Assembly (NCBI GenBank): GCA_902728285.1
Contig: CACVBU010000512.1
Span: 186,001 to 250,000 of the forward strand
DNA from: Clytia hemisphaerica
Lineage: Eukaryota > Cnidaria > Hydrozoa > Leptothecata > Clytiidae
Length of the DNA: 64,000 nucleotides
Direction of reading: 5' to 3'
The notes beneath the pieces were generated by a model. It worked only from the letters and a program-made list of their open reading frames with translations. It had not been told where the DNA came from and did not search any database. Of this stretch, positions 1 to 64,000 are shown piece after piece (the stretch's first letter is position 1; each line of letters begins with the position of its first letter). A program made the position numbers and the translations under genes.

Positions 1-2418
1 TTTATTTTTGTAACCCTTCGAGAGATTTCGAAAGGTAAAAAACATCGAACCGTTTGCACATACATTGCACCTATTTTCGCCTAAGATAGGGGGCCTCAAT
101 ACTTGCCGATACATATGATGGTGGTTTTTAAATCGACCTCCCTCGATCGGAAATAGACTTGACTTCTCTCTAAATCAAGGCAAATATGAGCAATGATTGA
201 GCGATTAATCCATGATTAATCTCACAACAGATCACATTCAATGCATTTCAGGGATTTAAGGTACGTCCAACTTTTCCGTAGTCCAATATAAAGATACAAA
301 AGAGTATTTCGATTAACATCAACAAAATTGCTGTGTTGAAATCCGTAAATGCTAACATTCATCAAAATATTTTTTCTTTGCTAAAAATATAAGGTCTTTA
401 AAATTGAAATACTCTTCTTCGCAAAATTCGTTATTTTCTTATTACTCAAATTTTTCCTTGCGATTCTTTAATTTTCAGATTCGAGTATATTTGGTCTAAC
501 AAAAGACGAATAATATTTCAATGGCTGTGGGCGGGGGCCCGGGGATACTAGGTTTGCGAGATGCATGACGGGTATGTGCCACCCGACCTTTGGAAGTCTT
601 GGAGTAACTGAAATTTGAAAAGGAAAAGGTGACTGGAATGAGATTTTTGGTATTTTTACGACCCTTGCTTAGTGGGATTTTAAACAAAGGCGGTATTTCA
701 TTTTTGAGGTGGGTAAATATGCTGAAAAACTGCTGACTCAGCAAAAAATAATTTTCAATATGTAGACCAAAATACTGAATCCGTTGGTAGCATCAGATAT
801 TTAATTTTCGGACCTCGAAAATAGTAAAGGGACCCTTGATAAGTTGATAGGTTCTATTCACTTGAAAACTGCAGGAGATTCGAAGGGCTGTCAATTCTAC
901 AGATTCTACATCCTATTAGGAGCATAATATCAAAAATTTGCCCTGATCTAAGGGCCCTAAGAAGTGACACAATTCACTACCTACCTCCTCGCGGGCGGCC
1001 TCTGGTCTATTTACAATTTTCGGACCTACTCGGGACAAGGCTATAAAAAAAGCGGGAATTTTTATTTTGAACACTGTATATACTTCATCGTTTTATGCTA
1101 CAGTGCTTACAAGCTGCGCTGCCGCCAGAAGTTTACTTTAATGTTATCCATCAACTACACAACTTTTCATCACCTTTAGTAAGTATTTATGATAAAATTA
1201 ATAACTATACAGACTAGATAGCTATTGTGTTTTTTTTTACTATATTATGGCGACTAAGATTCCTATTTTCTGCTTCTGCTTGGTGTGCTTGGTCTTTGGA
1301 CGGAACAGCTCATCCAACTCGTTGAGTCTGATTCGGGGCAGGGAGGGGGCACTTAGGCAAAATTGGGTATGGGGACGTGTCGCTGGTCAGGGTCCCTTTT
1401 CTAGGGTCCCTTTTTTAAGCTCTGAAGATATTTGACAAAGTCCCAAATTTACTAATTTTGAAGATATATCTCTCTTCTGCTCTGAGAGACTGATATACCA
1501 ACCATAATTTTTGTAATGCATGGGCCGCGGCACCGGGGGCGCCACCCGGGCCTTGGCCCGACCACATTTTTTCAAAGTAAAAGAAAATTTACCAATCGAA
1601 CCAAATTTTGTCTAATAAACGTCAAAACAAACCTGTTTTAGGTTTTTACCATGCACAATTGCGCGCTTACGCCCTCGGAACATAAGCGTGCAATTGAGAG
1701 GATTTCCCAGACTGGCCAACCATGGTGGCGCCTCCTTCGTCAGTATATCATGGGCATGGCCCTATCACTTTTAAAGTGGAGCTGGCGGCCCCTGTAATGG
1801 AACCATCAAATTTCATCAAACCAAATCAAACAATAGGTGCTCAATTAGAGAACTTGATCAAACAGTAGTTGTACTTTACCGGAAAATCTTCAGTTCGATT
1901 TAAAGATTAAAGATTAATTCTCGCAGTTCAATTAAGTTAGATCAGTGTTTTTGTAGCTCAAATGGTTCCAGTTATTGCTAGCGCAACAGCTCTAGCCTAA
2001 CTAAACAATCACCAACAATCATTGGATTAGCAGAAAAGAGTTGTTCATATGTGCTCTGAGAATGATTTGTGAACAAAAACCGTAAAACGAACACATTGTG
2101 TCAATCGAATTAATCGAACTTTACTGGAATTTCTCGGCTCGATTTGGTTCGGTAATCGAAGACCTATCGTTCGATTAAGTCCGATTGATTTTCATAACAT
2201 TCCGTACAACCATTTCCAATTGAAAAAAAATCCAAAAAAACCTGTTGTCCACAGGGGGTATATACTTTTACTTGTACTTGCAGCTTTAGCCGGATCATCA
2301 TTGCAACGACAGTCGACAATCAACGTTTGTATGATCATGTCCTCCTTTCTTCTTCAAAGCATAATGGTTTTTTTCTAGAACTGCTCAATTTTTGACAATT
2401 TTCATAATCCATATTCCC
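1..2418. other. Gene-free interval at the window start
   Basis: I see no convincing coding exon here; the open frames are short and have no recognisable motif. The sequence holds a small GC-rich patch at about 1518-1562, a short hairpin-forming inverted repeat at about 1658-1695 (arms reading roughly CAATTGC...GCAATTG), and at about 1716-1800 a segment that reappears inverted at about 14005-14120 (see the repeat entry). Confidence 0.6.
1716..1800 (+). repeat. Interspersed repeat, inverted copy near 14.0-14.1 kb
   Basis: The stretch containing GGTGGCGCCTCCTT, CCCTATCAC and AAAGTGGAGC followed by GGCCCCT reappears in reverse complement at about 14005-14120, with small insertions. This shows two members of a dispersed family in opposite orientation. 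No coding potential is visible. Confidence 0.6.
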
Positions 2419-2422
2419 TTAA

Positions 2423-3059
2423 CCCTTTCCGGACGCATGATTTCACGGCTATATGACGCGAACAAAAGTTCGATTTTTGACTGGCTTCACTAAAATTGCA
2501 ATAGAAAGTGATTGATAAATGATATCACGATAAGTAATACCTCATTTTTTTCACATGTAATACCAAAAAAATTTTTTTTAAATATGGCTGACACCTGGTC
2601 ATGTGATTTTTTGAAATAGAGTAAAAGGCATTTGCTTTACGCCTTGAACTTTGAATATGATTTAGAGAATTGAATTACTGACCGGGTAAAAAAAATTTCA
2701 TATCATAAGCTTTCCAAGAATCTGAGTAAAGTGATTTTCCAAATTTTTGAGCAATTTTTCCCTTACAGATTTAGTCTGAGTAAATTTGCAACAAACATTG
2801 AAAATTTATAATTCTTGTTGTAAACAAGATATCGAAAAGCGGTTTTTTGCAGGTTACGGGAAATTTATCTCAAAATCATTATTCAAAACCATGTTATTGT
2901 ATTTTGGCGCGAAAACTGTTAAAATCTTTTACAAAGCTATGGGCCACCCGGTGGCCCGTGCGTCATATAGGAACACGATTCATGGGCCACCCAGTGGCCA
3001 GTGCGTCATATAGGAACACGATTCATGGGCCACCCAGTGGCCCGTGCGTGCGGAAAGGG
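2423..3059. mobile_element. piggyBac-like non-autonomous element (MITE)
   Basis: The left end reads TTAA then CCCTTTCCGGACGCATGA; the right end reads GCGTGCGGAAAGGG then TCAA. The ends are inverted repeats (CCCTTTCCG / CGGAAAGGG), and the left flank is a TTAA target with the right copy mutated to TCAA. A TTAA target duplication and a CCCTTT-type terminus are hallmarks of piggyBac-superfamily elements. At 637 bp with no transposase frame it is non-autonomous. Kolobok-type elements also use TTAA, so the superfamily is likely rather than certain. Confidence 0.7.
2939..3055 (+). repeat. 43-bp tandem repeat with palindromic core, about 2.7 units
   Basis: Units start at 2939, 2982 and 3025. Each begins ATGGGCCACCC and ends GGAACACGATTC, and the last unit is cut off by the transposon terminus. 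The core GGGCCACCCGGTGGCCC is a perfect palindrome in the first unit and nearly so in the others. The array forms the right subterminal region of the piggyBac-like element, so it may have supplied transposase binding sites. Confidence 0.85.
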
Positions 3060-3063
3060 TCAA

Positions 3064-6000
3064 ATGTTAAATAAAAATGTGACATTCCTACATTTCATAC
3101 AACCAAAAATCTGGAAGTGTTACACTAAGAGGATAAATACTAAAGGCTTTTTAGTGGGGCATTTGAGATGGTTGTGATAGTTGTAATGTCAGGATTATTC
3201 CATATTTTTGATTAGCTGAATTGATGCAAAAAATCATTCTGAAAAAAATTAATCGATAATTATCGGTTGAAAATTAAATGTCTTTCTCTTCCGAAGTTGA
3301 TGTTGTTTTTGGGTGGAACGTGCAGCAGACTGTTTGTCTATTGTAGCTGACTCGTCTTCTTTCTCTTTGTCGTCTGTTTGTTCTCCATTATCTTGTTGAA
3401 CTCCCGCTGATGCCCTGTCTTCATACACTAATCTCTGGTCACAATATTTCTTCTGTTACTGTTTGTCGGTTTGAATGTTGCGGGTGAGTTGAGAAATAAT
3501 TTTCTTTTTCTGTCTGTGTAATGGCTGTTCGAAAGGTTTATAGCTCTATTTTAACAAGCAAGTTAAGGTTGATATTGACGCTCTTGTATCACAATTTTCC
3601 ATGTTAATGACATCAAAAAGTTAAGAGGGAATTGCTACTCACAGTGCAATCAGTAGAAATTCAAATTTTCAGTAAAAATTAGATGGGCTGTTATTATGGT
3701 AAAACTATTCATAAAATCGATAATCACATTCTTGCTAAAAGCCTTTTGTATAAACAACAGCAACATTGGTCACCTTTTGACTACCTCAGCTTGGAATATA
3801 GAATTTTGTAGTACTGAATTTATACAAAAAACTGTCGAATTTGTAAATATAAATTACCAAATGAATAAAATATTAAAAATAAAAATGATAATAATTAAAA
3901 CACAAAACAAAATAAAACAAGAAAGAACTGAAAAAATACTAAAAAGAACTGAAAAGAAAAGAAATAAAATGGAAAAAATTAAAATGAAAAAGAAACAAAA
4001 AAAAGGAGATAATAAAACAAAAAAAAGACCATGGATTAAAAAAAAAACATGAATAAATGAGAAAAATATTTTCCTGGTCAAATTATTTTATTATAAATAG
4101 TACAGTTATACCCTTTTTTACAGCTACTGAATTGTAAACATTTTGAAAAATGAAAATAGATTTTCGTATACGGAAAATAGATAGTTAACCATAGGTAGGT
4201 GGAGTGAGATATAATTTCAAAAGACTTTTTGGCATGATATGTATTAAATCTGTGTGGTTTGGAATGTTTATGAAATATATACTACTTGTGTAAACTATCT
4301 CATTTGCCTCATTTGGAAAGGGGAGATTAATTTGAATTCGAATTATCACAACTTGGAAACTACCCAATCAATGTAAAGCAGAATGCCATTATTACACTGA
4401 TCGCGTAAACCTGAAAAGCTACTATTCGTCGTTACATTTTTGAATCAGACAAAGATTGCAAAGAAACGAAAATAGCATAATCAATATGAAAAACTTACGT
4501 ACCTATTGCATCACGCACAAAATGATCCTTTTTTCTTACTTACTTACTGCATATATCAACTCAACTCGAATCGATTTGACTTTGATGAATTACTGGCATA
4601 ACGGAAACTTGCATCGTAATACATATATTAAAGCACAAACAGTACCTTGTTTTCTTGCTTAGCAGATATAATATGTGTCTTGAATAACTTTATTCCCTGC
4701 CAATGAGGTAGCTTCATTATTGTTACTGGTTTTGACTGGATGCTGGTGTAGGAGAATTTGCTGCCATTGACTGGATACTGGTGCAGAAATATTGGTTGCA
4801 GTTGCTTTTGGTTTGTATTGCTTTGGAGGAAGTTTAATCCAAAATTACTACTAAAAGACACTTCACCTATCAAGCTATTAACGTAATTTGTTTATTTGAC
4901 ACATAAATTAATTTATTTCAAGACAAGGGCTGAATACGATCGAATAGTCAAAATGAAATCTGTAACAACGAAGTAAATCTTCGAGGCTCCCATTTTTTAT
5001 GCTAGAACAATCTATCACTTAGTCTAAAATTGAGAATACATCTGCTTGTTTTCTTTCTTTCGATTTTTGAATAGTTTTATATATATGATAGTAAGCTTCA
5101 TTTAGTTGTCAATACTTACTACCCTTACTTGTAGATGTCAGCTGTCGACCTCTGTTATAAAACGCAGTAAATACTGTGAGAATAAAGAAAATACTAGGGA
5201 GGTCAGTATTAGGGTTTTCATTTTCATTTGCTTTTTTATTGAGCTACTGTGTGTATGACATTACAAACTTTTTTCTTTGCGATGGTTTAAAAGTTTCGTC
5301 AATGAATTTATGATACATGATGTCAGTTGTTTGGAGCTAGGTGTTTCTATCGAAACTTTCTTTTTCAATGCATTTGTTCCACGTCCATTCTGCGATATAC
5401 TCGATCGGCTTCCATACAGATAGATTCAATATCATTTTCATTGTTTATATTTTTATCCACAATTGTTAAAAAAACGTAATGAGCTTCATCATTGTTGCGT
5501 GATCTTATCGAAGGATAAGATACACAACAGCTTGAAGGACGTCAACAAGAAGTGTCATACATAATGGAACTAACATCATCCACAGCTGTTTACGGGATTT
5601 TTAATCCTCCACAATCAAGTTCATTCAGTCAAGCCTGTACCTTGATGGAACACTGAATGGCTCCAGTCAAATTTATGTGTGAGTGGTCCCTCTTCTTTGT
5701 GATTTAATTTCTAGAGTTGTCTAGTTGTTCAAGTTTCTTGTCGAGGTACGAGGCGCAAAGACAAAAGTGATGCGAGTGATGAATCATTTGCTTTGATGAA
5801 GCATATCTTTTTGACAAGAAAAGTGGTTGGCTGTTCGATGATGAATTTATGGGTGCGCATGCGCTTGGTAGGAATGTCTGATCCTTCAAATTCTGATTCT
5901 ATTGTTTGTAGAAATATTTTGTTTGAGTGCGGCTGACTGAAGGTGTTTATGATATAAGTGAGAGTCACAAAGTGCTCAAGAAAAGTTCAAGGGGAATAGA

Positions 6001-7965
6001 ATATCGTATTAGACTATCATAACGTATACGCGTGCTCCCACTGTCGGACTTTTAAGCAACATTATCATCATCCTTCTTCTTTTCTCTATTTATATATTGT
6101 AGGATTTTCTTTCACAACTAACTTTCTTACTTAGAATACTGTAAAATTGTCAGCTAACACCCATTGATTGACCTGGATAATGTGGGGATACTTAGATTTA
6201 TGAATGTTTCCTCCACCCTTATCTTCCTGACAACTTGACCTATCAGACAAAATGTGGGTAATGCATAAGTCAGACTCTAGTCTAGCAAGCTAGACGACTA
6301 ATTAAGACATATTAGAAATAAAGCAAAAAAGTAAATTTTAGTCGTCTAGAAACCTTTGTGCACTAACTCCAAACAAAAAAAAAGTGTCAATATCGCAATT
6401 AAATTTTCTTCTCGCTCAAAAAAAATTCTTGAAAATAAAATGTGTGTGGATTTGTGTGTTAAAAATGTTTAATTTGAGTTGATTTTATTTTGAGAGTTTG
6501 TTGTTGCTTAATAAATTGTTTTCTCGCTACGCAAGTTTCTGCGTAGCTAGGCCCGGTATCTATAAGGCTGGAACACCGGATTCTTCCAGTCGTTTATACA
6601 AACTAAATCCCGTATCATTATTTGTGTTTATTATTAGTATTTTGCATGCATTATAAACGACTCCAGTCTAGTCAAACTCCTAGTTTTTCACTCTATTTGC
6701 AAAGCATCTACCGCTGTTGGGTCGGGCTTCCAAGGCTCAAAGAATAGGAGTTGATGACAAACCCTGGAGGCAAGATCTATTGAGGGAATTACCAACTGAT
6801 GACAAATCTTCCGGAAGACTTGAGGGGACAAAAGCTACTTAAGTCATAAAAATCTCTGGACTCCCAATCTGCTGCAAAACTCTACCTGACCTAGGAGCTA
6901 TTCTGATGCAATCTCTCTCTCTAGAGCAAATTTTCAAATTTCCTTAGGGCTTAGATATCACAATTAGATCTTGACTCTTCTCCATAAAAAAACTTCACTA
7001 GGTAAGCCAAAGCTGTCGTGTTATCTGTCTCAAAGTGAACATTTTTCATATTGATAGTCTTATATGATATGTCAACAAGGCTACAGTAACTGACCCCCAA
7101 AATTCATTAAAAGTATTCTCAAAGCCAATTAGTTATAACGTACCATTTGGGTATTTAAAGTTCACACTTGCATGAAGTATTCGTTAGTTCGTTTCAATGT
7201 CACATCATTTTTGGAAACAAATTTAATAATTGGTCATAATCATTGGTCATAAACATTAATGACTCACAATCAAAATCATCCTCCTCGCTCATCGACTCTT
7301 TGTTTTAGGTGATTGCGATCATTCTTGGTGTCTTCCCGTCGAACATACATTTCTTTTCCGATCACTGTCTTTTGAGAACCAATTTACAAGAGGTGCATTG
7401 CTTCCACTCTATTGCTTCATAATTTCAACAGGCTTCTTCGTGCGCTTCTTTATGCATTTGGAAAAGACAGCCTCTTGTAGTTTATATTTCTCCCTGTTGT
7501 CTCATTTTCGCTTTTCGTTCTCTTTCTTTTCTCTGCTCTTTCACCAAGACAAAAACTTCTTCGGACTCATGCTGATTGGTCATTGGTAGGTTAGCCGATT
7601 TTTTTGGTTCAATCCAAACATAATGGAGTACTCGATGGACTTCAGTGAAAGTGGCGCCTTAGTCATATCCAGACATCTCTCGAATTTATATTAGTAATAT
7701 GCTGCACTGCTTTTCCTCATTTTGAACCCATTCTTACCAAATCTCAGAGGGAATATACATAAAATATTTCCGATTTATGCTATTTTTCACAGTATTCCAT
7801 GACGCTTTTGTTGAATCGAGACTTGTGTCCATCTGCACGGATTTTGTGACGTCACTTTAAGCAAACAAAAAATAAACTTAGAATGATTGTATTTGTTGGG
7901 AAAAGTTTTTGAGATGCCGAAGATGTTTTACAAACATTTAAATGAGGCCAGCTACTGTAGATAAA
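3064..7965. other. Long gene-free interval
   Basis: No exon could be supported over about 4.9 kb. Open frames at 3696-4052 and 3854-4081 are by-products of an A-rich tract that reads as Lys-rich on one strand and Phe-rich on the other. A minus-strand frame at 4628-4873 contains a small internal duplication (about 4733-4790) but no family resemblance. A perfect short hairpin GCTACGCA...TGCGTAGC lies at about 6527-6548. This stretch may contain distal regulatory DNA or introns of an unseen gene; nothing in the sequence decides that. Confidence 0.5.
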
Positions 7966-8550
7966 TTGCTTTCAGCTTGAGTACATTGATGTGTATCTGA
8001 TTACAATAGAATCTCATAACATACCATGGTCGAAAAATGATTTATCTGACTCTCTTGTGAACTCCACCGTCTCCCGATCCTCTGGTTCTCCCACAATGCT
8101 GGATTACCACTCCTATGGACGATTTTAAGCAGAGATCTCCTATTGTTCACTGCAGTTCCTTAATGGAGTTTTGGTCCAGGTAGAAAGCAAACTGGGCATC
8201 CTGACTCCTCCGAGAAACTTGGTGGTAGTAGCTGGTGGTAGCAAAGCCTGAGTTGTCTATCAATTCTTGGCATCTTGAGTTAGATTTTTTAGAAGTGATA
8301 ATGTAGTTCTAGTCTCAAGAACTCTATTTTCTGGTAATCGTCCCAGGTGTTGAAAGAGGAAGATCAATGTATCCCTTGTGATAATCAATTCTGAAATGGA
8401 GTGCGCCGTCAACAGCACAGCACATCGTCCAAATAACTTATTAACACGTACAGGGGCTTTTTTTTTATTAAAAAAGTGTCGGACGGAAAAATCGATACTT
8501 GAATAGGCTATAAAAAACAATCTGCAAATAATTACGGTTTCCCTATGCAT
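7966..8550 (-). pseudogene. Degenerate DIRS-like RT/RNase H fragment (second copy)
   Basis: Reading the minus strand, 8430-8260 encodes a block resembling the RT segment after the YxDD box of DIRS elements (RDTLIFLFQHLG, then RVLETRTTLS). The intact-order counterpart in the neighbouring element reads ARDSLIFLLQ. Further downstream, at about 8010-7966, the frame reads HINVLKLKAIYL, matching the RNase H signature HINxLELKA typical of DIRS elements. Stops and frameshifts lie between. The piece is collinear with, but separate from, the larger DIRS relic at 9.76-12.39 kb, so it is a second insertion or an old duplicate. It is non-functional. Confidence 0.65.
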
Positions 8551-9213
8551 TTATTTTATTACCTGAGGGCTGGTTTAGTTTGGGTAAAAAAGGTGTGATC
8601 ATACTATAAACTGACGGGGAAATATTTAGAATTTGATTTTAGTGTCAGACGAAATCGATAAAAAAAGAACTTTTGAAAAATTTCGATTCACTACACGTTT
8701 CTATCGAAAGTATGAGAAAGAAAGATGTGATAGAGATATATATTTGTCTTGAAACGGTCCTCTTTCTTTTGAACAGTATTTGGAAAATTTTACAACTTTT
8801 GAACTTTGTATATTAACAAATTTCTTCAGCAATGGAATAAAGTGTCGGACGGAAGCTGAATATTAGTTTCGGACGGAGGAAAATAAATGTCTCAATTCTC
8901 GCAAAAAAACATGACAGAACGTTGATTTATATGGAAACGCAATTAATTCAAGAAATTATCTAAAGATGAGTTAGGTTTGTCCTGTTTAAATTGAACTTTT
9001 AAAAATCTTCCGTCCGACACTAAAGTAAGAAAATAAATAGAGCTTTTTAAAAATGAATGTTAACTCGAACTTTAGTTCAATCTTTAAAGAAAAACAAAAT
9101 CATCGTAAATAAATGCCAAGGAACATCATAAATAACTTCATAAAATACAGTTTTGAAGGCTGCAGTTTCGTTCGTTAGGATAAGAATATTAACCTTTTTC
9201 CGTCCAACACTAA
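8475..9213. repeat. Cluster of AGTGTCGGACGGAA motifs in both orientations
   Basis: Direct sites: 8475-8488 (AGTGTCGGACGGAA), 8641-8655 (diverged), 8841-8854 (exact) and 8864-8880 (TAGTTTCGGACGGAGG). Inverted sites: 9008-9023 (CTTCCGTCCGACACTA) and 9197-9213 (TTTCCGTCCAACACTA). The exact sites at 8841 and 9023 could be the ends of a 180-bp inverted-repeat element; 8641 and 9213 could be the ends of an enclosing one. I cannot choose between nested MITEs and a set of binding sites. Confidence 0.7.
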
Positions 9214-9273
9214 AATAAAAAGACAAGTTATTATCTAGTTTTGACGGATAAAAACAATTCATCCAAGTCCACC

Positions 9274-9760
9274 TTAAAACTGAAACCAATTTTTGCAGGA
9301 TGGACATTCTAACCAATCCGTAGTGTTATCTGAATGATAGGAAGCAAAACACTTTGCGCATTGATTCTCTTCAACTGTAGTCGAAACGTTGTGGTCACAG
9401 ATCAAGCCACCAGCCTTGCTGTACCATTGAGTGTAATACGGCTCCTCATCAGCAGCAGTTTTGTAAAATGCAATTGAGGAATCACCACGTTGGTTGACTG
9501 ACCTCTCAAAATTGTGAATCTTTAGGGTTTCGGGGATGGGAGAAGCGGCTTCTATACCTTCCGGCTCCGTTATTTCCGACTCACTCGGCATGTAGACAGT
9601 GATCACAGATGGAACAAACTCCGAGGCAGCTTCGGCAAATTCTTTCGGGTTGTAAATCACAGCCTTGTTTGATTTCACCTTCCGAAAAACGACATTTTTT
9701 AACGTACCTCCAACCCCATCCATCGGTCCTTTTCCGTGAAAAATCTTTTTGTCATCTAAT
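9274..9760 (-). pseudogene. Transposon-type domain with Cys-rich finger, fused to DIRS recombinase piece
   Basis: The open frame 9879-9274 starts with a DIRS recombinase segment, then from about residue 40 changes to a different family. Its core reads HGKGPMDGVGGTLKNVVFRKV, close to the (C/D)DGIGGTVKR block of an uncharacterised transposon-associated protein family in invertebrate genomes. It ends with a finger-like pattern: CAKCFASY, then DWLECPSCKNWF just before the stop, like the Cys-x2-Cys...W-x-x-C pattern of PHD-type fingers in such proteins. The frame is open for about 160 codons after the junction. The family assignment is from memory of the motif. Whether the fusion is a nested insertion or an expressed chimera cannot be told from sequence alone. 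Confidence 0.5.
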
Positions 9761-10160
9761 CCTGCAGAGCGACGGGAATTGTCAGTGGCCAACTTACGAA
9801 TAAAGCCTAAAACATCTGACACATCCCATACAAATGTATAACGTGGTAGTGGTGGTCTAAGATTGAAAATACCTGTCATTAATGCATTAATCCTAGAACT
9901 ATGACCAACTGGTTTTCCTTCAAATGGATTGTGCTATGCTGAAATTGCCGATATGTAGGTGCATATATAGTGTTGTATTGCAAGCCTTTATGAAACAATT
10001 CCGCCAAGAAGTCAAGAATGAATATTTTATAGAGCAAGACACTGGATCAACCTTCCGTTGACGAGCCCAGCTAGACCATTTACCCCAGGCCGACTCATAA
10101 TGAGAGATTGAACTCTTCCTTCTGGCATTTGAAATAAGGTTGGCTGCTTTGCCTGAAATT
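9761..10160 (-). pseudogene. DIRS tyrosine recombinase, N-terminal part only
   Basis: The frame ending at 9920 reads SISHYESAWGKWSSWARQR and VDPVSCSIKY, the core-binding N-domain signature of DIRS/Crypton-type recombinases. After a frameshift at about 9930 the next frame reads PFEGKPVGH and GIFNLRPPLPRYTFVWDV, also typical of DIRS recombinases just before the catalytic domain. The catalytic R...HxxR...Y half is absent: sequence of another transposon family follows in frame from about 9760. The element therefore could not integrate on its own. Confidence 0.75.
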
Positions 10161-10599
10161 CCCTCTGCTTCCAGTGTTTTCCTGAAATTCGCCAGGCCGC
10201 TAGAGTTAGTGTCCCTTCTCGTGTCAGAGGATGACACTCTCCTTGAGGATTTGTCAACATAGTTCTGAACGGTTGGATCAGTAACGGTCTCTGGACGCAC
10301 ATTTACATCAGTTTTGTATACCATGACTGACCTTGCCACACCGGGGCTATGAGAATCATTTCTGCCTGTTCCTGAGCTACCTTGTTTAGCACTTGGCCAA
10401 TCAGGCAAAACGGAGGAAAAGCATACATCAGATGACCTCCCCAGGCCATTTGAAAGGCATCTACCCTGATACAAAACGGGTCTGGTTTCCACGAAACATA
10501 CTGATGAAGTTGATGCAAAGAGATCTACTTGTGGATAACCTAGCCTCCTTGTGATCTGTCTGAAAACTTCTTGGTCTAACTTCCACTCGCTGGAGTCCT

Positions 10600-10960
10600 T
10601 TACATTTCTTGACTCCCAATCTGCTGTCTTGTTTAGCTTTCCAGGGAGGTATTCTATAGTAATTTTGATCCCCCTGGACCGTAGATAATCCCACATCTCC
10701 TGACTCAATTATAGCAACACCTTGTTTTGGGTACCCCCCCTATCTTCACTATTTAGGATAGAGCTGTGGTGTTGTCCATCTGAAGATGGATACACTGTAC
10801 CTTTGAAGGGGCCCGTGTAAATGTTTTTATTGCTAACAGAGCTGCTTTCAATTCTAGAATGTTTATATGCAGTCCACTCTCTTCCATTGACCATGGCCCT
10901 CTTGTTTGCTTCCCCTGGCAATCTACTCACCAGCCTTTCTTGGATGCATCTGTAGACATG
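10600..10960 (-). pseudogene. DIRS RNase H remnant
   Basis: After the thumb, the minus strand reads STDASKKGW (first catalytic Asp context). Later, in shifted frames, it shows a diverged HxxxLELxA-type segment and an LRSRGIKITIEYLPGKLN block followed by TADWESR, the usual end of a DIRS/Ty3 RNase H. Frames switch at least once inside the domain (around 10710-10930), so it is inactive. Confidence 0.75.
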
Positions 10961-12091
10961 ACCAAGTCTGGATTTTTCATTAACAGAGACTTTCCATTTG
11001 ACAACTTTAGGTTCTCCTTCCACCACTCTAACTCTAGTCTCACCTTCTCCGACAGGGTTATCTCGGACTGGTAAGAACCTCTTATCAAAGCTTTTATCTG
11101 GCATCTTTGAATCTTTCTGTAATGCAGTGGGGCCGCCAACACTGCTACCGCTGATGATGTCAACCTCCCCAGGAGTTTGGTTAGGTCCATCACACTCACT
11201 TTTGTCTGGGACAGAATCTGTTCGCACTGGCTGATGATTTTCTCTATTTTGTCCGATGGCAAAGTCAACTCCATCTTCACTGAATTCACTGTCACACCTA
11301 AGAACTCCAACTCCTGGCATGGTTCTAGATGAGATTTCTGAATGTTTATGATGAAACTTAGAGCTGAAGGAGAAATATCAAGGAGTCTCTTGCCATCAGA
11401 ATCTCCTCCCGAGAACTCCCCATAACCAAAATGTCGTCCAGATAGTCCAGATAGAACCGAATATTTAGTCTTCTCAAAATAGTTATAGGAACTTTCATTA
11501 GTTTGGTGAATAACCTGGGTGCTGGACCAAGACCGAACGAAACACATACAGAGGAACTGATATAACTTGCCTTTCCATTCGAACCTGACAAATCTCTTGT
11601 ATTGTTTCCCTAATGCGACTGAAAAGTAAGGGTCCTTCAGATCTAACTTGATCATCAAATCTCCTGGACATAATCTCCTTGTCCTTCTTCTTCACCGTAA
11701 AAAGAGTACTCAAGACCTGACCTGGAGATGGAACAGTCTCTTCTATGGCCCCTTTCTTCAATAGGCTCTCCACCTCTAGATCTATAATCATCTCCTCCTC
11801 TTTGTTCATTCTCAATGGACGAGGAGGCATTTTCTGAACTGGAGTTTCCCAGTGAAAAAAAGGAATCTTGTAACCCTGAATAAGGTCTAGAATAGTCGGA
11901 TCGTTTGTCACCTTTTCCCAGTTTCTTAAGAAATACTTCAGCCTGCCCGCTAATTCCAAGACCGAATGTGTTGAACCCCCAAAAAGACCTTTCAAAACTG
12001 GATGAACATGGATAAAACTTTCGGTTGAAACCACTTGAAACAGAGGAAATTTTAAAATTCTTATCACTGCCACGGTTGGTGAATCCGTCAA
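10927..12091 (-). pseudogene. DIRS reverse transcriptase, frameshifted
   Basis: Frame 12091-11498 gives the entry region (GRLKYFLRNWEKVTNDP, DLIQGYKIPF). Frame 11658 onward gives the palm (KLDLKDPYFSV, RFVRFEWKGKLYQF). A shift to frame 11591-11358 gives GPAPRLFTKLMK and the catalytic box YLDDILVMGS with both aspartates present. A shift back gives the thumb region (ELEFLGVTVNS, LTKLLGRLTSS, LELEWWKENL). The residues needed for catalysis are still legible, but the frames are broken at about 11590 and 11360, so no continuous enzyme can be made. The order and spacing match DIRS RTs. Confidence 0.85.
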
Positions 12092-12109
12092 TGTTGGGAG
12101 AGCTGTTAG

Positions 12110-12392
12110 AGCTCCCTTGATTGCCTTGATAGGAACGGAAATTTTTGAATAACCAACTGTATCATCCTCGCCCTCTTCCTTGCGGTCTCTGAGGAGGAGG
12201 GCTCTTCGGAGAGCGAGGGCTCTTAGATGTTGACATTGAATCCTTCAGTAACTGTTTGGTCTTCGATTTAGTCTTTTGGGTTTTCACCACCTTCTCTTCA
12301 AACGTTGACCCAAAAAGATAACACTTATCATTTATCAATAGATCTTTCCAATCTTTGAGCAGCAGCTTCGCTTTCTTTTTGTCATTGAACAT
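12110..12392 (-). pseudogene. DIRS gag-like remnant
   Basis: The frame 12392-12162 starts MFNDKKKAKLLLKDWKDLL and contains a YLFGSTFEEKV block, a Lys/Ser/Thr-rich linker, a Pro-rich stretch and a terminal RGRGRG. The following bases, in another frame, continue with an Asn/Gly/Ser-rich tail (KNFRSYQGNQGSSNSS). A nucleic-acid-binding basic tail after an LFG motif is the pattern of DIRS gag C-termini. The N-terminal part of gag is missing. Confidence 0.55.
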
Positions 12393-12927
12393 ATAAACGT
12401 GGAATTTTGTTTTAATAGTTATTTCTAATCAACTGATGAATGCGAAAGCAAGAAACTTTAAGTATTGAAAAGAAATACAACGTTTCTTAATTTTTATGTA
12501 TTAATATGTATATATTATTTGTGTTTTTCCTGTCTGCATAAAACCTGCACACGTACATGCAAATTTTTTTTTTTTTGATTGAACTCGGACGGCAGGCACC
12601 CCAGATAGTCCCAGTGTTAACCGGATAGTGAATACTACGGGTAGTTCTTTCGACGATGATTTCGGTTCACGGTCACAAAAACCTTTTTCATAACAAATAT
12701 GGCGGAACGAAAAATTCGAAATCGGTCACATTTCTGTGAAAGTTTCGGCTTCTTGGAATTATGTAGCAGTCTTATCATTTATTTTTGTCTTTGGAGTTGG
12801 TAAGATTTTATTGACTTCATTAGTTGAAAAATTAATTTTAATGAATTGGTTTTTATAGCTACTGTTTGATTGAAATATGTCCAAGGGATCGATCGGATTT
12901 CAATTGGCTTTTTTAATCCATATAGAT

Positions 12928-13078
12928 GTTTTGGCGAACACAACAGTCTTTTGAATAACTAATTACTCCACATACATTATTTCCCTTGGCCAATAAAAAC
13001 ATGATAAATTATTTTGTCTCTAGGTATAACTGTTGTGGAGTAATTAGTTATTCAAAAGACCGTTGCGTTCGCCAAAAC
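12928..13078. mobile_element. Short TIR element (MITE), about 150 bp
   Basis: The left arm starts TTTTGGCGAAC and continues TCTTTTGAATAACTAATTAC. The right arm is its reverse complement ending GTTCGCCAAAA. The arms are about 44 bp and nearly perfect, separated by about 60 bp with no coding capacity. No clear target duplication was found. The near-perfect arms suggest a fairly recent copy. Confidence 0.85.
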
Positions 13079-13466
13079 AAATATTCAGTCGTCAATTCGT
13101 TCTTTGATTGGTTTTGGTTACTTTAATGGGATTAGTTTTCATGGAGATTAAATTTCAGGGTTGATCTCATCTGTGAACCTTTAATATTTCCTGGGGATTT
13201 GATTTCGCAGAACCAGATGACTCTAATTGCTAGTCGAAATTTCAAACTAATTTGCAAAGTGTCAAAACAAGTTTAATGAAAAACCCTCCTTATCCTGCAG
13301 AAAAATGAGGGGTCACTTAACTTTAACCTTTATTAGTTTTTCAGATATATTCCATTTTGAAAACATCCAGACGCGAAATACGGATGTCTAAATTTTTCAA
13401 TAATATATCTGAAAAAATTCTGTAAAAAAGTCCGTAAAAAATCCAAGCTCCTAAATAGTCTAACTA

Positions 13467-13684
13467 CCGTGAGATTGGGTAATTTGCATCAGTTGAGGCT
13501 AACATGCATAGCCCTCAAATGAAAGACCTGGCTGGTCATTAAAATACAACTACGCAGCTCCGCTCGCAGCTCTACTCTACCATTTTTGTTTTGATTTAAC
13601 TTTGTATTTTAATGACCAGCCAGGCCTTTCATTTGAGGGCTATACATGTTAGCCTCCACTGATGCAAGTTACCCAATCTCACGG
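13467..13684. mobile_element. TA-flanked MITE with CCGTGAGATTGGG ends
   Basis: The left end is TA then CCGTGAGATTGGGTAA; the right end is its complement followed by TA. The arms run about 85 bp, through an AGGCTAACATG block, a CCCTCAAATGAAAG block and a TGGTCATTAAAATAC block, around a 45-bp centre. A TA duplication is typical of IS630-Tc1-mariner and some other superfamilies. The subterminal GCATCAGTGGAGGCTAACATG-type block (here with one mismatch) is shared with the element at 41.7-42.1 kb and a fragment at 39.27-39.29 kb. Confidence 0.85.
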
Positions 13685-13784
13685 TATGTGGTTGGTAGAC
13701 GATATCATCCACCAGGATGCAAGTTAAATTTTTCAATCTGCGGAACTAGACAGGGTTCGGTTATTATCAGTTAGGGTTAGCAGG

Positions 13785-14800
13785 CAAAATTCCAAGCACT
13801 TTTCCCACTGGCCGTTTTTTGATCTAGAAATTGAGTTTCAGCCATGCCATTGCTATTATCTGAGACCCCCCCCCCCCTAACGGACTCCTAGTTAAGAGTT
13901 TATTAATGATATCAAGAATTAAAATGCAACAAAAATTCTTTCGCAACATAAACAAAATTATCATTTACTAGTAACTATAATAGAATACACTTTAACCATG
14001 CATGGATAGGGGCCGCGGCTCCACTTTGAAAATGGTAGGTGTTAGGGTGATAGGGTCATAGTTTAGTGTCCCTTAATTAGTGTCTAAGGAGGCGCCACGA
14101 TGGTTGGCGCCGACGGGAGAAATTTTTTGAAAATTAGCCCTTCTAGACTGGTTAAAAAAGGTCTTTTTTAAAGCTTACGGCCCCTGATGGAAAGAAATGC
14201 TTCAAGAACAAAAGAAACAAAGCTTTATTTATTAAAGTAAGATTACAAAATAAAAAAGGAGCAAACATTGTGGAATGTACTTTCCACTCGATATTATTCT
14301 AACAAATCTGGAGTTTTAAAAGTGAATATAAAGGAAAAATTGATCAGAAAATGGGACATATTTCTAGCGGCCTTCTTAGTAAATCAATAAAACGGTTAAT
14401 AATTCTACTCCACAATAGAATAAAAAAATAAAACTGTAGGTAACAATAAAAAGAATGGCCCTAAAAAAATGTTTTGATATTTTTCTGATGAGCCTTCGAT
14501 TCAAATGTTTTGATGTTGATTTCGTCAAAAGAATGACAAGAGAGAAAAACACACAAAGAGAGAAGAAAAAATATTATATTGTTGAAAGATATAAAGAATG
14601 AGAGAAATTGAGCTTACCTTTGATTATAGAGTAAATAACTTTGACTATTGTTTACTAAGGTTTACTGTCTATATTTTTCCGACTTTTTATGACTTAAAAA
14701 AAAATTTTCTTCAAATATTGAGTTTCAAAACTCAATTTAAAATTGAGTTTTCTGGCCGTATAACGGCCACAGAAAAGTGCTTGGAATTTTCACTGGGTTA
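13785..14800. repeat. Inverted repeat pair, possible 1 kb element
   Basis: Around 13785-13835 the sequence reads TTAGGG, then AAAATTCCAAGCACTTTTC and GGCCGTT. The complement occurs at about 14755-14806. The arms are roughly 45 bp with gaps. Between them lies an inverted copy of the 1.72-1.80 kb repeat and AT-rich DNA with no gene. This is plausibly a 1 kb non-autonomous transposon, but I cannot define its ends or a target duplication. Confidence 0.45.
14005..14120 (-). repeat. Inverted copy of the 1.72-1.80 kb repeat
   Basis: Blocks GGGGCCGCGGCTCCACTTT, GTGATAGGG and AAGGAGGCGCCAC correspond in reverse order and orientation to 1716-1800, with an additional roughly 30 bp here. The repeat is non-coding. 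Confidence 0.6.
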
Positions 14801-14980
14801 GGGTTGGAGCTCCAGAGTCACAATAAATACAAGGCCGAAGGCCTTCTTAGGGGCATTCGTACCCTGAGACTTAACTTAGGATCCCATAGAAATCCTTATA
14901 GGGTACCATTAGGGTTGGGAGCTTCCTCAATTAAGTTCTGTAAATTACACGCTATAACTATTTGTGAATGACAGCTTTAT

Positions 14981-15269
14981 GTCAGTGAGGCTGGAACTTC
15001 GCTTTTTGAGGATTACGATTTTACCAGCTTTTTAGTGATTTTGCCTCGCTAACAACAAAATAGATCTTTTGGTATTTGGGTTTGTTTCTGACATTTTTCC
15101 TTCGAAGAATATCGATCACTTTCCTTTTCCCCTCCAGCGCGCAAGAAAAAATGATTAGTTCGCGTTTTCGCGCGGCCGAATAAAGATGAGGCGGCAATCT
15201 TGCACTGAGGGTGCTACTTAGTATCAGGTATAGCTTTTTCTAATCCTGGAATATCGAGGTTCCAGCTAC
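14981..15269 (+). repeat. Dispersed repeat, inverted copy split at 39.36-41.30 kb
   Basis: Blocks GTGAGGCTGGAAC, TTTTACCAGCTTTTTAG, GGGTTTGTTTCTGACATTTT, TTGCACTGAGGGTGCTACTTAG and TAGCTTTTTCTAATCCTGGA all recur in reverse complement on the other side of the window. There they are split: 40963-41305 holds the first part and 39354-39402 the second (a 41-bp exact match), with the 1.2 kb TIR element 39757-40956 and about 350 bp more in between. The copy here is the uninterrupted form. Confidence 0.75.
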
Positions 15270-15281
15270 ACTGTATGTTGT

Positions 15282-15363
15282 GTCTCGTTGGCGCAATCAG
15301 TTAGGCATTGGGTTTGTAAACCAAGGTTGCTTGCATTTGGTGGTTCAAGTCGGGATCGGAGAC
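15282..15363 (+). tRNA. tRNA-Thr(TGT)-like sequence, probably pseudogene or SINE head
   Basis: The 5' part GTCTCGTTGGCGCAATCAG resembles a tRNA acceptor/D-arm with an A-box-like TGGCGCAATCAGTTAGGC. The anticodon loop TTTGTAA places TGT at the anticodon. The 3' part has a B-box-like GGTTCAAGTCG and ends GGAGAC, which pairs with the 5' GTCTC. At 82 nt it has an oversized variable region (about 10 extra nt) and imperfect arms. This fits a decayed tRNA-Thr or the head of a tRNA-derived SINE better than a working tRNA. Confidence 0.45.
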
Positions 15364-15867
15364 CTATTTCACCAGTATGGACAAATTTCAGAAAAATACT
15401 TAGAAAGCAGTTAGAAAAAAGTAGAAAAAACACTTTTTTCCATTGAAAAACAAATAACTTTTATAGACTTACCTTCCCCAAACATTGAAAAAGCCTCTAC
15501 TAATTAAAGTAAATGAGAGAAAATAAGATAAAACCTCGCAAGATCAACTAAAATTTATATACAACCTTTCGTCCAAAGCAAAAAGACGTACTTTTCTTGT
15601 CGTCTTCTTGTTTTAGAATGAGAATTATTTCATCCAATCAGATTGCGCAGTTACACTTTCACTTTCTCCAGTCCAATAAGACACAGGATTTAAGTTATGT
15701 GATATCTCTATTGAAAAACCTGTGCGAAATAAAATAGAAATACAGGGGGTCACACTACTAGGTACCGTCAACTGCTCTAACTTGTGACTATCTGACAAAA
15801 CATGGGACAGAAATTCGCCCACCATTTTACCGAACGTCCAAAGTCATTTAACTAACATAACCCGAAT

Positions 15868-16310
15868 CATAGATAGCAAATAATGTGAATACACTACTCT
15901 TGCCAGGTAGGCTTCAAACGCATCCGACACAGATAAAAAAGTCTGTTCTTCCGCCGCGGAGATCTGTTATTGACATTTGGTAACTTTGACATTTTAATCA
16001 ATCGCGCACGCTGGAAAAAAGTCTCTAGAGAAAAACAACAACACAAATGACGTCAAGATGTGAGCAGCGTGTGTGATTAAATTATTAATTTTATGTTTAA
16101 ATTATTATTTTAATTTAATTTCAAAATGCTTTAAAAATACATTTGGTTGTGATTATGGGATGGTGAAAATTTGATTGATAAACTTGGCAGAAGTATCAAA
16201 ACAAATTTGTTGTCAAAGTGATTTACAGTAAGTGAAAATACAGGCCATATATTAACAATCCCATTTTTTGACCAATTGTCCCAAGTTAGAGCAGTTGACA
16301 GTACAGGAAC
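15868..16310 (+). repeat. Dispersed repeat, inverted copy at 37.65-38.14 kb
   Basis: Shared blocks, in inverted order, include ATAGATAGCAAATAATGTG, TGCCAGGTAGGCTT, the TATAAAAAAGTCTGTTCTTCC-like block, AATGCTTTAAAAATACAT, TTGGTTGTGATTAT and GACCAATTGTCCCAAG. The similarity spans about 450-490 bp. A short direct-orientation copy of one end also sits at about 15766-15812, so this copy is flanked by inverted ends about 540 bp apart. The minus-strand frame 16358-16131 reflects this repeat and is not a gene. Confidence 0.7.
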
Positions 16311-16689
16311 TGAAAGCAAACTATTAAGGCCAATATTTTTGGTTTTTGTGAAGGACAAAAGCTTTATTTGAAAGTAATTGCTTTGTGGAACAAAAAGATA
16401 TAGTCAAATCTTTTAGGGTCATTTTTCAAAAAAAAATTGCCTAAATCGATTTGGCATTGAAATTCGAGATTGCCATTTTACACACAAACGAACATGCGAA
16501 AGTCACGCGTGTTTCAAAAGGCAAAACAATGGAAATGCGTCAATCCGTTCAGCTGACCAAAATGACACAAAAATGACAAAATGACCTGTCAAGATTTTTT
16601 AATATCTTTTTGTTTGGTAAAGCAATCAATCTCAAATAAAAATCTTGACAAGGAATAGATAAGCTTATCGACAAACCATAGCTTTTACC

Positions 16690-16900
16690 AAAAAAATTAT
16701 ATTAAAGGTCAAATTTAAGCCATTTTCAGCTAAATCCAACTTTTGTTCTTGCTGGTGCTTCGTAGAAACTTATCCTGTCCATGTGTAAACATTCCCATAT
16801 GTTTCTGATGTACTTAACTACCATCTGAAAACATTACCCTAAAAGCTTAGCCTCACAAAGCCCCAGCTTAAAATATAACCCCCTGGTTGAATCTTTGTAT
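16690..16900 (+). repeat. Dispersed repeat, inverted copy at 38.68-39.03 kb
   Basis: Blocks AGCCATTTTCAGCTAAATCC, TGTAAACATTCCC, TTTCTGATGTACTT, AAAAGCTTAGCCTCACAAAG and TAAAATATAACCCCCTGGTTGAATCTT recur in reverse complement at about 38690-39030, where about 130 bp extra lie in the middle. This family is separate from the 15.87 kb repeat, because the two families are arranged in a different order at the other locus. Confidence 0.7.
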
Positions 16901-17090
16901 TGTTAGTGTGTAGTCAACAGAGACTTGTTGTATTGTTTTGTTCTACCTGTTAGGAAGGATCTTATCCAAGCAAGTATTTTGCCTTTGATGCCATTGATTT
17001 TAATTTTGTTCAGTAGGATTGTATGGTCGACTCTGTCGAAAGCCTTGAAAGTCAAGGTAGATCATGTTCACGAAAGTTGTTCTTAAAGCT
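16900..17090 (-). pseudogene. LINE reverse transcriptase fragment (YLDF...AFDRVDH region)
   Basis: The minus strand reads VNMIYLDF, then after a one-base shift AFDRVDHTILLNKIKINGI and WIRSFLTGRTKQYN. This is the RT core block before the catalytic FADD box of CR1/Jockey-type non-LTR elements. The fragment is truncated on both sides. It is oriented like the LINE pieces at 17.45-19.33 kb but is out of order with them, so it derives from another insertion or a rearrangement. Confidence 0.75.
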
Positions 17091-17449
17091 AGTTTTCAAG
17101 GTTGGCTTGGTTAAAATTATTTATCTATGGCTCAAAATTTGGGTAATTTCTCATAGTTTATGAAAATGTTAATTTCATTAAAAAGCACCGGTTTAATTCT
17201 TCATGAATCCTTTACAACCGAAGGTAAAAGTTCTTTCAAGAAATATTTCACCCCTACCACCATGAACACAAATGCATCTTTGGGCAGAATCATCCATATC
17301 CACTTGCACTTCATTCCTAATATAGCCACTCATTAAAGCAATCATATCATATGGTTTATTAGTTGCCTTGACTTTAAGTGTTTTGAAGGCATTTTTTGTA
17401 TTAATAAGCTTTTTGAGTAGTAAAATTGCAATATTAGGGTATATGATCT

Positions 17450-17770
17450 TAATGGTGGTGTGTATTTGAGATTGTATTTTCTGCCCAATATCTGACTTGT
17501 ATGGCAGAAAATGCCTCCATTTCTTTCCTCAAAATTGAAATTTGGGACATTGCCTTTAATGACGTTCCAAATGTTGATTAATAACTTTCTCTTCGTCTGT
17601 CGAGACTGAACAATTTTATTTACTATATACTAGCTTTTCCCAATAGTTGAGATGCCGAAGGGATGGAATACCATGTAGAAATCATTTCTGAGCAATCGTT
17701 GAACAAGGCTACCTTTCCAGGGTGGCCAGAGTTGTGATCAGTCCAGGTAAGGAATAACTAACAGTGGCTC
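17450..17770 (-). pseudogene. LINE ORF2 C-terminal fragment, degenerate
   Basis: On the minus strand a shifted frame reads LDYCSQLWSPWKG-like residues followed by the block after the RT. The DNA at about 17640-17760 and 17485-17560 aligns with 19150-19270 and 19030-19095 of the better preserved copy. Several frameshifts and stops are present. It is a second, older copy of the same LINE tail in the same orientation. Confidence 0.6.
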
Positions 17771-17914
17771 AAGCCGTTTTTGCCCGGGAATTTTTTTTGG
17801 CTGTAAAAATCGGATTTTCTTATTTGAGGAAATTCCCTTATAATTAGGGAACTACCATTCAATTTTTGCATAGTGATATAAAATGGTAATATTTAATTTC
17901 TGATGGAGCCCGAT

Positions 17915-18659
17915 TTAAATGAATTTAGAATTGCTGACTTGCTCAAACTCGTCGTTGTCATTGTTGTTGTTTTTGACTTGTTCAACGTTGTCAGCATCGT
18001 CAACATCTGAAGATAACGAGGTTCTTTTAATCCCTTTGGTAATCACATCAATGTTGACATTGTTTGGATTACCAGCAGTTTGGTTAATGTCTTGCTGACA
18101 ATGTCTGTATTGACGAACAAGAAGCCATTCTTTTTACCAGTGTCAGCGGAGTTGATTGGTGAGATTTCTAACTTGGAAAATATCCCAATAAGCATATCAA
18201 ATCCTGTGACATAGTAGACGATAAGTAGTCTGTTGCATGATGATTAGAACCAGGTCTGTCGACAAGGTTTGAATTTTGGATTTCACCCAGAAAATGTGGA
18301 TTTTCTTGTTTGTCAGATTCAAGAATGCTTTTAACATCTTTCACAGGTTTTCGTCGTAAAGCTTTTTTCACTGTTAGAGTCTTAGTGAAAGCTTGAGCCT
18401 GGGTAGCCTTTTTCAGCATAGTCTTCATCTCGCGATAATAATCTTTGATACTTTTGCTGAATTTCTTTGATGATGCTAGTTCATCATCCTTCTTGATTTT
18501 CTTTTTGGTGAAGGTGTCCTCCTCCAACTCTGAAGCAACCTCCAAAGGATTGTCTGAACCAACCAACTTTTTGAATTCATCTTGCAATTCGAGATCGGAT
18601 CGCAGACCAACTGATTTGCGTTTTCTGCTACATTTTTCACAGCAGATACATTTGAACAT
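17915..18659 (-). pseudogene. Unidentified frameshifted ORF next to LINE tail
   Basis: Frame 18659-18168 encodes about 160 residues starting MFKCICCEKCSRKRKSVG (two CxxC pairs), then a mixed-charge Lys/Glu-rich segment with KKKIKKDDE and KDYYREMKTMLKKA. After a shift, the minus strand continues open from about 18120 to a TAA at 17917 with an Asp/Asn-rich end (SSDVDDADNVEQV, KNNNNDNDEFEQ). Frame 19108-18476 overlaps and joins the LINE tail in another frame. The composition looks protein-like on both sides of the shift, so this is probably a decayed gene or ORF1-like part of a retroelement. I do not recognise the family. Confidence 0.4.
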
Positions 18660-18729
18660 GTCTTAGAGACATTTTCACTTATTTTAGTCATATCAACAGG
18701 GATATCAGGCTTGCTAAATGTGCCTCTTT

Positions 18730-19334
18730 TTGGCTTTCGCTTGAACAGCTGATCCAACCCGTTGAGTCCGATGCTTCGACATTTCCTTGAGGCTGTTGGA
18801 GTCAGCTTGCCTAAGGTTGAAATAGTGGGCAAGCAGGGTTCATCCGGAACAGTTGTGAGGAAGGTGTCTAAGTGTTTTTTGAATACTTCTTTGGGGCAGT
18901 TTGTCAAATCTTTTATTGGTCTGGGAAGGGTGTTGAGTAACCGAGGGCCTTCTTGGGAAAGACCTCCCCTCCAGATATTTTTGTGTTTAATATTGACAGC
19001 TTTTAGATTACAAATTCTCCCCAATCTCTGATTCATATGGCAGGAAATGCCTCCTTTACTTTTGTCATAATCAAAATTCGGGATGATACCGTTCTCTCCG
19101 TCTTTCAAGGCTATACAGTTTTACTGATTTGAGTTTTTCCCAATAATTAAGATGTCTGACTCTGAGGGATGGAATTCCATGTAAATATGATTTCTGAACT
19201 TCTTCCAGTTGCTGGATAAGACTACGCTTCCAGAGAGACCAGATTTGAGAACAGTAGTCCAAATGAGGGATGGCTAGTGCTCTCCATAAAGTTAACATGG
19301 TTTCAATTTTCCTTGATTTGAAAAATCCATGCAC
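18730..19334 (-). pseudogene. CR1/Jockey-like LINE ORF2, C-terminal part
   Basis: Frame 19334-19071 reads KIETMLTLWRALAIPHLDYC, SQIWSLWKRSLIQQLEEVQ and LNYWEKLKSVKLYSLERRRE. Frame 19108 onward reads NIWRGGLSQEGPRLLNTLPR, then KDLTNCPKEVFKKHLDTFL and TVPDEP. This is the post-RT domain and C-terminus of a CR1/Jockey-group LINE. One frameshift separates the two frames. The upstream RT part of the same copy lies at 19886-20070 on the same strand, with a TIR transposon inserted between. Confidence 0.85.
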
Positions 19335-19339
19335 TTATA

Positions 19340-19885
19340 TTTTTTGGACCTACCCCTTTTTTGCACAAAGATGTGTAACTATAAACCCTCGAATGTGACG
19401 GAGCCCGATTTTCAAAAAAAAAAATTGGGGGGCAAATTTGGGCCAAAAAACGGCTAAAAAACGGGTTTTTTGGACTTTGTGAAAAATTGGATCATTAATT
19501 TTTTCTGATTTTTTGCATGAAAATAGGGTACCATCATAGTTAGAAGATTGCTCAAGCAGATTTTTACAAAAAATATTTGTTGGCTCAAAAAACGCATGTT
19601 TATCTATAAGAATCACTATTAATAAGCATACATCAATGTTCTTAGCCAAATTACTCAATTTTTTGATGAGATAGATGTTTTTTTTGCTCACGAAGTCTTG
19701 AATATGAAAGAATATTTCAAGAGCATGAAATTTTGGTTTCTAAACGTTTTTTTATAAGAAACAAACGACTAATTTTAATCGATCGTCACTATTCGTGTTC
19801 TGAATGATTGTTTAATGGTCACGTTCACGTAATCAATTATATGTGTCAAATGCATAACCAGGTAGGTCCATAAAAGTATCACTTG
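19340..19885. mobile_element. TIR element with GGACCTACC ends (copy A), inserted in a LINE
   Basis: The ends read TTTTTTGGACCTACCCC (about 19340) and CCAGGTAGGTCCATAAAAG (about 19859-19877). The same two ends bound a longer relative at 49.88-51.00 kb in the opposite orientation. Shared internal blocks include the TCGAATGTGACGGAGCCCGA region and, near the other end, AATCGATCGTCACTATTCGT and AACGACTAATTTT. The element separates two collinear pieces of one LINE ORF, so the host sequence is known. It has no coding capacity. Outer edges could extend a few bases, because a 20-bp match (AACAAGTGATACTTTTATGG) just outside the end is also shared by both copies. Confidence 0.75.
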
Positions 19886-20070
19886 TTACTTTTTTAATTT
19901 GTTCTTGGATATGTTTCTCACAAGTCAACTGAGTGTCTAGGGTGACTCCAAGGTCTTTAACTTCGTCTTTATTTTCGATCAACGTTGCTGTGTCAGAAAA
20001 ATAGCGAGAACTTTGCTTCAGAGCGTCGTTTTTCCCGTAGGTAAGGTGCTCAAATACAACTGAAAACCAA
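19886..20070 (-). pseudogene. LINE RT late segment, continuation of the 18.73-19.33 kb copy
   Basis: The minus strand reads EHLTYGKNDALKQSSRYF, then NKDEVKDLGVTLDTQLTCEK and HIQEQIKKV. The KDLGVTLD...L.F..HI pattern follows the catalytic box in CR1/Jockey LINEs and precedes the HLDYCSQ block found at 19.3 kb. It is therefore the same insertion, interrupted by the TIR element at 19340-19885. Confidence 0.8.
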
Positions 20071-20176
20071 AAAAATAGTCAAAAATTTTGGAATCATGTC
20101 AAAAAGTTGTTACCAAACTCAAACATTAAATCAAAAACAGTCGAAAAGTTACAAAACAATGGAATTACCGTAACAA

Positions 20177-20475
20177 ATGCCAAAGAGAAAGGCAATATGT
20201 TTTGCCACTACTTTGCTGCCCCTCGTTGAATTTGTCTGGAGACCAATCAAAAGATTTCCGATCCGCACCGACAAAACTTTCAAGTTTGATCCAGTAGAAA
20301 GCGACGAAATCTTTAAACTCCTCCAAGGACTCAAACGCAAAAAAGCTACTGGTATCGATCAGCTACCGTCAAACCTACTCAAAGATTCTGCACCAGTGAT
20401 CGACAAACCACTAGCACACATCGTTATCTACATCAACATTTCCAACAGAGTGGAAAAATCACCCCACTCTTCAGC
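20177..20475 (+). pseudogene. LINE RT N-terminal fragment, opposite orientation
   Basis: The plus-strand frame reads DKTFKFDPVESDEIFKLLQG, then LKRKKATGIDQLPSNLLKDS and KPLAHIV. This is the start of the RT domain of a CR1/Jockey-type LINE (KATGxDxLPxxLLK...AxxIAxPLxHIxN). It lies head to head with the minus-strand LINE piece at 19.89-20.07 kb. It stops after about 95 residues without the catalytic region. Confidence 0.8.
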
Positions 20476-20711
20476 CGGCTCCATCTCTTCAGCGGAAATT
20501 ATGTTCCGATAGTTTATATTTGACAATACAATACAAGACGGGTGAATACAATATGAATTTCTGTAGTAAGCTGTTGAGTGTTCAATGTTGCGATTCTGTC
20601 TGTAGAAGTGGTCTTTTTTTGGGACACTCTGTTTACCTGTTTCTCCTTCTTCACTTCTTCAATTGGCAAAATTCTCTCCTTGATGAGTGAATCTGTTCTT
20701 TATATTTAATA

Positions 20712-20912
20712 GAGCTCTTCATAAATTACGTCACGAACATCACTTGCCTCGTATTCAAACAATTACCATGGTGACGACTATGTCTCTTGAGACATTAAAT
20801 TATTTTTTTATGAATAGGAAGTAGTTTTAATAAAATCCGCTGGGAGTTAATTACCGTGGCAATAATTTCAAAACAAGGCAAGTGATGTTTGTAACGTAAT
20901 TTATGAAACGGC
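20712..20912. mobile_element. MITE upstream of the WDTC1-like gene
   Basis: The left arm reads TTCATAAATTACGTCACGAA and then CATCACTTGCCT. The right arm reads AGGCAAGTGATGTTTGT followed by AACGTAATTTATGAA. The arms are about 35 bp with two or three mismatches, around 120 bp of non-coding DNA. It ends about 390 bp before the start codon of the WDTC1-like gene and so could contribute promoter sequence. Confidence 0.8.
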
Positions 20913-21009
20913 CTTTTATGAACATTCTAGCATTAAGTCATTGAGCCATCAAACTTCTGTCCTGCACTTTAAGTACACATTTTACATAAGAACATCCAGA
21001 ATTTTTGAA

Positions 21010-21245
21010 GCCTTCAGCTGTTCTTAGCTTTTTGAGTTTTAAGCCTAAAAATGTTCTTAACATGTTCTTATTCTCACAAATTTTTTAGTATTGTTGTCCA
21101 TTTTCCTAAGAAATTGGGTGTTCAGCGTCTACAAAGCCTTAAAATGTTCCTAACTTGTTCTTAACAATTTGGCCCTCGAAGCCTTTTGTTCTTGTATAGT
21201 TTGTTCTTAAAAAAACTTGTATCTATTTACTGTGTTTGTTTTTAA
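21010..21245 (+). repeat. Direct repeat, copy 1 (just upstream of WDTC1-like exon 1)
   Basis: Contains TTTTGAGTTTTAAGCCTAAA, AATGTTCTTAACATGTTCTTA, AAATGTTCCTAACTTGTTCTT and TAGTTTGTTCTTA. The same order recurs at 21690-21905 in intron 2, with about 75-80 percent similarity by eye. TGTTCTTAA-type words occur many times inside each copy. Copy 1 ends about 55 bp before the start codon. Confidence 0.75.
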
Positions 21246-21300
21246 CGGGCTTTGTATTATGTGAATTACTGTTGTTTCCAATAGTTTTGTAAGGAGTAAA

Positions 21301-24300
21301 ATGAATAAAAAATATGATGTCAACTTCACAACACTTTGCCAAAAAAGGGAAATTCAGGTATGTATCAGTTCGTTTCACTTGATTTTTTCCTTGTCAGACC
21401 AAGTTAGCATTTAATGAACAAGTAAATCTATCTCACTCTCCTTCATTACCTGTCATTAGATCTTGTCCACATCCACAGTTACTTTAATAAGCCTTCCTTT
21501 CATTTTTGTATTTTCCCCTTTGACCTATATTTTAAACATCACAAATTAACAAAATTTAACGAATCTATTTCCATTTTTTAGTCAGGATTGTTCAACAGGA
21601 AATTTCAAAAAGCACTTCAAATAAACTTGCCATTCGTCCAGAGGTTGGGTTTGCAAGATGAACTACAGGTATGTTTCCTCATACCTCAGCCTTTGAATGT
21701 TCTTAACTATTTGAGTTTTAAGCCTAAAAATGTTCTTAACATGTTCTTATTTGGACCATTTTGTGAATATTTTTTACCATTTTCGTAAGAAATAGGGTGT
21801 TTTTGAGTCCTAAAAGCTTTAAATTAAAATGTTCCTAACTTTTTCTTAACATTTTGGCCAGCGATGTTCTTGAATAGTTTGTTCTTATAAAAAAACGTCT
21901 GTTTTATTTCGATTTGAATGCTAGGTATTTTGTAGGGTATAACACTGGGGTTCCGTATTATAAGACTAAATCCAACTGATTGCTGTATAATGTATTTTGA
22001 AACCCTTTTTTGAGGAAGGACGGGATTAGCCCCGCATAAATTTTTATGACCAATAGGCAAAACTACAAGAAAAATGACAGCTTGAAAAACAGTTAAAAGA
22101 GCATGAAATCTTGAACGAAAATGTAGATTACACTACAGCAACTCCCTTTCCCATGCACACAAAGAAATGCAGTCGTTTTTATGACGGCTCTCTGTTTAAA
22201 TGATTGTGATGTGGCGTCAAATCTTGTCAAATCGTACTGACGTGGGAAGATTTTAACTCCGCACAGCTGTATTTCATTTCTGTTTTGTTTTGTTTCAGGG
22301 GCATACAGGGTGTGTGAATTGCTTGGAATGGAGCGGTTGTGGAGAGTAAGAATCTGTCTCTCGTTTTCATAAATATTTGAATAATCAAATTCTATAATTC
22401 TCAAAATAGAACATAGATCAATACGTTGAAGTATTGTTCGGAAAATCCAAAATACGACACTGGTTTAGCTTGCGTATCAAAAGCCCTTAGAGTGATAAAG
22501 GTGGTATAGTTGATGCTCTAAAAGAATTCTTAAATCGAGGGCAAAAGATAATAGAAAACTTGTTAAGCTTGAAAGCAAGAAACTTCAGAAACTGCATTCC
22601 TTTAAACATCGAAAAAAATAATACGCATTTTGAGGATGTAAGAACTATCTATTGTTGTAGTAACAAAATCAGACTATTGCTAAAAGTTCTAAAAAGTTTT
22701 GGATGACATGAAAATTATATGAAATTCAGAGAAAAAATTTATTTCGTTTTACCATTCGATTCAAAATATTATCTTTTTTCAGTTCAATGATCTTATTTTC
22801 TTAAGTAATTAAAGTTAATCAGACATCATTATCTGAATATATTCGAAACGAAGTCGAAACGAAAGCTAAACGAAACATAAACGAAGCATTCGTTTCATTT
22901 TCGTTTAAAAATGAAACAATATTTGGAGACGCTCCCTAACTCTAATAGAACAAAATATATATCATACTTTCTTGATGACGGTGTTTGTTTCCTTTTAGGT
23001 ACTTGGCATCAGGCTCTGACGATTTCAATGTCATCATTTGGAATGTTTTTCAGCAGAAAGCAAAACACGTGCTTCCTACTCGCCATGATGGAAATATTTT
23101 TACTGTTAAGGTAAGGCTTTGTCAACTTGCTTTTTTATCAGACGAAGTTTAAACCCGGTATTCTGCTACGAAATTATGTTCTATAGTCGCTTGGGCTTCT
23201 TATACCTTTTTAGTCAATTACAGTGTAATAAAAAGTTGGTGCCTTTATTGTGGTTTTTGTTTTCAGTTTTTACCTGCGTCAAACAACAACATTGTTGTAA
23301 CAGGAGCGGCAGACGCCTGTCTCAAAACACATGACGTCCCTTCTTCGCGCACCATACAGAATTTTTATTGTCATTCTCGTCGCATCAAACGATTGGCTGT
23401 TTGCGACAGTTCTCCTTCTATGATCTGGTCTGCTTCTGAGGATGGTACTGTTCGGTAGGCCTTTTTAATATATTGTAAACGCATAACTGTACTCAACAAC
23501 TTGAAAATAACCAAATTGATTGACAACACAGATATCTAAAAAGATTTTCTAAATTTTTGAACTCGAAAAATATAGACCATATTGTTACTCAGTACCATTC
23601 GATAACTATTATGAAACGAATAACTCTGATAGGTTCGATACTCTTTTGAAAAAGAATGGGCTTTTCCAGAAAAAAAACCGTACACTCCAACCTTTTGTGA
23701 ATCACCCCCTTGGAATTCCAGGCAATTTTAGGATCATACCCCTCTGGAATTCCGAATTTTTACAGATTTTCATTCATTACCCCCATGGAATTCCACTTAT
23801 TTTTATCGGATTTTTGTCTACTGCTATGGAATTCCACTGCATTTCAAACCATACCCCCTTGAAATGGAAATGGACTCCTCAACAGGGGGTGCACGGTTTT
23901 TTTCTGGAAAAGCCCAATAATACTTCGACATATCGAGTAACAATGTGATACTCGGTGGTTATTCTAGATAATCCTCCTGTATTCATATATCTAGTCTTTC
24001 AACTTTTCAGAGAATTCGACCTCCGTTCACCACACAAATGTTCATCGGAAAGCCCTTGTCGAAACGTCTTAGTCAATCTAAAGACACAAAGTGTACCGAA
24101 CAAAGAAGTTAAATGCATACAATTACATCCACATTTTCCTGAACTTTTCGCTGTGGGTGCAACCGACCCTTTTGTTCGATTATACGATCGTAGAAATATG
24201 AATCTCTCTGAGCTCAGCAACGATATTAGAACGGATGATAAATCGGGTTGTGTTTCTTATTTATCACCGGGACATCTACCGAATCGGAAAACACGTAGAC

Positions 24301-25907
24301 GACCTAACAAATACAGACATTACACTTCAACATATATTCAATTCAGCCCTGACGGCAGAGAAATCTTACAAAACTTAGGTGGTGAACACATATATCTTTA
24401 CGAATACAATAAAAAGAAAAAACCGGTTATTTTCACTTCTCAAGGAGAAGCAAACGACCATGACACTATCAAACAACATAATATCCATCGGTGCGGGAAC
24501 GGTTTAAATTCGACCTATGAGATGCGATCACGCTCTCGATATGAACACGACATGATACACGATACTCCGTGCGATAAAGCAACTTCTTTGAAACAAAAAG
24601 GGAATGATTACTTTTCTAACGAGAACTTTTTCCAAGCTGTGGTTTATTATAACAAAGCGATCGCTCTTTCTCCCAACAGTTCAGTACTTTATGCAAACAG
24701 AGCAGCAGCACTATTAAAAAGAAAATGGTAATGGTTCCCATCTTTTTTTTATCATTTCACTATCTCAGAACAGCTCCAATCTTTAGAAGTTTTCTAGGCG
24801 TCACCTTCTTGAGACGATATAAACCAGCTCCTTTCAGTTGAAAGAAAATCGTGTATCAGTTGAAATAACTTGCCATTGCTTCATCTTTCGTTTAGGGATG
24901 GCGATATATATGGAGCACTTCGCGATTGTCAAACGGCCATCCAACTGGACCCTACACACAGCAAAGCTTATTACCGTCAAGCGAAGTGTTTATTCGAGCT
25001 GCAGTGGATAGAGGAAGCCAGTCTTTGTATCGAAACGTTCAAGGAGAAATTCAGTGAACAATCGAACAGTTATTCCTTGAAAATGTTGGAGCGGGATATC
25101 GAACAACATCTTACACGTAGAGCAGGTAGGTGATTTGTTGTTGTTGCGATTCCTCTTGTTTCTTTTATCGTATATTCAAAATTCACATGCACCACATAAA
25201 TAGACTAATTTTCCTTCGCAGATTTTCGGTAACCTTTTGTTTGATTTTTAAAGTTTACTGACTAATATCTGCCTTATTAGGATAGCTTACTGCTATGTTT
25301 ACTAGTTAATGTGGAATAGTTTACTGCCAAGTTTACTAATTTCTCTGGTAAACTTTTCATTCCAGAAACAGAGTCGGAGAGTGAAAGCGAAATTTTTCAT
25401 CGAAATCCTTCACGACTAGAGAGCTATCATCAATTGAACGCGTTCGATTACCATCAACGTTTTGTAGGTTCCTGCAACACCACCACTGACATTAAAGAAG
25501 CCAATTTCTTTGGTGACAATGGACAATACATTGTGGCGGGTAGTGATTGTGGTTGCATGTTGTTGTGGGATCGCACCACCACTAATTTAATCGAAGCATG
25601 GCAAGGTGATGAATCGATTGTCAACTGCGTTCAACCTCATCCTTCGTCATGTCTGGTGGCCACCAGTGGCTTGGATCCGGTGGTCAGATTGTGGAGTCCA
25701 CGACCAGTGGATGAGGATTACGTAGATAGTCGTTCGAAAGAAGTGGAGGTGTTGGTGCGCACCAATCAGAAGCGAATGAACACTGATCCCTTAGAAGAGA
25801 TGTTGCGCACGATGGGCTACCATGCTTTTCGTGACGATGAAGATGGACAGGATGATAGTGATGTGGAAGGAGACGATGACCAACCCACGCAGTGTAGAAC
25901 CAGTTAA
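21301..25907 (+). CDS. WDTC1: WD and tetratricopeptide repeats protein 1 (WDTC1/DCAF9) homologue, 8 coding exons
   Basis: Joining 21301-21357, 21582-21668, 22299-22345, 22999-23110, 23267-23454, 24011-24727, 24896-25125 and 25366-25907 gives one frame of 659 residues; human WDTC1 is of similar length. All introns are GT-AG. The N-terminal WD40 part starts at about residue 49 (HTGCVNCLEWSG, ASGSDDFNVIIWN) and includes EDGTVREFDLR and FVRLYDRR. TPR motifs span about 365-465 (KQKGNDYFSNENFFQAVVYY, YYRQAKCLFEL). C-terminal WD repeats follow (NTTTDIKEANFFG, GDESIVNC.QPHPS, TSGLDPVVRLW), ending in an acidic tail. Family members are DDB1-CUL4 substrate receptors linked to fat metabolism; that role is inferred. 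An in-frame TGA at 21262 upstream supports the start. Introns 5 and 2 carry a MITE and a repeat. Confidence 0.93.
21690..21905 (+). repeat. Direct repeat, copy 2 (intron 2 of WDTC1-like gene)
   Basis: Second copy of the 21010-21245 sequence, in the same orientation, starting shortly after the exon 2 donor. A local duplication that did not carry an exon with it, or two insertions of one short repeat, would explain it. It is non-coding. Confidence 0.75.
23658..23915. mobile_element. MITE in intron 5 of the WDTC1-like gene
   Basis: The ends are GGGCTTTTCCAGAAAAAAAC and its complement, followed inward by CGTACAC / GTGCACG, with AAT on both sides (23655-23657 and 23916-23918). A 3-bp A/T duplication and GGGCTTTTCC ends fit PIF/Harbinger-type MITEs. 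The inside carries four or five spaced copies of a CCCC-TGGAATTCC word. It is spliced out with the intron, so it should not affect the protein. Confidence 0.85.
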
Positions 25908-26098
25908 TGTTGCTTTAGTATATTTTTCCAACTTTTCGGATTCAAACGCGAGGTTAAAACTAATGGAGCAATGTGACTCCTTCTTCAGTTTACTAAAACA
26001 AAACATCCTATTTGAGATTTATATTTTAAAGCTATTTTATAGAATTTTTTTATTTTTAAAGTTTTCGCAATCAATGAAATTAAACTTGCTTTTTCAAA

Positions 26099-26104
26099 AA
26101 TAAA
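26099..26104 (+). terminator. Poly(A) signal AATAAA of the WDTC1-like gene
   Basis: A canonical AATAAA lies 190 bp after the stop codon at 25905-25907. It is the first such hexamer downstream, giving a predicted 3' UTR of roughly 210 bp. Confidence 0.65.
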
Positions 26105-27186
26105 TTGCCATTAGCTTTTTCACCACTCAAAGCGATGCTGGGGTATTTTGTCCTCTCGGGTTTTTCTTTTCCTCGCCTCTTTTCTTTTTTATATTTTTCC
26201 GAAGATTTTTTAGACCTTGGTTGGCATCCTTAGTTTGCAAGTACTAGGATTAGTAAGAAAATAGCTGTTTTAGGTGATTTAGAAATTTTTGTACTTATTT
26301 ATGATACTTTAATGATTTTTATTTTTATACAATTATCTATGGTTTCGAAAGAAATCAAAATCTTCAATCCGAAGACGGATGATAGTTTCATAATTTCATG
26401 TATTCTTAAAGCTAGTCTTCATTTGTTGACCAATAGCAAAACGCGATCACGCCAAAATATTCGAAACGTTTCAACCACGCTACCGTGCAAACCATAAGAT
26501 GTCATTAAAGAACTTCGCTTTTTAAATTGTAAGCTAATAGTGCAGCAAAATTTTGGTGAGAATCGTACCCTTCATTCCCCCACCCCAAATTTTCGTATTT
26601 CTAAAAACAAAATGGTATGAAGTGGATAGATTTACGCGAGGGATTATATTTCGAAAGTTCAACGAGTTTTCCCGAAAATTAACTGATACCAAGATTTTTG
26701 CCATAAACGTTATTTTGCTAAAACCCCAAGGAAAATGAAAAAAAATAGCTGAAAAAAGGGCCAACTCGCGAAAAATAAGTCCCGTGAAAATTAGTTTATT
26801 TTTTTTTAACTGTCTCGCGAAAATTTATCCACTTCAGGTAATTTTTCCTTGATCACTGGGATTTTGGTTAGCTTGTAAAATGCGCACAAAGCTACCGCAC
26901 ATAACATCGGTTGCTCCCCGCCAATTTAACACTTCGATTTTTATGATAGCAAAAAACAAAATGACAAGATCTCAAACATGAAGAAAATTCCTTAAAGTCT
27001 ACAGTATGTGTCCCCCAAAACATCGATCAAATTTAAAATTTCTCTCAAAAAGAGGTTTTACAAAAATTTTTGCTGCATGAAAAACTTTATCATCTCTACT
27101 TTATCTCCCGGAAGTTCTTTTTCAAAATTTTCAATTTCAATAATATTTTTCAATAAATAGCTTTTTCTAATGCCCCCCAAAACGTA

Positions 27187-27567
27187 TAGTCCAGGAAAAA
27201 ATGGCCAAAAACCCACCTTGAACGGGACTTTGTCAGCAGAAAAAGGGCTAAAACGGCCATTTTGACTCCTAGCTCCGCAACGGATGTTCAAAACCAAACA
27301 TATGACCCCATTTTCTTGCTCAGCACTTCGAGCTCTATCAGATTAGCACAAAAGTTTGTTCATTTGAGCACTTTGAAAAATCGACTAGTAAAGGGGGGAC
27401 CCTTGATTGAGCAAAAGACCCCGTTTTAGGTCAAATTTTAGGGTTTTATCTTCAATTCAGCCTGAAAACCATCCCAAACTGTAATCTATAGGTACATAGG
27501 AAGCTAAAAAACCATGGTTCACAAAGTCCAGTTCAAGGTGGGTTTTTGGCCATTTTTTCCTGGACTA
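27187..27567. mobile_element. MITE with TAGTCCAGG ends
   Basis: The left end reads TAGTCCAGGAAAAAATGGCC then AAAAACCCACCTTGAAC; the right end is the complement. The arms are about 47 bp with one or two mismatches. The flanks allow either a TA duplication (TA|GTCCAGG...CCTGGAC|TA) or GTA. No coding sequence is present. The minus-strand frame 27297-27058 is a by-product. Confidence 0.8.
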
Positions 27568-27938
27568 GTAGGTTTGCAATTTTAGCGATTTCTTAAATAT
27601 ATGAATACAAAATTTTGACCATAGTTTGCCCAGGAAATGTGATTTAGTGGCGTTTTAAACATAAATTTGTTTGATAAAATTTTTACAGTATACCCCTGGT
27701 TGTTAAAACGCAGGTTTGGGGCCCCCCAAAACGTAGGCGTAGTTAAAATCAAATTATAAAGCCCAGTGGAAATGGGGGGAGAAACTATGAACATATTTGA
27801 GCTTTCCCTTGAATTTACGACCCGATGGATGTAAAATTTATGATACTTTTTGATATTTCAAAATTTTCGATGATGGAAAGTCCAAAATGAAAATTTAGAA
27901 ATTTTCAAAATGACCATTTTGATTTAACAATGTCTTAA

Positions 27939-29562
27939 GGTGGTCGTTAACAAACTTTTTGAAAATGTCAAAAAATATTCAAACTGAAATATCTCAAAAT
28001 GTATAAATGATATATTGTTGAAACTTTGTATGATGGTACTTCATTATTATTTTGTTCTAAAAATAGAAAAAATAAATAAAAATATCAAAGACGGGGGTCA
28101 TGACGTCACTTCTAAAAATAGATTCGAAAATCTCTTGGCAGAAAAATCTCAGCAACCAGATGGAGTTAGCTTTTGATATTTGGCAGTTATGTCACCCTAG
28201 TGACCTTCTGTGATCTGAGTGAAAAAAAAATTTGAAAAAAATAAAATCAGGGGGTAAAAACCCAAAAAACAGTTTTTTATAATTATGAAATCAACAAAAC
28301 ATTTTTTTTTAAAACTGTTTCACTCAGATCACACCTTTCCATGAGGGGAAGCTGTGTTGAGAATTTCATGCCAATCGGACCATACAATCCTGAGATATTT
28401 CCGCCAAGAGATAAAAAACCCCCGGTTTTGCTGTTTTGCGTAAACTGGCCTTAAAAAAAAAAAACTATTTATTGCTGTAAAAAGAGGAAAAAAAAGCTTT
28501 TAATGTGGGATTTTTGACATATTTCAGTTGAACTTGATGCACTAATCCAATTTTCAATAGAAGAAAGAAAGTAAAGCCATTTTTTTTGCATGTGTCAGCA
28601 AATTCTTGGCTTCGCCTGGAACCCTGAGATTTACCGCAAACATGCAAAAAAGTTGCGTAAACTTTACTTTTGCCTGCGAAAAAGCTAAAAGTTGGTGAAA
28701 AGTGATTGAAAAGTATTCCCTAACCTTTTCATTGGTTAAAGTAACACATTTTATTGTAGAAAAGCAAATTTTCATCCCCGTTACTTACTTGAAATACAAG
28801 CTGCGCTCAAGTCTAGTAAAGAGCACTTTCACTTTCACTTTTGCGAAAACCCCGAAATGCACCAAAATCAACTATATCACTATCAAAACCCACTAAAGTG
28901 TATGGATAGTTTCAAGAATATATTATGGACTTTTTTAAAAGTAAATTATCAATTAAATAACTTAAAAAGAGAGAGAAAACAGAAGAAACGTTTCACGTAC
29001 CTGTCACACATTTGTTGCGCTGAAATTTGATCCCAATGGGGAGGAAATTAGAAAGATTATCAAGTAAAAATGTTCCTTGGAGTTTTGAGAAGCTCTTTAT
29101 ATAAAATGGAAGCATTAAACCATCACTTATTACAAGAAAATAAGCCATGAAACAGTTATTCCCTTTACCAAAAAACCACACTTGAAATTTGACAAGATTC
29201 AAGATGGCGGGTTTGTTTTGGTTGTCATAAATCCGGAACTATTAACAGTACCGGAAAAAAATTTTCCGGAAATGTTCTTTGTGGCTCTAAGTAGCGACGG
29301 TAAAAATTTAGAGTCGCTCTAAGGACCAGAAGAGCGAATATTTTGGTTTTCGTGACGGGCGGCGGGGTGGGCGTTTAGGGCGGACCGCAAGATCTGCTCA
29401 GGTAGGTGTCTAAGAAAGACCTAAATTTTTCCACTTTCCTCTTCTTTATATCAAATAAAACTTCGGGATATTGTTTAGTAAGGTTCAAACTTTAATTTAA
29501 ACCAAAAATTGAAAAATCGACCCAAAAAAGATGAGCCTATCTCAGAAGTGTTAACGACCACC
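27939..29562. mobile_element. TTAA-flanked 1.6 kb non-autonomous element
   Basis: The left boundary reads TTAA then GGTGGTCGTTAACA; the right boundary reads TGTTAACGACCACC then TTAA (27935-27938 and 29563-29566). TTAA duplications point to a piggyBac- or Kolobok-type element. The 1624-bp interior has no transposase; it is AT-rich with a local inverted stretch at about 28205-28335 (GTGATCTGAGTGAAA / TTTCACTCAGATCAC). It accounts for the gene-free DNA here. Confidence 0.75.
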
Positions 29563-30178
29563 TTAATCAAGTTTCTGAATTTAACCAATCTCTTTTGAAA
29601 ATAGAATGTATGGAATATGCTGTGAAAATTTTATAAAAACAGCTTAACTGAAACTGAAAAGGTATTTTTCTCCTATATTTTGCAAAAAAATGTCAGAATT
29701 TTCCGTTTTTGCTTATTCAGCGAAAAATTTTATAATTAATGTTAATTTTTTGTTATAGCTGATAGGAATGGAATTCCAAGAAAGGCATTACACAAATATG
29801 TTATTTTGAATATGTCTCAATCCATTAAAAACATGCTCATTTTTAAGTATAACCATTATTCTTTCAAAATAAACAAAAATCGTCTAATTCTGATAAATCT
29901 ACAGGTCAGAATCCTCATTTTAATGACGATCTTCGTTTTGGGGGCCGTCTCCGTCTTCCATATACTGTAAGCAAAATTCAGGCTAAATTCTCACAGAGAG
30001 AATGCGAATTCTCTCATATTTTCCCATCGTTTGATTTATGCAGTCTTTATTCTTAAAACATCAAACTAAAGTCGAGGCTCGGAAAACACGAGTTAAAAAA
30101 CACGAGTTACAAAAAACACGAGTTACGTTAAATGTGACGTCATCAATGGGAAATTATGACGTCACAAGTAGATAATTT

Positions 30179-30256
30179 AACTCGTCAATTTATGGTGCAC
30201 CTTAATCTTACGAGTTAATTAACTCGTCAATTTATGGTGCACCTTAAATTGACGAG
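30179..30256 (+). repeat. Short direct repeat with ACTCGTCAATTTATGGTGC
   Basis: AACTCGTCAATTTATGGTGC followed by ACCTTAA occurs at about 30180 and again at about 30229. It is preceded by three spaced copies of AACACGAGTTA (30090-30125) and a TGACGTCA-containing inverted pair (GTGACGTCATCA / ATGACGTCACAA). It looks like part of a decayed inverted-repeat element. Confidence 0.6.
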
Positions 30257-30997
30257 TTAAATTTTCATGAAACCAAGTTGGTCAAAAATTCTAAAATTCA
30301 GATTAAAATTTTCCAACTTTTAATTTCCCTGTTCAAAAAAGATAACATAGCCCCCGTTTTTAGTAATAAGTTGGAGATTTGATATTTCACAGAAAAGTGC
30401 TACCAAGGGGTATTTCGGGTCCCATATCTTCCGAAGGACCTTTCTGTTTGCCTTGAAATTTAACAAACTTCTTAACCTAAGGTTGAACTAGCATTGGTGT
30501 AAAAATGAAAGTTATAGCATAAGTAGAAAAAAAGCTCAATTTTTACAATCGCAAATTTAACCGCAAAAAATCGCGAATTTTTCAACCAAAAATACATTCA
30601 AATATAGCGCTTTTGATTCTCTAAAACAAGCAAAAAAAATTACATAAATTATATTTGACTATCAAAAGTTACAGGCATTCTTGTTTCCACTGCCAATTAT
30701 ATTTGGACAGACTTTAGTCGAGTTTCATCTAGATAATCCATTAACGACTTTTTGTACAAGAAATTTCTTTTACTATCGAAAAACCACTATCTAGATGACT
30801 CTGGGTGGACATTGACACAATAATCAAGTTTTGTGGGGAAAAAAAGATTTCCAACTTTTCAAATTCCTTGTTATTTGTTATTTGAAAGAAATTCCTTCGT
30901 TCAAAAAAGCCGAGAGTAACCTTATAATTAACGGTTAGGCCAACCTCGTTCCCTGCGTATTGTCAGCTTTTGATGCTTACTGATAGCGCTAGATAAT

Positions 30998-31191
30998 ACC
31001 CTGGCATTGGCTGGTTTTCGAGCGCGTCTGATTACGTAATTCAAAAACAAAACGTCAGATTTCATTTGTTCCTGGGTTTGAAACCATTGCATTGCAGTGC
31101 AACTTTGTAACGTCAATTTTTTTTATGACGTATTGTTTTGAGAAGTTCCCCCTCTGAGAGGGGGAACTCGCATCAGCCAACACCAGGGTAT
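30998..31191. repeat. Inverted repeat and perfect 25-bp palindrome
   Basis: AATACCCTGGCATTGGCTG at about 31000 is mirrored by CAGCCAACACCAGGGTATT at about 31175. Inside lies a palindrome, AGTTCCCCCTC-TGA-GAGGGGGAACT, at about 31143-31167. The minus-strand frame 31297-31055 runs through it but has no family resemblance, so I treat it as a by-product. Confidence 0.6.
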
Positions 31192-32395
31192 TCTCTGGCG
31201 CCCCATCAGTAGTGTAAATAAAGCCTGGGATACACGGGCACGAGGTTGCGGTTAGGCATGAGAAAAAATCAAAGGCATTAGTTGCATTTTTGTCCAAACG
31301 AAAATTAAACTCGACCTGGAGGCCAAGCTTATTTTTTCTTCATTCAAAAATAATTTACTCTTTAAAGAAGGTTAAACAAAGTTAAGTAAAAACAGATTTA
31401 TTTATTTTGAATCAGCTAGCCTACAACTACCAGTCTATCTCAGTGTCGGATGAACACATATTTTTTTAATATGCCATTTATTGATTCATATTTTCAAGAT
31501 AAATTTTACATTTATTTTTAGTTCACACGTTCATCAAGATACATGAAAAATCGCTTATTAATTTTTCGATTTTCCCCTTCCTCCTCATTTGCAAATTTTT
31601 GAATATTCCCAGCCTGGTTTAGTCATAGTTATCTTATTTTTGGGTACCTAGAGTAGGTTCAATCTCCCGACCTCCCCAGCAATAAGCCGGAATTTGAATC
31701 AAGATTTTTCTAACCCCTTCGTTTATTAGGCACCTGAGAGTAGTTGGCCTATGATTCGTCAACCTTTAAAACACGACAAAGAGAAGAAAATATCATGTTG
31801 CATCTCGGTTTACTTAGATTGGTAAATAAAATCACTGTTCATGCCAGCCAAGAGCAAACACTCCGAGTAAAAATGGTTGAAGATTTTTGCGTATTCTATA
31901 GTCGAGTGCAAAGAATGCAAAGGAAAAAGGAAGGAACTTGCTGCCTGAACCAAAAATTTCAGTATTCGTGCAAACTTGATTTCCAAAGGTCCCGAAATTT
32001 TCTCATAATATAAAAAACGTACACATTGAACATGCGTGTGAATTTTCCCGAGCGTCCGCCCAAGAATTTCACCACCAACTGAAAGTTTTCCCAAGAAAAT
32101 TGGATAACTTTTGAAAGTGAATTCTCACCGGGTTGGGGAATTCTAAGACGGGATTTTTTTGTGGTAGCTGTATACAGAGTAGGATAGTGAAAATGTATTG
32201 ATACATTTTAATTAAAACATTCTTTCTAAAAAATACCTCTCGAAAAATTAGCACAATCGTATCAAGATCATTTTGAAAATGGAGAATAATAAATTATGAG
32301 TATAAAATACATCGATGTAGAATTCTATGAATCCCATCGACAACAAATAGCAGAGTTTCATGTCTAAAAAATGATGAGAATCAGACCAGCAGCAA

Positions 32396-34086
32396 TTAAA
32401 TTTCAACGATACATTTGATGAACAAAGAATCGTCCGCTAAATATTCTTTCTTCTCCAAGTCCTCGTGAACAATAAAATCATCGAACCCAACAATAATGGA
32501 TTTATCGTCTTTCTGAGGTCGCGAAATACCGCTGTGTTTCACTGACAAGTCTCTTACGCGGACAAGATCTAATCGCTTATTGGCATCTTGCGCTTGGCTG
32601 ATCAATTGGAAAGTATAACACGGTTTGATGGGCCACGGTAGCACAGGGTCATATTCACCAGCCATAATTCGGACATACACTGCAAGACATTTATCGAACC
32701 CTTTTCCTCGCCCATTTAAGTAAGCCCACATGGACAAACGATATCCATTTGGACCAGTTACAAAAGGTTCTGATCTACTTGGGTCATCGTAGCTATTGGA
32801 CTGAATTCTCTTCAGCTTTTTGGTGAAGGCATTTATTCTCCACACATATTCTGCGCGTTGAGGACCGATGGTTCTCGATAGAAGACACGGATTTGATCCA
32901 TTACTCGAGATACTGTCCTCAGAATTATTCCTCAATAACTTCTTAGTCGGTGAAAGAATTTCGTTATGTTTGACGATAGCTTTCCCTGAAGATGTACCAT
33001 TCTCAGTAAGCCGTTTGGAGTCCATTTTATTTCTCATGCTTTGTATTTGATATCGCAACTCATCAATCAAAGAAGCTTGGAATTCCGTCTTAGCTTCCAG
33101 AGTGTTTTTCAATTTATCAATTTGCTCATCTTTCTTGATCGTTTCTTTGGAATGTGAATCGTTGAGTATTTGAATATCTCGCGTCAGATCTTCCAGTTTA
33201 CTTGACAACTTGGCGTTCAAACTTCGTTGCTCGTCCATATCATTTTGCATGGTCTTGAGGAGGTCACCTTGCTCTTTAATGATCTTCAGAGCAAAAGAGA
33301 GGTCGTGCTCCTCATCGTTGGATATGATCCCTTTGTTCTTGTAACCCTGACGAAGAAAGGATGACAAGCAAGGTTTTATTCAGGTTTTAAAATAAAAACT
33401 ACAACCATAGCGTTCTAAATCTATGACTTAGAACGCCACGACTACAACTCGCATAACTCGCATAAGATTTGTACAATGCATCCTCTAGCCTCTTTTAATG
33501 ACCATAAAAGGGAAGTCACTTTTAAAAATGAGGGAAAACTAGTTCTGAGAATTTATCTGTGACTTATGATACAAATTGATGAAATTCGTATTCAGCAATG
33601 ACCACGAACTGCTACGAACACGAACATGAAGTTTACTCACCAAGTCATCATCAGGGCTAGCCAACAATTTCTTCTTTTCATCTGCCATCTCACGAATGAT
33701 TGGATGACCACCAACCTGTCAAAACAAAAACACCACGTATCAAAAATCAAATAAGTTCAACGTTCACATGGGTTGATATTTCACTTCATCAGAAAGAGAA
33801 ATTATCAGAGCAAGCAATCAGAAAGTAAACTGTTCACGCAGGAATTCGTCATTACATATTTTTCTTTAAAAAGATGTTTGTGAAACTAAGAGGATTTCAA
33901 ACAAAATTTCAAGCGCCATGATCAGAGAAAGTACGGGTCGGTTGAGATCTGATAATAAGTCAGTGAGCTAAACTTTTGTAACTTGTGCACTGGAAATTCT
34001 GATTGCAATAACAAAAGATATAAGCCGCTTACCTCGTCATTATTCAATACAAAGTAATTACTTTTCTTTGATAAAACTTTCTCCAT
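32396..34086 (-). CDS. TRAF-C (MATH) domain protein with coiled coil, no RING
   Basis: Three exons on the minus strand join in frame: 34086-34033, 33715-33641 and 33346-32396, giving 359 residues. Donors and acceptors are GT-AG. An in-frame TAG three codons before the ATG at 34086 supports the start. Residues about 56-150 form a heptad-like coiled coil (LKIIKEQGDLLKTMQNDMDE). About 210-357 is a TRAF-C domain: YVWRINAFTKKL, GYRLSMWAYLNGRGKGFDKC, VRIMAGEYDPVLPWPI, and the terminal DDSLFIKCIVEI. TRAF-C domains trimerise with the coiled coil and bind receptor tails in TNFR/TLR signalling. Here the usual RING and zinc fingers are absent, as in TRAF1-like adaptors, so an adaptor without ligase activity is inferred. 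An ATG at 33367 inside intron 2 is also in frame, allowing a shorter form. Confidence 0.88.
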
Positions 34087-34769
34087 CACAAGCTACAAAC
34101 TCATCAGAAAAAGAGAAAATCTATCAAAACTTGTCGCGATTCTTGTCAGCAAAAGAGCTTTCTGCAATCAGTTATATCAAATAATCTCGTACAACTTTTA
34201 TACAGCAAACAGAGTGGCTAACGAGTATTATTAAACTTTTCTCAATCACTCATTCTAACGACATAAAAATAACCCATGGTGCAAACATAAAAAAGCTTTC
34301 TGAGGAGCACCATGGTATACAAAACAATCCTATTCACCTCTTAGAGAACTGCTTGTCTTGTTTTCTCTACAACAACACAATATTATGGATTATAGCTCAT
34401 CAAAAAACTAACTACACTTTTCAAAAATATATGGCGATTTATCGAGCTCAGCTTTTGAATAAACGATACGATAAATAATAGAGATAAAAAGAAGGAATTA
34501 ATCAACATAAAAAGGGGAGCCGGTTATTATTAGACACCTGCTGCAAATTCATATATTCGTATACGAAGAGCACAAAAGTAATTTATCAAATGATAAATAA
34601 ATAATAAACATCTTGATGTATTTGGGAAGGATAAACAAATATTTTAACTTTGGTAAAACTTTTAAAGCATTGCGTAAAAAGACATATGCTGGGCCTCATT
34701 TTTTACAAATCTTCAAAAAATCAAAAGTTTCCAAAATAACAAAAAATTATTACTTTTAGACATTTTTAA

Positions 34770-34850
34770 AAACAAAGTAATTACTTTCCTTTTTGATAAA
34801 ACTTTCTCTATGTCTATAAACTCATTAAGAGAAAATCTCACAAAAAACTT
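34770..34850 (-). pseudogene. Dead duplicate of TRAF-like exon 1
   Basis: About 80 bp here align with 34050-34135, which contains the first coding exon and its 5' flank (shared blocks ACAAAGTAATTACTTT, GATAAAACTTTCTC, AAACTCAT, AGAAAATCT). In this copy the start codon position reads ATA instead of ATG, an insertion disrupts the frame, and the donor site is lost. It cannot serve as a first exon in this form. Confidence 0.7.
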
Positions 34851-34928
34851 GTTGTAAAATAGCATGAAGCATAAAGAGGCTTGGCAAAAATTCATCACGT
34901 TGTCCCCCCTGTCTATAATGGGGTCCAA

Positions 34929-37139
34929 CGTTTAAAAGAAGGGGGCATTGATCAAATATTATTTAGCCACGGTCACTTTGATAAAGTGAATGGGAACCTT
35001 GCTTTGCGTTTTCGTTTTATTTCAGTTCAAATATTTCATTTTGTAAATGTAAAAATGGGTCACAATTAGTTTGATTGATAACTGAAAAAAATACTATCTT
35101 TAACATTTTTCTCCATATTACTCTACCTTTTACAGCTACATGTATGTTTCAAATTTAAACACCCCTCCTAGAGGGGAGGCGTTTACTCGAAGGAGCCTTT
35201 ACTGAAAAACTTTTCCTTTAGAGAGGGACGTTCAAGAGAAGGGAATGCTGGATCTGATCAAAGCTTTATTACTTTATGGATCAACTGGTCTGGAAGGCCA
35301 CAAAAAAGAGCATATTTATGCAGGTCGGGACGATACAGATTTGGGGCAATCCAATCAACTAAGATATACAGCAAGGTCCTAGTATGCTACCATCAATTTT
35401 TGTTTAGTTAGTCAATCAAGAAAGTTTATCGATTAATACAGCATAAAACACCATACTTCCCAGTTTCAGTGGACTGTGTCATCTCACAAATTTTCAAAGA
35501 CCCTGTTTGCTCTGCTGGGGATAACAACAAGAGCTGCAGCCTGACTTTTTTTGCATTCCAATCAAGCAAGCTAGCATAATTCATAGTTTACAGACCAGAA
35601 GAGTCAGCTGTTTGGAGACTATGAAAGTTAACACTTTATTATGAAAGCACTGTAATACTTCCCTTACGGCTAAACTATCCAAAAATCCGCAAAAGTTCCT
35701 AAAGTAAACAATCAAGGTGCAATAATGACAAAAATTTGGATAGTGCTGTGGTATAAACCAAACCAGTACATAATGCAAGGCAAACTAAAATAAGGCAAGG
35801 ATTCGTATCTTAAAGCATTTTGAAATTTTCATTTTAGCCCAATGTTTTCATTTGAATGTTGAGCGGATAGTTAGCCATAGGTATGGTTTGCTTGTAGTGC
35901 AAAACTACAGCATTTGGCTGCGGTGGACAAGGCAGTAGGTTCGATTCCTGCTGAGGTAATACCAAAGACTTCATATTCAGTCAACTTGGCTCTAAACCTT
36001 CAGACGAAATATATGGGGAATACATGCATTAGACCTTGTATACAATGCTGTATTTTCAATTCCACCTAATGCTAAATAAATAACTCGCAAAACTGGGCCA
36101 ATATACAATTTCTTTTAATTTGCAGAAAAGATTCAACAAAGAATACCTTCCAAATTTACTATTTGGACCTTATGCAACCAGAAATACAACTATTTTTCCA
36201 TTTTTTTCTAATTGTTCCAAAAATGACAATAAAGGGATATTATTGACAAACAAACAGCAACTTGTTCTTTTCTTTTTTGATTTGAGATCTTCAGGATGAG
36301 ATGGGGTAAAAGAGCAAAAAGAGATCAAGAGAATTTACCCTAATTATCACTAATTAAAAGTTTTCTTTTGCCCATATCTTTTAGGTAAAGGGTTCTCTTT
36401 TTTTTTCTCTTTGGAAAATTAGGGTTTCAGAAAAACAACATCAGTCACCTACAGGATGTATTTGCAACGACAAGGGTGAGAGTTACTTTAACGGGATAAA
36501 CTTTTGCGGGGATTAAAGTTCGCAGGTGGCAATAATGGGTGGAAGGAAGGGGAAAGTTTCAAAAATTTAAATGTCAGGCAAAATGAGTATGTCTCCCCTA
36601 ATTTTACACTCTACTTTCAATAGAACCATCACGCAATTTAAATTCTTATGTCTTACTGGACAGGAGAATGGGTAAGTAAAAAAATAGCTATCTAACTGGA
36701 TCAGAGAAATATAACATGGCATCTGGAGTTCAAGTTTAAGTTCAAAAATACAGGAACAAAAAAACTGTGGTTGCAAAACATATACAAGTTTACACAAAGA
36801 TTATACAGTAAATCCAACGAAGCATCTTATAAAGAAATATTTTACTCATTAGAACAATAAGGGATGGAATTTCATAATCCAAAAAGAAATATTTATAAAG
36901 CAACAAAAGCTTTAAGGTAATTTGTTCTAAAAGACATAGCATATTCTGTTTTCCCATATCAAAAAATTTCAAGACGGAGTACACACACAAAACTTTCAAA
37001 ACACGATCTTAAAAACAGTAATTATGAAATCATACTTTCTTTCCTGCGCAAATAAATATGAAAACTCCTGTTTTGATCTTTGAGTCCCACCACAACACAT
37101 AAGTAAAAACAAGAATCTTGTGGCTATAGAGTCTCCTGT
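34929..37139. other. Gene-free interval
   Basis: No exon could be supported. Contents are a hairpin CCTCCTAGAGGGGAGG at about 35165, a tRNA-like T-arm at about 35930-35960, and at about 36424-36495 a fragment (CAACATCAGTCACCTACAGG and following) that recurs at 51.96 and 53.18 kb. The rest is AT-rich and unassigned. Confidence 0.5.
35885..35963 (+). other. tRNA-like T-arm (possible SINE or tRNA relic)
   Basis: GTAGG-TTCGATT-CCTGC at about 35941-35957 is a perfect T-stem/loop with a consensus B box (GGTTCGATTCC). No convincing A box or cloverleaf precedes it. It is most likely the 3' half of a tRNA-derived SINE. Confidence 0.3.
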
Positions 37140-37640
37140 CCAGTTGGCGAACGCTTAAAAGAGAAAATCAGTGCTCTACTTGCAGCCTACGTCATAAGAA
37201 CTGATCAGGATGATAAAAAACTCATGAACTTTCTTTTCACTCATTCTTTTGTTTTTCCCCATTTTTCTTCAAGTCGCCATTTTTTTCTAAAGTTTGTATT
37301 TGTTTTGTTTTGAAAGTGGCGGTCTATGGAGAGTCTTCATTCGATAAAAAACACACAAATATTTTTTGTCTATCCAGAGATTCAATATACCGGTTTCTTT
37401 TGTTATTTCAAAACAGAGCTAGAAACTTTGCATTGGAGCTGTAAAAGTTGAAGACTGTCGGCATGTCCCTTGAATGTTTTGATAGTAATGTAAAGTCTTC
37501 TTTTTTTTCTGGGCGTCTTGAATGTTTTGATCACAATGTTGAGTCTTCTTTTTCTTATTTCCAATTTTGGTGGTTGTACTCTGGACGTCTTATTTCGAAA
37601 CTGATTGCATCGACTTTTTTATCAATATTTCAGACGAAGG
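37140..37640 (+). repeat. Dispersed repeat, partner of 41.51-42.34 kb
   Basis: Blocks AGAGAAAATCAGTGCTCTAC, TGATCAGGATGATAAAAAA, TTTTTCTTCAAGTCGCCA, AAGTGGCGGTCTATGGAGAG, TTTCGAAACTGATTGCATCG and TTTTTTATCAATATTTCA recur in order at 41510-42320 on the same strand. The partner is split after CAAGTCGCCA by a 400-bp MITE. About 66 bp (TTGAATGTTTTGATN and following) are duplicated in tandem here. Open frames over both copies share peptide text only because the DNA is related. Confidence 0.8.
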
Positions 37641-37649
37641 ACACTGCAC

Positions 37650-38135
37650 CGTTAACGGCTCTAGCTTGGGACGATTGGTTAAAACATGGAATTGTTAATA
37701 TCTGACCTGTATTTCCACTTAATGTTTAAACCTCTTTGACAACAAGTTTGCTTTACTTCAACCAAGTTTATCAATCAAACTTTCACCATCCAATAATCAC
37801 AACCAAATATGTATTTTTAAAGCATTTTAAAAGTACATAATTTGAAGAACAATTTAATCACACACTTGCTGCTTACATCATTATTTGTCTTCCTTATTTT
37901 TCTCTAGAGGCGCTTTTTCCAGTGTGCGCTATTGATCGACATGTCAAAATTACCAATGTCGATAACAGATCCCACAACTTTCCTCGGAAGAACAGACTTT
38001 TTTATATCTGTGTTTGGACGCTTGTGCGAATGCACATGATTGCATTTATGTGTTTCTCGTCGCAAAGATTTGTTCCTTTTGAGGTGTGAAAGCCTACCTG
38101 GTGAGAGTAGCGTAATCACATTATTTGCTATCTAT
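37650..38135 (-). repeat. Inverted copy of the 15.87-16.31 kb repeat
   Basis: See the 15868-16310 entry. Here the family joins directly onto the 37.14-37.64 kb repeat; at 15.87 kb that neighbour is absent. The two families are therefore independent units that happen to abut here. Confidence 0.7.
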
Positions 38136-38679
38136 CGGTATAATTTGCTGTTATGTTAATTAAAAATGACTTTGGAGGTCTGGTGCAAGCGTGTCTGATT
38201 TGAAAGAGCGTGTGTCAATGTTTAATCAAAGAAATAAGTTTTCGCCAATGTCTAAACTTTTGACTATATCTAAAGAATGAGTAAACACTTTTAAGATCTG
38301 TAAAAAGCTCTCTACTCCAAAATAGTTCTAGAATAAACCCTGAAAAAACCAAGATAATTGATAAAATATTCCATGAAAAATTGAAAAACTTTTGGATATT
38401 TTGAGTTCCCCAAACATTGTAGAATCTTTTAGTACACATGGCAAAAGAAAAAGAAATAATTAAAACCTTTAAATCAACTGAATTCTTTCAATAATCCATA
38501 TACATCGGAAAAACGTCCTTCCACCATTTTATTTTATTTTAATGTGAAGTCGGAACTTCTTGTCACGTGACAAATAAATTTCCAACATCCAATGAAAATG
38601 CGCAATTTGTATCACACGGTAGAGTAAAGTCACATGACAGCAATTTCCGTAGAATAGCTGTACTGTTATATTCATAGGA

Positions 38680-39030
38680 TAAGAATACAAAGATTCAACC
38701 AGGGGGTTATATTTTAAGCTGGAGCTTTGTGAGGCTAAGCTTTTAGGGCAATATTTTTGGCTTTTTTGAAGCATATAAGATAGAGGAAGACCTACTGAAA
38801 GGGAGGAAATTTATAGGGGAACAATTCTATCAAATTGGCAGCGAAAGTCACCTTTTGAGGTGGAAATGATGGTTTTTCTTGCATAACCCCTGTCTTATCC
38901 CGGTTCGACAACCGATAGTCAAGTACATCAGAAACATACGGGAATGTTTACACATGGATAGGATAAGTTTCCTTGAAGCCCCAGCAAGAAAAAAAGTTGG
39001 ATTTGGCTGAAAATGGCTGAAATTGGAACT
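38680..39030 (-). repeat. Inverted copy of the 16.69-16.90 kb repeat
   Basis: Contains AACCAGGGGGTTATATTTTA, CTTTGTGAGGCTAAGCTTTT, AAGTACATCAGAAACATACG and GGATTTGGCTGAAAATGGCT. About 130 bp in the middle (38765-38895) have no counterpart at 16.8 kb, so one copy gained or lost an insertion. Confidence 0.7.
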
Positions 39031-39756
39031 TTCAAATATTTTTCAGTCATTTTTCTCGTAGAAGCATTAATTGGTGACTGGGAATAAGGTGAATGTCGTG
39101 TGGTTACTTTGGTCTTAGCCTTTCTTCACATATTTCTACTTTTTGAACTGATGAAATTTGTAAGTGAGACTTTCCCTTTTTTTTTGAACTTTTTTAACGG
39201 CATTGCAGTGAGGGTCCCACCCCTTACGGCCAAAGCCATTAAAAAAAAGAAAATCGTTTGTTGACGGGCCCTTAGCCTCCACTGATGCAAGTTATGCAAT
39301 CTCGCACAGTACCGTCTGGTTTACAGAGTACACGGCAAATTGGTCAATAATCAATGTAGCTGGAACCTCGATATTCCAGGATTAGAAAAAGCTATATTTG
39401 TTATCTTTTTTCTTTAAAGAATCAACAAGCCATCAACATTGATAAATGGCACACATTTACACAGAAACTTTTAAAATTATCTGCCATTATGACTCGTTCC
39501 GAAATAAACCAATCGGGTTATGTATCGGAATTCCTATGGGAGTTCTTTCCTAAATTTGTAAAATAGCTAAGTCGGCAAGACAACTTTTCCCGGTGGAAAA
39601 ACAGAACTGCTGTCATTTGTTTTTTATTTAACCGAATATTTAAATTTGAGCTCAAAAATACTTAAACAAATAAGTTAATAATATTCAATATACTATTTGT
39701 ATCTGTCAGAAAATTAACACTTACAAAACGACATTGCACAAAATAGGGTGGAAACT

Positions 39757-40956
39757 GACCCTGCCAACGCACTGGACTGTCCGGTGTATTTGTCCGGTGG
39801 CAAAAAGTCCTTTCGCTACACCGGACGCAATAAGTCCGGTGTCAGTTTGGTGTTGCATACAGGTAGGGTGGACAGGACAAAATTTCCCCCTCAATTTTAA
39901 AAAAACCAAACTAATTTTATTTGAAAGTCCTTACCTTTGTGAGAAAAATGAGGGGTCATTTATTAGAATTGGTTAAGTATTCCCAAAGTTATTCCATTTT
40001 CAAAACACAAAAAAATCACCTTTTCAAAGAATCGCCTCCTTACACCACGCCAGCAAGAAATAATTTTCGGAAGCACCAAAAATGAATGAAATCTAGTCGG
40101 ATGAAATCTAGTCTTCTGTGTGGCGGGGTGTGGGGAGTTTTGCCGGTGCGGTCTGAAAATCAGCCCGATGACTGTTAAACTTTAGCTTATCGCTAATGAG
40201 CTAGAAATGATAGCTAAAAACAAATTTCACCACTAGAAAGCTGAAATCCTCAGCTTTCAGATGGTGTATGCTGCTTAAATGAAAAAATCTGCAATCTTGT
40301 TAAAAAATCACAATTTCTTCTTATTTTTCGAAATTCCAGACGGCCTGTAGATTTTCAAATAAAGCACTTTGTGATAGATTGTAGCCTAATCTTACCCTGG
40401 GTTTACTAAAAAAACCGTGATTGAAAAGATGAACCAGCTCAAAAGCGACAGCCATTTGTTTCAATGTGGGTCGAGAATTTTCCGGTGCCGTGGTCAGCGC
40501 TAAATCGCGTTTTCACCTTGACGTCGAAAAACATGAATATCTTTGGAAAGAAAATAGATAGCTTGATGCAGTTTTTTTTACTTGTTTCCCTGATAATTCC
40601 TGATTGATTTAAAAAAAAGAATGAACACATTTGGATGATTTAAAGGTAAGTACTAATGCATTGAAGTTCATTTTTGTAAATTCTTCCTCGTTCCGCGCAA
40701 AAAATCCTGACGAGTGCGCACCCTAATACAGGGAATTTTGTACGCCGGACATTTATGAAACAAAAAATTAAAAAACACCGGACGCACCGGACTGGTCATG
40801 TCCGGTGTTTTGATTGTCCGGTGGAAAAACATCCTTCTCCGACATCCCACTTCCTTAAGTCCGGTGTAGCGATTGACTGGTGGTAAAAAAAATTCTCATT
40901 TTACACCGGACTTTCGTGTGTCCGGTGTTTGTTAAGTCCGGTGCGTCAGCAGGGTC
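39757..40956. mobile_element. 1.2 kb TIR element with TCCGGTG subterminal arrays
   Basis: The ends read GACCCTGCCAACGCACTGGA and TCCGGTGCGTCAGCAGGGTC, inverted over about 22 bp with three mismatches. Next to the ends lie about a dozen copies of TCCGGTG/CACCGGA in both orientations: four within 39776-39842 and about eight within 40748-40943. Dense subterminal motif arrays are typical of CACTA (En/Spm) and some other cut-and-paste elements, where they bind transposase; the superfamily here is uncertain. No transposase remains. The interior holds a nested repeat (39863-40265). No clear target duplication is visible. Confidence 0.75.
39863..40265 (+). repeat. Nested repeat, inverted and split copy at 60.66-61.71 kb
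   Basis: Blocks AAACTAATTTTATTTGAAAG, GAGAAAAATGAGGGGTCATT, TTCAAAGAATCGCCTCCTTA, AGCAAGAAATAATTTTCGGA, GGCGGGGTGTGGGGAGTTTT and GACTGTTAAACTTTAGC recur in reverse complement at 61710-61540 and 60890-60660. The other copy is interrupted by about 650 bp. A short related fragment (AAAAATGAGGGGTCAC...) also sits at about 13303. This copy is the compact form. Confidence 0.8.
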
Positions 40957-40962
40957 CTAAAC

Positions 40963-41305
40963 TAAGTAGCACCCTCAGTGCAAGATTGCTGCCTCATCTT
41001 AATTTGCCCCTCGCAAGAATGCAAGCTAATCATTTTTTTCTCGCGCGCCCAAGGGGAAAAGGAAAGAGATCGATATTCTTTGATGGAAAAATGTCAGAAA
41101 CAAACCCAAAGACCAAGGGATGTATTTTGTTGTTGAGAATCGATCCTGTGAAGATGAAAAAATTTCTGCTTTGCATTTTTTTTAGAACGCTGAAAAACTC
41201 TAATTTCAATCTTCCTTTAAGGTAAAGCAAGAGGCAAAAATCGCTAAAAAGCTGGTAAAATTGTTATCCTCAAAAATCAAAGTTCCAGCCTCACTGATTG
41301 ATTGA
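40963..41305 (-). repeat. Inverted copy of the 14.98-15.22 kb repeat
   Basis: Starts with CTAAGTAGCACCCTCAGTGC just outside the 1.2 kb TIR element and runs to GTTCCAGCCTCACTG. It is about 100 bp longer than the 15 kb copy. Frames on either strand (40929-41225, 41230-41030) reflect the repeat and show no domain. Confidence 0.75.
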
Positions 41306-41689
41306 AGATAGAGTTTGGATTCAAATTTTTCACTTACTTCTAACTTTTTTGAAAATCCTTTTCAACCAACGGTTAGACAACTTTTCACATGTTCTTCGTG
41401 TTTGTTTTGATTTTTTATTTGAGGCGATCTTCTTAGAATAAAAAACTTTCGAAGCGAGCGGTACTAGTGCCCAGTTCCCGACCGACGTACCAGTCTGCGA
41501 CCGATCGTTAAAAAGAGAAAATCAGTGCTCTACTTACAGGTAAGGTCATATTAATTGATCAGGATGATAAAAAAACTCATAAGCTTTCCCGTATTAAATT
41601 TATTTACACTCGTTCTTTTGTTTTAAAATAGCTCACTTACATTTCCCTTCGGCATGTTTTTTCAGAATTTTTCTTCAAGTCGCCACTGT

Positions 41690-42089
41690 GAAAAAGGGTA
41701 ACTTGCATCAGTGGAGGCTAACATGCATATACCCCAATTCACAGACTTGTCTGGTCATGGTTTTCTCACCTTGTATATGAAAATCAAATTTAAGAAAACA
41801 TGTTATTAATTGAGGAAAGATTATTATAATTACCATGAAAAACGGGGGAGAGTGTGCAGAGGAGAGCAGGCGAAAGACATTTACAATCACGCTCTTCGAA
41901 ATTTGTGACATGTTGTCGTGGGAAAAGAAAAGTGATTCTGATCAAAGGTACGTTTTTCTATTGTCAAGTAATTTTGTTATAATGTTTCCATGTCAACACT
42001 TTTAAGAGAAGTAATACTGCTCTAGTTGGTCTGTGAATTGGGGTATACGCATGTTAGCCTCCACTGATGCAAGTTACCCTTTTTCACGG
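41690..42089. mobile_element. MITE with CTGTGAAAAAGGG ends, inserted in a repeat
   Basis: The left arm reads CTGTGAAAAAGGGTAACTTG then CATCAGTGGAGGCTAACATG; the right arm is the near complement ending CCCTTTTTCACGG. The flanks CAAGTCGCCA and TTTTTTCTAAAG are contiguous in the unfilled repeat copy at 37.27 kb, giving a paralogous empty site. The subterminal block is shared with the 13.47 kb MITE. Confidence 0.85.
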
Positions 42090-42570
42090 TTTTTTTCTAA
42101 AGTTTGTTTTTGTTTTGTTTTGAAAGTGGCGGTCTATGGAGAGTCTTCATTTGATAAAAACGCGGGAATTTTTTATGCCTGTTTTTTTCTCTTCGCGTCT
42201 GGAATTTTTTGATCGCAATGTAGAGTCTTCTTTTTCATTTTTTGAGTTTGGTCGGTCGCAGACTGGACGTCAAATTTCGAAGCTGATTGCATCAACTTTT
42301 TTATCAATATTTCACACGAAGGAAACTGTATCGAGCTGATTTTTATAGAAATGCTTTCTAACATACTCATTGTTTTGGACAAGTATTTTTTGGCGTGGGA
42401 GTTGAAGCGTTTTTTCTTACGAAGCTTTTTTGTCCACAGGTAGCCATTTTTTATTTTTTTTGAAAAATCCGGCTTTTTCGTGTGCTTCCGTGCAAAGTTG
42501 GATCTTTCGGATTCTACTCGTTTTTTTTTCTAAAACCTTTTTTACACAGTACGGGAAATAGGTCAAGGCA

Positions 42571-42781
42571 GATAACTACCAAAAGAAATTCTCTAGAGGT
42601 TTGTTTTTGTATGACTTTTCTGGGTTCAAAGACGTTTGGTCGCCAACTAGACCGGTCGCCAACTGGGCAGGGGACTCTAACTACTAAAAGAAATTCTCCA
42701 GAGGTTTGTTTTTGTGTAATTTTTCTGGGTTTAAAAACATTCAGTTGCAAACTAGACTGGTCGCCAACTGGTCTGGTCAGG
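42571..42781 (+). repeat. Tandem duplication, about 106-bp unit
   Basis: The unit starting AACTACCAAAAGAAATTCTC and containing AGAGGTTTGTTTTTG and GGTCGCCAACTGG occurs at 42573 and again at about 42680, with about 85 percent similarity. Open frames on both strands run through both units for this reason. No function is visible. Confidence 0.8.
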
Positions 42782-42789
42782 GGATTTTA

Positions 42790-45092
42790 AATCAGGGGGG
42801 GTTGAGATCAATGTTTTGCTATTCTCAGAGAATAATTTACTGTCAAGTTCAAGTTTCTAGAATAACATGTGAATGAAGAAGCATACCTATACTATTGACA
42901 TCGCGTTTGTGTTTGGCTGAATTGCTTTCTGTTGCATTAACTGTATATATCCTTGTTCCTTGTATGAAAACCATCAGAACCATCAACAGCAGAATTTGAT
43001 TTGAATTTCCGAATTTCTGAATGGAAAATTGGAAATCATAACAAACATGGCGGCACCTAGACTAGCGATGAACTGTCAATTCGACTCTATAGACTAGATA
43101 CTGCAACTCGCGCGAAAAAGCGTTGTTTTCATTAAATAGCTTATCTGGCACCCGATGTAGAAATTTTCTTCCGACACGCTAAAGCTCTGAAGGTCGGGAA
43201 AATTTTCAACATCTGGAAGAAATACATTACGGAATTTCGCCTGACCGCGTAATTTTTTAGAAAAATGGGCCCGAGTGCAATTTGGACAGGGAAGGTGTCA
43301 TGGCCGACAAAATTTTGGTCAGAAAAAAATTCAAAAGGTTTCACGAAATAAATTCAAATACAAAACTTTTTGGAGAGGGAATCATGCAAAATATTATCAT
43401 TCTTTTCACAAGGAGGGCATGTAGAAATACTCAAATAAGTATTTTTCCTTCTTTAAACTGATCACAGAAGCAAAAACAAAATAGAAATAACATTGTACAC
43501 AAAAAGGCTTGAAAGAAGAGAAATCATCATCTATAATAACACTAAAAGAAAAACTGAAGCTATAGAAAATGAATACTAACCCTCAATGAACACTTTTGTG
43601 AAGTTTGATAAAGATTTTATCCAAAAAAACTTCAGTTCTGGAACACTGAAGTCGGTTTGTCGGTTGTCGGACAACAGTTATATTTGGAGGACGGTCTAAG
43701 ATAGATAACAACATGAAAGTTACTGATAAAAGCCTAAACCCATAGGAACATACCTGCTTTAGTTTCTTTGGTCTTTGAATGGTATAAAATTTGAGAAAGT
43801 GCAGAAAAAATCAGCCATCAAAACAAACAAAAACAAAGTTATGATTATCAACTTTTCTGTGGTAGAAACACATTTTTTTGGGTTGGTGCACATACAGAAA
43901 TTACACTGGATACTAAAACTAATATTCAGGGAGTGATAAGTACAGTTAAACTACAAAAAATTCATCAAAAGAAACCAAAAACAACCATACAGCACACATT
44001 TCTGAAAATTACATCAGTCATGTTGATTGTAATTTTTGCCGACATACTCATGACGTGGTAACTAACGACAGTGATTTGACGGTCTTTTTGAGGCGCCAGA
44101 TCTCAAAAAAACAATTTTTGAGCGTTCAGCACGGCCCCGAAAATGAGGGCTAAACTTATGTCGGCACATCAATGGATGACTACTATTTCTCTCCGATGGT
44201 ATATTGGCCCGCTCCTTTAGAGCTTTAGCGTGGGCGGCCGCCAATACGCCATCGGAATATCAGATAATTAAATAGCATATTTCCACGTCTGGTACCAGAT
44301 AAAAGAAAATCTGTAGTTAACCGTATGTATGGGGATTCTGTAGTTAACCGTATGCATGGTGGATTTTTGCGCAAACTCGCAAACTAATCAAGTATTTACT
44401 ATGCGAAAGGTAGGGTTTTCGAAAATTACATTGGCTCAAATTGCGTGTTAATAAACGGTTTTAATTTAATAAAATTTAACGCAAGGATTATATTGCGTTA
44501 TAATAAGGTCGGTGGTTATAAGTCTTACTTAAGTGTGATGATGAGATAAGAGCGGTGGATTTTGGCGTTTTTTGTCGAACTCCAGTTGACGTTCTCTATG
44601 ATTGGATTTTCATCGAATAAGAGAGCGTATAGAATAGCAGAGAACGTTGAATTAGAGAGCTTCAACTGAATCTGCTTACTATCAATCTCAGTCATTTTGT
44701 TCGTTGTTTATGTTTCTTATAGCGCTCACGAAAGATTGTTCCAAGGTTTAAAAAATCAAAAACGGTGCAAGTGGCCTTAGGTACAAGATTGGATTAAAAC
44801 CACTTTATGCTTTTGCTTTAATGTATCATCAACTAACAGATTAATGCTCGCCCAAATTGCGTTTGATTTTGGTGCGATTGTTTTGCTTTAGCCAATCACT
44901 GCATTCAAAAGCTCGTTTAACTTCATCTATCTAATGAATATATTTCTTATGGAATATAATTTTGATCTGTGTTTGCTCCTTATGGTTGGCATACACAGGT
45001 CCCTAATTATCTTAAAAATTACAGAAGCAGCCACCGACCTAAAATTTGCAAATATCTGTTCTGATTTGCTAGCTGGAAGTATTTCCACGAAA
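42790..45092. other. Gene-free interval
   Basis: No exon could be supported. A hairpin-prone inverted repeat lies at about 44190-44258 (GGGCCAATATACCATCGG-like arm and its mirror CCGATGGCGTATTGG around a GC-rich loop). A short direct repeat, TCTGTAGTTAACCGTATG, occurs at 44310 and 44337. The remainder is unassigned. Confidence 0.5.
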
Positions 45093-45096
45093 TTAA

Positions 45097-45720
45097 GAAC
45101 AGCTCCTCGTTTTCCAGGGGAGAAATTTTTACTTCAGAACAGTTGTATTTTTTCCAGCTAAGAGGTAAAAAAACTTTCAGAACAGATACGAAATTACCAG
45201 GCGATTGATTTTACGCGAGTTAACTGTTCTTATCTACCAGGGCTGACAAAATCTTATAAGAACAGATCGCTAAATTCCAGCTTGACATTGAAGGACTTTT
45301 AAGAACAGAAACTTAATTTCCAGCTAACAGTTCGAACAGATCCACAATTTCCAGATGTTTTGTAGAACAGATGGAGAATTTTCAGCTGCTCTCCAGGCAA
45401 CCACATTCAGGACTTTTTTGAAATTCCCTCAGAACAGATAAGAAATTCTTAGACACGTTATTTATAAATATAAGATATCAAACTATTTTTTCATAAGAAC
45501 AGAACATATTTTTCCAGCTGGTCCCAATCTTCAGTAGAACAGATCATATTTTTCCAGCTGGTCCCAATCTCCAGTAGAACAGAAAATATTTTTCCAGCTG
45601 GTCCCAATCTTCAGTAGAACAGACCACTTTTTTCCAGCAGACTTTTTTCTTTAGTTCGCTAAGAACAGACCGCCATATCCAGCTGGAACGTACCTTCAGA
45701 ACAGATATTTTGAAGTTCCC
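45097..45720 (+). repeat. Array of about 14 bipartite motifs GAACAG-N10-TCCAGCT
   Basis: GAACAG followed by a spacer and TCCAGC(T) occurs with GAACAG starting at about 45097, 45137, 45180, 45260, 45303, 45334, 45365, 45432, 45497, 45537, 45578, 45617 and 45663, with partial units near 45223 and 45699. The spacer is exactly 10 nt in nearly all (9 in the 45663 unit) and its sequence varies. Centre spacing is 30-67 bp, often near 40. Units at 45497, 45537 and 45578 also share TGGTCCCAATCTTCAGT and look like a recent 40-bp tandem expansion; elsewhere the DNA between motifs is unrelated. All units point the same way. The halves contain AGAACA (a steroid-receptor half-site word) and CAGCTG (an E-box), but neither assignment is proven. 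Confidence 0.85.
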
Positions 45721-45725
45721 CTTCG

Positions 45726-46037
45726 GTGGATGCTTTCGAAATTATTGATTTGCATGACGTAATCTTTTATATAGAGACAAAAAAGAATACAAGACACCTT
45801 TCCACAGACACGTACGCAAACCTGGATGATGTCTTGACATTGAAAAATGTAGAGTGTGCCTTATTACTTATGGTCATGGGTCTGGCTTTGACGAGAAGGG
45901 CATGTCTATTAGTGAGGACAAGGAAATCAGGATATTCTTCCGCATCAGGTGTTGTTCAGAAGCATGTCCAGCTTAATGGAAAGCTTAACAAAAAGTACGA
46001 AGAGAAAAAGTCAAAAACCTTTTTCTGCTACGCATGA
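45726..46037 (+). other. Unassigned ORF just after the motif array
   Basis: About 100 codons are open immediately 3' of the array, ending at TGA 46035-46037. The frame has no ATG at its beginning; the first in-frame ATG is at about 45870. It includes a hydrophobic stretch (CALLLMVMGLAL) and a basic Lys-rich C-terminus. I see no known domain and no clear splice sites. It could be an exon controlled by the array or chance. Confidence 0.25.
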
Positions 46038-46717
46038 TCCTTCAATCAAACCTCCTATCCAAAATTTGGAATGAGTGAGCAAACATCAGGGTCGATTCAA
46101 AAAGCAGGGAAAACGGTTGGTATTGCAAAAAATTGCTTGGATGTGGACTTATCTTGGATTGGATTTAGGATTTTGCCAAAATTGAGCCTTACGTTTTTGT
46201 GAAATTATTCTTGTAAAAAAGTGTTTATTAGATGTATAGAACAATTAAGCTAAATAGACCGTCGACTCAAAGAGGGCAGTTTAGTTACTTTAAAATTTCA
46301 ATATAATTTATTTATTTAAATATGTACTAAAAATTAACAAACCAAACAAATTTTTCTCAAAAATAAAAAATAATCTAATAGTATTCTAAAGGCTGTCTTT
46401 TTAAAGAGCCTACCTAAGGATAAGACAGCCAATTGTTTTAATTCGAAAACCATTCAAAGGAAACAGTTGTCATTTACAATGTGATAAACTATCTTTGTTT
46501 TCGAGCACAAAGATTCTTAAGATACTCCGAAAATGTGAATTCATTCACAAACCTTTTCATCAAATTTAAGTGAGTTTATTTAACGTACTGATTTTCACAT
46601 ATCAAAAATATAGCAGAGAAAATATTTAGAACTCAGTAAATCATATAAGATGAAGGGAAGTCATAACACGCTCCATGCTCTTTACTTTTTCTAGGGTTGA
46701 AAAATTGGTCCAAATAG

Positions 46718-46723
46718 TTTATT
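46718..46723 (-). terminator. Poly(A) signal of the DUF1772 gene
   Basis: TTTATT on the plus strand (AATAAA on the coding strand) lies about 16 bp after the stop codon, which is very close. Another AATAAA overlaps the last codons. Confidence 0.5.
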
Positions 46724-46738
46724 GTAAGTACGTCACAT

Positions 46739-48293
46739 TTAACGTTTATTTAGGGTGTAGATCATAAAAGAAAATGCACCCAATGAAACAATAGCTCTAA
46801 CTGAATGTAATTTTCCCCAATGTTTCAAATTTTCTGTGATCCAACCTTCACCTAGAAAAGATAAAATGAAAGAAGAGAAATATGAAATCATCGATACTCT
46901 TTGTAAATTATTTCACTTATTTTTTTGTACTTTAAACTTGAAAACCTCTGCGAATCGAATGTCTCCTTTACACGAACAGTTTACCCCCCCCCCTTACCGT
47001 TCGAGATAAGGAAACATTCGAGTTGCAGAGGTTTTCAAGTTTACTCAGTCAAGTTTAAATTAACTCTCACGCTAAGTTGAAAGAAAAAAATAGTTCAATA
47101 TAGTTATGGAGAGTTCGAATTATGGAGACATTGAATACCCTAATTTTTATGTTCTCGAGGAACCAAAAATATTGTTCCAACGAATTTTTTCGAGTTAACC
47201 CTATTCGTACTAGGGGGCTTTTTCTGTTCGGAGGTCACATTAATGGTAATAGCTTCTGAAATAATAGAGCTTTTACCATGAAATTTTCTGTAAATTCCTA
47301 ACTTTTATTAGCTTCAAAAAAAATTTGACACCTAAAAATTTTCACACCTTGAGCATGATGACATTTCTGACAGTAAGGTGTCACAAAAATTGACACTGTT
47401 CCAATACAAATTTATTCTTTATGTCAAATATTTAGTTTAAACCCTAATTTATTGAATATTTAGGATAAAATAAGCATTTTAGACTCAGGCAACTTTCTTA
47501 GAGCCTTTGTTAGAATACAATAGCTATTTATAAGATCGAAGGAAATTTTCGGTTTCTGCTCACATTGGGCATGATGAGTGACGTCATCAAAAATATTTTT
47601 TGTCAAAAGTTACCTTATGTGACAAGGATCCTGTGTGCCAAATTTGATCCAAAAAGACCCATTTAATCTTACCTTTGACACTGATGCATTTTTCAGTTTC
47701 GATGAGTTGATTATTGAGAGGTCTGATGAAGATGAGTGTGAAGGGCAGCATGGACAACATCATGCACCCACATCCAAGCCAGTTCAATGCGTCTGCTGAA
47801 GTGTTTCGTAAACAAAAATAAGCTCCAAAAGCCGACGCACTCGACAGCAATGATAATTTACTCTGTATGAAAAAAAACATATAACGAAAGTCAAATGAAA
47901 ATTCTTTCAGATTATATTTGTATTAATAATGGTTCCACTGGAACCAGCTAATCTGAAATGAAGAAAACTATTTCTTCACCTAGTCTAAACAAGTTTCACA
48001 TTTATCACCTTTTTTGAGAGTTTTTCCTGCAATGTAAAATGAGTAGGATCCAATTCAATACAATCAGACAGGATCAGATAAGACGAAAAATATACCTGAA
48101 GTGAAGCAGCTCTCACAAAAGAAGGTTTCCACTGAATGATAGCAGTGGTTGGATCGTGTGTCATACGGGCAGGTTGTTCCACCAACGTCACGTACAACGC
48201 CCCACCAACAAACACACCGGAAAATATAGTGGCTGTTGTTTTTAGTAAATGACCAGTTGTTACTAAGTCTATATTCATGTTTATTTTGTTCAT
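46739..48293 (-). CDS. DUF1772 (anthrone-oxygenase-like) membrane protein, 3 exons
   Basis: Exons 48293-48096, 47862-47673 and 46851-46739 join in frame to 166 residues; all junctions are GT-AG with the phases matching (66 codons, 63 codons plus one base, 37 codons with stop). Hydrophobic segments lie at about 20-40 (TIFSGVFVGGALYVTL), 70-88, 95-112 (GCMMLSMLPFTLIFI) and 145-162 (AIVSLGAFSFMIYTL), the four-helix layout of DUF1772. Family signatures are FAGALY-like GVFVGGALY, the VEQPAR motif, an IPFTL-like LPFTLIFI..LNNQL and the final WGKLHSVRA. Bacterial and fungal relatives include noranthrone monooxygenases; animal members are uncharacterised, so function is open. The upstream frame to 48314 starts with TTG and is not needed. 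Confidence 0.85.
46934..47042. repeat. Near-perfect palindrome, 109 bp, in the DUF1772 gene's intron 2
   Basis: AAACTTGAAAACCTCTGC and GCAGAGGTTTTCAAGTTT face each other, with further pairing (CGAATGT / ACATTCG) around a 45-bp centre containing a C-run. It lies between exons 3 and 2 and would form a hairpin in the pre-mRNA. It may be a very small MITE. Confidence 0.75.
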
Positions 48294-48534
48294 GGTTTTT
48301 CTAAACAGAATCAAACAAAAGTGTAAGAGATTATTAATTGAACAAACAATAAAACAAACAAAAATATAAAGACAAATGATAATTTGAACATCGTTAATAT
48401 GGTAATTGGGTAATTAAAGGCCTGACAAAGTCACAAAAATTCGCCTGAGTCAAATGATAACACATTGTGATACAACAGCAATTACTTAACCTTCAAAAAT
48501 TGAGAATCGTGAATTTTTTTCAGATTTGTTTGTA

Positions 48535-49089
48535 CAGGGGGGGGGTCTTGCAATTACTCCTTGACACTATGTGGAGTAACTGCAATTTTGGACATTTTCT
48601 ACAGACACCACCACCTTGCAGTTATTCCATAGTGTACTAACTGATTTTACCCTCAAAATCGGTGTATACCACCCCCAAAAATGCCAAATTTGGCAATTTT
48701 TTCACTGAATTCCTCATTTTTGATACCATTTTACTGGGTACGTCTTATCAACGACCGTTGAAGAGTTAAATATCCAAGTTTGTTAAAATATCTTTCATGC
48801 CTTGATTGAAGAAATAATTTTGTGATGTTTTTTTTGACTTTTGAAAAAAATGTTTTGAATTTTTTTGCTTCCGGAATTTTTAAAAACCTGAAATTTTAAG
48901 TGAAAAATTGAAAAATTTGCTCACTTAGTACACCATATCCTACCAAAATCGACAATTTTGGGCTTAGGCACCACCCATGTTGCAGTTAGTCCACTGGTGG
49001 AGTAACTGTTTTCCAAAATTTTGGTTTATATACCACCACGGTAGTAATTGTCATAGTGTTTATATAATAACTGCATGACCCCCCCCCTG
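48535..49089. mobile_element. CAGGG...CCCTG element with 7-bp target duplication
   Basis: Left: GTTTGTA then CAGGGGGGGGGTCTTGCAAT. Right: AACTGCATGACCCCCCCCCT-type end then CTG and GTTTGTA. The 7-bp GTTTGTA is repeated exactly on both sides. The inside repeats TGCAGTTA-TCCA-type words (CTCCTTGACACTATGTGGAG, TTGCAGTTATTCCA, TTGCAGTTAGTCCA) in both orientations and has no transposase. CAGGG ends suggest hAT, but hAT duplicates 8 bp; P-like elements can give 7-8 bp. Confidence 0.8.
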
Positions 49090-49879
49090 GTTTGTAAGCG
49101 AAATTTTGTGAAATTTGTATTTAAATTCATAATCGACTCCCTCTATATGATTCTGTATTAATTGTTACTTTAATTTTTTTCCAATGTTTATTGTTTTGTG
49201 GTTTCTTTTTCAAACGTTGTATAAAAATCAGGAAAACAAATCAAATGAAATGACAAGCACACAAAGAAAACTAAATATAATCTTATTTCTATTTTGATAT
49301 ATTCTAAACCTGTGCCCAAGTTTCCAAAGTTTTGTGATATTATGTAAACAAGGGTCTTGCATTGTGTATCATTCAAACTACACAAGACTTTTTAGTTCCA
49401 TAATGATTTTGTTTTTTCAAAGTTTGTGTATATTTTCAGATGTTTCAAAATTATTGTAACAATCATTCTCTCAAATTCTAGTAAACAGGTGCACTTAAAC
49501 CACACCCTTGGAGATCTGCTTGCATTTCTCGATTGTACTTTTAGCATCATTTGTATTTCTGAGACCAAAACCTTATAGACACATAGACTGAAAATCCTTA
49601 AGAAAATAAAGAGGATCTTGTAACAACCTGGCTATGGAATCAAACTTTTTACCCAACTGAAAAAAAAGCGGGACTGCCATGTATATTTCAATCTTGTTCT
49701 AATAAACCTAAAAATGACCTTGACAAACTTTGTTACTCATCATGCATGCGTAATCTTGAATCTTTGGTGAAATTATCTTACCTGATAGTGCCAAGTAACA
49801 TGATTACTATTCTTTGACACCGAAAGATGACTGGCTTCAATCAAGACTTTTTCAAACCACTGCAAACAACTCCAAAGAG

Positions 49880-51005
49880 AACAAGTGATACTTTTATGGA
49901 CCTACCTGGTTATGCATTTAACACATATATAATTTAATTGATATCTACGTGAGCATGACCGTTAAACAATCATTCAGAACACAAATAGTGACGATCTATT
50001 AAAATTAGTCGTTTGCGATTTTTAAGGAGTTCCGGATTCAAAGGATGATTTTTTTGGAAATCAAACAATGCTAAGTTTTGGGCATCATCATAAAGAACAT
50101 TTTTCTGTAAAGAAACAATTAAATAAGTTGAAAAAATGTGACGGAAATGTGAAAAAAACGACGATTTCCGGCACATTTCCGGTTCTACAGACCGGAAAAA
50201 ATTTTTTTTCGACAAACGGTTTTCGACACCTTTTCGGCAGTACTAATGTGCATCTATGTGCAAAAAATCGCAAAAAACTAATGAGAAAATCTCGAGAAAA
50301 TCTCAAAAAACCGCTTTTTTCGGGACATTTCCGGTTCTAGCGGCCGGAAAAATTTCTTTTTCGAAAATTGGGCTCTGTCACATTTTGGGCATTGCCATTT
50401 TACATCATTGTGCAAAAAATTGCATGAAAATCTGTCGAGTATAAGTTGAAAAAATGAAGGAAAACCGTTTTACGCCGGTTTTCGGCTGTTCCGGCGATTT
50501 TTAAGGAGTTCCGGATTCAAAGGATGATTTTTTTGGAAATCAAACGATGCTAAGTTTTGGGCATCATCATAAAGAACATTTTTCTGTAAAGAAACAATTA
50601 AATAAGTTGAAAAAATGTGACGGAAATGTGAAAAAACTATTATTTCCGGCACATTTCCGGTTCTACAGACCGGAAAAAATTTTTTTTCGGCAAACGGTTT
50701 TCGACACCTTTTCGGCAGTACTAATGTGCATCTATGTGCAAAAAATCGCAAAAAACTAATGAGAAAATCTCGAGAAAATCTCAAAAAACCGCTTTTTTCG
50801 GGACATTTCCGGTTCTACCGGCCGGAAAATTTTTTTTTTCGAAAATCGGGCTTCGTCACACTCGAGGGTTTATAGTAATGTACCTTTGTGCAAAAAATCA
50901 GAAAAATTGAATGAGCCAATCTCGAGAAAAGTTGGTAACTAACGAACGAACTAACGAACACGGGTTAATTTATAGGACCTCCACCCCACCGGGGTAGGTC
51001 CAAAA
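49880..51005. mobile_element. TIR element with GGACCTACC ends (copy B), internally duplicated
   Basis: The left end is CTTTTATGGACCTACCTGG (about 49890); the right end is GGGGTAGGTCCAAAAAG (about 50993-51005). It is the relative of copy A (19.34-19.89 kb) in opposite orientation and about twice as long. Much of the extra length comes from a 477-bp tandem duplication: AGGAGTTCCGGATTCAAAGG begins at about 50025 and again at about 50502, and the two units differ at only a few positions. Frames in each unit on both strands are artefacts of this duplication. Motif words TTTCCGGTTCTA and CCGGAAAAA recur inside. Confidence 0.8.
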
Positions 51006-51009
51006 AGCA

Positions 51010-52106
51010 ACTTCTTCTTCTAGGGGAATTCAATTACAATCTACTTAAATGCGAGGATGATTCTTAGATAAAGTCTTCAACCTGACATATCCTTAGACTC
51101 GAATCTTTTACTTCTGAGGATCCTTTTACCAGCAAGAATCACAGATACCTCAAGAATACTGATCAAACATTCTTTCAAGCCCATTCAATAACTGAACTGT
51201 ATCTGGGAGGTATTGCTAGACTAGGTAGGTATAGACCTACCATTTTCCACAGTTTTGTCTTTTTTCATTTAATGAGAGTGGTTTTCCTTCAAGCATTCTA
51301 TTTTTTTCGAACAAGATTGGTCTAAATATAATAAAAAAGACTAATCCTTGATTCTTGAAGTTGACTGGTCTCTTCAAGAAATTTGGCTCAGGATTTGGCG
51401 ATAATCAATAGTATAAGTTTCTTTTTTTTTCTTTTTTAGAAAGAAATTCTTATCTCTGACATAACAAAGTTTATAAAATTTTAGACTCTGCAATTAAAAA
51501 AGTCAGATACATTTTGCTTGATAATGTCTGTGAGTGAACCCTTGTTGACAGAATCTCAAAACTTTGGAAACCCAGGGAGACACATATTTTTAATTACTTA
51601 CCATAAAACCTCTTTTAGAAACCTCAAAAACTTTCAAAACTACTTTAAACTACATCAAAACATCAGCTACATTTATAAAGGCTCCTTTCCAATTCCATCA
51701 GCCATTTTGTTTAGAAATGAACCTGTGTTTTCATTTTCATTTGTTTATCTTTTTTTGCAATGTCAGGTTTTTCCATATATTATGCGCGTATAGAAAAATA
51801 TTGAAAACCCCGCAAAAATTCTGCTCAACAACTTGGCGCAAATCAGCCAATCAGATGCACTTGCATATGCAGGGACAAATATCCCTGCAGACAAGTTAGT
51901 TGGACCAGACTGTAAACATTGAGACAAGATTATAAAACAACTAGACAGTTAGTCACACTTAGGAAATTCAGAAAACAATGTCAGTCATCTAAAGGATGTA
52001 TTTAAAACAACAAGGAGAGTTACCTGAATAAAGTTCAAGTTCTCAAGACAATTAATTTAAAACTTGAAAACTTAAAATGAGATAAAATCTGATTGCAAAC
52101 GTACAG
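51010..52106. other. Gene-free interval
   Basis: No exon could be supported. At about 51945-52070 lies a repeat (GTTAGTCACACTTAGGAAAT, GTCAGTCATCTAAAGGATGT, AGAGTTACCTGAAT) that recurs at 53140-53280 and in part at 36424-36495. Confidence 0.5.
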
Positions 52107-52108
52107 TA

Positions 52109-52540
52109 CTTTAGGCGTAGAAACTTTCGCGAGCAGAAACTTTCGCGATTTTCGCGAATTTTGGCCCTTTTCGCGAAAGTAAATGTCTTTAAAAATTCTA
52201 GGAAGGGACATTCGCGAAAGTTTATGCTCGCGAAAAATTCTTGACAAAATAGAAAATCTGTAAAACTTCAAACTTTGAATAAATTGTAACTTTTATGGCA
52301 CTTTTTAGCCTGCTAAAAGACTAATAAGTCAAAGGACAAATGTTTCAAGCCAACCCAAGAAGTATTTGTGTCTCTAAGCCATTTTTTCATGTGAAAATTC
52401 TCAATTTTACGTCTTGATTCGCGAAAGTTTATGCTCGCGAAAAATATTTTTCCGTTAAATTCGCGAAAGTAAATGTCGTGAATTTCGCGATTTTTCGTCC
52501 TCGCGAAAGTTTCTGCTCGCGAAAGTTTGTACGCCTAAAG
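52109..52540. mobile_element. TA-flanked MITE built of TCGCGAAAGTTT subrepeats
   Basis: Left: TA then CTTTAGGCGTA and GAAACTTTCGCGAGC; right: GCTCGCGAAAGTTT then GTACGCCTAAAG and TA. About 15 copies of TTTCGCGA/TCGCGAAA words, often paired as CGCGAAAGTTTATGCTCGCG, fill both subterminal zones. Each is self-complementary at TCGCGA. The 432-bp element has no coding content. TA duplication places it with Tc1/mariner-like or related MITEs. Confidence 0.85.
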
Positions 52541-52559
52541 TAGCCAGAATATCAACAAA

Positions 52560-54440
52560 ACAAATCTTGTCATTCAATTTCCGAGGCAGCGCTTTAATTT
52601 TGAGTAAAAATAATTCCACACATGTAAATGGGTCAGTGTTTGAGGTCCAGTAAAATTTTCGGGAAGTAGCTGATTCAGGAAGTAGTACGCGGATCTAGGT
52701 GGGTTCCGACTCTCTCGTAGATCTTTTTCTTGGGAAGCTGATCTTCATAAATCCCTTCAGAAGTTTTGCGGCATATTTTTTGCTTGCGAGTCAATTTTGA
52801 TACGCGTTTTGGCAGAAGGCTAGTGTGACTAAAAGTTTACAGTCTGGATATCCAGGCTAATCATTATCCCTTTATTTTAATTTCTTGAACTTTTGCGAAA
52901 AAAGGAAAAATACGAAAGCTGAACTTTCTATTGCTTTATTCACATACTGAACTTTTTTTTGCAAACTTAAAAAAAACTGATTTTTGTCCCGCATTTGCGG
53001 GACTTTATCTAACAAAGGGTTTTATTTCGGTATTTTGGTATATGGAAAAGATATTTTTCAACCTGGATAGATGGAATAATTTTATAATATGCGTCAATAG
53101 GTTCTCACGTTCTTCCACCAGCTTCCACCACAAAAGACTTATTCAGTTAGTCACACTAGGAAATCTAGCTTTCAGAAAAAACAACATCAGTCATCTACAG
53201 GATGTATTTGAACAACAAGGATGAGAGTTACCTGAATCAAGTTCGCAAGAAAATTAATTAAAACTTGAAAGTTTGAAACAAAATAAAACATGTAGCAGCC
53301 AAAATCAACCAACCAAAGTTTGTCATTCAATTCCCGAGACAGCGCTTTGATTTTTAAGGCCTTGTTTATCAGTCAGGACCTCATTTCACTTTATCGATAT
53401 TACGCAAACGGCAGTGTGCGCTAAATAATCTTGGTTTGGCTTTTGATTTCAAGCAAAGGTCTTAGCAACAGGGCGCGCTTACATAGCAACGGGGCTGGGT
53501 AGAAAAATCTAAACATAGAATTCAATAAAAAATACCCATCATCGTATAGAGCACTAAAAAATACCCCCTTTCTATGTTTAGTTTGTTCTACCTTAGATTA
53601 TAACTGAAAATATCTTCAAAAAACCTTCATCCGCTATCAGCCCGCGCGGTAATCTTTGCCCGCTTCAATTCTTCAAGAGAGGTGTGCTTAGCTAAGCCCT
53701 GCTCGCGGGCGATAAATCTATGTTTACTTATCTTGTATATTTTAGTGGTATTTATCCAATGAAAAGGATGTTGACAAAATATGCACAGCATTGATTATGA
53801 CATCATTAAATATGTCAATGTCAATTCAACGCCCGTTAAGGAAAATAATTCGTAGATAGTTCTTTTTATCTTGAAATTTAGAATATTACAAATTTAATAT
53901 TTGTTATTCTATCTAGATTATATTAGCATTAGAATACGGTAAATTTTCACGAAAAATATTTTGCGATGGCGGTACGCCCAATCGCGCCCACGGGAAAGTT
54001 CCAATTTTTAATTATCGGGAAATCGGGGGAAACCGGTTCACCACGTGGATAAAAAACATACAGAATGAAACCTGACAGAAGGTTTTCAACCATATTTATT
54101 CAGATAAAGCTATAAGAGGTTCACTACTTGTGGATTTTAAAACCTACATAAGCAATAACGAAAGTTGTTGGGAAGGAAAGAGTCAGTCTGTTTCCTCTAA
54201 AGGATCCTGCATTGTAACACGCATGCGTAATTTGTCGTTCTTTTAGACCACATGTAGTTAATTCCCGTGATAAACGAAAGGGAATGAATCGCTAGTGATG
54301 CTGACTGGTGGTGAGAACTAATGTTAAAAAAGACCGCTAAAGTAAAAACAATTCCGCACGTGTAAATGGGTCAGTGTTTGAGGTCCAGCAAAATTTCCGT
54401 CTCCCCCGTAGATCTTTTTCTAGGGAAGTTGATCTTCTAA
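52560..54440. repeat. Mosaic of short dispersed repeats
   Basis: Direct pairs: 52565-52605 with 53313-53355 (TTGTCATTCAATT..CCGAG.CAGCGCTTT); 52620-52745 with 54350-54440 (GTAAATGGGTCAGTGTTTGA, GGTCCAG.AAAATTT, GTAGATCTTTTTCT); 51945-52070 with 53140-53280. Also 52750-52835 matches 61800-61925 directly (AGAAGTTTTGCGGCATATTT), and 52860-53010 matches 60965-61150 inverted. No gene is visible. The DNA appears to consist of shuffled transposon fragments. Confidence 0.65.
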
Positions 54441-54866
54441 TTTGTTCTCAAGGTTGGCTTGGCTTAAATATCTTTTCATCTATGGTAGGATGCGCACTCG
54501 TCGGGATTTTTTGCGTGGAACAAGTCGAAAATCAAAATTAGAACATTCCATCCATCATAACTTATCCTTAACAACTCCAAACTTGTTCATTCTTTTTTTT
54601 TGAAATACTCAGAATTTATCAGAGGAAACAAAGAAAAAAACCCCATCCCATTACCTACCTTCAATAAAAAGATATACCATTTATTAGACATCAAGGTGAA
54701 AAAATTGCGACTCGGAATTCGTGGCACCCCCGTCTACCTTGACCACCATTTTTCAAATGGCTATCGCTATTGAGCTGGATTAGTTATAGACTCGCTGTTT
54801 TTTTTATAAAACCCGGGAAAGATAGTACTTTAGTTTATCACGTGGTAGCCTTTTCGATAATCTGTA

Positions 54867-57795
54867 GGGTAGATCGTCAACTACCATTTTTAGCATGATG
54901 TCAAAATATTCAAAGTGTAATATTTTTTTGTGAAAATTTAATCTATTAAGACAATTTGCACAATTTTTAACCTCCTAGGTCAAACACAATTTTTAACCTC
55001 CTAGAACAAACACAATTTTTAACCTCCTAGGTCAAAAATCCAGCATTCCGCAGGGGGTCTTTGATTCGCACTAAAGCAAAAAATGAGTAAAAATGGCATT
55101 TTTTTGCCCATTTTAAGACAATGAAAGCCCAGTAAAGGGTCAAAATGGTTTCTAAATGGTGTCTTGTACTAATATTCAATATAAAAAGACAAAATAACCC
55201 CAGCGAGATCGCTCAATGTTTCAATTTCAGGCTAAAAAGGCTGATTTTCTCCGATTCTGGGTAGCATAATACATGAAAGCAGCATTTTTGAGGACCCACA
55301 ACTTTTAAACTTTTTAAGGTACACACTTGAAACTTTCAGTAATTAAACACTTCAGTGAAAGCTCCAGGAAAAATTTAACTTGAATTTTCAAAAATTTCCT
55401 ATAAATCCATAATGGCGTCCTAGAAATTGAGTTTTCGTGCTAAATGCAAATATTTCAAGCTAAAACTTGGTTTTCTCAGGCTAAAATCTCAAAAATGGTT
55501 TCAAATGGTGTCCTGAAATCTTTTGGTGTTGAAAGTATTCTGAAAATACTCTGGGAGAAACAAAATGGTTTGGGTCAGAAATTTACCCAAGTCTGCCATT
55601 ATGGTATTGCATTTCCCACTTAAACGCGATATTTAGAGTTAAAGTCTGATTTTCTCAGGCTAAAATCTCAAAAATGGTTTCAAATAGGGTCCTGAAATCT
55701 TTTGGTGTTGAAAGTATTCTGGATATACTCTGGGAGAACCAAAATGGTTTGGGTTTGAAATTTGCCTAAGTCTGCCAATATGGTATTGCTTTTCCTGCTA
55801 AAACGTGATATTTAGAGTTAAAGTCTAATTTTCTCAGGCTAAAATCTCAAAAATGGTTTCAAATAGGGTCCTGAAATCTTTAGGTGTTGAAAGTATTCTT
55901 GGAACAATCAAGGAAAATCACAGTGGTTCACAATGGACATATATATGCCAAAGTCTGCCATTATGAATTTTATTTCTTTAGGAAGAACACTCAAGCTTAC
56001 TCAAAACATTGTGTTTTAGAATGAAATACAATTCCATAATGGTAGACTTTGGCAAATTTCTGACCCAAACCATTTTGGTTTTCCCAGAGTATTTCCAGAA
56101 TACTTTCAGGACCCTATTTGAAACCACTTTTGAGATTTTAGCCTGAGAAAATTAGAGTTTAGCTCTAAATATTGCGTATTAGTGAGAAATGCAATTCCAT
56201 AATGGCGGACTTTGGCAAATTTCTAACCCAAACTATTTTGGTTCTGCCAGAGTATATCCAGAATACTTTCAACACCAAAAAATTTCAGGACACCATCAGG
56301 AGAAAGTTTTGGGAAAAAAACTTACCACTTTTCCAATCTTTCACACTTTTACAACTTTCCTCACCAAGACTTTGCAAATGTTTATAAAAATGGGGGATTT
56401 TCCATGGTTGCAACATGGTAGCACGAAATAGAAAATATTTCCATAATTTTTTTCAAGTAAAGGTGACCTTGGAAAATCGTAATTTATGCGCCCGCTATAA
56501 TTTATTTATTCATGAAATCGAAAGTGAAAGTTCTTTATTCGATTGCTATTGGAGGATGGTATGCATAATTTTCATTTGAGCCTGGAATAATTATGACATC
56601 ATAGATCCATTTTCCCACCAAAATACCAAAACTTTGCAAATCCAAATGATTGCTGTTGTTTGCTGGGAGAGTTTGGAAAAGTCCTATTTTTCACATCTTT
56701 ACAACTTTCAAGGATGGTTTTTTGAGATGGGAAAAATGGGAAGGTATTTTACAATTTTTACAAACTCTCCAATTTTTCTGGCCAAAACTTTGACTTTTTG
56801 ATTGGAAAAGTGGGAGAACTAGGAAATTTATGTACCAAAACTTTCTCCTGCATTTGAAACCATTTTCGAGATTTTAGCCTGAGAAAATTTGACTTTAACT
56901 CTAAATATCGCGTTTTAGTTGGAAATGCAATGCCATAATGGCATACTAGGGCAAATTTCTGACCCAAACCATTTAGATTCTCCCAGAGTATTTTCAGAAT
57001 ACTTTCAACACCAAAAAATTTCAGGACACCATTTGAAACCATTTTTGAGATTTTAGCCTGAGAAAATTTGACTTTAACTCTAAATATCGCATTTTAGTGG
57101 GAAATGCAATACAATAATGGCAGACTTGGGCAAATTTCTGACCCAAACCATTTTGATTCTCCCAGAGTATTTTCAGAATACTTCCAAAATCCAAACATTT
57201 CAGGACATCATTTGAAATCATTTTAGAGATTTTAGCCAAAGAAAACCAAGTTTTAACTTTTAGCTTGAAATATTGGCATTTAGCATGAAAACTCAATTTC
57301 TAGGGCGCCATTATGGATTTATAGGAAATTTTTGAAAACTCAAGTTTGATTTTTCCTGGAGCTTTCTCTGAAGTGTTTCATTGCTGAAAATTTCAAGTGT
57401 GCACCTTAAAAAGGTTAAAAGTTGTGGGTCCTCAAAAATGCTGCTTTCATGCATTTTGCTACCCAGAATCGAAGAAAATCAGCCTTTTTAGCCTGAAATT
57501 GAAACATTGAGCGATCTCGCTGGGATTATTTTGTTATTTTATGTTGAATATTAGTACAAGACACCATTTAGAAACCATTTTGACCCTTTCCTGGCCTTTT
57601 ATAGTCTTAAAATGGGCAAAAAATGCAATTTTTACTCATTTTTTGCTTTAGTGCGAATCAAAGACCCCCCTGGGGAATGCTGGATTTTTTACCTAGGAGG
57701 TTAAAAATTGCGCAAAATGTCTTACAATAGATTAAATTTTCACAAAAAAATATTACACTTTGAATTTTTTGACTTTGCCATTTGACGATCTACCC
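54867..57795. mobile_element. 2.9 kb foldback element, TA-flanked
   Basis: The ends are TA|GGGTAGATCGTCAA and TTGACGATCTACCC|TA. Left arm 54867-about 55970 and right arm about 56020-57795 are inverted copies of each other over most of their length (CAAAGTGTAATATTTTTTTG, AACCTCCTAGGTCAAAAATC, GCGATCTCGCTGGG-type blocks appear in both). The right arm carries an unmatched insert at about 56300-56760. Inside each arm a roughly 180-bp unit with AAATGGTTTCAAAT, GGTGTTGAAAGTATTCTG and AAAATGGTTTGGGT repeats three times or more. At left, a short tract AACCTCCTAG(G/A) is repeated three times. No transposase frame exists. A transcript would fold into a hairpin of more than 1 kb. Confidence 0.85.
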
Positions 57796-57874
57796 TAAAA
57801 GGGCCGTCTTTAAATCGAGAAAAAAGAAGAAATTTCGATTTTTCGGCACTTTCCTGAAATTTTTATCAGGACTA

Positions 57875-60658
57875 CCGTGAGTAGTCCTAAATCCGACAGC
57901 CCTGCCTAAATCCATCAGCCCTGCCTAAATCCAATGGGGTCTTTCAAAGATACAAACTAAAATAAAAACAAACCTTTCGCTGTGACGCAATGACAATACC
58001 AAAGTGTCAACTAAACTGAGAGATTTGATACACTGAACCAATTGAACCATGTAACAATAATTGCTTCTTATTGCGAAGCGAATATACATGAGCGAAGCAG
58101 TTTTGCTATAGTGTGCATGTACCTTTAAATTCTATATACCCAGGGGAGCGCAAGACGAAAACGAAAATTTAGTTCCCATCTGTTAAATGTGGGTTAAGTA
58201 TTCAGATCCCGGTTGTTTTCGTCCAGGTAAGAGGCGTTACAATATCGGTTTGGTAGATTGTATTTAGGATGGCTTCGTCGAGAAAAAGAACCTCTCTACG
58301 GCGCCGAAGATCTCCCAGTCAGGGCAACTTCCATAAAAGATATTCCGTCGTTCCCGTACATTTTTAGCTTCTTTACTCCCGCTCCATATCAGAAAGCTGA
58401 TTGGTTCGGAAAACCAGAGCGCGGTCGAAGCGTTCAAATATCAGAAAGCTGATTGGTTCGGAAAACCAGCGCGCGGTCGAAGCGTTCAAAAAACTCAAAC
58501 TCTCTCTCTGCTCCCTTTTAAGAAGTCGCTGCATTGACTCGAGCATTGAAAAAACAGACACTTTCGAACCTTCGAATCTTTCCAATTTCGAATGTTTACT
58601 TTTTTGTGAGAAATAAAACTGAAACGTTGAATGTTTTGAAAAAGTTGGTGGTAAGATGTTGGAGGTGTAAGATGTTGGTTGAAAAGAAGAAGCTGAAACT
58701 GTAGCAAAGAGAAAGAACAGAAGAAAGAAGATGGGAATTTTTATTGTTTCATCTGGTTTCATTGACAAGACAGACTCAACAGAGTTGTTGTGTCATTTCC
58801 AGAAAAGGAAAGCTGAAAAATGACCTGCATACGTGGTGAAAAAACCTTTTTTGCAAAGCAGCGAATATAACTATAAGAGAGTGAGCAAGAACATGGACTT
58901 GGCCTTTTTGCATGCTTTGAAATGGGGACGAACATATTCAAGTTATGGATAATCTGGAAGAATTTATCCCTTCTCTTATTCAGTGGAAAAGAGAACTGAT
59001 TGTTTGTCGTTGTTCTTGAAATCTTGACTTGGCTGCTCGAAAATATGTGGGCTCTGGTTGCTTGCTGTTATAAATATGCATTTGATGGCCAGGATAAAGT
59101 AACTATTGAGGAAACATATGATTGTAAAAAGGATTTTAGAAATTGCTGGAAATGAAAATGACTTGTAAAATATCGAAATATGTGTCCATGAATAAATCTT
59201 GACAGTTATCATCAAAACATGATATTATGGATATTTATGATGTACTTTTAACTGTTTTAAATTTCTGTGCTACAGCTGATAAAATTATTCTAATGTGAAG
59301 AGTTTGCTCCTAAATCAATGGTAAGACTGTCAAACATTTGTCTCCAGCAGATTTAAGATTAAAAACCCTATAGGGCTTCACCACTTTGGAAAATACAGCC
59401 ATTATAAAAATGTTGAGGTTTTTTGCTAAATTGTTGAATCAAACCCTGGTCGAAGGAATTGTAGGAATCTTCTTAAATTTTAGTTCTTTTTCTCTGGTTT
59501 TTCTTTATATTTATTTTTAAGATTTTATACCACTAATAGTTTTATTATAATTATAGAACCTAAACTTTTAAATTTTTGTGTATAAATAATGATGTAACTT
59601 GATACAATATTTCTAACTCGTAACTGGGTATGGTTATTAAAGATTAATTCCTCAGTACAGTATTTCACATCCCTGTCTCAATAGACCGAGTGGTGTTTAA
59701 ACCGGATAGTGCTTGACCCCGAGGATTCTTTTTTTTTTGATTGGGTTTTGGTTTTATGCAAGAGACTCTAAAACAAAGACTAGATTTGATATCAATATTT
59801 ACATGTAAAAATCTTCGAAACCATGAATACTATCATCGAGTCACCAGTCATTTACTGAGGAAAGTCTGTCTACCCTGGAATTCTAACAAATAAAAAACTA
59901 TTTATGGCAGGGGGGGATTCGAATGTTTGTTTTTATTGAAACATTCGAAATTCGAAAGATTCGAAAGTTCGATTTTCGAACACGAGGAATTTAAAACCGG
60001 AAGTAAAATGAGTCAAAATAAAAACCAAAATTAAAAATAATTTACTTTTTAGGTTTAGGTGGAAAAGCTTTCCCGAACAAAAGACGCGATTTTAAAATTT
60101 TCTCCGAATATTTTTTACTTACCTTACATGAGTATTAGGAGACGTGTAATTAAGTGAATTAACACGAATTGAGAAATTTCATGTTAATTTCAAGGCCGTT
60201 AAAGTCCATACTTATATTCATGTAATAAGGTATAAATCATTTTTGTTTTTGGTGAGACCCCGAAAAAAGAACTTATCGGGCTCATTCAATACTTTCTATC
60301 TTTTTGCTTGCAACTTGCGAATTTAGTGACCTGCCTCGATCGCTTCGCAACTTTTATACATATACGGCTTGTACAAAACATAATTTTTTATTACATAAAA
60401 CTGTTAACATTTTAAACACGAGCAACGGATTCAGAATAATAGAGGTAATTATTTTTACAACTCACACTTTTTCGATCACATTAATTGACATCTTCACATT
60501 CACATCTTGTTAGATGTTTTGTTTTGTATGAGAGTTCTTGTAATAGTTTATTGTTCAACTTGGAGAGGGAATATTTGTAAACACAGAATTTTTTTTCATA
60601 GCAGTTATTTGGGGGGGTCGGATTTAGGTAGGGCTGTCGGATTTAGGACCACTCACGG
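57875..60658. mobile_element. 2.8 kb TA-flanked element with CCGTGAGTAGTCC ends
   Basis: Left: TA then CCGTGAGTAGTCCTAAATCC and GACAGCCCTGCCTAAATCC, then a partial repeat of the latter. Right: GGATTTAGGTAGGGCTGTCG and GATTTAGGACCACTCACGG then TA. The arms are about 60-70 bp. The terminus CCGTGAG matches the 13.47 kb MITE, suggesting related transposases. The interior has no transposase I can recognise; it contains a small ORF at 58768-58373, GC-rich duplicated 53-bp units at 58390-58490, a TA-rich stretch, and at 59935-59980 a palindromic TTCGAA-rich tract. Confidence 0.65.
58373..58768 (-). other. Possible small secreted-protein ORF inside the 2.8 kb element
   Basis: An ATG-initiated frame of 131 residues begins MSMKPDETIKIPIFFLLFFL and continues FATVSASS, which looks like a signal peptide with a cleavable end. 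It then has a Ser/Phe-rich stretch and ends in two near-identical segments caused by a 53-bp DNA duplication (GAAAGCTGATTGGTTCGGAA at 58391 and 58444). No family resemblance was found. Chance cannot be excluded. Confidence 0.25.
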
Positions 60659-60659
60659 T

Positions 60660-61710
60660 ACCACATATTGTTGGAAAGCTAAGGGTTTCAGCTTTTCATT
60701 GGTAAAATTTGTTTTTAGCTATCATTTCCAGCTCATTAGCGATGGGCTAAAGTTTAACAGTCATCGGGACGATTTTCAGACCGCGCCAGCAAAACTCCCC
60801 ACACCCCGCCACACGGAAGACTAGATTTCATCTGCCATTTTTGGCACGATTTTGGTGCCTCCGAAAATTATTTCTTGCTGGTGTCAGTATAGCCCTAACT
60901 CTTCACACAAAAATTACGGGAAAGGCATGTTTGGACTTTGTACCCTATGCTGCACTCAAACACTTAAGCCAAAGTCCCGCAAAGGCAGGACAAAAATCAG
61001 TTTTTTGAAGTTTGCAAAAAAACACCACATAGAAGATCTTTCAAATTCAGTATGTGAATAGAACAGTAAAAAATACAACTTTTCTATTTTTCCTTTTTTT
61101 TGCAAAAGTTCTAGGAATGAAAATAAAGGGATAATGATAATTGAATGCTATCCATTGATGACCCGCGGCACTATCGTGAAGCTAGAATCGCTTCGCATAC
61201 TCTTTGCTTGAGAAAATGATTGACAGATTGAAGTTTTTCATCCGCGCAGGAGTTCGCGGAGCGTTCTCGGCTCAATCCTCGGACCCCGCTAAAAATGGTA
61301 GACTGAGCTGTGATAGATCATTTCGATGGAAGTTGTTGGAATGTTTACAAGGCTCTCGACAGAAAATTGTTTGTTTTATTGTCAATGATGACAGTGCGGT
61401 TATTAATTTTGTTAGATCTAACAAATTGATGTTTGTAAGTGCACTTTATAGTTTTGATTCCCATTGAAGAATCATATTCTGGTTTTCATGTTATTAGATG
61501 CTGTTTTGGAGCTTTAGGTCTACACTGGGTGTGGTGTAAGGAGGCGATTCTTTGAAAAGGTGGTTTTTTTGTGGTTTTAAAATGGAATAACTTTGGAACT
61601 ACTTAACCAATTTTAACAAATGACCCCTCATTTTTCTCACAAAGGACTTTCAAATAAAATTAGTTTGGTTTTCAAAATTTGAGGGGAAAATTTTGGCCTG
61701 ACTACCCTAT
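60660..61710 (-). repeat. Inverted, interrupted copy of the 39.86-40.27 kb repeat
   Basis: The halves lie at 60660-60890 and 61540-61710. The intervening about 650 bp includes an inverted copy of 52860-53010 (GTCCCGCAAAGGCAGGACAA, AAAGGGATAATGATAATTGA), so a member of that family appears to have inserted here. The frames 60852-61061 and 61204-61467 within it have no recognisable domain. Confidence 0.7.
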
Positions 61711-62409
61711 CTATGGCTCAAATTTTAGGCAATTTCTCATAGTTGGATAGTTTTTGAAAATGTTAATTTCATTAAAAAGCATCAGGTTATTTTTCATAAA
61801 TCCCTTTAGAAGTTTTGCGGCATATTTTTTGCTTGAGAGTTAGGTAAATGATATAGCGCTTTTGCAGCATTAATCTTTGATACGCATTTTGGCGGGGGAC
61901 GCTAGTGCCTAGTGAGTGTGACTAACCTGTTATCATTCAGTGAGTGTTTTGCCCCCCCCCCAACGAATTGCACTTGCACTTTGAGAGTGTAGAATTTTGG
62001 ATTGTTGTGCACATGATAGTTAAAAGCTTTCTGCACATCTGATACTTGGGGAAAGCACTTTTTGCACACGAGTGCTGCACCTGAGAGATGTGCCATCATA
62101 ATCTGCAATCGCAAACTTGTGGTGACTGGATGACTCTCATACTCTCAAATTGAATGCACAAAATGTAAAAAGACTTACTGGTCATTCAGAATGAAATTTT
62201 AAAAAGACAAAAGTATGAAAATCTAAAAGAACAAACTTGTAAGAGTTGACGATGAGTGACGATTGACAAAAAACAATGAAAAATTTTGCTTGACCAAGCC
62301 GCCATCTTGAAAATATTTAAAGCGATCTTTCTCGATGAGAAGAGGAATTAAAATACATTTATTGGGGAGATAAGTGCAAAATTTAAGGTTTTCAGGTGCA
62401 AGTTCAGAC

Positions 62410-63174
62410 CAGGGATATGTTATAGCGGAGCTGGATAACGCACATTTAAAAAAGCCTTGTTCTATCTCTGTCCCTGACATTAAAATTTGATATGAAACAG
62501 AAATTTAACTTTTTTAATTACAAACTCGTGAAATTTGGATTTCCTCTTGATTCAGCCAATGATTCTGCTGCTGCATTTATCGTTCACGATTAAAAACTTT
62601 TAATTATCAAGAGGGTCTGTAAAACATTGGTGAATGACAATTTAAAAAAATGAAAAACATTGTTTTCATTGTAAAGTTATAAGAAGCTTCTTCTCTAAGA
62701 ATATAAATACTCTAAATAGTACTTTTTCATTTGAAATACCGCGCTACACCGTGGGGTGCCTCCCTTTCTAACTGATATTTTCAGATAGCAAGTCGGTATG
62801 TCTGATTATGGAAAAAATTTCAAGTCAATTGAAACAACATTTGTCAAAATATTTACATCCGAAATTTTTGAAGAGAAATCATGAAAGCTTCTCAAATTCA
62901 TAACAGACGCTGATGAAAATAGATTTCATTTACAAGGAAGCTTTTGGGGTATCTTCTACAAATATTATTTTGATGAAAAGTGGGAACATCATAGCAAAAT
63001 ATGTGCAAACGTACTGCATGAATACTTTGTCTACTTTATTTTTCTTATAAAAACTGAACACTCAAGGGAACAGAGATGGATTTCTATTATCAACAGTTTA
63101 CAATAGAAAAGACAAAGAAGCAATCCGCTAAGGAATTCTCGTCCTTCATCCAGCTCCGCTATAGCATATCCCTG
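62410..63174. mobile_element. CAGGG...CCCTG element, perfect 7-bp target duplication
   Basis: Left: TTCAGAC then CAGGGATATGTTATAGCGGA and GCTGGAT. Right: ATCCAGC then TCCGCTATAGCATATCCCTG and TTCAGAC. The 27-bp ends are inverted with one mismatch, and TTCAGAC (62403-62409, 63175-63181) is duplicated exactly. Length is 765 bp with no transposase. The CAGGG end and 7-bp duplication match the element at 48.54-49.09 kb. The minus-strand frame 62480-62223 crosses the left end and is not a gene. Confidence 0.85.
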
Positions 63175-63280
63175 TTCAGACGGCTTTTTAACCTCAAGTG
63201 CAGCTAGAGTTCAGCCATTTTGCAGCTAATTTGTGCACCTTGTCCGGACCAAAATTTATCAGGTGCGTTCTCAGTGCGGA

Positions 63281-63662
63281 CACTGGGCGAAATAAGAGAT
63301 CTCCAATCCCGGAAATATCTTCAAAATATGATTTTTCCATATACTTTTGTAAATATGGAAATATGAATTTTCTATATTTCCAAAGTTGTGGAAATATCAT
63401 ATTTCATGATATTTCCAATTCTGAAATTCATTGAAACATCATATTTTCAAGATATTTCCAATTTTTGGAAATATCATCTTTCCAAAAGTTGGAAATATTT
63501 TGAAAAAATTATATTTCAGTTTTGGAAATATCATGAAATATGGTATTTCCACAATTTTGGAAATATAGAAAGGTCATATTCTATATTTACAAAAGTATAT
63601 GGAAATATCACATTTTCAAGATATTTCCAGGATTGGAAATCTCTTACTTATTTCGCCCGGTG
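63281..63662. mobile_element. CACTG-ended hairpin MITE (CACTA-like), GGA flanks
   Basis: Left: GGA then CACTGGGCGAAATAAG; right: CTTATTTCGCCCGGTG then GGA. CACTG-type ends with a 3-bp duplication are CACTA (CMC) hallmarks. The arms continue inward for about 180 bp of GGAAATAT/ATATTTCC words, making almost the whole 382 bp a hairpin. Frames on both strands merely translate the repeated words. Confidence 0.8.
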
Positions 63663-63746
63663 GGAACTTGGTATTTCCGAATGCAAACTGACCGATGAGG
63701 GGGCATTTTCAAGTTAGCGATTTTTCGTAATTTAAGATTCTAAAGT

Positions 63747-63853
63747 GCGTGATTGCGTGATCAGAGGAATCAACGTGATCAACATGATCGTGATAGAAGG
63801 CAATTTAAAACGTGATAAGGTGATTTGACAATTTTCTTTGCGTGATTGCGTGA
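63747..63853 (+). repeat. Cluster of CGTGAT words
   Basis: GCGTGATTGCGTGAT occurs at about 63746 and 63840, with further single CGTGAT copies between (AACGTGATCAACATGATCGTGAT, AAACGTGATAAGGTGAT). It is a short, irregular direct repeat of unknown origin. Confidence 0.6.
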
Positions 63854-64000
63854 TTTAAATGGCAGGAACGACGGAAGTACACCCTGAGTATCAGAGGTTG
63901 AGTTTTCAAAGAACATACCAACCTCTGAGGACCAAGTAAAGAAATTTTATCGCGCATGCGTCATTCTAATCACTGCAGAAAGAATCAGAGATGAAGAGCA

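Follow-up and report, generated by a model that had tools for sequence, protein, structure and literature searches.

Between positions 45097 and 45720 of the window (the whole 64-kb stretch of DNA that was analysed) lies an array of a two-block motif, GAACAG-N10-TCCAGCT, and this locus raises the question of what kind of sequence holds so many copies of such a motif, nearly all on one strand. The initial annotation proposed a platform for a DNA-binding protein, a set of transposase sites, or a repeated RNA element; it missed the frame of inverted and direct repeats around the array, and once that frame is found, the striking array can be explained.

The array is real and its bipartite form is limited to one stretch of the window. 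About 14 same-strand copies had been announced, and indeed 14 forward GAACAG were counted within 45097-45720, with 27 forward and 17 reverse occurrences in the whole window. Eleven of the forward units lie within three mismatches of GAACAG-N10-TCCAGCT (six exact, three with one mismatch, one with two, and one with three). At the same tolerance, the rest of the window contained five other forward matches, each with three mismatches, and the reverse matches in the window numbered six (one with two mismatches and five with three), two of which were located inside the array. The three GAACAG beyond the 11 units were found at 45663 (with a 9-nt gap), at 45432 (with a decayed second block), and at 45699 (part of the right inverted repeat). 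Similarly, the pattern GAACAG-N(9-11)-CCAG occurred 11 times, always in the array, and on neither strand was it present in the remainder of the 64 kb; this is far above chance, as in 500 dinucleotide shuffles of the interval its mean number was 0.006 and its maximum 1. The distances between the 14 GAACAG are 40, 43, 80, 43, 31, 31, 67, 65, 40, 40, 40, 46, and 36 bp. Apart from the 40-bp units the spacing is irregular, as had been reported, although its range is 31-80 bp instead of 30-67 bp. The 80-bp spacing contains an apparent degraded unit near 45222 (recognised by eye) and an inverted GAACAG at 45224, the latter being an exception to the one-strand pattern.

Column statistics were calculated for 12 of the 14 units, those at 45537 and 45577 being excluded as recent tandem copies. 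As the units were chosen by GAACAG, the conservation of this block is circular, and independent evidence can come only from the second block and the flanks. The initial annotation held that both blocks persist around a free gap. Indeed, pairwise identity was 0.634 in the second block (+15..+20) and at chance level in the gap at +8..+11 (0.242, with 0.268 expected by composition), but other gap positions were conserved, namely A at +6 (10/12), T at +14 (9/12), and T at +15 (11/12). Conserved columns were also present upstream, with T at -3 in 10/12 and A at -1 in 11/12 units. As judged from these columns, the 10-nt gap is partly conserved and the motif is nearer to TnA-GAACAG-At-N6-TTtCCAGct.

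Inverted and direct repeats around the array

A repeat search retrieved an imperfect inverted pair flanking the array, at 45014-45064 and 45696-45746, each arm of which ends inwardly in the array motif TCAGAACAGATATTT. The following features were delineated:

45016-45021, no strand: candidate target site duplication AAATTA, left copy (direct repeat)
45022-45064, + strand: left terminal inverted repeat (TIR), CAGAAGCAGCCACCGA ... AAATATCTGTTCTGA, its inner end being the inverted first block of the array (inverted-repeat search)
45071-45077, - strand: inverted second block (AGCTGGA on the + strand), aligned, past a gap of 5 nt, with its counterpart at the right end
45097-45639, + strand: array of direct units, with GAACAG at 45097, 45137, 45180, 45260, 45303, 45334, 45365, 45432, 45497, 45537, 45577, and 45617
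45496-45638, + strand: 40-bp tandem amplification of one unit and its linker (3.6 copies, 91% matches)
45663-45684, + strand: final internal unit, whose gap is 9 nt long and whose second block falls within the palindrome TCCAGCTGGA
45696-45738, - strand: right terminal inverted repeat, with GAACAG at 45699 on the + strand
45739-45744, no strand: candidate target site duplication AAATTA, right copy (direct repeat)

Terminal inverted repeats are present as for a non-autonomous TIR DNA transposon. Their inner 15 nt, AAATATCTGTTCTGA, are identical in both ends and include the first block of the array, and past AAATATCTGTTCTGA the alignment continues, after a single gap of 5 nt, into AGCTGGA, which is the second block inverted. 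The inverted pair scored 18.5, a score reached by 0 of 1000 Markov pairs. Among 202 stretches of the same geometry elsewhere in the window, two scored higher (43.0 and 25.5), and inverted repeats are therefore common in this window. Without the motif bases, the outer repeat scored 11.5, a value that still includes the AAATTA bases and that was reached in 0 of 3000 cases in a fixed register and in 9 of 500 in any register. The variant outer segment 45022-45050 matched at 18 of 29 positions (chance 0.00075). With both the motif and the direct-repeat bases removed, matches were present at 13 of the first 16 positions and, over the outer 28, at 17, indicating an imperfect TIR. No second copy of the outer TIR occurred in the window within three mismatches, nor was any transposase, relative, or empty site encountered. 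A DNA fold of the element paired its ends (z -3.25, with 0 of 20 shuffles as low), as is expected from any inverted repeat.

Directly outside CAGAAGCAGCCACCGA and CGAAAGCATCCACCGA, the sequence AAATTA forms a perfect direct repeat of 6 bp, located at 45016-45021 on the left and at 45739-45744 on the right. It is to be read as support and not as proof, because a direct repeat of at least 6 bp at any of 42 boundaries occurred in 3.2% of 20000 random registers; neither is it fully independent of the inverted match, because AAATT is nearly its own inverse. An element ending in CCACCGA was considered and dropped, as 45022/45738 was the only one among the boundaries 45000-45041 without slip to carry a direct repeat of more than 4 bp. 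Slips of one or two bases at these boundaries gave no direct repeat of at least 6 bp.

Frames of at least 70 aa overlapping the element were restricted to 44892-45161 (89 aa) and 45714-46037 (107 aa). The latter is the reading frame noted earlier as directly following the array. Counted between stops, it spans 107 codons, and it opens within the right inverted repeat. The frame is unremarkable, as a Pfam search of it retrieved no families and the window contains 30 frames of at least 107 codons, compared with 4-17 in ten Markov resamples.

The array is probably the subterminal region of a short, MITE-like, non-autonomous TIR DNA transposon of 717 bp (45022-45738), in which no gene was recognised. 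This is the best reading because inverted repeats, a direct repeat outside them, and the lack of a recognised gene coincide with the inward reiteration of the motif at the inner end of the TIRs. Of the three options offered initially, transposase sites fit best, given the motif-ended inverted repeats that enclose the array and the 6-bp direct repeat outside; the two-block units are most likely subterminal sites for transposase binding.

Alternative explanations of the array

A first alternative, decidedly unlikely, is a locally grown and decaying minisatellite of about 40 bp without any mobile element, in which the inverted match at the edge would consist of one inverted unit plus chance. The 40-bp tandem units and the many spacings near 40-43 bp are in line with such an origin, and so are the linkers. 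These had been described as variable, and positions +24..+31 were indeed at chance level (0.259); yet a gapped comparison of 9 of the 13 linkers, which left out tandem copies and linkers shorter than 12 nt, found a similarity slightly higher than in shuffles, reached by 1 of 300 shuffles, or by 11 of 300 once the last 4 nt had been trimmed. Some of the pattern may hence represent ordinary minisatellite decay. However, a minisatellite accounts poorly for the conservation of the second block next to chance-level identity at +8..+11 and +24..+31, nor does it account for the 6-bp direct repeat at the edge of the outer repeat. Moreover, the outer repeat CAGAAGCAGCCACCGA / CGAAAGCATCCACCGA, which lacks the array motif, matches in the same register; with the motif and AAATTA bases removed and slips of up to two bases allowed, a match as good as this arose in 2 of 20000 pairs drawn at random from the window and in 3 of 20000 Markov pairs.

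A second alternative, very unlikely, is a regulatory or chromatin platform of the host, consisting of many sites for a host DNA-binding protein and under selection for a role in the cell. The density of the sites, their nearly uniform strand, and their conserved blocks would suit such a platform, but the reading frame that follows is unremarkable and the transposon-like frame accounts for the site without a host function. Neither was the helical phase of the units clear, as none of the five periods tried was convincing (p about 0.04 at 10.25 bp and 0.52 at 10.5 bp).

A repeated RNA element is hardly credible: almost all units do lie on one strand, but when 10 of the 14 were folded one by one, their z values ranged from -1.74 to +1.02 and no structure was shared by all ten, although a weak 5-bp stem recurred in the three 40-bp copies, which are nearly identical. 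In addition, Rfam had no match in the window at its gathering scores.

A search for other arrays, in collections that may omit the genome of the window and its very near relatives, retrieved stretches from viral contigs (34) and from prokaryote genomes (48), with different patterns. Viruses and prokaryotes are unsuitable for comparison with a window that, as judged from its TRAF-type MATH protein, looks animal. When units were counted in all 82 loci, the viral stretches contained at most two and the prokaryote ones at most six, the latter number in a single locus (L048) of 53% G+C. The TIR core AATATCTGTTCTGA was absent from all 82 loci, which are taken as chance or unrelated repeats.

Other elements and genes of the window

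A second TIR element occurs at 52107-52542, with inverted arms starting with TACTTTAGGCGTA. Its own TIR motif, AAACTTTCGCGA, is present nine times in the ends and subterminal regions (six exact copies and three with two mismatches), and 15 more matches with at most two mismatches, the best with one, are scattered across the window. The architecture of 52107-52542 is the same as that of 45022-45738, with a different motif, and this parallel favours the transposon reading of the array. A possible TA duplication of this second element was seen by eye.

Further inverted structures were encountered. At 48535-49089, inverted ends CAGGGGGGGGGTC have GTTTGTA directly outside both, which is hAT-like by appearance. 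The region 54900-57773 is a large inverted structure, each arm of which contains 179-bp tandem repeats, and looks Foldback-like. The inverted repeats at 13465-13686, 39272-39294, and 41685-42090 have ends that share GGGTAA(C/T)TTGCATC or its continuation and possibly belong to one family. As for coding sequences, the minus strand carries a TRAF-type MATH domain protein at 32399-33379 (28 of 28 matched PDB sequences being named TRAF) and an anthrone oxygenase-like domain at 47590-47922 (Pfam PF08592, E 9.5e-08). Overlapping long reading frames on the minus strand at 9277-12244 are retrotransposon-like and, as judged by eye, DIRS-like; one of these frames, 9923-10708, had no Pfam match.

Proposed mechanism and comparison with known transposons

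For the non-autonomous element at 45022-45738, we infer past movement and the binding of transposase to its units. Each two-block unit would repeat the recognition site that makes up the innermost part of both TIRs. The transposase, provided in trans, would contact the two ends via this inner site, and further transposase subunits may be recruited through the reiterated sites. The right-facing direct GAACAG sites number 13, of which 12 have a recognisable second block, and at the left end there are the TIR site and a single inverted second block. Such an asymmetry of sites could distinguish the two ends and increase affinity. The units may have been multiplied by local duplication, the 40-bp units looking like a recent round, with the linkers decaying and the sites being retained. 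The motif of the array represents a candidate recognition site by which the autonomous partner could be identified. Should further copies confirm the element, variation in the number of sites among them would provide a natural series on how subterminal sites affect MITE mobilisation. It is unlikely that the locus, with a subterminal array strongly biased to one side of an animal-like MITE and a duplication of 6 bp, reflects a transposase that reads two half-sites about 1.5 turns apart and tells the ends apart by site number, in which case it may belong to an undescribed group.

Among known transposons, the CACTA superfamily does not include the candidate element, whose termini are CAGAAG and CGAAAG, not CACTA, and adjoin a 6-bp direct repeat. 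CACTA elements are flanked by duplications of 2-3 bp. Nevertheless, the candidate element resembles the CACTA (En/Spm) element Tgmt* of soybean in having TIRs and an asymmetric, reiterated, two-part subterminal motif; Tgmt* is described with four copies at the left and 24 copies in 732 bp at the right, and its motif as made up of two sub-motifs, of which one occurs in every repeat and the other is more divergent (PMC2613891). Such CACTA subterminal repeats are recognised by TNPA-type proteins, according to the same account (PMC2613891). Unlike the present locus, with its 6-bp apparent duplication and units that are nearly all direct, Tgmt* is reported as a 20.5-kb element with genes, a 3-bp duplication, and repeats arranged as stem-loop pairs (PMC2613891).

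In the hAT element Hermes, many subterminal repeats towards the tips, asymmetric between the ends, are described as bound by the BED domains of the transposase (PMC10368747), and in the candidate element the arrangement of subterminal repeats likewise differs between the ends. However, Hermes is described with the 4-mer AAG(T/C) as its motif and with a target site of 8 bp (PMC10368747), whereas the candidate element starts with CAG at its left end and CGA at its right end. The 6 bp found here differ from the 8-bp hAT duplication, although 5-7 bp are listed for named subgroups; the hAT6 and IS3EU groups have target site duplications of 6 bp, the length of the candidate duplication at this locus, hAT6 being placed by its transposase (PMC12730594).

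Reiterated candidate transposase sites near the ends are a likeness to Galileo, of the P superfamily, for which extra transposase-binding sites within tandem repeats of the ends are described (PMC3688188). Similarly, the units share sequence with the TIR as in the foldback element Tetris, in which the tandem repeats share 37 bp with the terminal (outer TIR) domain (PMC4079207). Unlike the units found here, the repeats of Galileo and Tetris are described as located in long TIRs and as far longer, about 220 bp in Tetris (PMC3688188, PMC4079207), and the duplications reported for Tetris are 8-10 bp (PMC4079207). A Foldback/Galileo structure was also considered and set aside, the TIR at this locus being about 43 nt and the array lying outside the TIR and facing one end. 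Arrays of subterminal transposase sites are thus already known from other transposons, and the candidate element, as far as this comparison indicates, most likely fits that known arrangement.
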